Made by a program: the position numbers and the translations under genes
Shown here: positions 1-64,000 of the stretch, one piece after another
Layout: each line of letters begins with the position of its first letter
How positions within the stretch are numbered: the stretch's first letter is position 1
From: Tetracentron sinense
Lineage: Eukaryota; Streptophyta; Magnoliopsida; Trochodendrales; Trochodendraceae
Reading direction: 5' to 3'
NCBI GenBank assembly: GCA_015143295.1
Contig: CM026560.1
Location: 1,676,501 to 1,740,500 of the forward strand
DNA length: 64,000 nt
Notes under the pieces: model-generated
What the model saw: only the letters and a program-made list of their open reading frames with translations
The model's database searches: none
Told to the model about the DNA's origin: nothing

Positions 1-516
1 CACAATGCGCCGTTGGCAAAAAAGTTACAATCTACATAAGTCTATAGGTGCATCACGGAGGCAATCAATCCAATAAGATAAAAGTACGCCAGCTATCCAA
101 TGGGATAAAATAAGGTAAAATTTTCTAACTAAAACAATTAACAAAATAATGTAATAACTACAGTGCAGCAGATTGAGACACCTGAAAATCCTAGGCTTTC
201 GTAAGTTTTGTTAGGCTATTTTCATAGTTAACATAAAAGAGGTAGTCCTAACATTTTACCTTTTTCATCATTTTAAGCAATTCATTATTGATAATCCATA
301 ACGAACTTACAGTTTATATCAAACTAAACTTTCTCTACTCTATGTTCCTATTTCTATTTTTAAACATCTTAGCAAGTGTGCCATAAAAACATATCAAACA
401 CAAACAAAGCTTGTAGTAAATATTAAAACCTCAGGTTAAAAGGATATGATGGATAAGATAATTTTACATCTTCTAATGTCAGAACTTGCTCACAGTAGTT
501 TCTGGAAGAATGTTAC
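1..516 (-). other. Myosin intron or decayed exon continuation
   Basis: AT-rich sequence with no intact myosin exon. Positions 457-505 on the minus strand faintly resemble the expected next exon (TTVSK, then D-I with a later K and L-S in another frame), so part of it may be exon remains. Otherwise this is the start of an intron whose acceptor lies left of the window. Confidence 0.4.
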
Positions 517-655
517 CTTCATCTGCTACAGCTTCAACATGGTTTTCATTATCAATTACAGTAAACGAGATGTTTCCTAGCCACAAAACTGCAGCAAGCA
601 TTGCAAATACACTGTCTTGGGTCTCTTTGCTAACATGAACAATATCCAGAGCCTC
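517..655 (-). CDS. Myosin VIII exon 11 (last read in window)
   Basis: Codes for 46 residues plus one base, [14 protein letters not shown] to HVEAVADE, with [16 protein letters not shown] as the conserved core. Acceptor TTTCCAG, possible donor GTAACA at 516. The usual continuation (a TTVAKLIGC-like stretch) is not found intact below 516. Confidence 0.9.
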
Positions 656-3600
656 CTGGAAACAGCGTAGCAAAGTTCATGAGCACACCAAACTCTCATC
701 TCCAAAAGAAGGATAGGAAACCAAAATTGCTAATGCTGGAATTTCAAACCACGGGAAAATAAGACCATTAATTACCATAACAATGCGAAATCGCTGAGCA
801 TCATCAACCCCAGTAATAGAGAAGCAATTGCTCTGCCTCAAATATTTGTACTCATTGGCGCTCTTCAAATTTAATTTCTCTGTGTTTCAAACCAGAAAAG
901 AAAATAAACAAGGCAAAGAAAACAAATGTGATAAATAAAATTTAGGAATATTGAAGAGCAGAATATTCCAAAACATCTAACATATCCAATAGGCTATGTA
1001 ATTCATATCCCTCGAATGTTGTTCAAGATGCTTAAGAGGAAGGTAAATTGCATTGTCAGTAATCAATATCTTCCAAGGGCATCCAGATCCAATAGACTCG
1101 AAAGGAATTCTGTTTTCTATACTACATATCCATTGTCATCACCCATCAAACAAAGATGCCCGGATACCAAAAATTGAGGAAGTGGAAATAACCCAGCATA
1201 TTATTATGTCCAGGTCATTGCTCCAGTATCCCATCCATACAGGTTAATATCATGCTCTATATACAATAGTTATAGTTAGCACCATATTTTCAGTATGATT
1301 TGCTAACATTACTTTTGATGGTAATGAAGAATTTATAATAAGCACCCCTGTGACATCCTAGTGATAACTATTATGAAAAAAGAAGTGATAAATTTCAAGG
1401 AAGTCATGAAATAATTAATGGTGCAACGTATACAGTAAACAGTATTTTACAAGTAATCATGCAATGGCTACTAGCATAAGTAATATTGTGTAGGTACCAG
1501 TACGATAACCAAACATAGGTATTTGGATATCCAAGTTCTGCAATCTTTAAATAAGACGTTCAAAACATTTTTTCACAAAATAGCACACCCTTTTCTTTTC
1601 TTTTCTTTTTTTTGAATCTTACAATTTGGTCAAATAGAATTAATCTCAAATCAAGAAACACTTTCCACTATATAATAGAACTACAGGATCTGAATCACAT
1701 AATACGATAATTGAATGAGGGTATGTACTGAAATAGAAAAGGAGTGTAGACAATAAGATATATCCCAGATAGTGTCCTAACTGCGAGATTGTACAGCAGA
1801 ATGACACCTTATGTAGAAGCTTCTTGTAAAAATTAAAATATACCCCAGACCTTCTTAACCATGTTGCTACAGATAGAGAGGGAATCCATTTGCATAATTT
1901 GTTGGCCATGTTTACTAGAGGCCATACTTGGATGAAGATTCTGGGCAATGTACAGTTAGATATTATAACCATAGTTGCACAAAAGCCATGTACAAGATGG
2001 GATGCTCGCTTCAATTATGTCTCATATATAGTGGTCAAAGAGAGTTGTGTCGGGGCTTAATATGGGATAGACCCAAGTCTACAGCCTAAGATGCAGACCT
2101 TAAGCAAGTATTGATGAGTTAGAACCTAAGGCGTCTAGTTCTAAAAGTTCTAAATATCGATATTGTGGGATATGTCGCAGCTAGGAAAAAATATATATCA
2201 CGGGATATATCGTTTTGCAAAGAATATATCGCGCGTCGAGGAACAAATTGGGAAAATATGAAATGTTAATACATATTTGAGAATTAGGAAATTTCTTTTT
2301 AAAAAAATGTGCATAAGAGATGCAATGGGAATGGGGGCAAAGATGTGCGTTGACAATGTATGTTTAACTAATATTTTTATAAACTATGATATTAACACTC
2401 TTCTTTATGTTGTTGAAAATATAGTATGGAACTCGAGGACTACTTTCAGTCTGGTGGTGTCCTTTTTCTTCAATGCCAGTGCTACATTCCAACTATTTGA
2501 GGCCGACAACATGAATAATGTTACACCATTCTAGCCTAATAAAGAGACATATCTTAGGTTAAAGTGTGTGTTATCAATTTCTTCCTCACTATTTTCATCC
2601 ATGTATTTTTTGGACTTCCCCTCACCCTTTTATAGCCTTCAACTTATACAAACTCACTCATCACTGGAGGAGACAGGAGTTGTTATTGGTCTTCATTGAA
2701 CATACCTATTCCATCTCAATTGGTTCTCCCTACTTTTATTACTTATTCGACCAGAGCTCCAAATTGTCTCAATTATGCTCATTCATTACTAGTCTTTCCA
2801 CTCATCCATCTAAGCATCCTCATCTCAACTAAGCTCATCCAGTTAAGAATCCTCATCTCAATTAAGCTCATCTTATGAATATGTTGTTTCTTGATCACCC
2901 AACATTCTACTTCATAAAGAATAAATGGTCTTACCGATTTCTTATACAATTTTCCTTTTAATATGGCTAGAATGCATCAGCCACATAAGTCATAACACTC
3001 TAGAAGCACTAATTCACTTTAGCCACTCAAGTTTGGTCATGCGATAGTTGTGCTTTTTGACATCTCATTTATTCTTGTATATAGGGTACCGCAATACTTC
3101 TCCTCTATGCATCAGACATTTTCATAATCATTAAGTCTTATTAAACATCTTAGTGAGCTAGGAAAACCAGTTTCTCTTATCAATTTCCGCACTTCAATCA
3201 GAATATCATCCGTTTCTAAAGATTTTCATCCCAGCAAAAACTTCTTCCACTTGACTATTGCGAAAATAATAATGTTCCCTAATCTTCAGGGAGTTAGCTT
3301 CTCCATCTAGCCTGAGACCCTGCGACCTGCGTACAGTCTTCGTGTAGCAACTTTTGAAAAATACACTCTCCACCTTGAGCTTCATTTAATACTTTCTTAA
3401 CTATTTTCTTAATTATTCTAGGTTTTTCTCATTTCAAGTTCCTTGCCAAATATTATAGTGTAACCTCTTTTCTTTTATGGCCTTTTGAACATTGTCACTC
3501 TATCACCGAATTATTTTATGAGCCTTTTTCCATTTAGTTTCCACAAAAATTCTTTTCTTATTATTTTAATGCAATTGGAAATTTCATCCAACATCTTTTT

Positions 3601-6600
3601 CGTTTCTACTGCTAAATTCCATGCTTATCCCTCCATCATTTTTCCTAAAAAAAGAAACCACTTTGCCCCTTGCACCACGTTATTTTGAGGTCCTTGTCTC
3701 CATTTTCATTCTCTTCAAACTCTTAATGCAAAGATCCATAAGAAGCAACCTAGTTTTAGTGGCTAAAGTCTCTCCCTAGACAACCTTACATTGTATGCTG
3801 ATGTATCCTTCCTCCTGAGTATGAAAAAGAAAAGTCAACTGGCTCCAGTATGGTCCAAATTCACTTTTCACTAAAAATCAATTGGCTCGAGTTTACACAA
3901 TTTTATATAGCAATATTTTCAATTTTGCATTAATCAGCCTGAGTCACATAACCAACTAGGTTCCAGACACTTCTGTTATCATCCCTGCATTTAATTGCAA
4001 TTCCACCTCCCTAGACTCTAAGAAGTAAGAGATACGTGCAGTCGGCAGTGAGAAATGTCAGCTTGCTAAGATAGAAAAGATAACAAGTTTCAAAGTGTAG
4101 TGTCACCTTTGCTCAATCTAAAGGATACTTCAAGCATTGATGCTCAAAAAAAATCATACAATAATGAACATACAAAAATCTGATGATATATTTACATAGA
4201 GATGTAGAATGCTATAATAGAAACTATTAAGATTGATGCCTAACAAAACATACATAAAATTAAAGAAAATATGAGTGGAAAGGACATAGGATACCTCTAA
4301 GAGTTGGAGGAGCTCCAGCACAAAGCTGATAGAATATATGATACGATCTTTCTCCTTCTGCACATTGTACCACTCTTGACTGCTCATAAGACGGATTCAA
4401 TTAGTGACTTGTCCACAAAATGTAAACAAACACAAGACTAAACCAAAAAAGAAATAGAAATACCTTTTCAAGTAAAACTGTTTACGAACCAAGAATCAAG
4501 TTGACAAGAGCAAAACACAGATGCAGCTAATAAAGGTCAGTATCAACTTTCACGTAAAGGAAATGGAATGCCATTGAAAAACTTGTGGAAACAAGTGATC
4601 TTACAAGTTTGAATCTTGGCACCCGAAATTCTTCCAGTTTCACTAAAGTGAATTTCAATCAGCTTCCCCTGTGACATGTTCAATCAAAAGATTGGTATTT
4701 ATAGACCAAGATCCCCAATATTGGATAGAAAAACACAAAACAATTATTTTGGAGTTCAACATATACAAGTCAATCTAAAGCATAACATTGAACATTCCGT
4801 GCAAAGAGTATGTAGCTTACAAAGCGACTTGAGTTGTCATTTCTTGATGTTTTTGCATTGCCAAAGGCTTCCAATATGGGATTGGTCTTCAATATTTCAT
4901 ATTCTATTCCACTACCACCTCCAAGAGCAGCCAAATATTGCATTGCTATTTTTGCTGTCTCGGTTTTTCCAGCTCCACTTTCACCACTGGACAAATAATT
5001 GTAAACTGTTATTGACCAATGTATACATACAGATGTGATGCACAACACTCAAAGACTAAATGCTATAATTCACTACTAATTGACATGTTTCTTAGTTTTA
5101 CTAATGGAGAACAGTTTGATTTTAAAAATAAAAAAGTAGTACTCCAATGAAACTAGAACCGAGTTAGAGAAAAAATTTAGGGGTGCAGTACAGGAAATAA
5201 AAATGTATGGGCATCTCTGGAAAATAGGTATAAAGGTGCCCAAAAAGAGGGAAAATGACTTCCATTTTTTCCAAAGCCAGAAATTATTTTCTGACAACAA
5301 TAAATTACCTCTTTATTTAGTTGTTCTCATTCTTCTAATAATTATAATTTTTTTCATTGGTAACAAGAGAAATATATTAAAGTACGGACGATTACAAAAG
5401 GAAGCTACTAAGTGAAAACATCCCTAAAAACTACTTCTTTATCCAAGAAGTGAGCCATATCATTTTAACCGCTCTAGGAACCCAAGAGAATAGGATGTTC
5501 CCATGGACTACCAAATCTCGAATATCTCTAATGATATTTGCGTACCTCCATGGACCTTGATCCTTGAATCTCCTTCAACAATGGGCGACGGGAGCTCAGG
5601 GAACCTTAATTGAATAATTCCTTTCCTAATGGAAAGGACCTAAGCTTGGTTAGATGTGGCTTCCCCTATAGGACTTGATAAATGAAGTAGAGTATACCAA
5701 TGAAATCCCAAAGAAGACCCCCAATCCCCATAGGTCGATAATTAGTAAAACAAAAACAAGAAGTGAAGTGAAAATCAGAAGCAAGCAGCGAAGCTCAAAA
5801 AATCCTTAGGAAAAGGGAAGCAAGAAATGAGATATAGATGTCTCATTCACATTATAGTAGGATGACCTACTATACCTTAAATTTTATCTTACATGAGATA
5901 TTTGTGGAGAAGTAGGTGCCTTATGTTTCAATCCAATTATACTTCCTTAGGATATATGATGTAGGCTTTAGACTTGGGTCTATCCCATCACTTCCTAGAC
6001 TAGACACATGATGCCCTTTGACGAGAAGCGAGCTTCTCACCTTGTACATATTCATTCTGATTCTTAAAAGTCTTTAGAATCATTTTTTAAATGAAAAAAA
6101 ATTTATAAATTCAATTGTCCACCTAATTTTAAACATATATATTAATTTAAAATCATATAATGAGTCTTCTATTCCAAACATTCTTATGTACAGCTAAATG
6201 AAGTGTGTTCATCTATCACAAGCAATGTTGTCAAAGTCGAATTAGATCATTAAAGATTATGGTATTTGAAACAAATTGTAAACTTTAACGTAAGTCATAG
6301 GATTTGAATAAATTTCTTCCAAATTTAAGAAAATCAACGTTAAACCTTTACCGATAGAAGTATGTATCCCCAAAATTCTTTCATCGACCATGTTATCATA
6401 GCATATTTTGTTTATTTACCATTAAATAAGAACATATTTTTTTCATAAAGTAGTTGGGTTTCTTTCATATTTAATTCAAGCATTTAAAAAACTCTAAAAC
6501 TTATAAACTAGAAAGACTATCATCAACTCTATGACTTACAAGTCCAAAAAAGTATGGAAACCACCTTGCCAGCTCAAAATTCCAATTTTTTTTATCAGTA

Positions 6601-8283
6601 AAGAAGCTTTATAGAAAAGAAAAGAGATCAAAATTCCAATTGTTCCATCAATTGATAATTTTGACACTATAATCAATTTCAGCTCAATATTTAATTTTAG
6701 TCACCCTAATCTCTTTTTTATTTCTCTTGTTTTTTTAAACTTATATTGTATATCTTCCCTATGATTCACTATGTCTTTCTCAATCCTCCAAACAGATTGT
6801 TCAGAAATGGCTACAAGGCATGTAATTTGAATTGTTGAATATGGTGATTTTATCCTGTAGAAAGCATATTGATTTTTAGATACCTATTATGACCATGGTT
6901 TTAAACTTCGGTGACAGTGTGAACTTCGATCACTAGAGAAGTGGAATTGCGAGGGAATTTAATTAAGTCCAAGGAAGCACTATAAAATTAGGGAAATGCA
7001 ATAAATATCAAGCAAAGGTTTAAAATATAAGATAAAACTTTAATAAACGAATAATAAAGGATAAATTACATATTCATAACTCATTAGTCATTAGAAAATG
7101 AATAGAAGTATGTGTAGACTGTGTAGTATCAAATATAAAAATCATGTGAAGTAGCATTTTTTTCTAAAACTGTTAAAGCCAAATGTGCACATAAATGAGG
7201 CTCACGAAGCTGCTGCTCTAGGTAATGGCAGTAATGAACCAACGACATGTAATTCTGGCAGCAACTGGTTTATTCCCGAATGTACTATTACTGTCGAGCA
7301 TCAATACCCATAAGCAACCCAAATTGTGGGTAATCTGGTATATTACTGTCAAGCATCAAAACCCATAGGCACCCTAAATTGTGGGTAATCTGGATAATGA
7401 CATACACCTACAATCAAGTAATAAGACCCATGGCCTTTCTCATAAGTCATAACTCATAACCAATACTGTCAGGAGTGCCACATCCATAAAACCCAAAGCA
7501 ATAATCATATGACCCCATTCATTATAACGGGAAATGGCTAAGACTGTTTGCCTAATTATTGTATGATTTACAACTAACTATATTTTTTAAAATAAAAAAC
7601 TAACAAATAACTATTTACTTTAATATAAAACACTAAATCTATATTTTAAAATATTTTATAAATTTAGTTGTCAAACATAATTATCCAGACGGAGTATTAA
7701 AATTAATTAACTAATGTACAACCAAATGAATATAACCTATATATTTCCTATCCTAGTGTAATATGTATAATAAACAAATATATAATAAATTTTGTTGAAG
7801 AAGAGATTCATTGAATAAATATAACCTATATATTTCCTATCCTAGTGTAATATGTATAATAAACAAAATATAATAAATTTTGTTGAAGAAGAGATTCATT
7901 GAATATCTTGGATAATTACAATTTACGATGACCCTATTGAGGGTTTAAATAGATAATCCAAGACTCTCAACTTATAAAGATAATCTCAAACATAATAATC
8001 CTAATCTAATACTAAAGATAGTAATCCAAGATTGTGATTGTGATGAGATACACTTATGCAGTGTGTATCTCATCTTACATTTGTTTCCCTAATACTACCC
8101 CTCAAACACGTGGGGATTGAAAATCTCCATCGGTTTGCCACAACTCGGGTACTCCCTTTGTTGATGCCTTCCAAATTTGAAAACATTATTGCATGTTGCT
8201 GGATTTGTTGCCATAAGGATTACATATTGTATTGAGAGAAAGTAAAGAATGAGGAAATATTAAAAGGAATGAGTTAACTACAG

Positions 8284-8319
<36 letters not shown>

Positions 8320-11300
8320 AAGAGAGAGAGAGAGAGAGAGACTGAGTTGGCTGTGGAGATAAAGTAAGCTCGGTGACCGAAAAAGGTGGTGAAATTGACA
8401 GTCCACAACGAGAGAAAAATAATAACCCAGAAAAATAACAAATCCACAACAAGAATTGTAAATTATGCTCGAGCTGAGTGAAAATAAAGTCACTTTGCTT
8501 GTTAATTCCCAAAACATGATTCAAAAACTTGTTGCAAACACTTGGCTCATGGAAAATATGTATGGATAAAAAAGTGCATCCTAAAGATGCAGTAAGAGGA
8601 AAACTCTTACGCGTGTGAGGGATCGAAACTTGGTCCGCTACCAATTTGATGTAAGACAAGTGGGGAGTGGGAGATGAGAAGAGTATAAGAATGAATAGAG
8701 ATTACGATAAGAAAAAGATAGAGGAGATGAATAGATTGAACTCACAAAGAACATCACAATTAATAGAACAAACCATCATGAAAAGTAGAACAAACTACCA
8801 TGAAAATTCTCAAGTGAAAATATTATTCTTCAATTCACTAACTAATAAAAAGTACATGACTACATCTATTTATAGAAAACAAAAAGCTTTTCCTAATCTA
8901 TTTAGGACTATATTTAGAAACGAATTACTCTCAAACAACTCATGCCCTAACTAAAATTATTATTAAAAGACTGAAGAAATAGATAAATTTTAAATTCTAA
9001 AATCCTAACAATCCAAGTGGGGTTCACCATTGAGAATGTGGCTATCAAGTAAGATGTAAAAAGTATGAACATGTTCCGTATTGGTTAGATTTCTAATACA
9101 TGTGGGATTAATGTCTCAAGGGAAAACCACTGGTCAAGATACATTTCAAGGGGATCTATAGTTGAGAATGGTGGAATTTAGATAGGAAATGTGGATTTTA
9201 GAATATTCAAGAGAGGATTTTCGTTGAATAGCCAAGATCTAACATTAAAGGGGATGATGAAATATTGACCCTTCGATGAAAATAATTAAGGATCTTTTAT
9301 AATTTGTTCAATTAGAATCAGCCCACCTTTCCTTCTGAGGGTGGATTGAGTGATTCTAATTTAATGTGATCGAATATCCTACTGAGGCTTTCGGTAACCT
9401 CTTCTTAATAGCATCAAATAAGGAGGTGTCGGTGGATGAGTATTTTGAGTGGAGAGATGGTGCAGCCATTTGGACTCCCAAACTGAGGCACAATTTATTC
9501 GACTAGGAGGTTCAGGACATTTTAAGGTTACTCTCACAACTTCAGCAAGTAATCCCCAGCCCGCTCATTAGGGATAGTCGGGTTTGGGTTCCAGACATCA
9601 AGGGGCGGTTCTTAGTGAGGTGCTTTTTACAATCGTAGCAAACTAGGTCTAGTCTACAATTTTCCCATCAGGCTGTGTGATACCCCTCGGTGCCCTCTAA
9701 GGTTTTCGTTCTTCTTATGGACAGTGATTTGAGTTAAAATCCTAACATGCGATCACCTCATGCATAGAGGATAGTTCCTAGCTAATCAGTGTTTCATGTA
9801 CCTTCTAGCAGAGTTGCGAGAGATGTTTGGTCTTATTTCCGTACCCACCTTTGTATACCTTGGATCTTTTCCCAATACTATCAGAGCTTCTTACCTTGCT
9901 GGCTCTTTTAGTGGTGCTTCTTTCACCGGCGGGAGTGGTTTCGCCTTTCCTTTTGGGGGCAATAGCATGGACTCTTTGGAAGGAGATGAATAGGACGGTC
10001 TTTGAGGAAACTTCTTTGACCATTCCCTAGATCCAATTGCAAGCCCGACATCTATTTTTAGTGTGGTGCTCTATTGGGGGAAATAGAGAGGACCCTTGGG
10101 GGATATCTTTTCTTCTTAGCCATGTGATGTAGTCGGGGTCCTTAGTTACTATTTTTTTGCTTCCTTTGGTTCACTCTCTGTGAAATCTGCATAGTAACTA
10201 ATTTCCTCTTTATTTACATTTACATATTTTGATTACCAATCAATATATATATATATATACCCGAAATTAATATTAAAATATAGTGTGGGTCCCATGTCGC
10301 ATGTGGCAAGGGATAAGATGGGAATTTTAGAATTTGTTTGACCGATTCCGAATAAGTAAATGGGTCTTCATTTCAAAGGTTTTCTTGGACATCAATGCTG
10401 AAGTAAAAAAAAAAAGTTGCAACATAGAAATTGAGGTTTGATCATAGTCAACTTTTTAAGGGCATTTTGATTGAGACAACCATGAATGACCACCATTTGA
10501 AAGACATCTTCGTGCACTTTCTGATGGTAGGGAACTTACCTCAGTCCTCAATTGCCGATGAAAATTTGAGGCAGAAACTTTCACTTTGAAATCCTACGAT
10601 CAGATTTTAGAATGATGCAACAATCAAGGCTAGATCTTGGCCCTTTGATGAAATGGTCCTAAATAGCTTGACTTAAAGGGTGTGGAGGTCTTGGAGGGAT
10701 TTTTTGGATGTTGGATCCGCTTTAAAGTCTCTAGAAGAATTCGGAGAAATGGAGCTGTATGATTGACAATGACCTGCTGTGAGCTTGACCGTGCAAATTA
10801 GAGTATCTACAAGGTGCTGCTGTCTTTACACTTTATTTTCTTCCCTTTTTCACGCAATGCTATCCTAGTAAGAGCAGTTTTAACTTTCTATCTTTTCCCA
10901 ACGCCGTACTTCGTAATTTTCCTAAGCTTACATATATAAGATTTAGTGTAGGTGTCACTTTTATTTTTCTACACTTATGATTTCGTAAAGAAAGGGCCAC
11001 AAATGGAATCAATGTAAGTCTATAAAAAAAAAGGGGCTGAGCACACTTGCATGCATGAAGTCGACTAAGGAAATTTCTCCCTGTTACAGACTCTGGAAAC
11101 ATCGAAAAGATGAAAGCCATAAATGGTTTTTATATACACAATGAGAGAGTAAGAACGGCAAGAAGGAAAAAATAAACTCAATTTTATTTATAAGCAAGCA
11201 AAACGAATGCAGAACAATAACTTGACTTCTGTTTAAAACAAGCTTAAAGCATGCTGAGAGAGTAAGAATGATGAGAAGGAAAAAATAAACTCAATTTTTA

Positions 11301-14300
11301 TTTATAAGCGAGCAAAACGAATGCAGAACAATAACTCGACTTCCATTTAAAACAAGCTTAAAGCATGCACATATTGGGCCTCTGGTATTTACACACAATG
11401 TTTTATGTTATGGTCCTGACTATCACTAGCAAAATGAACATGACTATCGCACATATTTATAGCAACAGATTACATCATGAAAAGAAATATGACTGACGGA
11501 ATAAGGAATTGAACTTTAACGGATTGCATACTGACCTTATAATGATAGATTGGTTTACTTCATCTGCATAAATGAACAAAAACCAGAGTAAATGGTCCAC
11601 ACAGCAATGGGATTGCAGTTGTAGATTTGAAACTCAATCTCACAAAGTAATATAAAAATCTAAACCACCTCGTATCATTTCTCGGATAGCTGTATCTGTG
11701 ATGGCATACACGTGCGGACTATCAATAGATTTACGCTTATATGCTTCAATGTAATCATCTCCATACAAAGGGACTTCCTTGAAGGGGTTGATAGCAATCA
11801 ACACTGGCCCCGCTTTAGTCTACAATGCACAAAGGTATAATACACGCACAGACATTAAAAAGACTAAAACTTTTAGGAGGAAATTTAAGAAAAATAAGCA
11901 CTCACATATATCAGATCTTGATTGTATCTATACTGAAGATTGTACAGCACTGATGGTTCATTTAAATAACTAAGCTGCATGAGATCATCTACACCATCAA
12001 GGATATCAGGGTTTGCTGCTAAGAGACTTTCAGCATGCACCTTTAAAACCTGCAATGGAGAATACAGAAAAAGGGAGAAAAGATATATAATTGACTAGCA
12101 ATAAAAGAAGTTCTTTCAAAAAAAATAAAATTCAGACTTACTTTCCCTTCAGGAAGTGAAATAACAGACTCAGCCCCTGATGTTGACAATATCTTCCCCA
12201 GGACCCAGTTGCCATTTGGAAGTTGACACCAAGACTGAAGCTTCTGAAAAAACAAACTTCAACGTGTAGGTGATAAAATCAAATAGACACTGTGCTGCTT
12301 ATGTCAATTCAAACAATTATTACTTGAGAATGATTTGGAAACAGCCTACATAGTATCGTATTAGGAGTCCTAAATAAGACAACTTTTGACATTGGCATAG
12401 CAGTAATTGAAAGAAACTGTTATTGGAAGAAAGGAATTATGGATGGCATACTAGGATCATTGAGAGGTATACAATGTTTCCCTATTGGTGATTGCCAGCT
12501 TTGAATAATGTTCTGCAGTTCTGCTTCAAGGAACATTCATTGAAAGTCTGTAACTATGTTAAAACTCAACTCAAACTATTATAGTAAGAAACCTGAAAAT
12601 TTACAGGAAGTTTCTTAGAAATTCAGATATTTTGTTGGACATCACTGTGAACTTTTTCTGTTTTAGGAAATCTGACAGATACCTGAGCACAGAAGCAATA
12701 CAACAGTTTTTAATTGGATGTCAAAATATGAAATTGTCTAGCTAGAAACCTAGCATAATCTTGAACATCATCATTAATGCAAAACAGCGTGCAGCCAAGT
12801 TTTTAAAGCTTGGCTGAAATCCAGAATATTCAGAATTTCATTTTGGTTGTGAAAAATTTAGAAGTAACGGCGAATTCTCAGTGGATCTTTTGTGGATTGA
12901 ATATTATTTGACATAATATGGATTCAAGGCTGGAAGATTTGTTTTTCTTCTCCTATGTTGTTCCAGAAATATGGAAATCGAGAGAAACTACCACTTTATC
13001 ACATAACTATTGTGCATTCATCAGTTAGTTCTGTCCACATCAAGTCCTTTCTTATGGCATCAGCAACTTCTGATTTTATTACCCCCTACTAAATTACTGA
13101 TAGACCTGCGTGTCATTAGCATTGCCTCAACCATATGTTGACATGAATCACGTAATAATGAAATAAAATGAGCTGAACAGTCACTTTATCCGCAATAAAC
13201 TCATACGCAAGTGAATCTCATTGCTTCACGTGTCTATAGGACAACAGATGGCCAATCCTAGCAAGAAGCCTATGATGTATTTGCAGAACATGTTCCAAGG
13301 TTGCATACTTTATTTGAAATCAGATAGAAGTTTGGGGTGCAACATTGATGGCTGCATCATATATTGCAGTACTAAAGATCCAAGCTCTTGGATAATTTTC
13401 TCCATTTCTGTATCATAGTTGTTTCCTTTGTAAAAATTAAAAGTGTAGAACACGCCTTTAAAGTTATCTTATTCTTGTGTTCTTCTATTCATGATTTGTT
13501 ACTCAACCTAGCACAAATGGACTTGATTTGATGTTCCTTCTCTTAAACAAGAATTTCAAGTTCTTGAAGAGAATCCATGGATAAGAGGGACAGCCAGTGT
13601 AGTTAAAATGTCGCATATGCCATTGTCTTACCTAGCCGGGACCACTATGCACTATCGCCTAATCCTAATCTAGGCGATACTCCCAAAATTTTTTGTAATT
13701 TTAATAGAAGAAGGTAATTTTTGGTCACCTTGGCATCGCCTAAGCAACGCCACGCCTAGAGAACCCCCAATCGCCTAGGCATCACCTGGATGATTTAGAT
13801 GATTTAAGCCTTTAACTATAATGCTAGAGGGATATATGAAATTCTTCAAGAAGTTAGTCATTTATCTCCACTTGGACAAGCAAATCAATCATGATCACAC
13901 CAAGAACTAAATTCAAGCAATAGAATTAAACAACTCTTTAAAAAAAATCTGTACTTGACAGAAACTAACACTAAACAAGAGACATAATTACCTTCTTTGT
14001 AGCATAAGAGCTAGTGTCACTCCACCTGGATTCAATACGGGATGGTGTTAACGCGGGTAGAGGAGAAGCTGCTGAATCCAAGTATTCATCCCCATCTGAA
14101 GGCCTTTCTTCTTCAACAGATATGACTTTCCTACTGTAGGGGGATTCATCATTAACATGCTCCATGTTCCTAACAGTATCCTCAACAACCTCACCACATA
14201 AATCATCATTTTCAGGAATACAAGAAGAGATTGTATTAATAGTGTCTGAAGTAGGTGAACCGGTAAACTTAAAACCGACAGGCAATGATCGGAGTGATTG

Positions 14301-14396
14301 GAGGGGAGGTGGAATCCGGGCTTGCAATGCCTTCTTCTGTGGCATTTTCTCAGAAGAGACTTGTGATCCCGGCAACTGCGTTTCAGCAGATGCCAT
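517..14396 (-). CDS. Class VIII myosin heavy chain, 5' part of gene (11 exons, 467 codons)
   Basis: Actin-based motor of the plant myosin VIII class, which acts at plasmodesmata, the cell plate and endocytic membranes (family knowledge). Exons read on the minus strand at 13992-14396, 12142-12243, 11906-12049, 11669-11819, 11536-11563, 4821-4986, 4605-4668, 4464-4477, 4295-4379, 776-879 and 517-655. All introns begin GT and end AG, and the phases join without a break. Residues 1-135 are the class-specific N-terminal extension, about 136-170 the SH3-like fold, 278-285 the P-loop GESGAGKT, and 326-334 switch I (NDNSSRFGK). Switch II, actin-binding loops, IQ motifs and tail (roughly 700 more residues in the family) are not in the window. 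The start chosen is MASAET at 14394-14396; an in-frame Met 17 codons upstream is possible. It resembles Arabidopsis ATM1/VIII myosins from memory. Whether the gene is whole past position 517 is doubtful (see findings). Confidence 0.93.
776..879 (-). CDS. Myosin VIII exon 10
   Basis: Completes a split Glu codon and codes for 34 residues: [17 protein letters not shown], then [17 protein letters not shown]. This is the Y.YL.QS..S..GVDD segment of myosin heads. Acceptor CACAG, donor GTAATT. The 3.4-kb intron upstream of it carries a LINE fragment. Confidence 0.93.
2540..3620 (-). mobile_element. RTE-like LINE fragment, internally deleted, inside myosin intron
   Basis: Minus-strand reading gives pieces of a plant LINE reverse transcriptase polyprotein. 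Near 2890-2960 it reads [20 protein letters not shown], the end of the RT thumb region (compare the LKGKFYKT.IRPAMLYG.E consensus). At 3050-3220 it reads [16 protein letters not shown], then a match to NKGD..SC.NYRGI-type sequence. The catalytic palm between them is missing, so this copy carries an internal deletion as well as many stops. It lies in the same orientation as the myosin gene, within the intron 880-4294. Clade inferred, not proven. Confidence 0.65.
4295..4379 (-). CDS. Myosin VIII exon 9: [19 protein letters not shown]
   Basis: Codes for 28 residues plus one base, ending [24 protein letters not shown] is a motor-domain signature. Acceptor GAGCAG, donor GTATCC (weaker than the others). 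Confidence 0.93.
4464..4477 (-). CDS. Myosin VIII exon 8: 14-nt micro-exon (FLLEK)
   Basis: Fourteen bases between an AAACAG acceptor and a GTATTT donor. With the T left by the previous exon they read F-L-L-E-K, the residues every myosin has between KIQT and SRVV. The next exon begins directly with SRVVQC, so the two neighbouring exons need this piece to keep the frame. Confidence 0.88.
4605..4668 (-). CDS. Myosin VIII exon 7: post-switch I strand
   Basis: Codes for [21 protein letters not shown] plus one base (21 codons + 1). Acceptor GTCACAG, donor GTAAGA. It continues switch I and ends within the codon for the Phe of FLLEK. Confidence 0.93.
4821..4986 (-). CDS. Myosin VIII exon 6: P-loop and switch I
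   Basis: Codes for 55 residues after one base that completes a split Ser. It carries P-loop [12 protein letters not shown], the [15 protein letters not shown] loop, [12 protein letters not shown] and most of switch I, NDNSSRF. Acceptor TTGTCCAG, donor GTAAGC. All nucleotide-binding residues are present, so there is no sign of decay here. Confidence 0.96.
5340..5660 (-). mobile_element. L1-type LINE 3' fragment (RNase H-like tail)
   Basis: On the minus strand one frame reads [18 protein letters not shown], then FSWVPR, resembling the RNase H-like C-terminus of plant L1 ORF2 (DI..L..... SF.WVPR). It is followed by a short UTR and an A-rich tail near 5345-5352. It is truncated and lies in the 6.5-kb myosin intron. 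Confidence 0.5.
5661..7725. other. Myosin intron sequence, mostly unassigned
   Basis: AT-rich, with no coding signal. An inverted match links 2068-2090 with 5965-5990 (a shared ATGGGATAGACCCAAGTCTA core), so the two big introns hold pieces of one repeat in opposite orientation. Short near-repeats (ACCCATAAGCAACCCAAATTGTGG-like) occur at 7306-7390. Confidence 0.5.
7731..7907. repeat. Tandem duplication, 89-bp unit x2
   Basis: Two nearly identical copies begin with TATAACCTATATATTTCC at 7731 and 7820. They differ by only a few bases, so the duplication is recent relative to the surroundings. It lies in the long myosin intron. Confidence 0.9.
7908..8185 (-). mobile_element. Ty1/copia-like LTR edge remnant
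   Basis: A TACTACCCCTCAA polypurine-tract-like motif (minus strand) adjoins a palindromic TGAGATACAC...GTGTATCTCA stretch at 8043-8076, the layout of the 3' LTR junction of many plant copia elements. It is a fragment only, with no coding domain nearby; old and broken. Confidence 0.35.
8283..8341. repeat. Compound microsatellite (AT)n(GT)n(AG)n
   Basis: About 5 AT, 13 GT and 11 AG units in succession. It is likely length-polymorphic and sits in the myosin intron. Confidence 0.95.
9390..10255 (+). mobile_element. L1-type LINE 3' fragment (zf-RVT region)
   Basis: Plus-strand frames read [14 protein letters not shown], then [20 protein letters not shown] and [12 protein letters not shown], the reverse-transcriptase-associated zinc-binding domain at the end of plant L1 ORF2. 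Farther on [15 protein letters not shown] matches the conserved CWSIWKERN.R.F.. block. Several stops and frame changes show it is dead. It ends near an (AT)n run at 10236-10258. It lies antisense to the host myosin gene. Confidence 0.75.
11142..11368. repeat. Tandem duplication, 113-bp unit x2
   Basis: Copies at 11142-11254 and 11255-11368 share TGAGAGAGTAAGAA at their starts and AAGCTTAAAGCATGC at their ends, about 94% alike by eye. They lie 170 bp downstream, in gene sense, of the 28-nt micro-exon. Confidence 0.9.
11536..11563 (-). CDS. Myosin VIII exon 5: 28-nt micro-exon ([10 protein letters not shown])
   Basis: Reads [10 protein letters not shown] with the first and last codons split. 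Acceptor CTGCAG-like (ATCTGCAG side), donor GTCAGT. It supplies exactly the residues missing between EMIR and GESGAGKT, the strand leading into the P-loop. It is too short for ORF finders. A 6.5-kb intron follows. Confidence 0.92.
11669..11819 (-). CDS. Myosin VIII exon 4: motor domain, [10 protein letters not shown] region
   Basis: Codes for 50 residues plus one base: [20 protein letters not shown], then [20 protein letters not shown], ending AIREMIR. NPF is the purine-binding loop of the ATP site. Donor GTGGTT; the split Asp codon is completed by the 28-nt exon downstream. Confidence 0.94.
11906..12049 (-). CDS. Myosin VIII exon 3: start of motor domain
   Basis: Codes for 48 residues including [17 protein letters not shown] and [13 protein letters not shown], the conserved entry into the myosin head. 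Acceptor TTGCAG, donor GTGAGT, phase 0. Confidence 0.94.
12142..12243 (-). CDS. Myosin VIII exon 2: SH3-like N-terminal fold
   Basis: Codes for 34 residues ([11 protein letters not shown] to LPEGK), the small beta-barrel at the front of the motor. The acceptor is TTTTTTCAG and the donor GTAAGT, phase 0 on both sides. A second possible AG lies 9 bases in, but the upstream one gives the conserved KLQSW. Confidence 0.92.
12244..13991 (-). other. Myosin intron 1
   Basis: 1.75-kb phase-0 intron. No coding signal seen apart from the repeat at 13594-13810. The splice ends agree with exons 1 and 2. Confidence 0.8.
13594..13810. repeat. MITE-like repeat rich in GCCTAGGCGAT words
   Basis: Repeated ATCGCCTA / TAGGCGAT words in both orientations, with an inverted TAGTTAAA...TTTAACTA at the edges (13598-13605 and 13812-13820). 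This suits a small non-autonomous DNA element. Family unknown. Confidence 0.4.
13992..14396 (-). CDS. Myosin VIII exon 1 (first coding): N-terminal extension
   Basis: Codes for 135 residues, MASAET to YATKK, ending at a GTAATT donor in phase 0. The segment is Ser/Pro/Glu rich and probably disordered, with an [10 protein letters not shown] stretch just before the motor that is typical of myosin VIII N-termini. It has no catalytic role. The next exon lies 1.75 kb away. Confidence 0.88.
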
Positions 14397-14617
14397 GAGA
14401 TAAATATAGAGAGCAAAAGGCTTCCTTTTTCTCAAAAGTACTAGCAAGCTTTAACTGGGTCCCCACTGCTCCTTATCGGTTATCTGTTCGGCTTACTTGC
14501 GGGGACCATAATACAAGCACACAGAGCATAGTGTTCTTCATTCCTCAATCACCAAGAATTGTACCAACTCAAAAGGCGCAATGATTATCGGATGCATGAA
14601 TTTAGTAAGAGTCTTAG

Positions 14618-16133
14618 GAACATTGCTTCAAATCCAATTTAACTTCGCTGAATTGACAAGAAATAAAAAAAGAACAGGGAAAAAATCCAAAACCCTAAAA
14701 ATTTCAGAGTTTAAGACACGGAAATGATTCAAATCTTTGAGCTTTTGCCTCTTCAAGACTAGTAGATACCTTCACCGAACCTTAAGCAGCAATACAGAAA
14801 CGATCAGTGCTTCAAACATTTTGATCTTCACAAGACGGATAAAGCTTCTCAGAACTCCTTTGAAGCTCCAACAGATCTTCAAACCCAAAGTAGGATTCAA
14901 AAACTTCTAGAATATTTTCCGCTCACTGATAGAAAACAATCAATCTTCTAAACCTCAACTGATCTACTTCAAGAGATCGATCTCTAACACTATAAAACCT
15001 TCAATAAATGGGCAAAAAAAAAAGCTTTTAAAAAATCTTCAGCAAAACCACTATATAATCTCGGGGGGGAAACTGCAAAAAACAGTAAAGCTATTCACAG
15101 CTTGATGGATCTACTTCTGCAACAGGATCTTGAAAACCCTAGAAAAATCCTAAGAAATGCTCTAAAATCTCGATATTTCTCCTCTATGAAACTATTACAT
15201 GAAAAAGATTCTTCAAAATTCTGCAGACGATCTAAAATCGATATTAAACCCTATAAAATTTCAGAAATTGCAAAAGAAATACTTCTACAAGTTCTTCTCC
15301 CACTGATTTTCGCTCTTTATGAGAAGAAAATCACAGAAAATCGAAAGCGTGAGACGAGGCAGCTTTTGCTTTTCCTTCCTTTCCCTTCTTCACAAAGATT
15401 AAAAACCATTTCGTTCTCAAAACTCGATTTTTTTAAAGAGTTTACAATTCAACAAAATCAATCAAAAAGACTATAATACCCCCACTCATGGTCATGGATT
15501 GGCTGACAATATCATGACACGTCTGATGGATGGATGGATGGATGGATGGATATGATATGGTCCATATGGATGTGAATTTGAAATAAAAATCCGTTATAAC
15601 AAAGATTATAATCTGGATCCTTCCGTTATTATGTCAAATAACGGTAATAAATTGAACACGGAAAAGGAAAGAGGGGAGGATATGAGGGGAGAGAATCGAG
15701 TTAGGACACTTTAGACTGACCCTTTCATGAAACCACCGTTTGATCTAGATCTAATGGTTCTAACATAAGAGACAGCAAAGGATTTTGACTTTATAACGCA
15801 TGTTACACACTTTTTGGAAAGCAGGCATAAGGGGCTATGTCTATCGCATTTTGAATTGTCGTATTTAGCCGCTGGAATCGGCATCACCACTCGGTTCTGT
15901 CTGCCAAGAACCATTCGCTTCCTCCTTTCAAGCTGCAATTGGAAGTGTAGCTGCATGATGGTAGTTTTTAGTTTCCGTGAAATTTTGGTCTCGGCCCACT
16001 TTCGAAATCGATACCCTTATAATTTGGTTGCATAATTCGGTCGGAAATTTTAAGTTTCAAGTTTTCAAAATTTTCTTAGTTTGACTTTTAATAATTTTAA
16101 ATTAATTTTTTTAATATCTAATATTTATTAAAA
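14618..16133 (-). repeat. Leader/promoter repeat, copy U1 (next to myosin)
   Basis: First of about five copies. Landmarks shared by the copies, in plus order: TTCAAATCCAATTTAAC, CAAAACCCTAAAAATTTCAG, CGATCAGTGCTTCAA, ACAAGACGGATAAAGCTTCTC, a GACTATAATACCCC block, GAGAGAATCGAG, a GATCTAGATC..A.GGTTCTAACAT block, TTTTGGAAAGCAGGCATA, GAATTGTCGTATTTAGCCG and CTTATAATTTGGTTGCATAA. It abuts the myosin first exon (14396), so its minus strand should hold the real 5' leader and core promoter. It lacks the first about 250 bp of the unit seen in U2-U5. Confidence 0.75.
15789..15796 (-). promoter_or_regulatory. TATA-like box of myosin leader repeat U1
   Basis: Minus strand TTATAAAG, about 1.4 kb upstream of the ATG. 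The same spot is TATA-like in U2 (20603-20612) and U4 (26068-26076). Conservation through three copies supports a core promoter; a spliced non-coding leader would then be needed. Confidence 0.4.
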
Positions 16134-16139
16134 TATATC

Positions 16140-16395
16140 TAATTGAGTCCAGGACCCCACGGTCCTCTTCTAAGCTACCGCAGTGTCCCCGTGTCCCTTT
16201 TAACATTTTTTTAATCATGGTTAAGTTTAATTAAATTAAAATTAATTTTTTTATTTTTTTTAAAATCATGGTTAGATTACTTAATCCTAGGGGTGAGTGA
16301 TTCCTAACCACAATTGATGGATGGTAAAAAGGGGGCATGGACCAATGAGATCCCCCAGCTTCTAAGCTGACCCTGGTCCGTTTTCCATTTTCCTA
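16140..16395. repeat. Possible small TIR element between U1 and U2
   Basis: GTCCAGGACC at the left and a GGTCC/CCTGG-type match at the right (near 16370-16381) are weakly inverted around an AATTAA-rich core with two ATCATGGTTA words. It separates two leader copies. The ends are not certain. Confidence 0.3.
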
Positions 16396-16660
16396 TCCAA
16401 TTCTTTTATATGTCAAGGGTAAAAATTTACTTTGTGGCCATAGATGACTACACATCTAACTTGCCATCACGTACCCAATTTGTATAATTGGGCTTTGTCC
16501 CGAGCTCAGACCCCAAACTCTGATCTTGACCACGAGCTGATCATTATTTCAAAAGTCAATTCATACACTTGTAGAATAGGTGGTAACACGACCATACACT
16601 GACTTGATCACTAGCTCGAGCAAAGAACCTATTGTTCAACCATGAACTATAACTATGATA

Positions 16661-16789
16661 GGTTCCAGCTAGCTTAGTTGGTAAAGTCCCTAGGAGTCTT
16701 ACTAGGGACCTGGGATCGAATCTCACCTATATATGTTTATCTGGTAGGGGTTTGCCTAACCCCAGCTTACCTTCAAAAAAAAAAAAAAA
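16661..16789 (+). mobile_element. tRNA-derived SINE
   Basis: Begins GGTTCCAGCTAGCTTAGTTGG, where TAGCTTAGTTGG is a pol III A box. Then comes GGGATCGAATCTC, a B box, about 30 bases later, a short tail region (GGGGTTTGCCTAACCCCAGC) and about 14 A. The total of about 129 bp is small for a plant SINE. Flanks AACTATGAT and AACAATGAG may be an imperfect target duplication. A tail of the same family recurs at 51655-51697. Confidence 0.8.
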
Positions 16790-17146
16790 CAATGAGCTCG
16801 GGAACTTGACTATGAACTCTGACTTGACAATACTTGATATTTTGCTTCAAATCCGATTTAACTTCACTTAATCGAAAAGAAATAATAAAAGAACATGAAA
16901 ACAATTCAAAACCCTAAAAGTTTCAGAGTTCAAGACAGAAATGGATCAAAGCTTTGAGCTTTTGCATCCTCAATACGACATTCACCAAACCTTAAGCAGC
17001 AATACCATAACAATTAGTACTTCAACATTTGGATCTGACATTGATCTTCACAAGGCGGATAAAGCTTCTCAAAACTCCTTTGAAGCTCCAATAGATCCTT
17101 AAACCCAAAGTACAATTCAAAACTTCGAGAATTTTTTTCCACTCAC

Positions 17147-19433
17147 TTGTAATGACCCCAAAATCCTACAAGGCTAAAATAGGACTCTGGAATCATCACA
17201 TTTCCTTAACCTGCTTAAAATCCATACATACAAGGCGTACCAACACGAGTCTCCAAAAATGAGGATACTAAAATTTCGATATATAAAATCAAGTCATCCT
17301 ACTCAAGTCTCTACTCAACATAACTACCCACAATAAAACAAATAGTCTAATACCCAACTGTAAAGTAATCCAATGAGCAACATCATCTAAAAGTCTTACA
17401 AATCTCTTAAACAAAACAAAACATGAACTAGTAGGTGTAACCATCCAAGCCTCTGACTCCCTCATCGGAAGGCTCACCTTCTCCTCCTTCCTCGACGTAT
17501 GCCTCCTTAATCCACAGCTCCGCCGTGTGCTCTAGCTCTAATCCTGCCAAGACAAAAGTCTGGCTGAGTACAAAAGTACTCGGTATATATAAAATCCAAC
17601 CAACAACATAGTATACCTGTACTTAGTTAGAATCATATCCAATAGCATAATAACATAATCAAAGTGCAGAAGAACATGTGCTTATATGCATCATATCATC
17701 ACCTTGACTCGTGTACTTGTAAGACTTAGAAGACAACATACTTATGAGATGCTTATGAGACTACATGCTTGTGAGATGCTTATGCTTATGCACTTATTCA
17801 GATCATACACTTATGTGACATGGCGCTCTTGGAGGATACGGACCATGCCTATGCAATTACTTAATTTACATACCGTTCTTGAAGGATACGAACCATGTCA
17901 TGCTTATTCAGAATGTCATACATATGTCATGCTTATGCTTATGAGTCTTGAGCAGCTTATTAAGAACATGGACTTATTCAGATCTCTCATTGGGCTTATT
18001 CAGAATGACAGGCGTATGCAATGCTTATGCTTGTGATCCACATGTGTGACTTGTGAGACTTTTATCTTAACATACACGTGCGTTTGTGCATAAATGTTGC
18101 AATTAACATTTGAGTTGGTAATCATTTAGATTCCGATCTCCCACCATGGAAACTCCACTATGATGTCCCATACCATATAGTTAGAGAATTCCCGGTTTGA
18201 AAGATTTTCCCTTAAATTCTTACCTTCCCGAATATCAATTACCATGCAAGTAATTAGGCATAACTTAACAAACAATCACATATATATTTCTTATCATGAT
18301 TCTTAGCATAGTTCATAGTCTATTTCCTATAATTCCATAGAATTAAATGAATATTTATCCTCTCAAGCATTTTCACAAATACCTTGGGTACGTACTTTAT
18401 GAATACTATGCCCTTTCAACTTTTCAAAATTTCATCACACAATAATCCATCCACACAACTTAAATATAATCCACATTCATCCCATCTTCTATAGTATTTC
18501 TCATCCTCCATACATTTCATCCATATTAATAAACCATATTTCCATCCATAAGCTTATTTCATACAAAATTGGGGAAAAATATATCTAATCTCTATTTCTA
18601 TCATTTCTATCATATTAACATTCACAAAACATTATAATAGAGTTGATTTGGATAGTATATCGACCTTAGGGATCCTTCCCTTGGATCCAAATCGCTCCCA
18701 AGATGATTTGGGGAAGCTTTGAGGAAGATCCCCAAGCTCTCCTTGCAATCTCCTTCTTCTCCAAGCAATCTCTCCCTCAAAACCCTAGGTTTTCTCTCTT
18801 TCCTTGCCAAATTAGGTTAGAAATAGGTAGAATACTCTAATACCTTGAAATATGACCTCTATTTATAGCCCCAAGGGTTGAGAGCCAAAAGACCTAAAAA
18901 TCCTTAATGAAATTCTACAAAAACACGAAAGACCGATCGATTAGTATTTATGACCGAGCGATCAGTGCCCAACCGAGTAATCAGTGTTTTTGACCGAGCA
19001 ATCGGTTGAAAGCACCTCCTCTGGAAAAATTTCCCATACAAATTAGGTAACCAGTCGATAGCTACCGATCAATCGGTTGTGGACCGATCGATCGCTAGTT
19101 TGGACCGAGCGATCGGTTGTGAACCGAGCGATCCCTGGCGATCATTGCTCTGCAGATTTTTGATCCATTATACTGTTTTGGCCATAACTTTTGACTCGTT
19201 CGTCGGATTTTGACGATTTAACTTGCGTTGGATTCGTCTTTCGAAAATGAACATTTCTGGCATTTTAGAATTTTATTTTATTTTTGGACCAAATTGTCCC
19301 CAAGGTTGACTGATCTGCAAATGGAGTTTAGAAACTCGGATTTTCAATAAACCTGACTTCGGAATTCCAACGGTTAATTCAAGGAAAAGATATTAAGGTT
19401 TTAATACAAGACAAAAATATTCGGGTTGCTACA
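17147..19433 (-). mobile_element. Solo LTR (long-LTR family A, copy 1)
   Basis: 2,287 bp with TG...CA ends (plus strand TGTAATGACC ... GGTTGCTACA), flanked by an exact 5-bp duplication TCACT (17142-17146, 19434-19438), inside leader repeat U2. No internal domains, so a solo LTR. Minus-strand TATAAATAG at about 18864 marks its own promoter. Positions 19190-19250 match the reverse complement of 46975-47045 in copy 3. It is rich in CCGAGCGATCGG-type words at 18930-19140. Fossil; family probably Ty3/gypsy by LTR length (inferred). Confidence 0.85.
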
Positions 19434-20095
19434 TCACTGGTCGAAAAAAATCAATTTTCTAAACCTCAACTGATCTACTTCAAGAAATTGGTCTCTAACA
19501 CTATAAATGGGGGAAAAAAAGCTTTAAAAAAATCTTTAGCAAAACGGATCTATAATCCTGGGGGGGGGGGGGAATTGCAAAAGTATTTTGGTAAACTGTT
19601 CACAGCTCGATGGATCTACTTTTGTACAGTCTTCAGCAAAATGACTATAATCTCGAGAGAGAAAACTGCAAAAGTTTTTTGGTAAATCCCTTAAACTATT
19701 ACATGAAAATCTCAGAAAATGACGAAGAAAGCTTCTTCAAATTTTGCAGATGATCTATAATCGATCTTAAACCCTAGAAATTTTCAAAAATTGCAAAAGG
19801 AATACTTCTACAATTTCTTCTATTACTTGATTTTCACTCTTTAAGTAGAAAATCATAGAAAATCCAAAGCATGAGATGAGACAGATTTTGCTTTTCTTTC
19901 CTTTCCGATTCATATATAAAAATTTCATCATGAAATACTCGAGTTTTTAAGGGTTTTACAAATCATAAAAGTAAAAGACTACAATACCCCCTGATCCGTT
20001 TATAATAGCAAGGGCACACATGTGAAGGATATGATATGGAAATGATTTTGAAAAAACGATTCCATTAAATCAAAGATTATAATTAGGTAAAACTG

Positions 20096-20450
20096 CCAAT
20101 GTTTTTTGGTAAATCTCTAAAACTATTACATGAAAATCTCATAAAATAATGAAGAAAGCTTCTTCTTTTTCTGCAGATGATCTAAAATTGATCTTAAACC
20201 CTAGAAAATCAAAAGAATGAGATGAAGCAAATTTTACTTTTCTTTCCTTTCCGATTCACATATAAAAACCATTTCTTCATCAAAGACTTGAGTTTTTAAG
20301 GGTTTTACAAATCATTAAAAAAAAAAAGGACTACAATACCATTGGTCTGTTTATAATAGCAAGGGCACACATGTGAAGGATATGGTATGGAAGTGATTTT
20401 GAAAAAATGATTCCATTAAATTGAAGATTATAATTAGGGATCCTTTTCGT
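20096..20450. repeat. Secondary tandem duplication inside U2
   Basis: Repeats about 19664-20095: GGTAAATC.CTAAACTATTACATGAAAATC, the TCTTAAACCCTAGAAA block and AAGGATATG.TATGGAA.TG recur in the same order about 430 bp later. It adds a half-copy of the distal leader. Confidence 0.7.
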
Positions 20451-20602
20451 CATTTTTTAAAATAGCGATCATAAGATGGAAAATAAAAGAAGAAGAATTT
20501 AAGTAGAGAGAATCGAGGAAGGACAATTGACGGGACCTTTTCATGGACGACTGTTTGATCTAGATCCAACAGTTCTAACAGAAAGAAAACGGAGGGTTTT
20601 GA

Positions 20603-20612
20603 CTATATAAGG
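20603..20612 (-). promoter_or_regulatory. TATA-like box in leader repeat U2
   Basis: Minus strand CCTTATATAG at the position equivalent to 15789-15796. It faces the myosin gene. Activity unknown. Confidence 0.3.
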
Positions 20613-21580
20613 TCATGTTACACGCTTTTTGGAAAGCAGGTATAGGGGCTTGTGCCGATCGTATTTTGAATTGACGTATTTAGTTGTTGGAATCAGCTTC
20701 ATTTGACTCGATCGGCTCTATTTGACAATCAGAATCTTTCGCATGCTCCTTTCAAGCCGTAATTGCGAGTGTGCGTCGATTTGCATGATCGTGGATTTTT
20801 ATTTATGTGAAATTTCAGCCTCGGTCCCTTTCTGAAATTGATACCCATATAATATGGTTGTATAATTTGGTTGGAATTTTAAAGTTTCAAATTTTCATCT
20901 TAGTTGATTTTTAATAATGTTTAATTAATTTTTTAAAAATATCTATTTATTAAAATATTTTATATGTTTTGTAAGGGTAAAAATCTGCTTTGTGGTCATA
21001 GACACATCCAACCAGCCAACACTTAACCAATTTGCATAATTGGGCCTTGTCCGAGCTCTGACCCTAAGCTCAAATCTTGACCATGAGATGATCACTATGC
21101 CAAAAGTTAATTCATTCACGTGTAATAGGTGGTAACATGAGAACACACCGATTGGATCACTAGCTCGAGAAGAGGACCTACCGCCCAACCATGAGCACTG
21201 ACTATGAACTCCAACTTAACTAGCAGGTCTTGACAACACTCAATATTTTTCTTCGAATCCAATTTAACTTCATTAAATCAAAAATAAATAACAAAAGAAC
21301 ATAAAAACAATACAAAACCCTAAAAATTTCAGAGTTCAAGACACTTAAATGGTTCAAAGCTTTGAGTTTTTGCCTCCTCAATATAAGTAGATACCTTCAC
21401 CGAGCCTTAAGCAACAATACTTAAACGATTAGTGTTTCAACATTTTTATTTGATATTGATCTTCACTAGACGAATAAAGCTTCTCAGAACTTCTTTGAAT
21501 CTCCAACAGACCTTCAAACCCAAAGTACAATTAAATACCTTCGAGAATGTTTTTCCACTCACTAATCGAAAACAATCAAT

Positions 21581-22031
21581 CACTACTAGAAAACTTCTTA
21601 TTAGTCACGGAAGTATTTTCAAGTACAATTACTATTTACATTGAAATGGTGATGAAATCTATTATAAATCACGCTACCGAGTTTTACAAAATTGTAGATC
21701 ACGGTTTTAACAAAAAACGTGATTACAATTTCTATTAAATCAGGGTTATTAAATAACCATGAGTATAAATTATATTAAATCATGAGTTTTAAGTAACCAT
21801 GAGTATAAATATTATTAAATAACGGTTTTTAAGTAATCGTGAGTATACATATTTTTCTATAACTTCTATATGTCACTATTATTATTATGACCAAAATCTT
21901 ATATTGACAGAGAAACTATAATTATAATTTCTTTGATTCCCCATCATCGTTATCATAGAAGAGTGATTGTTTTTACTCTCCATATATACTCTTAATGCTT
22001 ATTGAGTCACTAACAAGCAACTCTTGTAGTG
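21581..22031. mobile_element. Non-autonomous CACTA (En/Spm) DNA transposon
   Basis: Begins CACTACTAGA and ends TCTTGTAGTG. The two ends are inverted matches over about 28 bp (CACTAC.AGA...CTT.TTAGT.AC). Inside are repeated AACCATGAG / ATCACGGTTTT words, the subterminal repeats usual in this superfamily. Length 451 bp. No 3-bp target duplication is evident (AAT against TTC). Confidence 0.65.
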
Positions 22032-23885
22032 TTCTTCTTCATTCTCCTCCTTTCATCTTATATAATTTTTCTTTGCATTTTAAAATGTCTTTTCTAAACT
22101 AAATTTTCTTTCTCTTGTAGAAGTTTAAGCCAAGAGATCCTTATTATGGAGTGGATGTCAACTTCCTAAGAGAAAGAAAAGTGTGTTTTGCATTAAAAAC
22201 TTATGCAAGAGAAAGATAAGTGTTTTTAGCGTGTTGGTTTGAACCTTATCCGCTTTGTCATCAAGAACCACTTTTTAAGTTTGGATGACGGAGAAAAAGA
22301 AGAAACACAAAATGAGATTTCTGCATCTATTACTAGAAGCAGAACATCTTCATTTTCTTCCATGTTGTCCGATCTCTGTTTATTTCCTAAAATAGAATAC
22401 CTCCAAGAATCAGCATGTCTTCGAGAGTAATTGTTGCTTCTCACTAAGAAAGAATGAATTTTCTGCTACATCATAAACTTCAAAGCATGATGAGAAATGA
22501 AATAGTTACAGAGAAACATGCAAAAATTCATTTTGACAATGAGGGAGAAGATGAATAAGTATGAGAATGAGATATCTCTTCTACTTGAAGCAGCATATAA
22601 GAACTCATGTATTATTTTAATTATGGTTATTGTGGAAGATGTCTTTTTAAAAAAAACTTACAATTACGATTTTATAGAAAATCGTGATTATAAACTAAAC
22701 GGTGATTATAGGTAATTTGTCAATTCAGTTTAGATCATGATAAATATTGAAATGTGGTCGTAAATCCAACTAAAGTACTAAACTTTTCATATTCCAATAT
22801 ATGAACACTTATTGTTTAGAGTTCAAATCACGATAAGAGAAGAACTGTAAATGTTACAGAAACCACAATTGCAAGGTCACAAATTCTAAACAAAATAGAA
22901 ATTAAATTTTTTAGAGTTTCAATCACGGTTAAAAATAGTCGTAATTGTATATTGATATTTTATAATGGTTTTCTAATAACCGTGATTGCAATTCCTACCT
23001 ACATAAGCCTCAGATTATTAAGAAAAATTCATTATTCTCATCACTTTTCCTGATGCAGTTCTTCATTTTTCTGATGTATTTTTATTTTCCTTCTTGGTTA
23101 TTGAATGTATTTATTTCCTCTTTATAACAAGGATCTCTCTTTGGGGAAGTCTTAGACAATGTCTCTTTTTCCGCAAGCGGCTCATAGGATCTCTTTCTTG
23201 TTGGTCATTGTTATTTGTTCGAATGACGAAAGAGATCAATTTGGTTCGAATATGAAAGAAAGTTGAAGAGCTCAATCTGGACTTATCCATTTTGGAAGGC
23301 AAAGAAGTTCTTCCTAAATAGTGATTGCGTATTTTGCCAACATATTCACACTAGCCTATGATGGAAGGAAGATCAGGGTGTTCTATGTGATGTAGTAATT
23401 TATGTACACATCCAATAACTTGTATTGAATGACGCTGAGAGAGAACACCATTACATTCCTAAACACCAGCCTATGATGGAGGAATAGAAGATGAGAGAAA
23501 GAAGTTCTTCCTATCGGAATTTATGTATAATTTGTTTATGTAAACATCCAATAAATAGTTTATGTAAACATCCAAATTTTGTTATATATGTAAACATCCA
23601 ATAAATAGTACTTCTTTTTTATTTGATAATCTCTCATTTCATTTCTCTATAAAAAAATATGTAAATTAAAATTTTATATGTAAACATTTAGCAACATTGA
23701 TTTCTTTTTTCTTCTTTGTAGTTTTACTGCAACCAAACTAATATAACATTTCACTTCTTTACAGCTTGAGGAAAGCATGTAAATATATCAAAGATTTTGT
23801 TAATTAGTCGATCACAGTTATAGATATTTGTGGTTCTTAACCACAAATATTTCTTGAGTCGAGGGACATGGAATTATAGATGATC
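22032..23885. other. AT-rich insertion with CACTA-like subterminal words
   Basis: No gene recognised. ATCGTGATTATAAAC, AATCACGGTTAAAAA and ATAACCGTGATTGC words at 22665-23000 match the motif set of the CACTA element to the left, so it may be part of a larger relative. 23535-23610 holds three TATGTAAACATCCAATAAAT repeats. Confidence 0.45.
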
Positions 23886-24600
23886 ACAGTTATAAATTTT
23901 GTCTCTTTTTCCGTGAAAGGGACATGGAATCTCATAAGAAATATCTCGCAAGCTCATAAGAACTATCTTGCAAGCTCATAAGAACATGCATCATGTATGA
24001 TCAAGTCTAAAAGTCTCTCACGCTCACAAGTCCACACGATTCACGATGAAAATATGATATGTCTCGCATGCTCTTACGCACTCTGATTATATGTTTACGA
24101 AATGATTATGTTATTGAATATGTTCCAATAATATCATGTTGTTAGTTAGATTGCTTATCCGCTGAGTGTTTTCAATATTCAGTCGACCTGTTATTGTCGG
24201 TAGGTTTAGAGTCAAAGCTGATAGTAGAGCCTTGGATAGATGAAGCGTACAAAGTTAAAGGAGAATGTGATCTCTTCATTGAGGAAGTAAGGGACCTCGA
24301 CTGGTCTTCTTACTATTAGGTTTCTTATTTTTCTTTTAAGGATATTTGTAATAGACTTATGTTGTTCAGGATGATGTTGCTTAGAATCTTATACTTTGTT
24401 AAATCATAGTTATGGTGGGTTATGTTCATATGGGTCCGACTTGTGCAGGATGGTTTTATCTATATCAAAATTTCGTTATTTCTCATTTTTGGAGACTCGT
24501 GGTTTGTATGCTTTGTATGTCATGGGATTTAAGTTGGTTTAAGAATGTGATGGCCCAAGGTCCCACTTTGGTCAAGGTGGGATTTGGGTTTGTTATATCT
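23886..24600 (+). mobile_element. LTR fragment of family A
   Basis: Shares GCACTCTGATTATAT, a GTTAG..AG region, a ..CTGAGT.TT...TCAG.CG motif and TGTCGGTAGGT in order with 49040-49190 of copy 3. It is the 3' part of an LTR in plus orientation, broken at its left. It joins leader repeat U3 at its right. Old fossil. Confidence 0.6.
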
Positions 24601-24745
24601 GCCCCTTTCTGAAATCGACACCGTTATAATTTGGCTGCATAATTCAGTAAGAATTTTGAAGATTTAAATTTCCAAAATTTCCTCTTGGTTTAATTTTTAA
24701 TAATTTAATTGATTTTTTTAAATATATTTAAATGTTTTATATGTC

Positions 24746-26232
24746 TTGTAAGGGTAAAACTCTGCTTTGTGGCTAAAGATGACTGCACATCCAACCTTCC
24801 AACACTTACCCAATTTACACCAACTTGATCACTAGCTCGAGCAAAGGACCTCTCGCCCGACCATGAGCTCTGACTATGAGCTCGGATCTTAACTTTGAAC
24901 TCTGACCTAACTAGCCCGACTTGAGAACATTTGATATTTTGCTTCAAATCCAATTTAACTTTACTGAACTGAAAAGAAATAACAAATGAACAAGTAAACA
25001 ATCCAAAACCCTAAAAATTTCAGAGTTCAAGACACATAAATGGTTCAAAGCTTTGAGCTTTTGCCTCCTCAATACGAGTAGATACATTCACCGAACCTTA
25101 AGCAATAATACTAAAACGATCAGTGCTTCAACATTTTGACCTGATATTGATCTTCACAAGACGAATAAAGCTTCTCAAAATTCCTTTGAAGCTCCAACAG
25201 ATCTTTGAACCAAACATACTATTCAAACCCTTCGAGAATGTTTTTCGACTCACTGATCGAAAACAATCAATCTTCTAAACCTCAACTGATCTACTTCAAG
25301 AGATCGATCTCTAACACTATTAATGGGCTGAAAAGCTTTCAAAAAAAAATCTTCAACAAAAAGAATCTATAATCTTAGAGGAAATAATGCAAAATTTTTT
25401 GGTAAACTATTCACAGCTCGATGGATCAACTTCTGTAACAGTCTTTAGCAAAATGACTATAATCTTGGGGGCAAAACTGTAGAAGTTTTTTGCTAAATCT
25501 CTGAAAATATTACATGAAAATCTCAAGAAATGATGAAGAAATATTCTTCAAATTCTATAGATGATCTAAAATCGATATTAAACCCTAGAAAATTTTAGAA
25601 ATTGCAAGAGTAATACTTCAACAATTTCTCCTACCACTCAATTTTCGCTCTTTGAGAAGAAAATCCAAAGCGTGAGATGAGGCAGCTTTTTTCTTTTCTT
25701 TCATATCCCCTTCACAGATAAAAACTATTTTTTCATGAAAGATTCGGGCTTTTAAGGGCTTCACAAATCAATAAAATCAAAAGACTATAATACCCCTAAT
25801 CCATTTATAATAGAAAGGGCATATATGTGTAGGATATGATATGGGAGTGATTTTGGAAAAAAAAAATTCCATTAAGTCGAAGATTATAATTAGGGATCTT
25901 TTCATTATATTGTAAATTAATGGTCATAATGGTTGGCAGAGAAGAATAGAAGGGGAGGATATAAGGAGAGAGAATCGAGGTAGGACAATTGACAGGACCC
26001 TTTTCATGGACGACTATTTGATTTAGATCCAACGGTTCTAGCATGAGAGACAACAGAGGGTTTTGAATTTATAAGGCCATACTACACTCTTTTTGGAGAG
26101 CAGACATAAAGGGCATATACCTGTCGCATTTTGAATTGTCATATTTAGCCGTTGGAATCGGCTTCACCTGCTTGGCTCTATCCACCAATTAGAATCTTTC
26201 TCTTGCTCCTTTCAAGCCGCAATTGCGAGTGT
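24746..26232 (-). repeat. Leader/promoter repeat, copy U4 (near complete)
   Basis: The most complete copy: GGGTAAAACTCTGCTTTGTGG to CAAGCCGCAATTGCGAGTG, without foreign insertions. It gives the reference order for the other copies. On the minus strand it carries the TATA-like box at 26068-26076. Confidence 0.8.
26068..26076 (-). promoter_or_regulatory. TATA-like box in leader repeat U4
   Basis: Minus strand CCTTATAAA at the conserved position of the unit, about 11.7 kb upstream of the myosin ATG. Function untested. Confidence 0.3.
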
Positions 26233-26244
26233 GGCTCAATGCTT

Positions 26245-26612
26245 TAAATGTCCTGTAAGGATAAAAATATCCTTGTTGGAAAAATTTTTTGTGGTCGTAT
26301 AGGACTTCACATCCAACCTGCCAACCCTTAGCCAATTTGTGTAATTGGGCCTCATCCCGAGCTTGGACTCCAAGCTCTAATCTTGACAACGAATTGATCA
26401 TTATGACAAAAGTCAATTCATACACATGAAGAACAGGTGGTTACACGACATTACACCGACTTGATCTGTAGCTTGAGCAGAGAACCTGTCGCCTGACCAC
26501 AAGGTCTGACTATTTGTTTGGACCTTGACTATGTTCTCCAATCTAACTAGCCCAACATAACAACACTTGGTATTTTGCTTGCCATCCCAAGTTGACCTTA
26601 GTTTAATTGATT
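26245..26612 (-). repeat. Leader/promoter repeat, partial copy U5
   Basis: Only the first part of the unit: CCTGTAAGGATAAAAAT, ..TTTGTGGTCG, CATCCAACCTGCCAAC, GTAATTGGGCCT, CAGGTGGTTACACGAC. Similarity ends near GGTATTTTGCTTGCC. It marks the outer end of the array. Confidence 0.65.
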
Positions 26613-27300
26613 TGACCTTGTGCTCGGGCATACTGATTATCCTTGCTAAATTGGACCAACCCGAGCTGAGCCAAGCTTACCCAACCTACCTAGTGCTCAA
26701 ACATATTGATTACCCAAACTAAAATCCTCAGAACAACAATATCATCACTCGACCTATAATCAAAGGTGTTATTTCATGTCACATCAAGGTATGATCCAAA
26801 CAACCAAGAGGTATATATTCTCACCTAACTTTGATTAATATGAGATCTCAATCCCTGCCACATAAGCAAGAGTGCATAATTAGTTTGCAATTCCTTTCAA
26901 AAGCCAGAAGAGCAGTTAACCAACCTAACTAATAGAGTAAATTGAGACAGGGGACATTTACTACTAACGGGACCTTTCGACCAAACTATAAAAGGGCCGG
27001 AGAACGCACTGAGGGAGATCATCCAACTTCGACTCACTGGTTTTAGGAAGGTTTCAACTTGATCATTGGATAGTGTCTATAGGTTGGACGACGACTGCAT
27101 TCAGATGAGATTAGAGAAGAAAAAGAGTGTTGCAGCCAACCAAAAGCAGACACGAGTTCTAGAGGTACTAGATCAAGTTTGGGACCCCCACATATCCGTT
27201 GATGGGGAAGTTCCGAAACTACTACGAAAAATATAGACTGAACGTACTGATATATTTCCAACTAAGGAATGAGAAATTTATTTTTTACTATTTTTTATTT
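26613..27300 (+). other. Unassigned; possible LTR remnant
   Basis: CTATAAAAGGGCCGG at 26986-27000 followed by a GCATTCAGATGAGATT.GAG-like leader at 27098-27118 resembles the promoter/leader part of plant LTRs. No ends or domains found. Confidence 0.3.
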
Positions 27301-27312
27301 TTGTTTAATTTT

Positions 27313-27490
27313 CTTTTATTTTTTTGTTGGCGATATAACCTACCTACGATTAGTAGCTAGCATTGATCAGTTAGTGGTTAGAAGTGGGGAACAGAACCCT
27401 TATAAGTTGTTACCCGGGGGAATAGATCTCACGACCTCTCGCATAAGAGAGGCCACACACTACCATTGGAGAAATGGCGGGGTGTTAAAT
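27313..27490 (-). mobile_element. SINE-like element
   Basis: Minus strand: TGGTAGTGTGTGGCC (A-box-like), GAGGTCGTGAGATCTATTCC (B-box-like), ending in an A-rich tail at 27313-27325. Layout fits a tRNA-derived SINE, but the boxes are imperfect. Confidence 0.4.
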
Positions 27491-28810
27491 TTAATTTTTA
27501 TTTTGGTATAATTCATAATTATCGTCATTCAATAGTTTGATTAAAAATCCGGCAAAAAAAACATAAAATGTCAAAAGTGCAGTACACAATTAATTCGAGT
27601 ATAATTCGGGCCAAAGCTCAATAATTTGTTGAAAATTTTGGTTAAATATATACAATTATATATATATAATTTCTTAGAGAATGCATTAAAGCTTTACCTC
27701 ATATTGCAAAAATGAAAAGAAGGACAATTGGAGATTGAGAGAGAGAGAGTCGCACTTGGAAGGAAGAGTGGCAGTTGTTAGCATTGACAAGGCTAAAGTC
27801 AAATACTCAGTCCTAAACTCCTGGCGGCTAGCTGTGCTATTGCGACAAGTGACGATTGTGAAATAGTTAGAGTTTGAGATTTAGGGAGAGAAAGAGATCG
27901 CGAGAAAAGAAGGGGACTAAGTGATGATTAATGAGTGCTTCAAGACTGCTGGCTAAAGACTATCATTGACGTTGTGGGCAATGAGATAGAGACTAAAGTT
28001 AGCTATTGAGAAAGATAAAGAAATCAAAAGAAAGAGAGTTACGTGCGCATGCAAGAAAGAAAAAAGATGGTTTAAGAATTTACTTTATGGGTTTATATAT
28101 ATATATATATCTTATATGTATTATTCACGTATAATTCATCTTACTTAAAAACTTTGCAAATTCTTTGAATAATACAAACATATTATATGTATTATTCGTG
28201 TATAATTTGCGAATAATTAATCCGCAAATTTACTAACTATAGGTGTACCCCATAGGAGCTCTGGGGATTCCCAAAAATTGGTAGACTTTATCCTCAAGTG
28301 ATATGGATGAGGGTTCAATCGGGGGTAGCTGCCCCTGAACTTTTGAAAAAATAAATTATACTTAGATTATTTAATTTAAGATGACATAGCCATGAGACAA
28401 GGAGGCAACTGCCCCTGAAGTTTTGAATAAAAATGAAAACTAAGTTTATGGTATAATATTTAATTTAAGAGGGCATAGCCATGGGACAAGGGGACAGTTG
28501 CCTCCTAATTTTTTTTTTAAAAATCTTTACAAACAAACACAACCGAAGAGATAGCCCACAAACGTGGCCATACAAAAAATTTTGGAGGCTACACCTCCGA
28601 ATACACCTCCGAACCCTAACCCCATAGACCCAAAATATTATATACCCGCTTAATCATTCTCTACAAAGCCATCAACAATTACTAACATTATTAATCCCCC
28701 AAGAAAATCGTGGCTCCACCCCTAGGTTCAATTACCCCCCACTAGTCTAACGCTAAATTGTTATGGAGGCCCCTATGGAGGCCCCAAATGGGCCAAATAA
28801 ATTGTAATAT
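27491..28810. other. Unassigned intergenic DNA
   Basis: No gene seen. (TA)n runs at 27655-27668 and 28095-28110. CTGCCCCTGAA.TTTTGAA recurs at 28330 and 28410, and GCATAGCCATG.GACAAGG at 28388 and 28475, hinting at a decayed repeat of about 80 bp. Confidence 0.5.
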
Positions 28811-31378
28811 TGTCACACCCCAAAACCCCACCTAGGAGAAAGTGAGATCTTGACACGTGACCTATTTAATAAATCATCCTGTTAGAAGCAATCAAGGCAT
28901 ACTAAAATATGGACCTAAAAATTTCTTCAATTAATGACATCAACTAAATGCATAATCCATAATCAATAACCAAAATATAATAAAATCTTGATCATCCATC
29001 ATGATCATAATCATAAAACTAAACTGAAACACAATCTCTATGATGTCAATTAAAGTCTCCCTGAATTTTCAACTACTAATAAATGACTTCAATAATAGGG
29101 CCATCGATCATGGTCCCTTTCCTTATCGGGATAGTTACCTTCGGGTTCCTCGATGTACTCCTCTTCTTCCCAAGGGCCGGGTGCACAAATGGCAAAACCT
29201 GAACCTCCCGACAATAAGAGTCATCGGCTGAGTAACGAGTTACTCCGCGTATATAACAGATCATAATAAACAATATAAAGAATAATATGTCGTATGCATC
29301 TCATCACTTTATACATCAGTTTACATATAAAATCAGAGTGCTGAAAATAAACATGTACATTATGTCAATTTCTTTCTTTCTTTCTTTTCCTTCTTTCTTA
29401 CTTTTCTTACTTTTCATATTTCATACGTTATCATCTCATCAATACCCATTCACATACATTTATAATAACTTAAAATACCGCTTTACCGTATAAGGAAATG
29501 GGTTACTATACTTTACCTTTACCGAGATACCACCCTTCGTACATTATCCGACACGGATGGCTTAGTACATTTTCCGGTACGACGGCTTACTTTTAGCATA
29601 CATCTCGCCCTTTCTGATGGTATCCGGTGATGCACAACACAAAATACATTATCTCTTTTATTCTTACTTTCTTACTTTTCTTACTTTACTTTTGGTCTCA
29701 CTTAACATCTCATTAATGTCCTTATTTCTTTATTCATACTTTTGCATATTTTTCATTCGTGAGCGCACAATGATATACCTCTTTTTTAAATTACACCTAA
29801 GACTAACCGTCAAGGGTCATAAGACATCTCACCATAGCGCCCCATACCACTATGTTAACTAGGCCTAGGCAAGCTTGACTTTCATCAGAGGTTCGTTTAC
29901 CCAATGGTATATCACGTATTAAGAAGCATAACAGACAACATACAATCTCATATTTCCTATATTCCGAAAATCAAACATCACAGTTGATATTCCAGTATTC
30001 ATAAATCATGGTCTAATTTAAATGTCAAAATCTCTATTTTTGTTCTATCAAAATCAATGTCCTAATTATAACCTTTTTAATCGATAATAATTCTCATGAA
30101 CTTTTAAACATAAAATCGAACACACATATCATTAAATATCACAATTAAATCATCCATTCAAATCTATCTATCATCTCATTCTTCTCATAAATCTGCACAC
30201 TTCAATAACTTTCTCAATCCCCTTATTGGATCATAAATAATCTAAACATAGTTGTTGCATCATAATTTAATGATTCGAAGATAAAGAAATAATATCATAA
30301 TTAGGTGCTTCACATTCTATTTTAATGATCCAAGAATAATAAAACAATCCCATAAATAAGTTCTTCACATCCTATTTTAACCATCAAGAATAATTAAACA
30401 ACATCATAATAAGTTCTTCACATCCTATTTTTAACAATCCAATAATAATAAAACAATCTCATAAATAGGTTATTCACATCCTATTTTAACCATCAAGAAT
30501 AATTAAACAACATCATAGTAAGTTCTTCACATCCTATTTTTAATGATCCAATAATAATAAAACAATCTCATAAATAGGTTCTTCACATCCTATTTTAACC
30601 ATCAAGAATAATTAAACAACATCATAATAAATTCTTCACATCCTAATTTTTATCATCCATCAATAACAATGTATGAATCAAAATATGGTTCTTCGTATCT
30701 TATTAACAGATCTATCAATAATAATATAGGGATAGACTATGGTTCTTCACATCCTACATATCTTTACATCTTTACCTAGATTCATCCCTTTTTATTCATT
30801 ATTTAGGTTAACTATTCAAAATATCGAATACTAGATCTGTTATTTACCTCACTTGATCGTCTCCTTACGATCAATCGCTTGCAAATAGGGTTCTATTTTA
30901 ATCTTCACGTCTCTTTTCTCATTTTTTTAACCGAATCTTTGAACTCCTACAGTTTTCCCCTTTTTGATCTCTCAGAAACTCTCAATTTTCTTTCTTTTAG
31001 GTTTAGAAGGCTTTAGAAACCCTAACCCACGAGTATAAAAGAGTATTTATAACATTGGGAGCCCTAGGGACTCAAAACCACGCAACATCGCACAGCCCGC
31101 CGCCGAACGACGTTTTGGGCGAACAGTCGCTGGCAGTGGGCGATTGATCGCCGGCGCCGGTTTTTTTTTAAAAGTCTTTTGTTACTTTTTGTTTTTCTTT
31201 TATTTAGTGAAATTTATCTCCATAAATTCACTAAATCGAGTGAATTAAATGAGTTTTGTAACCCAAGATTTTTAATACATTAATCTCTCCTAAGATTTAC
31301 GTAAAATTTTAAGTACATTTATTTAAGAGATTAACTCATACAATTATGAACCCAGTGAATTAAATACAGGTCATTACA
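28811..31378 (-). mobile_element. Solo LTR (long-LTR family A, copy 2)
   Basis: 2,568 bp, ends TGTCACACCCCAAAAC ... GGTCATTACA, exact 5-bp target duplication AATAT (28806-28810, 31379-31383). The left end matches the inverted right end of copy 3 (TGTAACACCCCAAAA). Minus-strand TATAAATACTC near 31045 is its promoter. TTCTTCACATCCTATTTTAA recurs about every 55-110 bp at 30305-30650. No internal domains; fossil. Confidence 0.85.
30300..30660. repeat. Short tandem array inside solo LTR copy 2
   Basis: Alternating blocks of the type TTCTTCACATCCTATTTTAA / CCATCAAGAATAATTAAAC / ATCCAATAATAATAAAAC, about six cycles of 55-60 bp with length changes. Confidence 0.75.
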
Positions 31379-31463
31379 AATATATTCCCTAAGCCCATGA
31401 CCCTAGATACTCCTCGCATCCCATTCCATCACATTATATCTGGATCATTTGGTCAGTGGGCAC

Positions 31464-31495
<32 letters not shown>

Positions 31496-32820
31496 AGAGC
31501 GGTGTCTCGGTGCTGGGCCAGATAGACTGTCCGGGGCATGACCCTTTATTTGATGTAGTTGTGGTTCCATGACAGGTATAGTAGGGAAACACAAGTGAAC
31601 CACATCTATCGGAAACGCCATGGATTGTTCTGTAATCAGAAGATGCCAGCTTGCTAATTTTGTAAGTTCTGATCACACCTGCCCCTCTAAGCTAGAATGG
31701 CAAAGGTGTATATTTCATTAGAGGTGTCTTCGGATTGAATCATAGAGCCGATACTCACAATGAATTGGCTCTAAGGTGATGTTGTAGGATGACCCTATTC
31801 GCGCCGAGCGCAAGGTGGCGGCCCAAGCTCACAATAAGTCTACCCAAAGAAAAAGAAATGGTATATTGCCAGACCTCAATCAACCCCATCAATACCAACA
31901 AAAAGAGTCTTTAAGGGTTCAACTCAGCTCTCTCTCTTTTTTGAGAGGGTAGTGTAGGAGCCGTGACCTTGTGTAACTAGGGTGTGGATGCGCGTTGCGC
32001 TAGTGTATGCTTGTATAATATAAAAAAAAAAAACTTGAAATTTAGTCCCACATCGATGGTTTAGATGATTGTTGGTGAACCCTTAAAGCACCACCCCTTC
32101 TTTTTTTTTGAGAGGGTTGTGTGGGCCGGAGCTGTGACCTCGTGTCACTAGAGTGTTTGTGCACGTTGTGCTAGTGTGCTTGTATTAAAAATAAAGAGCC
32201 CAAATCTGCTAAGCACATGCTTGAGAGAACTTGAGCAATCTCAATTTCTTTTGCTTTTAAAAAAGAAAACGAAAAAAAAAAAAGAATCTCTACTTAGAGT
32301 GACATTAACTTTAAGAATTAATACTGAACAGCTAAGATTAATGAGCCACGCGGTACAATGGTGTACATGCTTGAGAGTTTCTTTAAGCATTTGTGTTTAT
32401 GATCTGTATAAAAACGAAAAAGAATGGGTGAATAACTAAGGAAAATAGTTGGTAAAGAATTATAGACTTGTTTGAAACAAACCAACCATAAGGGAACCAA
32501 ATCATTTATGGCCATCACTATGGCCTTGAGTGTTTATAGGTCAAAATGCAAGATCTTCCACGGATTCAGGATTTTTATCATGTAAAAGAGATCTGACCTT
32601 TAAACACTTGTGCCACAAGAAAGGTCATGTAAAAGAGATCTGATCTTTAAATACCCATGCAACAAGAAAGGCCACAGGAAGGCCATAGACGATTTGCTTC
32701 CACGGATCATAAGGGTCATGCTCTTAAACAACTAACATGGTCACATTAATTGCTTCTTGAATTCTTAAAACGGATGCAGAACATTTCAGGCATGATCCAA
32801 ACTCCTCATTATCCTATTAA
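31379..32820. other. Unassigned, with a duplicated A-tailed block
   Basis: (AT)n at 31470-31494. GAGAGGGT.GTGT.GG and then a GTGACCT.GTGT.ACTAG block occur at 31943-32018 and again at 32110-32186, the first followed by a 13-A run. They may be two copies of a small A-tailed retroelement. No gene seen. Confidence 0.45.
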
Positions 32821-33320
32821 CCACTAATCTAATTGCCAAATTATTATTATTATTATAACAATAATAATAGTAATGATGATAAAATTCCTGTTGGTCTGGA
32901 TTTTAAACTAATTAATGACCGGGTCATCAAGAGTGTTTTAAAAGCAAGGAGGTTTGTCATAGTCAATGGACGTCCTTGTCTCTCACTTTCATTTGCTCCT
33001 CTTTTTCTTTCTATTCTTGGGCATTAGTCTCTGTCATGGACTTTCAAAAAAAATGGCTGTAAATGAAGATCTGAAATATAGCAACTAGGCTACATTTTAA
33101 ATTGCACACACAAGTTACCGATACCCATAAAGACGATTATTATGGCCATTAAAGAGGTCGATCGGCCAAGTGGAACCTATAATTTCATGGAGCAATCGAA
33201 CTCTGGAGTCTACTAGTCATAGTCTTCTACACTTTTCTTATATGGGTCGAGAAGACATAGCATTTGATCTGTTTACTCATTAAAAAAAAATATAGATCAA
33301 GCAATTAGGGCTGTTAGATT
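32821..33320. other. Unassigned
   Basis: An (ATT)n stretch followed by (AAT)n-like repeats at 32840-32885 forms a weak hairpin. No coding or element signal. Confidence 0.4.
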
Positions 33321-33324
33321 GTGT

Positions 33325-33540
33325 CAATTTTTTTTTTGGGTGGCTCACTTTATGGTGTCAAATAATTTACTTATGATTATTTGTTAGTATAAGTTGGGCG
33401 AGTGAACTCTACTGCCACACTAAAAACTTGTAATTAATCCATTAGAGAATTGATAGTTCTCTTTTAGGGAATGGAACCCAAGACCTCGATCCTCTCATTG
33501 AGGGGCTCACTTTCGCCATCCCTAGGTTGAGGGTTGGTGG
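33325..33540 (-). mobile_element. SINE-like element
   Basis: Minus strand has GGTCTTGGGTTCCATTCCC (B-box-like GGGTTCCATTCCC, 33467-33479) downstream of GATGGCGAAAGTGAG, and ends in an A10 tail at 33327-33337. No clear target duplication. Confidence 0.4.
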
Positions 33541-36081
33541 TGTTATCTCACGTTATTGAACAACTAGACCTAGTTGTTGTAATTGAGTTTATAAATTAGC
33601 AAGTTATGCTTATTGTTGTCCTTTTATATATGGACAGAGATACACTAATGACGAAACCCAATGGCTCAATTGAATGGTGCCAAATGTTGCAACCTAGAGA
33701 TCATTGGTGGAGATTCCCAAGTGTAACCATTATAAAAAAAAAGTGTTATTTGTTGATATCTCTTTCACAAAAAACAAAGAAGGGATTTTTGATATTTTTA
33801 ATTATTTATTAATTAAAGTTACAGCAACAGTTAATTATGTCATCGGATCATGTCGGCTTTTGGGCACAGAGGTTGCAATTGCACCTACCCATGTGATGGC
33901 ACTTGGGTCAGATGGGGTGTCGAGTCTGTCGACCAGCAAAAAGCACCATTAACCTGTTTATAAACGAGGTTAGAAGGCAAATCCAAATCCAGCCCAATAA
34001 TGAACCTGCTCACCTAACAAATTTAAAATAAGTTAATAATAATATATTAAATAATAAATAACATACATTTAAAACTATATTAGTATATAATTATTAACAA
34101 AAAAATTACTTATATGACCAATATGGTCCAGAGCCAACTCAAACCTGACCCAGATCGAGTACAAAACCTCAACCCTATGCCATCAAATGTCTTTGCAGAT
34201 TGATGTGTTAAAAAAAAAAAGATATTCTTGTGCGTGCAAAACCCTCCAAAAAAGAAGAAAAAGAAAAAAAGGGACTATCACATGGTGACAGGACATTAGA
34301 AGAAACTGTGCCAGTGTTTGACTATGCAGTGCATTACTGGTGCCAAGCCCGGCAAGTGAGCGATTTGGAAGGGCACGATATCTTTTCCCATAGTTAATTG
34401 AAGAGTGCTAGCCCTAGGCACATATTTTAAAATTTTCCAATCTCTTGTTGTGGGAGCAACACCTTTTGTTGCTACCCCTTCAACAACGGGTTAATGAAAC
34501 AAATTTTTTTTTTTTCCAAATTGAAGGATGAGGTCATAGGTTTAACCGGCGATAAAGGTTGATGGGAAAAGTAGCGGCGGCTACCGCAATGAGAGTTAGG
34601 AAGTATGCGTATGGGGCTAGTATTTCTATAATTAATTAATTAGGTTTAGATTTTTTCTTACAAAGTACATGTGATGAAAGAAAAAGCTAGAGTCGTCACT
34701 ATAGATTTGTACATGTGGTAATGGATGTGTACAAGGAGAGCTGTGAGCAACCGCCCATGTGTGTGTCCCTCCCATGACAGAGAAAGTGAGGAAAAAGGAG
34801 CCAAGGAAAAGAAGAGTAGTCCACCAAACTCCTTCAATAATGTGAGGGTAGGGTTAGTGCTCTTTCGAATTCTCGACATAGACTAGCTACTACCATGACG
34901 ACTATCTATCCATAATGCGAAAGTGACTATTAGTTGTGGGTCTTGTACCTTATCACCAATCCCTATTTTTTTAAGCCACTCTACCCTTAATGAGTTATGA
35001 AACAATCACGCTCCCAAAGGTTCTGACACGAGGGCCTAGAGAAATCTGCACTGGAGAGGGTTGTGCCGAAAGAAGATCCAAACACAAGTTCTACAATCTA
35101 CAAATAATAAAGAACATAAAAACAGAAAATCAAGCAACCAAAAGACAATGGTCTACGTCCACAGGTGAAGAATAACGCAAAGAACTTTCACAGAAATAGA
35201 CTCTAAATAGAAAAATTGAGTCTCAATAGACAGGAAACTATGCATTATGAAAAACACAATTGTACCCATCTATGCGCTTCAAGGGCATTCCCCTTAACTC
35301 TCATGGGGGACGCTCAATTTGATTGGCATGCTCCCCTGGATCCCCCCCTAGCTTCAGACATGGAGAATTATTCTACCAAACCACTCCGTCACGCCGGAGG
35401 TCCAGCAGATAAACTTCATTTTTACTAGCTTATTATAGTTGGCCTAATTAAACTTCTGAGTTTATAGATTCTCATACTTATATCATTTATGTTTAACAAA
35501 AAATTATCAAGTACTTGGGGAGAGAGAGAGAGTTTGCTTTCTACTATGGGAGTGCATATGGAAACCCTATTGCAACTTCATGCGAGCAAGGTTTAGTAAA
35601 TTGGATCTACTTGGAATCAAGTTTTGAGGGTGAGCGGCCACAAAGGTAGAAGCTTGTAGTAAAACTGTCAGTGAGCTAAGCGAGCTCGACTTAAAACAAG
35701 TGGAGCTTGAGCAGAGTAAATCAGTTTCTCGAGTAGAGCAGAGCCAAACTAATAAGTTAGCTCGTTTATTAAATGAGTCGAACACAAGATATTGGTAGTT
35801 AAACTTTACTCTACTCGATTAATTTTACATTTATTGCTAGATTACAATAATGCTCTTATTATAAAATGAAATCTTTGTCAAAGGCCGTTCATAATTTGCC
35901 CAAACAAAAATTTCGAGGAGATCCAGTAAAAGGGCTAAGACGAAGTACACTCAGATCATGTCTACTTTTCAAATATGATGGTTACAATGACTTAAAGTAG
36001 CAAATAAACAATAAACAAAGAGTTACATAAACCGATAGACCCAAATGTCTAAATATAGTCACTATGTTCATTTTTAAATCA
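33541..36081. other. Unassigned intergenic DNA
   Basis: No gene found in either strand; the short open frames have no recognisable domain. Simple AT-rich stretches at 34020-34110. Confidence 0.5.
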
Positions 36082-36089
36082 ATCCAAAC

Positions 36090-36567
36090 CAGGGTTACCA
36101 AGTTCGCTACATGCCATAGCGAACCGCGAACCGAGCGAACCCGAACTGATTCGTGGTTTGGTTTGGTCTGGTTCATGAAATTGAGTGAACCACGTAATAG
36201 TTTCAAAACAATCTTAATTTGTCAAATTTTTTATTCAAATTCGCTGATATTTTTCATTAGATTCAGTAAATTTATACTTTGAGTTTACAAACCGTTCATA
36301 AAAAAGACTTTTTTTTTTTCAAATATGTATTTTTAATATGTTGTTTACATGCGTAAGAGATATATATTTTTATAATATAATATAAAATATATATTTTGTT
36401 TTACAAGCTTAAGTAGCGAACCAAGCTAGCGAACCAAACTAAAGAATCTAAGCGAATCGAAAAACAAATTATCTCAACTTACCCTTAGCGAACCAGGTTC
36501 ATTTAAGAGTGGCGAATTACGAACTGCGAAATTCGAACCGAGCAAACCGACGAACTAGGTAACATTG
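36090..36567. mobile_element. hAT-type non-autonomous transposon with perfect TSD
   Basis: 478 bp, ends CAGGGTTACCAAGTTCG ... CGAACTAGGTAACATTG (inverted, about 15 of 18 matching), flanked by an identical 8-bp duplication ATCCAAAC (36082-36089 and 36568-36575). Eight-base duplications and CA-starting TIRs are hallmarks of hAT. The body is rich in GCGAACC / GGTTCG words on both arms. No coding capacity. Confidence 0.88.
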
Positions 36568-36639
36568 ATCCAAACAGGCAGGCATAGGTGTCAAAATTAG
36601 AGCACACCAATGCCTCTAAAATTTAATTTTCTTATAACC

Positions 36640-36960
36640 ATGTCATATTCAAATTTGAGACAATGTACTGTATAACTCCATCCACATCATTTATGGCCTT
36701 CCCCTCCCCATTATATAGTCTCCAACTTTGCGTCAATCACTTATTCTTATTGGACCATTGGTGGTCTTCTCTGAATGCCCTTATTGTATCACTTATTAGA
36801 ACTCCTTCTAGATTCTCTCGAATGCACTCATTTTTAATCATATCTTTTCTTGTTTTCTCACTTATTTATCTTGGCATCTTCATCATGACTATATTAATTC
36901 TATTAATATGCTGCCTTTTAGTATCTCAACATTTATTTCATAAATCATAGTTAGTCTTAT
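36640..36960 (-). mobile_element. RTE-like LINE C-terminal fragment
   Basis: Minus-strand reading gives KTRKDMIKNECIRENL, then further TIR..HQ.W similarity, the polyprotein C-terminus of the same LINE type as at 2540-3620 (consensus HTRKD.IRNE.IR..LG). Short and dead. Confidence 0.55.
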
Positions 36961-37430
36961 CCAATGTTTTAAGACATGTGCAAAAACATGAGGCGAGGCG
37001 CTAAGACTTCAAGATGCGTGAGGTTTAAGCCTTAAGGCGTGAGGCTTAAGCCTCATAAGAATGCTTTATGCTCTCATTTTGAAAGATAAATTATAATATG
37101 AAAAATTGCTAAACGATTTTAAAAAATTAGTAAAAGATTATAGTATATAAATAGAGAGATACATACATATATTTGTATTCGTATACATTGTCTATGTGCA
37201 TGTGGGCGCAAGCGTACACATATAGATTATTTAACTACCAAAAAAATAATTTAAGAAGGGCAAGCAAATACTGAAATTAATTTAGATTTACATTGTTGTT
37301 CATATACACATTGAAGATGATGTTCAATCATTAATTCATGTGGTGAATTTAAAATTTTAGTAAAAAATAAGGGCAGGGCATGGTGCATTTTTAAAGGTTT
37401 TTTAAAAAAAATATTCCTACATACATATAC
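36961..37430. other. GAGGCTTAAGCC-rich repeat and unassigned DNA
   Basis: 36965-37070 is dense in GAGGCGAGGCGC, AAGGCGTGAGGCTTAAGCC words, also found at 38995-39030 and 40495-40620. This points to one dispersed repeat family split by later insertions. The rest shows nothing. Confidence 0.45.
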
Positions 37431-37439
37431 TTAGATTAA

Positions 37440-38995
37440 GTAGATACACTAACTTAATGGAGACAAGAGACTTGTTCTTTTATAGAATTAGGGTGAAATG
37501 AATAAAAGAAGCTCTAACCAGGATGAAGGTAGGATAGGCCTTAGGACTAGACGATCTTCCAGTTGATGTATAAAAATATAATATATAGGAGAAATAGACA
37601 TATCTTAACCTACAAATCTATTTAATAATATTTAATTTGTTCTTATATATAAGAATAAAGAAGATTTTTAAAGTTGTACTAACTATCATGTGATTAAACA
37701 CTTGAGTAATACTATGAAGTTATGGGAGAGAGTGATAGAACAAATATTAAGAAAGTAATTAGGGTTTCAAAATTTTATTTGGATTTATGCGAAAAATGTC
37801 TATGTTTGAGGCTATTTTCTTACTTTGACAATTGATGGAAGATTTTAGGGCAAAGAGGAAAGATCGCCATATGATAATTCATATTTATTGACTTAGAATA
37901 TATTATAGAGTCCCTAATGAATTAAGTTGGTGGGCATTTAGGGGGCCATTTGGCATCACTCCAAGGAAACAATTCTCTATTCCCCGGGAATAGAAACCCA
38001 CGAATGATGTTTGGTTGGCACAAAATCCGAAATAATTCTGAAAAATGTTCTCATTTTGGAGTAAGAATTGAGGAGTAAAAAAGTTTCACTTTTCAAAACT
38101 ATTTCTTAAAGAAGAATAAAAACACGGGCTCTCACACAAGAGACATTTATTATTATTATTATTATTCACACAAGAGACATTTATTATTATTATTATTATT
38201 TAAAAATTAAAAAAATCTTTTTCTAAATTTTAGTTTTCATCTCTTTATTTTTTTGTAATTTTTGGTTGCATCTAAAATTGGTTCTGCTAGTTCTATTCTT
38301 TAGAATAGATCCTAACTTACTATTGTCAAACGGGTTTTCAACACAAAATTGATCTTTAGAACACATTCTCAAGAAGAACAATTCTTTTTCAGAACAGGAG
38401 AATCACTATAATTAATGCTAAACGGGCATTAGAATGAAAGGAGTTCGAATAAAATTATTGATATCACTAAGGACATATACGAGGGAGCAAAAACTACCAT
38501 GAGAACAATAAGTGGCAAGAGAAATGAGTTCATGTATATTATGGTTACATCATGGATCAGCTATTAGTCTATATCTTTTTAAATTAGGTATGAATTTATT
38601 GAAAACTCATATTCATGGAGTATTTGTAGATAATGTGATATCAATTGATGAAATTAAAAAGACTAAATGTAAAATTAGAATTGTGAGGGATAAATATCTT
38701 AGAATCTAGGGATTTAAAAATAATTTGGATCAAGACAAAATATATGAATGCAACTTTAGTAAGAACATAATTAGAATAGAGACAAATAGTGTTAAGATAT
38801 ATGACCAAGAGATATTCCAGAGCAATCAATTTCAGTATCTTGACTCAATTATTCGTAATGATAGAGAGAGTGAAGAGGATGTTTTTGCCCTTAGAATTAG
38901 AGCTAGATGACTAAAGTGGATAAGTCCTACGTAACTAAAGCATCAAAATCAAACTTAAAGAAAAATCATATAAGACAATGATAAGACCAGTGTTT
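37440..38995 (+). mobile_element. RTE-like LINE, RT region (interrupted)
   Basis: Plus-strand reading matches the plant LINE RT in order: IKEALTRMKVG..LG.DDLPVDV (fingers), a SYGRE..NK region, R.ANKR.LHM.F..L-like palm remains, then after an insert KGVRIK..DI.KDIY.GAKT and LDQDKIYECNFSKNIIRIET with IFQSNQFQYLDSII.ND.E.EEDV. Many stops show it is dead. It is split by a hAT-like element at 37942-38425 and runs into a GAGGC-rich repeat at 39000. Clade RTE is inferred from these blocks. Confidence 0.75.
37942..38425. mobile_element. hAT-like element inserted in the LINE
   Basis: Ends GGGGCCATTTGGCATCACTC and (inverted) ATGCCCGTTTAGCATTA share the GCC.TTTGGCA pattern of many hAT elements. Flanks GCATTTAG and GCATTAGA form a near 8-bp duplication. 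LINE similarity continues on both sides, which fixes the insertion. Inside, CACACAAGAGACATT(TATTAT)n is duplicated at 38133-38200. Confidence 0.65.
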
Positions 38996-39030
38996 TAAAA
39001 GGCGTGTGAGGATTACGCTTCAAGGCTCAC

Positions 39031-40490
39031 CTGTTGGCCAGGAAATGACCCTAAAGGGGGGTGAATAGGGTCTATGACAGATTTAAAATTTATGGACTTA
39101 AAGTTCAATATGCAGAATTTAGATTTAATTTGCAACTAACAAATAAACAGAACTAGTATTGAAGTAAAAGAAAAGAGAGAAAGAGAGAAGTGCAAACTCA
39201 GAATTTGTTCACGACGTGCAACAATTCCAGCCTACTCTCCGCCTCAAGCTTTCAGCTACAGGATTCACCACGATTCCTTAATCGTACAGACTCCTTCACT
39301 GGTGGAGTCCAAACCTTTACAATCTCTCTTCAGGTCGAGATATTACCTTTACAAACTCTCCTTTAGGCCGAGTTGGAACCTCACAAGAGCACCTCACTCT
39401 CTTGATAAAAACTGAAGTAGCAGCTTCAATGCAAGAATCCTAGATTCTTGTTTAACCTTAGTAAATGAGTTTGGATTTGTAAATCCGAAATAAAAGCTCC
39501 TTACCTGAGCTGAATAAGAGTGGAGTATAATTTCAAATGAAATCTCTCAAAATAAATGGGAGTTGAATGAGCTCAAGAAAAATTTGGGGATTTCTAAGTA
39601 TGTGAGTGAGTGAGAAATCAATAACAGTGAATGAGTAAGTAATAGAAGTTATTGCACTGATCAAAGGTTGTTCTTAGTTCATAAATGAACCCCTTTTATA
39701 ACACTTGATCCATTAGAGTCGTTGATGAAACATTAAATGAGTTTTAGGCTGTTGAAAACTAGCCGTTATAACGATTTTTCTGTTTCAGGATGCAATTTGT
39801 CTACGAAGTGGAGTTCCCACTTGAATTCGTTGCCAAATTCTAAGACAGTAGCTTACTGTTTTAAAATCTGTAAGCAATTTGTCACCGAATTCAGAAGACT
39901 CTAAGCATTCGTCGATGAGTTCAGAACATATTTTCTGAATTCTGTCTTGGATCAAACCAAAGTGATGGGAATGAATTCCTAGGTCAATTTTGCTATCTTT
40001 AACATGATTTTGTGAATTCTTTTTTTTTTGGAGACCCGGGGTGTCCCCAACCCTTCGGTTCAGGACTAATCCCCGGGGGTGTGACGTGAGCCCGCAACCC
40101 GCCCTACCAAGGTAAGTCCAGAAAACTGTGCGGGGTGTCCTAGGCTCCTATGGTCAAACTATGAACTTGAGCATTCAACTTACCAATATTTTGAGGACTT
40201 CTTACACAAGTCCTAGGCACTCTCAAAAACAAAATAAAATTATATTTGAAGCTTCTTGAGAGTTGATCTTGGCTTGACTTGGGTCTTGTGATTTGACTTT
40301 GACTTCAATAGACCCGACTTGGACTATGGTCTAAACTTGGATCTTCAATATTGATAAACTTGAGTTGAACTTGCTCTTGGATAATTTCCATCTTTGTTTC
40401 ATGATATGTGATGATCAAGCATTTAAACAGATTTATTAGTACCATAATGTTCATTTCATTATTGTGTCATTATTAAAATTAGAAGGGGTA
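39031..40490. mobile_element. LTR-like remnant
   Basis: Begins TGTTGGCCAGGAAATGACCC followed by AAAGGGGGGTGAATAGGGT, a start seen in plant LTR elements, and lies within the GAGGC-type repeat whose parts flank it (38995-39030, 40495-40620). The right end is uncertain and no domains were seen. Old fossil. Confidence 0.4.
40021..40148 (-). mobile_element. SINE-like element
   Basis: Minus strand ends in A9 after CACCCCGGGTCTCC. GGTAGGGCGGGTTGCGGGCTCACG may hold a degenerate B box. GC-rich block sharply distinct from its AT-rich surroundings. Confidence 0.35.
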
Positions 40491-40914
40491 CCCAAGGTTG
40501 TAACCTTGAGGCTAACATCGCCTTGGGGCGAGACTTAAGGAAAATGCTTAGAGGCTCAGTCATGAGGTTTAAATCTCATGAGGCTCATGCCTCAACCTCA
40601 TGAGGCCCACGACTCACACCTTGAGCTTGTTTTATGTCTATGGTGTCTGCCTCATACATTAAATAAATTAGGGTTTTAGCCACAACTGAGACTTAAAAAA
40701 AAAAACTTGTTACTTGTTTCAATTAAAACAAATAACACTTTATTTGTTTTAGATAAGACAATGAAAATGATGATGATATTGGTTTCAACTAACACTTAAT
40801 TTATTTTTTAAAGCATATTTTCACTTTTAAAATATATTTGAATCTATTTCATACTATTTTCCTAGTAGATATTGCAAAAATTCAGAGCCATTGGCCTATA
40901 ATGTAGTTTATGAC

Positions 40915-41440
40915 TTAAAGGCAGGGTTAGGGCCTAGTCAATCCAGCCCTTGAAGGGCTAGGACAGGGTTAGGGCTGAACTCTGCCCTTTGACAGCTCTA
41001 CCCTAACTCCAACCCCTTAAAATCCTAATCCTAATCCCTTGAAACCCTAACCCTAAGCCCCTGATTGGTTGATTTTCTAATCCTAACACTACGATTATCC
41101 CTAATACATTGATTACACCCTAAGTTTGTTGCCAAGATAGGTTTGTTTTATTATTATACGTGTTTTACTTTACTTTACTTTTGGATTATTTTATTTTAAA
41201 TAATATATATCGAATAATCTATTGGGTTGGAAATCGATGTAGAAAAAAATCTAGTCATTTCAAACAAGAATAATTTTTTTGCTTTTCTTTCCCACCCTAT
41301 GGCCCCGTCCTGCCTTGACCCTTGAGGGCAGGGTTAGGGTTTCAATCCAGGCACTTGAAAGGTTAGGGTCTTGTCTTTATAAGTAAGGGCAGGGTTAGGG
41401 CTGATCTCTACCCTACCCTGACCCTTTATAGTCTTAATTG
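40915..41440. repeat. CAGGGTTAGGGC-rich repeat (possible MITE)
   Basis: GGCAGGGTTAGGGC occurs near both ends (40918, 41388) with inverted CTCTACCCTAACCC / CCTACCCTGACCC words between. It suits a small DNA element with internally repetitive arms. It is not a telomere repeat. Confidence 0.4.
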
Positions 41441-42218
41441 TGTGCAGTCTTCATTAAGTGACTTTTGAAAATATCATTTATATCTTCATCTTTAAACGTT
41501 CTCTCTAATCGCGTTGCTCTTAATCTAATATGATATAGATCTCTAGTTTTCCTCTTCTTAAAATTTTCAAACTTACATATATTTTTCTTACCCTATCTTT
41601 TGTTTAACTTATTGTATGAGTCATCATATGTCTTCTACTTAGTTTGATTTATTATTTTTTAGCTTCTCTTTTAGCAATTTTTTTTTTTTATATATTGTAT
41701 TAGATTTTTGTTTTTGTAGTACTTTGTATGCAAAAGTCTACATGTATGCAACTTATTCCTCTTAAGTAAAAAAATCAAATTGACTCCAATTTGTTCATAT
41801 TATAAAAGTCTACAAATGCTCATTTTTGTAAAAGTACTTATTTGCCGTGAGCAGGTCATTTTCGCACATATAGGGCTTACAAGACCTCTTGTGACCTACC
41901 AAAGAATCCGTTGAGATTTTAAAAATAATAATAAAGTGCCCTTGACCTTTTCCCAAAATAACCCAAATGCCCCTAAGATGAAATTTTACTAAAATACCCT
42001 TGACTATTTTAAAAGAGGCCATTTTAACTCACCTTCACCATTTTTTTTTTTTGGGGGATAAAATTGAACTCTTTTTGGACCTTCAAAGCTTTCAAAATGG
42101 GTAGGTTGACTTTAGGCAAATCATAGGGTGACACATGTCCCCTACAACATGCTCATGAAAATTAGAATTTTAAGCCAAAAGTTCTGAAGATTTTTTAAGC
42201 AATGAATCTCACCATATT
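41441..42218. other. Unassigned intergenic DNA
   Basis: AT-rich, no gene or element recognised. Confidence 0.4.
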
Positions 42219-42221
42219 TTA

Positions 42222-42583
42222 GAGCATTCCTACAGCCTCACCATATTTTACTCACCAAAATAGCCAAAACTCACATTTTCCTATTTTGGCTATTCGCTTT
42301 TTTAAAACACTCTCAGCAGCCTCACCAAAATAGCCAAAACTCACATTATTTTATTATTTGTGTGGGACCACAATAGTACGATGGGAGAGAGAAAACTTTA
42401 TTTTATTAGTTGTGTGGGACCACAATAAAGGAGGGGATAGAAAATTTAGTTTTGGTGAGTGTACAGTACTCATTAAACTTGTCATTTTGATGAGGCTGCT
42501 AGGGGCCCATTTTTGCCATTTTTAGTGATTTACCTTACCAAAATAACCAAAAAGCTATTTTGGTGAGGCTGCTAGGAATGCTC
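42222..42583. mobile_element. PIF/Harbinger-type MITE (Tourist-like)
   Basis: 362 bp, ends GAGCATTCCTACAGCCTCACC and inverted GAGCATTCCTAGCAGCCTCAC, flanked by TTA duplications (42219-42221, 42584-42586). The left half repeats itself: CAGCCTCACCAAAATAGCCA and TTGTGTGGGACCACAATA each occur twice. Confidence 0.85.
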
Positions 42584-42586
42584 TTA

Positions 42587-42707
42587 GAAGGTTAAAAGGA
42601 AAGTCAAAAGAACAAAAGAAGAACTTGCCAAAATCATGTTTAGAATCATAGTTAGTGGTAGTTAATATTTTACTCCCAACTACAGTAGTTTCCCAGATTC
42701 TGCATAG

Positions 42708-42738
<31 letters not shown>

Positions 42739-44728
42739 TTTTGTTGATAAGAGTGGGGTGTCCGGAGCTCAAGACTACGACTATTTTCTCTTTAGAAACT
42801 CCTATTTTTGATTTTCACAACTATATAAAAGCCCATCTTTATTCGGAGTTGGATTATGAAGAATTAAGGAGGAAGTACTTTGGACATGTTCATTTATTTT
42901 TACTACTAATTTGGGATTACTAGAGGGATGCCTCTCTTTTCCTCTTTTCTCTCTCTCTTTATAGAGCAATTCAACATTGTTAGATGTCTTTTTCATACCA
43001 AATATATATTAACTTTGGCTACACAAGGTAAGATGAGATATGGCCTTCTAACCATTGTCTTCTTTCATTCTTTTTGTACTCGTTATTGTTATTATTATTA
43101 TTATTTTTATTATATGAGAGATATGCTATGACAAGTACTATTGGCTAGAAAAAGCGTGAATATATTTTGTCTTGGAGTGTCCTAACATATAATTTTGAAG
43201 TGTTTTGAATAGGGCTGCTAGTGGGTCGGGCTCGGTTCTAAATGGGCTTGATATGTTTAGGCCCAAGTCCTGTCCATTTTTTTAGTGAGGTTAGGCTGGC
43301 TAGGCTTTATTATTAATAGTGCTGAACCCGTCCGGGCTCGGGCCAGCCCATCTCTACCCACTAAATAAATATATTGCATTTGGTATTATGGCATACTGGG
43401 AAGGCATTTGGTATTTATGGGGGCAGTTACAATGGCTTTGGACCCTAAAAGAAAAAATGGCATTTTTAGCATGGCCTGGAAGGAAACAAATATATAAAAA
43501 AGAACACATGAGAGCTCTAGAGATGTAATGGCTATGACTAGATGATATTCATTTGGAGAGACTGGAAGTATGGCATACTGTCTGAAAAAAAGGTCTAGAG
43601 ATCTAATTGTACTTATAGTGACCATGGATGGTATCTAGTTTAAGGCAAGGAAATTCAATTTGGCAGTATCGAATACAGTTGCAACCTGGATGTGCATGCA
43701 TCCATTTTGGAAGAGTCATATTTTCAAGACTAGGCGATGCGAATCCAAGGTTGTTCAAACCTATTTCAATGGAGTTCTAACTTCATCATGGAATATTTAT
43801 TGCAAATCCAGACATGGAATCAGGTAGGTTGATTCAAAATAATAGTAATGGATGAGGGAATAGAAGGATAGGTCACTCAACAGATGAAGAGTTGGACTCT
43901 TAGAACACCAGTAAGTCACCCTACTTTTATAAACAAAATGGAAGGATTAATCATCCAATCAGTGTTATAACCATACTAGTGGGAGGCATCGCGCGTGAGA
44001 GAGAGGAAGGGGAGAGAGACTGGGAAGAAGGACCCTAATGAGGGCAATTTGAAAAAAAAAGGAAGGAATATTTTGGTATAGAAACTTGAGGGACATTTTA
44101 GATTAAAAAAAATTGTGAGAGACATGTTTGCTCATTGAAATATGTTATTGGGACATTTTAAGAACCAAATAGCTTTAGAGACATTTTGAGTATAGCAAAG
44201 ATAGGGGGCGGGCGGGGCCTTGGCGAAACGTTCTTCTTTCAAAGCATTTTGCTAAGAGAGCGAGGAGTCCGGTTACGCTACTGAGGTCACCATGTATCCT
44301 TTTTAATACTACTTAACTGTGATTAAGATTCACCCACCCCTAGGGTTCACCCACTTATCCTTGGTTTTTAGAAGAAAAAAAAAAATATGAGTGAGGGATA
44401 GTATGAGAATTAAACATTCAATTGAGTGTTTGTCGCATTTAATTATTATGATAAGGGTAGTTTAGGAATTTTACAAAATTTTATCTACTTTTTCAAGGGT
44501 TCATTACATATAAAATAAAAGGAGAAAGAAGATAAGATAAGAGCAAATGGTAGTTTTGGAATTACAAAAGATTCAATCAACGTTTTGAACAAAGGGCATC
44601 CTTTTTATATTAGTAAAGAAGAGTGTGCACACGGTTATACCATACAATGTGCACAATATTATATATATATACATTTATCTATGTGTAATTTATATATTAT
44701 AAGTGTGTAAATATTTTATATTATGTAT
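42587..44728. other. Unassigned intergenic DNA with simple repeats
   Basis: (TTA)n at 42711-42738, (TTA)n at 43085-43110. GGGTCGGGCTCGG and GGCTCGGGCC words at 43215-43350 resemble 50240-50360. No gene recognised. Confidence 0.45.
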
Positions 44729-44738
44729 TATGTAATAT

Positions 44739-45160
44739 GAGTAGCATTCTAATGAGTCATGCTCATTGAAGCTTGTAATGAGTGGTCCCTAATAATTTGA
44801 CATATGGCAACTTGTTTCAGAATCTGACCGTTGGATGTCAAGATGGGTTGCCCAAGAGACACGTGGCAAAATATTAGTCGATCGGACATTTATATATTGT
44901 CTGATCAAAGAAGGAAAGATCAATCATTTCTATATCCTAGGTAGGGTCTAGTGAACCCTAAGGGGTTAATGCTGGAAAATAGGGAATCGGACGGTCTAAA
45001 CATGTTTGATCGGACTGATTTTTTTAACACGTGTCTCCAATAGACCAAACTTAACATCCAACAGTCAGATTTAACAAAAAAATGCCACGTTTCATCTTTT
45101 AGAGAGACTGCTTGTAATCATTACAAGCTTCAATGAGCATGGTTCATTAGTACCTCTCCC
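44739..45160. mobile_element. MULE-type MITE with 10-bp TSD
   Basis: 422 bp. Inverted ends share TAATGA..CATGCTCATTGAAGC and CTTGTAATGA, at least 40 bp long. Flanks TATGTAATAT (44729-44738) and TATGCAATAT (45161-45170) agree at 9 of 10 bases, fitting the 9-11 bp duplication of Mutator-like elements. No ORF. Confidence 0.8.
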
Positions 45161-45281
45161 TATGCAATATATAGTACTATGTTACATATTATTACATAAC
45201 TAAACAATGTGTTTTATTATAACTTTCATTGGTATATATTATGTAATATGTACATAAGATATTATGCATATATAATAAGTA

Positions 45282-45994
45282 AGGTGCTGTTACGAGCACA
45301 CTAATATTTATTGACTGGACACCATTTAAAAGAAACAATTTTCCTTTTTTTTAATTGCCATTTCTATGAGTTACCCGTACTCCCAAACCCCTAAACCATC
45401 TTCTAAAAACTTATTCTCCTTCTAAGAATGAACCTGTGAAGCTCCTCTTACCTTACCTTCAGAGAGCCGACGAGTTAGAGAAACACGAATTAGTATAAGC
45501 GAATTAGTATAAGCTTATCAAACCAATTCTTTTTCCAATTATCTATATATTTTTGTCTCTTTTATTCCATTCTAGTAGAGTTTATGAAATCATTTTATTT
45601 GGAAATACCTTCTGAGTAATAAGCAACTGGTCCATGCTTTTTATTTTGAGATAAATATCTTACTAGTCATTTTTAAATAGTTTGATTTTTTCCACACCAT
45701 TTTCAACGTTGAGTTTCCTATGACCTTTCTCTGCAAGCTCTTTAACCGCAAAAAATAGGGGTGCAATATATAATGAATTGATTATGATTCATTTGATACC
45801 AATTTATTAGACCTTCAGTTGGGTTTGGGTCCACCAAAAGGGTGATGAATTATCACGTTTTATGGTTTTAAGTTTAGATTGGTGTATAATTAGAAATTTA
45901 TAGGTATTGTTTTTACCTCTTAGTGTGCTCGTGGAATTTTTTACATTTTAATGGTGTCCAGTTAGTAAATATTGGTGTGCTTGTAGCAGCACCC
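45282..45994. mobile_element. TIR transposon with 8-bp TSD (hAT or MULE type)
   Basis: 713 bp. Terminal inverted repeats of about 48 bp: GGTGCTGTTACGAGCACAC...ACTGGACACCATT at left against GGTGCTGCTACAAGCACAC... from the right. Identical flank AATAAGTA (45274-45281, 45995-46002). No coding capacity. A related edge (GGGGTGCTTATAGCAAC) occurs at 50942. Confidence 0.82.
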
Positions 45995-47094
45995 AATAAG
46001 TATTATGTAATAAAATATAGTAGTGTGTACGAGTATAGGATAACAATGTGTGTATATAAGTATTATATGCTTTATATTAACAATAAAAATATAGATAAAA
46101 TGTATTTTATATATATAGGGAAGGGATCTGTCGACATATGAAAAAGAACATGTAAGTTCACATATGCTTACAATCGATGGATCTCCCAATCTAACGGCCA
46201 CAATCATGCACCATTTTATATCTACAAGGACATTTAAGGAAATTTAATATTTTTTACAAGATTATCTCTATCTTCAGTTTCCTAAAGAAAGAAGAACACA
46301 TTCTCCTCTCTCTCCCTTTGGCATTCTCCATCTTCATCGCCTCTCTCTCTAGCTGACGGTTCTTTCTAGCACCCTTTTATATTCCGGTTGATTTCAACTT
46401 CTTCTCCTGCGTCCTCTCTTGTGCTGACTGTAATGGTTATAGATAACTAGGAAAATTCCTTGGAGTGAAAGACATCTGGTGATCTGAGCTTTCGGTCTTC
46501 ACGTCTGAAGATCTTCCGGTTTCATAGCTCGTCGTTCCCAATTTCAAAGAAATTTGAAATTCGATGGGTTTTTGAAATTTTCCAGCAAATGATTACCTAT
46601 TTAAGCTGCTTGAGAAAAAGACCAGTACATTCACCATGAGGCCAAGGTATAATTGGTTCAACATATTTAGGGATCCACAATCATAAGCTCAACCTCCACA
46701 ACAGGTTCAATGGTGATGGAGGTAATTTACTTCACCACTTCAAGGGAACTAGTGACTGGTGAGATCAATCACTCGCTTGTGTACACGGAGGTCAAATCTA
46801 TCCCGTGTTGGTTCCTGGCAATCAAATAAAAAGGAAACAATGATATCAGATCATTGCATTTGTAGCACCCCGAAACTTTTTATATCTAATGAACGACGTC
46901 GTATAGCCAATTGGCCTTTCACGTAGTCCAATGAATAAATAAAGAAGAATTGGAAGATTCTAAAATGCCAAAAATGTTCTCATTCGAAAGACGAATCCAA
47001 CGCAAGTTGAATCGTCAAAATCGGACGAACGAGTCAAAAGTTATGGCCAAAATATCAAAGAGGAAAAATCTGGAAATTTCTGTCAGGATTACGA

Positions 47095-47280
47095 ATGATC
47101 GTACAGACCCTACGAACGATCGTAGGTGAGGCTACGATCGATCGTAGAAATATACGATCGATCGTAGAATTTTAGAAATAGGCAAAACTGTCTGTAATGT
47201 TTACGATCGATCGTAGGAAACTACAAGCGATCGTAGAAGTTTACGATCGATCGTAGATATGTTATGATCGATCATAGGTC
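47095..47280 (+). repeat. CGATCGATCG palindrome array upstream of LTR TATA box
   Basis: About eight palindromic TACGATCGATCGTAG-type words in 185 bp (some imperfect, such as CTACAAGCGATCGTAG), ending 50 bp before the LTR TATAAATAG. Confidence 0.88.
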
Positions 47281-48314
47281 GCGAGCCCAGATTTTTATTT
47301 TGGGATTTTTAGGGTTTTTGCTCTTTGCCTATAAATAGGGCTCCCATATGAGGGTTTTTTGGCTCATCCTAAACCTAGAGAGACTAAGAGAAATTGAGAG
47401 AGAAGGGAGAGAGGAGATTGGGGATTCAAGTGGGAGTTTTGATTATAGAAGATGAGTAGATCAAGGTTGATCTTCCCAAATCAAGCAAGGGATTCCTCGA
47501 TTTTCAAGGAGGTGTTCTTCCTCAAGCTTGGAGCATCTCCTTCAAGGTTGGATCCTTCTACATCAAGAGGGTTTTTACAAACAAGGGTTTTCTTCAAGAC
47601 CAAGCTTTGATCTTCAAGGTTAGTAAACCCTTTCTAGTTAACCTAGTAATAACCTAGATCCTAACTTAGGTTTTCAAGCTTTTCAATATTGAGATTTTGT
47701 AGGATTATTCCCAAATTCCAAACTAAGCATGTTTTCTTAAAGTGTATGGATTATTAAGCATGATTGAGATGTAATAGGTTAAGTAAACATGCCTTATGCC
47801 ATGTATGCCTAATGTAGGATGCTTATGACCATGATTTCCATTTTTATGATTTTTCAAGTATAACTATGATGCTTTTGAGTTGTCCCATGATTTAAGTAAT
47901 GCCTTAGATCAATGTACACAAAATAAATGCACACCAAGATGTTTGTCAAAATGCATAGCAAGAAAAATATGAAATTAATGATTATATAAGGTTGCATGCT
48001 AAGTGTTTGACAAAATGCATGAATGAGAATTTAAGGAAATTAAAGAAGATTATTAAAGCATGATTTATGTAGTTTATTAAAAGTGATAATTTTAGATCAA
48101 TTGCCTTACATGCTTGTTTAAATTCCAACTTGACTATAAAAAGAATTTAAATGCAATATGTGTCCCTTGAATCACTTGTGATAGTATGATTGCCACGAAT
48201 TACCACCCACACCATGCACGCATACATGAACCAAACTCTTCAAGTATAAATATACACATAATAAATAAATAAGAACAAGCCAATAAAAGAATTAAGAAAT
48301 GTAAAACATGGGAG

Positions 48315-48845
48315 GATGTTAGTGTACTAAGATCAGGTACGGGCACTAACATCTATTCCCAGCAAGTATGAAAGGATACTAGTGTACTAAGACATATACG
48401 AGCACTAGTATCTGTTTCCAAGACATGAATAATATGAAAGTATGCTAGTGTACTAAGACCAGGTACGGGCACTAGTGTATGTTTCCAAGGCAAGCATGAA
48501 AGGGTGTTAATGTACTAACACCAGGTACGGGCATTAACATATGTTTCCAACAAGTATGAGATGATACTAGTATACTAAGACCAAGTACGGGTACTAGTAT
48601 CTATCTCAAAGCAAGAATAAAGAAATATGAAAGGGTGATAATGTACTAAGATCAGGTATGGGCATTATCATCTATTCCCATGCAAGTAAGTACAAGAATA
48701 CTAGTGTCTTCCGTTCCACTATAGTCTGAGCACTAGTCATGTCAAGATATAAGGCTAATGTGTTCCGTTCCATTATAGTCCGAGCATTAGTCAAGCACGA
48801 CAAGAAGCTAGTATGACCGTCCAAGTCATAGTTCGGGTACTAGTT
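48315..48845 (+). repeat. Array of nine stem-loops with covarying stems
   Basis: Repeat units of about 60 bp. Six units form a 7-10 bp stem around an 18-19 nt loop of the type TACTAAGACCAGGTACGGG. Stem pairs include GATGTTAGTG/CACTAACATC (48315-48324/48344-48353), GATACTAGTG/CACTAGTATC (48375/48403), TGTTAATG/CATTAACA (48505/48532), GATACTAGTA/TACTAGTATC (48563/48592) and TGATAATG/CATTATCA (48636/48663). Three further units (48700, 48755, 48808) use a 24-nt loop with CCGT(T)CCA...ATAGT..G. Stems differ, pairing is kept. Confidence 0.88.
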
Positions 48846-50205
48846 AAATAAGACAAACAAGTATATAAGAAGACATGTATGACTCTCACAACATAAGAAT
48901 AACCTCATAAGATATGTAAGGTAACCACAAGATGCATGAGATGTATAAGGAACTCACGATGTAATGAAAAACATATTGGGTAAAAGCATGAATGTAAAGC
49001 ACGATTAAATATGAGATGTTCAAGATTTTATTTTGTTATTTCATTCTAGCTTCCGCACTCTGATTATATAAATGTGATGATGAACAGTATTACGCATGTT
49101 ATGATATCGTTATTACTATTGTTAGCTAGTAGCTTGTACTCACTGAGTATTCCATGCTCAGCCGTACTTTTATGTCGGTAGGTACACTATACGAAATATG
49201 TGCACCAGTCCTTGGGATTGAGGCAGCTCAGGGAGAGCAGGAGATTACTTGGATTGTTAGCCAGACGTTAGGGGTTGACTTGTGACCCTACGGTTGGGTT
49301 GAGTATAAGAGACATGTATTTTAGGATTTTCTTTTGGGGATTTTCATGTAGGCTTGAGTTCGTCAAGCATTGGACTCTTTTTTACTTATTGTAATTTTTA
49401 TTAAGTCGTTGGTTTATGTAACACTTGGAAGTACATTTATGTTAAAGAAATTTTCCGGATCACTATTTGGAATGCCTTATATACTATTTGCAAGTTAGTT
49501 TTAAGTATAAGTCACGTCGCCAAAGTATCCTAGCTCCTAGGGGTATTTTGGGGTGTTACAACATTTTATTTATTTACATGTTCATAGCTGCTTAACAATG
49601 AGTTATTAAACCATATACTTCAATAATCAATCAACAATAGATTCAAGTTGCTTACCTGTTGCAACTAAACCAAAATCTACAAAATGTTGTGCAATACATA
49701 TAATCTATGTTGATTTTAGAGGATACTATGAAGAGAGCATACTCATTTCTGGAAATGTATATACCATACAGGCAAAGTGCTAAATCTTAGGCAAGATAGA
49801 CTCATCCTTCACTCTAAAAAAGACATAAATTATTTGCCGAAAATCTCAAAAATTCGCCAGATTCCAAAAGCTTTGAAACAGGGAACAACTTTGAAACCAG
49901 ATATCATCAGATGTCTTTCACTTCGAGGATTTTCCTTAGTTGTCCATAACCATTCTAGTCGGCACGAGAGAGGACACCGGAGAGAGAGTGGAATCCAACG
50001 GAGAGAGAGGATGCCAGAGAAAAAGAGAAAGAGAGAGTCTGTCTCCCAAGGAAGGAGAAACGGTTTTGCAATTTTTAAATTTCCCAAAGTATCCTTCTAT
50101 ACATAAAAACGAGGTGTATTGATGATCATTAGATCCTTAAATCCAATGGTGGTGTGCGCGTGTGAACATACGTGTTTTATCTCATATGTCTCCCGATCCC
50201 TTCCC

Positions 50206-51810
50206 ATATATATATAAATATATATATCGGGCAAGCCTTAGCTTTAAGGACCCAAGCTCTTCCGCGGCCCATATTAATATGGGCCTAAGAAATTGAGCCC
50301 GACCCTATCCCTAGGGCCTAAAATATGAGTAATGGGTGGGCTATTTTTGGGCCGGCCTCGACACAAAACCCCTAGCTCATTCTCTGGCTCTAATTTTACT
50401 CTCTCCTTCTTCATTTGCAAATCCTTCCATCGATTTATTGTTGGCAGTGACAACCGATTCAACTGAGGAAGAATCCCTCTTCTCCTCCTCCTCTTTCTAA
50501 GATAATGGATGATTATGATGGTCCTCGGATGCAGGAGAACTAACCTCACCACCCCTACTTTCTTTCTCATCATGAATTTTAGATCATTGTTTCCTAACAC
50601 GGTGGTTTCAACAATAGACTTGAAAGGTGATTGCATATAGGATGGGTATTGGTTGCCTTTTCCTTATTTTTTAGCAATTTTTCTCCTCTTTTCAAGCATG
50701 ATTGGGTAATGGGGGAGACCGGAGAGGGATTGTGGTGTGTCCCTCTTGTCTTAAAATTAGGTAAACCAAAAGTAGTAGAAGAACAAAAGAAGATGAAGAT
50801 GAAGATGAAGGAGAAGAAGGTAGCAAATCTATCAATAGAGAAGGAGAAGAGGGTTTAGGGGTTTGGGTAAGTATAAAGAAGGGGATTCTTAAAATAAAAG
50901 AATTAATTTTTTTTAATATTGGTGTATGGTAAGAAATTGTAGGGGTGCTTATAGCAACAACCTATATTATTCTCTTCTTTATTGTATCCACCAACTCAAA
51001 CCTCTTACCTTTTAAAGTCTCCCCACATTTCAAGTGGCAATAACTCTCTTGGATCAGCTTCTGTACTCGAACACAGCTAGTTCGACGTGAGAACCCTAGC
51101 CTAGTTCTTTTACTGCAACCGAGCATCATTGCGATACGTTGCTTCCAAGGAATGCCCTAGCCAACTCTTGCCTATTTTTCACTGCAACTAGATCTCACCC
51201 CAATGTGCTACTTCCAGGGGGCCCTAGCATTAGCACAAATAGCATTTCAGGATTCATGTCATAGGAATTGGTGGAGTTTTTTCTACATTGGCTTCTAAAT
51301 TCAAGGGCAACCCCTCTCCTTTATACAAGCTTAAGACAGACAATATATCACAATGAGCAAAATGGAGGATTTTTAAATACAATATGTGAGCAAACATATT
51401 TCTTCAGGCTTCGTGGCGATGGAGGGATGACTTAAGGATTACTCATGAGTTGGTCCAAAATTTTGAGGAATGTATTTTCTGTCATGTGTGGTGGGAATCG
51501 AACCGAGCGGCTGACTCTCGCTCGTCTTTGTGTTGATACCTCTTGAGTAGATTTTTCCCTTTCTCCTATTCCTTTGGTGACCCAGTCTATTTTTCTGAAG
51601 ATGAGGCCAGAAAAGTGTACTCGCGAATGTAAGAGCATTTGATTCTAATATATCTGGTCCAGGTTTGCCTAACCCAGCTTACCATACAAAAAAAAACATG
51701 ATATTGTTTTACGAAAGGAAATTGATTTTTACCTTCTACAAACGGGTGAAATTAGTTTCTTACGAAAGAGACTAAAAAGGGGTCATTGGTGTTTTAGCTT
51801 GAGTTTTAAT
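50206..51810. other. Unassigned, with a SINE tail
   Basis: 50255-50290 holds a GGCCCATATTAATATGGGCC palindrome. 51490-51515 (minus) has CTCGGTTCGATTCCCACC, a B-box-like word. No intact gene; the short frames look like chance. Confidence 0.45.
51655..51697 (+). mobile_element. 3' tail of the 16.7-kb SINE family
   Basis: ATCTGGTCCAGGTTTGCCTA, CCCAGCTTACC, then A9, closely matching 16739-16789. The tRNA-like head is not recognisable upstream, so the copy is truncated or diverged. Confidence 0.55.
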
Positions 51811-52640
51811 GGGGATTCATGCAACTTCAGTCTAGCTTAAATTTGCCATCCAGACCGTTCTAAACTAAATGTCTTGAAGGAGGAACTTGATATAGGGTAA
51901 AAATCACTCGAAATGAAGAAAGGGGAAGAAAAAGATTATGATTCAGAGGGAGAGAGGAAGAACAATAAAGAACTTTATTAGAAAGAACTACTTTTCTTTG
52001 ATGAATCCACTAATCTCTCTCTGCTTAGAACAAATTCTATTTCTCTTTCTCTGTTCTCAGTTTTCCAAAATCTCCTCCTTTTTTCTGAGAGGGGATCACC
52101 CTTATTTATAGATGATCAGGTGAAGTTACAGCTTTGGAAATGGTGGAAGGTTGTGGGTTTAGGCCAAAGTACAGTTTAGAAAAAAAAGATACGAGCTCGG
52201 ATTCGCTCGAAACCAACTCCAACACATAGGATATATTGAAATACAAGCGTTTGAAGAAACAACATCGAAATCCGACCCACGGTTTGTATTTGGTGTGCGT
52301 TTTTAAGTTTAGGCCGAAGCATACTATCTAAGTTATGGATTTCGGCCTCTCGGTGCCCAAATTGGGCAAACAACCTCGGATTGCAGCGAAACGAATTCTC
52401 ACACTTAGCTTGGGTCGAAATACACGCGTTAAAAGAACCAGCATTGGACTCTGACCCCCGGTTTGGATTTGGTGCGCGTTTCTAGGTTTAGGCTAATGAA
52501 CTAAACTTTTTTGTTTAATCCAATAACTATGAAATCTTTACGATTATTTTTTTATTTGTAAATTTTTGATGAAATTCATAAATTTTATCATTTTGCTAGT
52601 CTAATAATAAATTTTATTTTATTGTTTTTGTAGGAGGGTG
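51811..52640 (-). other. LTR-like region with two 179-bp direct repeats
   Basis: CTCGGATT..... CGAAAC.AA.TC, TCGAAATACACGCGTT and GGTTTG.ATTTGGTG.GCGTTT recur at about 52195-52373 and 52374-52500. Minus-strand TATAAATAA at 52112-52120 could be an LTR promoter. No ends or domains seen. Confidence 0.4.
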
Positions 52641-52736
52641 TCGGCAGCACGCATCTATCAGGTTTTGGGGCAGCAAGAGCGCATCAGTTGGAGGGACCGG
52701 CTAGGCAGCTCTAGCAGATTTTTTTATTTTACATTT

Positions 52737-54269
52737 TGTTGATAATGGTTATTGAAAGGATTGACTTATGGTCAAATTTAAGAATGTTATTCACAATTCA
52801 AATAAGATAATGACACGTGGCTCAACAAATATTCTGATATATTGTGAATATATTAAATGCTGAAAATCCTCCTTTGAGATTTGGCTAACCGAATTCCATG
52901 AAAAATGGCATGGATAAAGCTGTTAAGATAAACATATTATAGATAGGCTATGTGATAAATAATGATTTTTAGTCATTAATGCTTACTAATGATGATTCAA
53001 ATGATTTGGTGTTTTCAGATTCTTACATCTTTGATTCCTCAAAAGATTCTACCCTTTGATGATATTCTTGATCCTTATTCAATTAATGATGATTATAGCC
53101 TTTGCGCTTTTTATAGTTGATTATGGTTCTTATGCAATTGATTTTGGTTATAGGCTCTAACGCCTTTGGATGATGATTCAGGCTATAACGCCTTTGGATG
53201 ATGATTCAGACTTTAACGCCTTTGGATGCTAATTCAAGCTCTAACGCCTTTGGATGCCAATTCAGGCTTTAACGCCTTTGATGATCAATATGGCATCAAT
53301 GCCTCTCTTTGGCTCTCAACGCCTTTTTGATGATAATAGGTATGGTATGGATTAGTACCTTCCCATATACCTTTCTGACGACCTATACTAGAAAGAGGAT
53401 CTGCTTTGTCAAGGGTGAATGGTATGGATTGTTACCTCCACGTGAGAATGAGTATGTTTGTTTCCCCTCATTAACTATTCGAGATAAACATGGATTACTT
53501 CCTGGGCTGAAAATCAGGGAGAAAGCATTAGTGATGGATTTTTCCTCAGTTTCTCTTAAGGCCTGACAAGATGGGTGTCTTCGTCCAACACCTCCGCTTT
53601 CCCTATTGGACTTGAGATGATTATTATTATTATTATGATTATTATTATGATTATTATTATTACTTAGAGGAGTGTTGCTGTCTGAACACTTATATGTTAC
53701 CTCAAAAAGACAGTACACCATGAAAGCGTATGACCTGCTTTCACGGTGTAGTTACCAACCGCTTTGGGGGAGGATGATGAGTTGTGGTTTGGAGAGCTTT
53801 GATAGAACTTGTTAAAAGATGAGTATTATGAATACCGCTTTTACCTTTGAAGAATATATCTGAAAGCTTTGGTCATAAAAGCTTAAAGGAATTATAGTGA
53901 AAAACGTTTTTATCTTGATAAAATCCAATATTTTCTCTCTAAAGTCGGTTACAAAAAACGGTTATGACAGCTGTACAAGTTAGTTATGATTTCTGTTGAT
54001 CACCTATAAATAGAGGTGACCCCCTCTTGTTTGAAGGGAGATTTTTCTCCGTTTCCAACAAGATTTCTGGAAGAAATAAGAATTTGCAGAGAGAGAAAGT
54101 AGGGGATTTATCAAGAAAAGTCCTTTGTTACCATTATTCTTCACTATTCTTTCTTCTCCCCCTCTGAATCACTTCCTTCTTTCTCTGGATAATAGATTTA
54201 GGCTGGATTGAGGTTGCAGTGAATCTCATCACTTCAAAATCAAAATCACCCCTCTATACATTCAATACA
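52737..54269 (+). mobile_element. Probable solo LTR with minisatellite
   Basis: TGTTGATAATGG start and CAATACA end are weakly inverted; TATAAATAG at 54005-54013 followed by a leader. CATTT occurs at both edges, but the exact TSD is unclear. No domains inside. It appears to lie within CACTA-like sequence. Fossil. Confidence 0.45.
53150..53330. repeat. Minisatellite, about 31-bp unit, 6 copies
   Basis: CTCTAACGCCTTTGGATG followed by a variable AT.ATTCAGG part, six copies, the last ones degenerate. Confidence 0.88.
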
Positions 54270-54279
54270 TTTTTTTGAC

Positions 54280-54838
54280 ATGTATATATATATTGACGGA
54301 CATTTTAAACGGTTTGTTATGGGATTGTTATGTACATGAATTTATATATTTATGGATTATATTTTGATGTTTAGAACTTTTGTAGATAATTTAAATTTCA
54401 TTTATATTGCTTACAGGTACAATTAATACAAATAAAAAAATATTTTAATTAAAAAATATTATTATTTTTTTATTTTTGATTTATTGCGGCGGTTTTAAAC
54501 CGCCGTTACAGATACAGTATAGTCATGGTGGTTTAAAATGCCGTTGGAAATCAATTTCGTATGGCGGTTTTTTTTGTGCCGTTATAGATACAATATATAA
54601 CGGCGGTTTTATTACCGCCGTTATAAGTGTACTCTATAGTTACGGATATAATAACCGCCGTTACAAGTATACTCTATAGCTGCGGATATAATAACCGCCG
54701 TTATAAACTGCCGTGACATTCCTTGCGACAAGACCTGTAACGCATTTCCATAAACTGTCATTATATTCTTATAACGACGGTTTTTGTAGTTGTTGCGGCG
54801 GATTGTAGTCGTCGCAATAAACAATGAATTTCGTAGTG
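54280..54838 (-). mobile_element. CACTA transposon end with CGGCGG subterminal hairpins
   Basis: Ends TTTCGTAGTG at 54838 (CACTACGAAA inverted), the terminal motif of CACTA elements. 54485-54800 holds repeated CGGCGGTTTTAAACCGCCG-type inverted words (about eight), the superfamily's subterminal repeats. The opposite end was not found; it may lie left of the LTR at 52737. Confidence 0.7.
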
Positions 54839-55690
54839 AATTAATGAAAGTATTAAGGAAACTAAGATAATAATGTACTCACGAAATTTGCAGAACAACA
54901 AAATAATGAAAAAGAATGGAAATCCGAGCCCTATGTATCACAGTTTCCTTAAGACAAATTTACTCCCTCAGTACTCAAGGTTGATGAGTAATCGTCTCCC
55001 AAGATAGAACGGATTACAGTTAAGAAGAAGTAGTACTCCAATCTTCAACACTCAGCAAGCTCGACCAATGTTTGTACTCGAACATCAATGCAAGGAAAGA
55101 GAGAGAGAGATTTTTGAAGATATGATTCTTTCATTCATATGATGAATGGATGTCTAATTAATAGACTTCCTTGTGTCTAATTCGAACTAAGGTGGCTGTT
55201 CGAAAGAGGCACAAAAACGGACTGAAAAAACAGTTTTTCGGAGGTTTGAAACACCAACGGACACGATTTGCGATCGATCGTCCAAACGGTACGATCGATC
55301 GATCGTCACCGTCAAGACGATCGATCGCACTCTATACAGAAAGTAACCCACCATTCTGTTCCAGTCGCGATCGATTGTCGATGTCCGGACGATCGATCGT
55401 ACTCTATACAGAAAATTACCCACCATTCTGTTCCAGTTGCAATCGATCGTCCCCGTCAACGATCGACCGCCCAAACACAGATCCATACCCGTACCCAAAT
55501 CCAAATATGGGTCGCAATTCGGGTCAAAATTTCTTGCCCACACATTGCCTATTTGTCGGGTCAATCCAGAAACTGTTTGATCAAGTCTCCTCACACCAGA
55601 GATCCAAAACTAGCTGAAAGGGAGATGGTGGGTTCCTCTTCTTTCCTTTTGTTCCACTTTTCTTTCTTGTTTTGTTCCAAACATCTCTTG
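54839..55690 (-). other. Possible copia-like LTR remnant with GATCGATCG array
   Basis: 55265-55465 is rich in CGATCGATCGT words, including two copies of ACTCTATACAGAAA..ACCCACC. Surroundings on the minus strand look like an LTR leader. No ends fixed. The two open frames here translate the repeat and have no protein family signal. Confidence 0.4.
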
Positions 55691-57483
55691 AACTTTGTTG
55701 CAAGAAGGACACCAATTAGACAGATGGGAAGGCTATGTAGAGGCCGGCATGGCGGCATGCTCACCGCTTCCTTCGTCTTAGGCTAGTAAATCTTTTTACA
55801 CTTTCGTTCCGCCATTAGATAATTTTATTATGTGTATGGAATTGACTATGAGAACTTTTCTTATTAGATAATAAGAAGAATTCATTTCTTTACGGAGTTC
55901 TTTATATGAAGCTTATATTCGTTTTTATAACTAGTGATTGAAGAATCTAACTTGGGATATAAACTTCAGTTGTGGAGATATTGGAGAACTTGGCAACCTT
56001 GATCTTTACATGTCTAAGTTCATACACTTATCGCCGTCCAGATCGGCCAACACTGTCACCAATTTCATGGGCACGGCCTTCCTTGGAGGCTTCTTATCAG
56101 ATGATTTCTTCACCACTTATCATATCTACTTGATAAGTGCAATTATCGAATTTGTGGTAAGAGATTTTCCATGCTTCTCATCTCTCTATCTAAATTTCCA
56201 TTTACTAATTATCCCTTTTAATTGTTTAATTTATTGGTCCCTCCGTAGTCCCTACTTGTTTTTAGCATTGCAATCTTTTCTGGTCAATGCCACCTGGCCC
56301 CAAAATGCAGGTACTACTAGTACTCGACCTTTGAAAAAGGTCTTTGTCTGGGATACTGTAGATCCAGTCTACCAAATGGTATGTGAATATAGAGTATGAT
56401 TATCCATAAACTGGAGGCCTTTTCTACGTATTGTCTAGAAGAATCCAAGCTGTTTCTTCCGATGCAGGGGCTTGTACCGTGTATTACTATACTGTTGGTA
56501 GACACTACTGGAAGTCCATTAGACGGCCGGGGACTTTACGCTCTACATAGCATCAATGTGCCTGTGACGTTTCTCTCCGAGTCGGCTACTTACAAGAACA
56601 AGATACCTACTGGAAGTCCTCTCACAACTATTTTCAAGGTAAGAATTAAGTACGGTGTAAATAAGCTCGATAAACCATATCTAGTATTGTAAACATGGAA
56701 TTAGGAACAAAGATTAATCATTTTTTAAAATGAGAAAGGTCTTACCTCGTCACAGATCTCAGAGGAAGATGATACAGTTAGTAAAAACAGATAGGAGGGT
56801 TCACATTTGTTGTATCAAGTTCAGAGTTACATCCTTAGTAAGTAGCAGCTTGTGTTCTGTTTTCGTTAAACAGGTTTTGGGTGCAGCAACGTGCAACACT
56901 TGCATTACTAGCAGCCCGAGCAATGCTATCACGAGCATGGCCACGAGCCCTCCCTATCAACTGAAACCAATGAGGAAGACAATGCCAGAGCAAAGATGCC
57001 AATTCCAAGTCCAACCAAAGGCCTCAGGTTCCTTAATAGAGCTGTGATAAATAAACCCATCCACACAGTGCTAGAATGCATGGTTGAGCAAGTAGAAGAG
57101 GTCAAGATAGTGTTCAAGGTCCTCCCCATCTTTGCTTGTACCATCATGCTCAACTGCTACCTTCTCCGTCCAACAAGCGGCCGGCCACGATGAACACAAA
57201 GCTTGGCTCCTTGAAGGTCCCACCATCTTCCCTCCCGGTTATTCCTGTCCTCTTCATTATTATCCTTGCACCTGTTTACAACCATGTCATCATCCCCTTC
57301 ACTAGGAAAGTAACCAAAACTGAAACAAATTGGTATCGGTTTGGTTCTCTCCATTGTGGCCATGGCAGTGGCAGCTCCGGTGGAGGTCAAGCAGAAGAGG
57401 GTGGCTTCTCACTCAAGACTACTCAATTCCACTGAACCATTACCCATCACTTTCTTTTAGGTAGCTTTGCAGTACTTGTTCCT
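55690..57483 (+). pseudogene. NRT1/PTR family (NPF, likely NPF4-like) transporter pseudogene
   Basis: Relic of a 12-TM proton-coupled nitrate/peptide/hormone transporter. Blocks in family order: RGRHGGML.ASFVLG (55740-55785), VEILENL then SRSANTVTNFMGTAF and GGFLSD.FFTTYHIYLISA (55965-56155), PVTFLSE.ATYKNKIP.GSPLTTIFK (56560-56640), a SPSNAI.SMATSP block (56915), then GLRFLNRAVINKPIHT and EEVKIVFKVLPIFACTIMLN (57000-57165), MNTKLGSLKVPPSSLPV (57190), and STEPLPITFF plus VALQYLFL up to 57483. Missing pieces (for example LALL after GTAF, the AYLANASN segment), frame changes and stops show it is dead. It is cut after QYLFL by the copia LTR at 57484; its last part should lie beyond the nested elements. 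The NPF4 assignment is from memory. Confidence 0.82.
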
Positions 57484-57793
57484 TGTGACGGAAACAAAAT
57501 TGAAGGAAAAGAGTCGCCGTGAGGCTAGGTATCGCAACTCGAAGGTTTCTCAAATAGGAGCTTTTGAGATCACAGATCGTAATTTATTTTTTTTTTGAGT
57601 GAGAAACTCTTGGGGATTTATCCCCTTTTATAGATCTTAACACTGTAACCTCCTCCTGGATTTCCTCTGTAGTTGGAGACGAAATGGGAAGGTAGTAATG
57701 CCATTGGTAACGCCTCAACGGCTCTTGGAACACCGGTGGTGTAATGCCTCAACGGCTCTCTCTTGGCCACTGTTAGAATATGCTAACATCTCC
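57484..57793 (-). repeat. 3' LTR of the copia fossil
   Basis: 310 bp; minus strand starts TGTTAGCATATTCTAACA right after the polypurine tract and ends TTCCGTCACA. A TATAAAAGGGGATAAAT promoter-like word lies at about 57618-57634 (minus). Its left edge abuts the NPF coding sequence. Confidence 0.75.
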
Positions 57794-60700
57794 CACTTGG
57801 CCATGAGAGTCGTTACACTTTACATATCTTGAATTTTATTCCTTTTCATGAGGTTCTTACAACATCGTTGCGTATACCCATCATGCTACAATTATGAGGT
57901 TTTCCCAATCTACACGGATATGCCCTTCATGCTACATCATGAGGTTTTCCCAATGCAAACGGATATACTCTTCAAGATAAGATACAATATGAGGTTTTGC
58001 CAATACGTACGGATATGCCTTTCATGATGAGATACAATCATGAGGCTTTCCCAATACGAACGGATATACCCTTCATAATATTATCCTAAGTGTTTGGAGT
58101 TCATTAACTTAGGCGCCCCTAAGTCCCATTAAGCTTATATGCTTAGCAAGTAACTCCGCACATAGTGCATTTGTTAAAGGATCAGCAATCATATCTGTCG
58201 AGGGTAAATGACTTACTATCACTTCACCCTTCTCTACCATATCACGAATATAGTGATATGCTACTTCAATGTGTCTACCTTTAGAACTATTAGCTCTACT
58301 CTCAATTAGTCGTATTGCAGCCAAATTGTCACAGAATATGTGCACAGGTCCGTTGGTTATACCAATCTTCAATTCATCTATGAAGCGTTTTATCCAAACG
58401 GCATAAGTACTAGCTGTACTACATGCTACATATTCTGACTCTTGAGTGAAACGAGCAACACACCCTTGTTTCTTGCTAGAACAAGATACAGCTGCACTGC
58501 CAAAGAGAAAAATAATACCTGCGGTGGATTTTCCATCATCCTTATCCCCTGCAAAATCAGCATCTGAATAGCCACAAACTTTAAGTTCATCGGTATGGAA
58601 ACATAATTTAAGATGTTTAGTTCCTTTTAAATATCTCAATATTCTTTTCACTGCCTGCCAATGTTTAATACCGGGATTACTTTGATATCTACTCACAAGA
58701 TTTACAGCATAACTAAGGTCTGGTCTAGTGCATACCATAACATACATTAAGCTTTCGACAGCTTGAGCATAAGGAACATTTAATCTTTCTTGTCCTTCTG
58801 AAGGACTATCTTTCTTACTTAATTTAATTCCTTTTTCAATAGGAGTGGAGACTGGATTACAATTATCCATTTTAAATCTTTTCAATATTGTGTCAATATA
58901 TCTTTCTTGACTTAAACACACCATATTATTTAATCTATCTCGTGATATTTTTATCCCAAGAATATAGGATGCTTCTCCCATATCCTTCATCTCAAATTGA
59001 GACTTAAGCCATGACTTTGTATTTTCATCATGTTTAAATCATTTCCGGCTAAAAGTATATCATCGACATACAAGGATAATATGGTAAAATTACTCCCACT
59101 ATTCCAGATATATACACAATTATCTAGTTTATTAACTACATATCCTAATTGAATGATAGCATTATGAAAAGTAAAGTACCACATTCTTGAAGATTGTTTT
59201 AATCCATATAAGGATTTTTTCAACCTATATACTTTATCTTCAAGTCCTTTAATTTCAAAACCTTCTGGTTGCCTCATATAAATGGTTTCCTTTAGATTTC
59301 CATTAAGGAAAGCTGTCTTAACATCCATTTGAAATAATTCTAAATTATAATGAGCAACAATAGCCAATATTATTCTAATTGACATAAAATTAACTACAGG
59401 AGAATATGTTTCATCATAGTCTATTCCCTCCTTTTGTGTGAAACCTTTAGCTACAAGTCTAGCTTTGTATTTATCTATAGTCCCATCAGACTTTAGTTTC
59501 TTTTTCAACACTCATTTACATCCTATAGCTTTTCTATCTTTAGGTAAATCACTTAGTTCCCAAACTTTATTTTTTTCAATGGATTCCAATTCTTCATTCA
59601 TTGCTTTTAGCCATTCATTTGAATCAAAGGAATTTATAGCTTCTTTATAACTGCAAGGATCATCACATTGATCTAAGTCAAAAGTTTCATTTATGCCTTC
59701 TTTATAGTTTGATGGATCATTATATTGATCTAAATCGACATTTTCACTCATAGACACATAGAAATCATCTAAGTAAGATGGAGGAGCCCTAGATCTCTTT
59801 TGACCACGATGAACTGGTGTCTCATCATGTTCAAGTTGGGTTTGATTAGAATCTAAGGTCCTTTCCTCATAAAATTCTATGTTCTCTCCTAAAAGGGTAT
59901 CATCATTATCAGTTTCTAAGAATTCAGCATCCCTGGATTCTATTAGTCCTTTATCTTTGTTGTAAAATCTATACCCTTTAGATTCTTCTGAATAGCCTAT
60001 AAAGTGACATCTTATTGTCTTAGGCTCTAACTTATTTCTAAGTTGTTGTGGAATCATTACATGTGCTATTGAACCCCATTTCCTTAAGTTAGATAAATCA
60101 GGCATTCTACCTGTCCAAATTTCATAAGGAGTAGTTTCTACAGCTTTAGATGGGATTCTATTAAGAATGTACATGGCTGTACTAATAGCTTCACCCCAAA
60201 ATGTTTTAGATAACTTAGCATGTGACAATATAGATCTAGTCATATCCATTAGAGTTCTATTACGTCTCTCAGCTACACCATTTTGTTGTGGAGTATAAGG
60301 CATAGTAGTCTGACGAATAATACCATTTTCACTGCAAAAATTATAGAATTCATTTGATGTAAATTCTCCTCCTCTATCAGTTCTTAGCACTTTGATATTT
60401 CTTCCTAACTGATTTTCAACTTCTCTTTTATATTCTTTAAAGGTTTCTAAAGCATCTGATTTATTACGGATTAAGTAAATGTAACCAAACCTAGAGAAGT
60501 CATCTATGAAGGTTATAAAATATTCCATACCCCTATGTGTTTTAATACTTAAAGGTTCACAAATATCAGAATGAATTATTGCTAATAATTCAGTTGACCT
60601 TGTTGCTTTAGGAAATGGTTTTCTTGTCATTTTTCCTGATAAACAATGCTCATATTTTTCATATTCATTTTTCTCAAAATTAGGTATCATACCTTTACTA

Positions 60701-61188
60701 GCCAATCTTTTAATTTTATCTTTGCCTATGTGTCCTAACCTAAGATGTCAGTTGTAAGAATCAACAACATTAACACAATCAATATAACCAGAAGAAGAAG
60801 CACTTTTATTATGATAATTTTCATTTACATTCAAAAGAAAAAGATTATGATCATCTACCAGATGGCCCCATGCCAAGACTCGACCATGCTTTCCGATTGA
60901 TACTTCCCGATCGGAAGCGTACATCAAAACCCTTAAGGACTAGGAGTGAGACGGAAATGATGTTACGCCTCATAGTAGACACAAAATAAACATCAGTAAG
61001 GACCATGTCCATGTTTCCAACATTAAGCCTACAGGTTCCCACACCCAACACATCAGAGTAGGTGTTATTTCCCATGTAGATCCGCTTTTCTCCAATCCTT
61101 ATCTCCTCAAATTCTTCAAATTGGGCCTTTGTACTAGCAATGTGTCGATTGGCACCCGAGTCAATTCACCAACCCATGTGGTCTTGGT
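57484..61188 (-). mobile_element. Ty1/copia LTR retrotransposon fossil
   Basis: Copia order on the minus strand: protease-like part (about 60.85-61.18 kb, DSGA motif), integrase (about 59.9-60.7 kb, DDE-type core with the PYTPQQNGVAERRN block), reverse transcriptase (about 58.8-59.5 kb, YVDD motif) and RNase H (about 58.1-58.6 kb). 3' LTR 57484-57793, preceded by a polypurine tract (AAGTGGGAGA). The far part, including the 5' LTR, lies past a second element that enters at about 61189. It looks broken, with a handful of breaks, yet coding regions are long, so it is moderately young. It inserted in the NPF pseudogene. Without both LTRs no age can be computed. Confidence 0.9.
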
Positions 61189-64000
61189 CGGTGTGAACAC
61201 CCCATTTTTACACCTCTCAATCCCTTGGTTTTTTTTTAATTTAATCTCATTTACTTGTAATTTAAATCTTAATTTTAGTTTTATTTTATGCGAGCTTGGG
61301 GAGTCTAGAGAGAGAGTAAAATTTCCATAATCCCAAGCCCATTCCTTAATCCATTTCACTAAATCCATTTCATCAAATTCATAACCAAAATCCATGTCAA
61401 AGCCTCAAACCCTTGTTTCAAAGCCCAAAGCTTAAAATTCGTTATTCATGTCAAAGCCCATTCCAAACCCTTGAACCATGCCCAAGCTAAACCTTGTTGC
61501 TAAGTCCATGAATTTGGCCCAATTGCTTAAAACTCTCAAAGGTTTAATCCCAAAACCAAGCCCAATCTCCCAATTGGAGTTTTCTATAACCCAAGAGAAA
61601 GGTTCAAAAACCTAAAAACCCCATTTGCGTGAAAGAAGCAGCCCCCACTCTCTCTTTCTCTTCTCTCTCCCGATCTCAATCCAATGGTGAGGGCAGTGCC
61701 TCCACTGTCTCACCAGCAACCTTGTTCTCCCTCTGCTCAATCCTTCTCCGGCGAGGCCAGCACCACCACGCTCCAACCAGCGCGTCGTCGTCCACCTCTG
61801 CAGCAGCGCATACCACGAGTCCTCTATCTCAGATCTAGCACCTTCGCCACTGAGGTTCGACTAGCAAGGCACCGATCTCCTCCCTCCTCAGAAGCTAAGA
61901 TCCGATCCATCCCTACCAGCTACCACTTCCGGCGAGGCCATCACCCTCATAGCAGTAGCATCTCAGATCTGTGGAAGATCCAATTCCAGCTGCCCTTTCT
62001 CTCCTCTTGTTCTCTCGCCGGCGACAGAGAGTTAATCTCTCTCCCTATTTTCGACATCAAAGGAGATGTGAAGAAGAAATCTCAAGTCATTATCACCAGC
62101 CCTCCTTCCGATCAACTCTCGTCAGCGAACTTGGACGCTCCATTGCCGGCAACGGCAAGCTCCGATCATCTTCTCCAGAACGCCAAGCTGCCATTCCCAC
62201 AATATTTCAGATCTGATTCCTACCTAGTTTCCTCTCCGGCGATGGTAGCTCCGGCGATTTGATCTTTGGTGAGGAGAATCTCATTACCGATCACCATCTC
62301 TAGCAATTTCATCCCAACTCCAATCATCCATTTCAGTTCAAGTCCAGCTCAATTCAGTTTCTATTCTCTTGTTCACACCTAAGGAGCAATCCATCTCAGA
62401 TAATCGGTCCTACTATTCCAGCCAACGTTTGATAGGCCAGTTCAGTAGCTTACCAACACTCAGATCTTCCGCCTCCGGCCAGTGACCATTTCTGACCTTT
62501 TGTTTTTATTATTTGTTTTTTTAATCCATTGTTTTGCGGGCTGAGTAAGTGAGAGAGAGTCCATCTGGCAAGAGCAGCAGCCCTAATCCTTCTTCCTTCC
62601 ACCCATCCGGTCAGGTATGCTCTATCCCTCTCATAATTCTTTCCTTCGTTTTCTCCTTTTTGCACTTGTGTGGTTTGCAGTGTATGTCTGTGTTTTGTTT
62701 TGATCGAGCCAATTTAAATAAGATTAGAATCTGTTTGAACACAGTCTTATTCAAAACCAGAATTCGGTTGTGTGCAAAATTTGAGTTCGGATAGGTTCTG
62801 ATTAAAAACCAGGTTGCATATTCTTGCTCGAGGCCCTTCTCCCTTTGTGTTCGAATATTTCTTTGAGAAGGTTGAGCTCTCTCACATGGCCTTTCCTCGG
62901 TAATCTTGATTCTAGTAACTGAGCTAAAATTGATTGACTAGTTTTCTCCATTGGTTAATTTAGTTTTGGCACAGTGGCTTTAGCTTGGTCTTGGCTCGAT
63001 CTTGGGTTAATTTCTGACCTTGGTTTAACTCTTGCTTTGACATGAAATTTATTGTGTCTAGCCTATTTTATTGAGAGCAGATCTGGTTAACTGAATCATT
63101 TTTAGTTGGGCTTGACCTCTCTTTTGTTGCTATTGAGCCAAAGTAGATTGACTAGATCCATCAGTCAACTGGCTTTGGCACAATAATCTCCATTTGGTCC
63201 CACTAGATCTCATTTAGTTTTAACCCTCAGTTAATTTCTTATTTGAACCAAATCTGTTTTCAGTCTCTTCTGTTGGATTAAAGCCAATTTACTAAATTTC
63301 ACCATAGATCAATTGGCCTTAGCACATTAGTTGATCCCGGCCTAGTTGCTCTCAAACCTTGGTTAAAATATTTGTTGTGATGTGTAATTTGTTTCTTTAA
63401 TCCATGTATATATGTGCAATTATAGGAATGGGCCTTATTTTCTTTTTGCCTACCTTGGGCATCTAGGTTCGTTCTTGACTAGTTAAACTTGCCAAAATTA
63501 AAAAATACAAAAAAATCGAAAAATACAAAACAACAAAAACATTCAAAAAACCCACAAAATTCAAAAAGGACCTACCCTAATAAATGAACGCCCCCTAGAG
63601 CTCCCCCACGAGCACCTAGCCACGCAACCGTCTCCCGGAATGAGATTCATAAATCTCAATTCTGCATCCCCCCAACTCAAACACGAGTTGGAAGTGACCA
63701 CACTCCGAAACGAGTATAAAAACAATCACCACCCCGAACTACTATTAGGGTCTGATTCCGACTAACCGGATAAGTAGGCAGCCCAAACCAGGGTTCGACC
63801 CCAACCAAAAATAAAATTTTTACACCCCATATTGATTTGTGTTTGATTAGCAAAATTAATAATTATTTAGGAAATTTTAAGTGATTTTAAATGTTTGGCT
63901 TGGACCTAATGAGTAGGTTACCATCATTGGATGGAGGTCCTGGGGTGCCTAACCCCTTCCCCAGGACCTAAAGGGATCTCTTACCTAGACTACTCTGGAC
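61189..64000 (+). mobile_element. Long-LTR retroelement, left part (runs off window)
   Basis: Starts TGTGAACACCCCATTTTTAC directly inside the copia protease region. Contains a pyrimidine-rich leader (61640-61700), a CTCCGGCGA-rich stretch with a 192-codon open frame of low complexity (61684-62262), and at 63590-64000 sequence such as GGGTGCCTAACCCCTTCCCC, typical of Tat/Ogre-like Ty3/gypsy LTRs (from memory). No domain is visible within the window. Family moderate, boundary good. Confidence 0.55.

Follow-up and report, generated by a model that had tools for sequence, protein, structure and literature searches.

A tandem array of RNA hairpins with co-changing stem arms in the LTR of a Ty3/gypsy-type element

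What keeps the two arms of a stem complementary when the stem itself differs from one repeat to the next? The question is raised by a window of 64,000 nucleotides (the whole stretch of DNA analysed; G000:C10:1676501-1740500 of the 1.16-Gb assembly, which appears plant-like from its elements), in which an initial annotation had described nine hairpins with covarying stems inside a solo LTR and had offered two explanations, one being that selection maintained the RNA fold during the life of the element, the other that template switching or gene conversion had rewritten both arms. We found all nine units, at 48310-48845, with the stems that had been quoted, and a strict Watson-Crick scan also recovers five of the nine (Table 1). 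Their host has the marks of a solo LTR, with TG...CA termini, a short target-site duplication on both sides (one mismatch) and no internal region. The two loop classes reported there hold: counted in the same way, six units have loops of 18-19 nt and three have loops of 24 nt; with the closing U.G pair counted, the loops are 17 nt (16 in unit 2) and 22 nt. The unit said to tolerate G-U pairs is hairpin 3, of type T3.

Perfect stems with loops of 14-26 nt are concentrated in the array. Between 48300 and 48860 there are 10 of at least 6 bp, 5 of at least 8 bp and 3 of at least 10 bp, compared with means of 1.76, 0.12 and 0.00 (maxima 7, 2 and 1) in 300 dinucleotide shuffles. The fold energy of the sense RNA has a z of -4.16, with 0 of 100 shuffles equally good, and that of the antisense RNA a z of -1.25, with 15 of 100 equally good. 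Class A units have a 16-bp stem, made up of a 12-bp upper stem with a closing U.G and a foot G.U pair, a 1-nt bulge on the 3' side, and a 4-bp lower stem that is GGAA/TTCC, GAAA/TTTC or GAGA/TCTC depending on type; the stem encloses a conserved 17-nt loop, ACTAAGACCAGGTACGG. The lower stem, which varies between units yet stays paired, goes beyond the earlier description, as do the U.G and G.U pairs at the top and foot of the upper stem. In classes B and C the loop is 22 nt long and the stems are shorter than in class A. Elsewhere in the window, short tandem palindromes on GATCGATCG are found at 47089-47277, 19064-19133 and 55298-55451, the first two of them within the 5' portions of the two solo LTRs, and AGAGACATGTATTTT, at 49308-49322, scores highest in conservation (0.985) among the 15-nt windows of the LTR.

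Table 1. Features of the window discussed in the text (positions counted from the first letter of the window).
Feature	Position	Strand	Basis
Second solo LTR, 2,286 bp	17148-19433	-	perfect target-site duplication tcact on both sides
Two hairpins in second solo LTR, loop words CGTATCCTCCAAGA and CGTATCCTTCAAGA	17819-17898	-	
Target-site duplication, left, gcatt	46856-46860	.	sequence reading
Solo LTR, 2,700 bp, Ty3/gypsy-type element	46861-49560	+	termini TGTAGCACCCC (at 46861) and GTTACA (ending at 49560); target-site duplication
TATA-box-like CTATAAATAG, candidate promoter (inferred)	47329-47338	+	
Conserved candidate 5' splice site AAG/GTTAGTA, cut after 47618	47616-47630	+	per-column counts, 37 loci
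Hairpin 1, type T1: 4-bp lower stem, bulge, 12-bp upper stem, 17-nt loop at 48326-48342	48310-48359	+	
Hairpin 2, type T2, 16-nt loop in window copy	48370-48418	+	
Hairpin 3, type T3, G.U pairs maintain pairing	48436-48485	+	
Hairpin 4, type T4	48498-48547	+	
Hairpin 5, type T5	48558-48607	+	
Hairpin 6, type T6	48629-48678	+	
Hairpin 7, class B, 22-nt loop	48700-48737	+	
Hairpin 8, class B, 22-nt loop	48753-48792	+	
Hairpin 9, class C; TATGAC/GTCATA complement within loop	48806-48845	+	by eye (loop complement)
Candidate 3' splice site TTTGCAG/G, cut 49493/49494	49473-49495	+	most of 56 aligned loci
Target-site duplication, right, acatt, one mismatch to left copy	49561-49565	.	sequence reading

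The array recurs across the genome. A search for the class A loop, with arms left free, two anchor letters and up to 3 mismatches, returned 9,287 matches, compared with 157 for the reversed pattern, and querying the genome with the array DNA yielded 2,573 candidates, 40 of which were scored. We scanned 100 loci for units; 81 contained class A units and 19 did not. Removal of L033, which is the same place as L003, left 485 units in 80 arrays, and L001, L002 and L063-L065 are excluded from all unit counts. Types T1, T1c and T2-T6 account for 461 of the 485 units, with 24 untyped. The most frequent order is T1 T2 T3 T4 T5 T6 (28 arrays), followed by the same with T1c after T1 (10 arrays). For alignment, we chose 62 units from 108 listed sense-oriented units (of the 461), keeping the types balanced. 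Some arrays have expanded: L061 carries 16 class A units, and G000:C20:29809406-29809592 has three identical 35-letter units with a 76-bp spacing. A near-palindrome, CATATCC...GGATATG, imperfect in some cases, lies ~60-85 nt before the first loop in 12 of 15 copies inspected by eye (e.g. L010, L039 and L055), and is absent from the window copy. Conservation of hairpins was clearly higher than that of spacers in two of four comparisons, slightly higher in one and no higher in one. We dropped a comparison in which the array appeared more conserved than its flanks, because the copies had been ranked by the array, and a flank-selected set shows less of a difference.

Copies with adjoining internal sequence point to the kind of element involved. 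In one copy (L063), TGGTATCAGAGC follows the homologous LTR, and in another (L064), the gag frame matches Retrotrans_gag (1e-14), Ty3_capsid (1.6e-11) and zf-CCHC (1.5e-4). Judged by this Ty3-type gag and by the primer site beside the LTR, the element is of Ty3/gypsy type. No long pol-like frame was apparent by eye in the stop-to-stop frames of L063-L065 or of L106, a piece downstream of another gag. A gag query gave 20,660 candidates, of which 111 were scored, and at least 112 matches. Several gag matches have open frames of ~400 residues; the stop-free 402-residue frames of copies such as G000:C5:25719491 and C4:19700715 suggest that these may be young insertions. We compared the strands of 30 of the 112 gag matches with those of 51 array or LTR-flank places, and array or LTR and gag were on the same strand in all 16 neighbouring pairs, around 12 gag copies, although 3 of the 16 are LTR-flank hits without class A units, and two are ~5 kb apart and may belong to another element. 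Array pairs flank gag on both sides at C3:25.87 Mb, C3:28.50 Mb and C9:22.68 Mb. Identity within LTR pairs is 94.3%, 94.4% and 92.9% over 2,194, 2,212 and 915 aligned columns. The LTR carrying these RNA hairpins belongs to a Ty3/gypsy-type element in which the few copies examined show gag and no evident pol.

We looked for signals that would place the array within a transcript. The TATA-like word CTATAAATAG, with up to 1 mismatch allowed, is present in 4 of the 31 copies that extend far enough upstream, compared with a control value of 3, and TATAAA is found in the 80 nt before the first loop in 0 of 65 copies that begin with T1. A poly(A) signal upstream of the array was considered as the R/U5 border and rejected; AATAAA at 48260-48287 in the window copy is poorly shared, occurring in 13 of 65 T1-starting copies in the nearest 40-nt window and in 4 of 65 in the next. 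The candidate donor window, AAGGTTAGTAAACCC, which we take to be a good 5' splice site by consensus, has a conservation of 0.978 (rank 4 of 1,532 15-nt windows) and lies outside every query that selected the loci. At the candidate acceptor, the AG is retained as A in 51 and G in 48 of 56 loci, conservation is moderate (0.899; rank 561 of 1,532), and the window copy reads TTTGCAAG, the site having been lost. The donor and the weaker acceptor around the array suggest a leader intron. With a candidate donor upstream and a candidate acceptor downstream, the array would be intronic and hence confined to unspliced RNA.

We propose that the structured array probably has some cis-acting role in the RNA of the element. 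There is moderate support for an array that is transcribed and located in a 5' leader intron, such that only unspliced genomic RNA would carry it. The repeated identical loops could then be putative binding sites labelling genomic RNA, in the simplest case for Gag during packaging, since identical loops set in tandem would be well matched to a multimeric binder, and a signal within an intron would single out unspliced RNA. We put forward only tentatively the idea that the loops may mark genomic RNA, whether for packaging or for genomic-RNA recognition. In its most specific form, a gag-only Ty3-type element would carry a multi-copy packaging signal of six to nine near-identical-loop hairpins in the leader intron of its LTR, through which multimerising Gag would pick only unspliced genomic RNA; we regard the conjunction of all these parts as unlikely.

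The same landmarks could be read in terms of splicing itself. Hairpins in a leader intron could slow splicing or premature cleavage and so spare unspliced genomic RNA, with the loops serving as decoy U1 sites, for which the negative regulator of splicing of Rous sarcoma virus offers an analogy. The class A loop contains CAGGUACGG, which is near the 5' splice-site consensus, the loop word is largely retained in the 461 typed units, and the conserved candidate donor and the candidate acceptor lie on either side of the array, as this explanation would have them. However, the GU of CAGGUACGG, retained in 440 and 450 of 461 units, is no more conserved than other loop positions such as A13 (457), and the class B and C loop words lack CAGGUACGG. 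We think it unlikely that an effect on splicing accounts for the array.

A role on the side of the host is rather improbable. The hairpins could feed small-RNA production and silencing, as proposed for the palindromes of Sirevirus LTRs, with conservation reflecting conflict, and a maize survey describes a small-RNA excess on those palindromes (PMC10760457). Selection on the element would, however, favour loss of the fold, conservation of the loop would not be needed for silencing, and Rfam 15 gave no match above gathering score in the window. In addition, stems of 16 bp are short for Dicer-like processing.

The preferred reading, a fold maintained in the RNA of the element, requires that the two arms change together by more than common descent. 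RNAalifold recovered the same 16 pairs from the 62 chosen units, bulge included, with compensatory (both-side) changes at 9 of the 16. Among the 59 distinct rows of this set, 97.8% of 943 cells are paired, compared with 88.3% for shuffled arms and at most 53.1% for slid partners; among 100 listed of the 9,287 loop matches, 672 of 700 free stem cells are paired (96%), compared with 83% for shuffled arms (maximum 86%). Two of five covariation measures on the 62-unit set fail against shuffles: double-change cells number 113, compared with 35.0 in shuffles (0 of 500 as high), whereas neither the number of pairs showing any double change (67 of 500 shuffles as high) nor that of further pair types (63 of 500) exceeds the shuffles. 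Because the units are related, we constructed nulls in which the tree is preserved and the changes are relocated on it. For the 376 distinct units, the paired fraction is 0.958, compared with a mean of 0.861 and a maximum of 0.948 under the tree-preserving null, and there are 10 extra Watson-Crick types, compared with a mean of 3.9 and a maximum of 8 (0 of 500 as high in each case). Under a second null the corresponding maxima are 0.888 and 9, again with 0 of 500 as high for each. At the level of types, the majority pair is Watson-Crick or G.U in 105 of 105 cases (7 types by pairs 2-16), with zero A.C. The arms of these units do not vary independently of each other; independent variation would have counted against the initial annotation.

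A few ancestral hairpins could nevertheless have been duplicated and then diverged, such that their arms only look coordinated. The seven unit types hold most of the covariation, and pair 6 carries an amplified A.C mismatch. In an approximate version of the R-scape test that the initial annotation had recommended, a G-test with a tree null, no pair was significant (best E 0.17), a consequence of the small number of deep unit types; stem pairs took ranks 1, 2, 3, 5, 8, 10 and 11 of 1,275. Set against relatedness alone, the types differ compatibly on both arms at nine pairs, the two tree-keeping nulls break pairing far more than is observed, and the changes are asymmetric between strands, as described below. 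We judge relatedness alone to be improbable: pairing is kept beyond relatedness, though the deep events are few.

RNA tolerates G.U pairs but not A.C pairs, and a change of strand swaps the two, so the ratio of G.U to A.C tells which strand was selected. Stem changes private to one array comprise 20 G.U and 20 A.C, and those found in six or more arrays comprise 12 G.U and 4 A.C. A comparison of rare with common changes (33:35 and 19:10) goes in the right direction and is not significant (p 0.18). We also placed changes on a tree of 72 arrays, leaving out 8 of the 80 that have under four types. On internal branches, Watson-Crick pairs in stems changed to G.U 35 times and to A.C 18 times, compared with 35:43 at unpaired sites (p 0.021); at the tips, the counts were 88:69 in stems and 93:90 at unpaired sites (p 0.38). 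Internal and tip stems did not differ significantly from each other (p 0.26).

Exact whole-genome counts were made for three pairs that were picked after their variation had been seen, and each count may stem from few events: G.T 124 and A.C 3 at pair 8, G.T 63 and A.C 0 at pair 5 and, to the contrary, T.G 1 and C.A 14 at pair 6. For the 106 class B units, the counts were GT 11 and AC 0 at pair 4, and GT 37 and AC 3 at pair 8. Of 376 distinct class A units, 346 fold more stably as the sense strand and 26 as the antisense; for class B the counts are 66 and 25 of 93, class C shows little difference (38 and 28 of 67), and whole arrays favour the sense strand in 66 of 66 cases, although part of this advantage follows from the universal U.G and G.U pairs. 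The whole-unit G.U:A.C ratio was dropped as a test, its value being 5.70 compared with 5.09 under one tree null (155 of 500 as high; 22 of 500 under the other). Changes that were inherited are asymmetric between strands and private changes are not, a pattern expected if selection acted on the sense RNA before insertion and then stopped. We infer that the fold was probably selected as sense RNA during replication of the element, with selection ending once a copy had inserted. Of the two original explanations, the data support selection for the RNA fold in the living element, through a paired fraction above the tree null and through the inherited strand asymmetry.

This asymmetry also bears on the idea that the palindrome was selected as DNA, for example as a transcription-factor site or a cruciform. 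The cis-regulatory regions of elements are often arrays of repeats, sometimes palindromic (PMC10760457), and the TATA and poly(A) comparisons described above are compatible with more than one promoter position. By contrast, mismatches and folding are both strand-asymmetric, and the conserved 17-nt loop is non-palindromic, making selection at the DNA level highly improbable. We give very little credence to palindrome correction, in which one arm serves as the template for the other during template switching or gene conversion: it would produce coordinated arms, and fully paired arms are indeed the commonest forms, but such copying would erase wobbles and the bulge, whereas U.G at pair 1 (433 of 461), G.U at pair 12 (411 of 461) and the bulge persist, the loops are not palindromic, and the predicted equality of G.U and A.C is contradicted by ratios of 124:3 and 63:0, though the third pair stands at 1:14.

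The initial annotation had also pointed to one similar unit in another solo LTR of the window. A hairpin is present there; it is not a single unit, as there are two copies of the loop word, and its loop is unrelated in sequence to those of the array. BLAST (E 1e-3) finds one 122-column stretch only that is shared by the two LTRs. The loop pattern of this second family has 8,749 matches (up to 2 mismatches), compared with 4,096 for the control, so many of the matches are due to chance; 89 of 100 listed rows are members and 11 are not. Among the 89 member rows, outer pair o5 is GT in 29, AC in 2, AT in 46 and GC in 6, and there is no asymmetry at in4 (TG 6, CA 5) or o4 (TG 2, CA 3). Inner pairs 1-3, with a fixed 5' side, and o6, the end letter, are set by the search pattern and were not used. 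The strand signal in the second family rests mainly on one pair. The presence of loop hairpins in a second LTR family indicates that conserved-loop hairpins are not limited to one family.

We found no covarying hairpin arrays in Ty3-type LTRs among the listed titles and abstract openings of the open literature that we searched; a report on enod40 RNA is not directly relevant to the array (PMC10578108). In the maize survey, Ty3-type LTRs are without an obvious peak of structure (PMC10760457), and the mean fold energy here, -0.269 kcal/mol per nt, is too weak to pass the cut-off used there, -40 per 110 nt. The present array suggests that Ty3-type LTRs can carry conserved structured RNA. To our knowledge, the cis-acting RNA signals of plant LTR retrotransposons are mostly undefined. 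Thousands of copies in one genome amount to a built-in compensatory-mutation experiment, with dead copies as the unselected control, such that what marks such RNA for packaging becomes directly testable.

Among known systems, Sirevirus LTRs reportedly contain clusters of palindromes (Bousios and colleagues, 2016). Like the array here, these Ty1/copia clusters consist of short repeats able to form hairpins, in the LTRs of a plant retrotransposon present in abundance; unlike it, they repeat one palindrome with a 3-nt centre (PMC10760457), whereas the present stems vary between units and enclose a long conserved loop. Sireviruses belong to the Copia superfamily, whereas the element here has a Ty3-type gag and does not class as Copia, and the Sirevirus motif CACCGGACNNNGTCCGGTG occurs 0 times in the window (up to 3 mismatches) and in 0 of 106 loci as an exact match. 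Conservation in the long R regions of retroviral LTRs has been linked to stem-loops (PMC3601003); these resemble the array in that both stem arms are conserved, there inside a long R region, and differ from it in being retroviral and in not forming a tandem array.

In its LTRs, primer site, gag domain and lack of an evident pol in the copies examined, the element resembles terminal-repeat retrotransposons with GAG (TR-GAG); the internal sequence behind this comparison comprises three internal regions together with one stretch that follows a gag, in which pol was looked for by eye. The definition of TR-GAG does not include hairpin arrays. A functional parallel to the proposed role would be retroviral Psi, the packaging and dimerization stem-loops, which lie downstream of the splice donor and are hence absent from spliced RNA. 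Like Psi, the candidate here would be located in the genomic RNA leader, ahead of gag and possibly past a splice donor; unlike Psi, it comprises six to nine tandem hairpins whose loops are nearly identical, placed within the LTR and before the primer site. If the packaging reading is true, the array would be a repeat-based Psi that arose independently of retroviruses, with a second design, built on loop CGTATCCTCCAAGA, in another LTR family.
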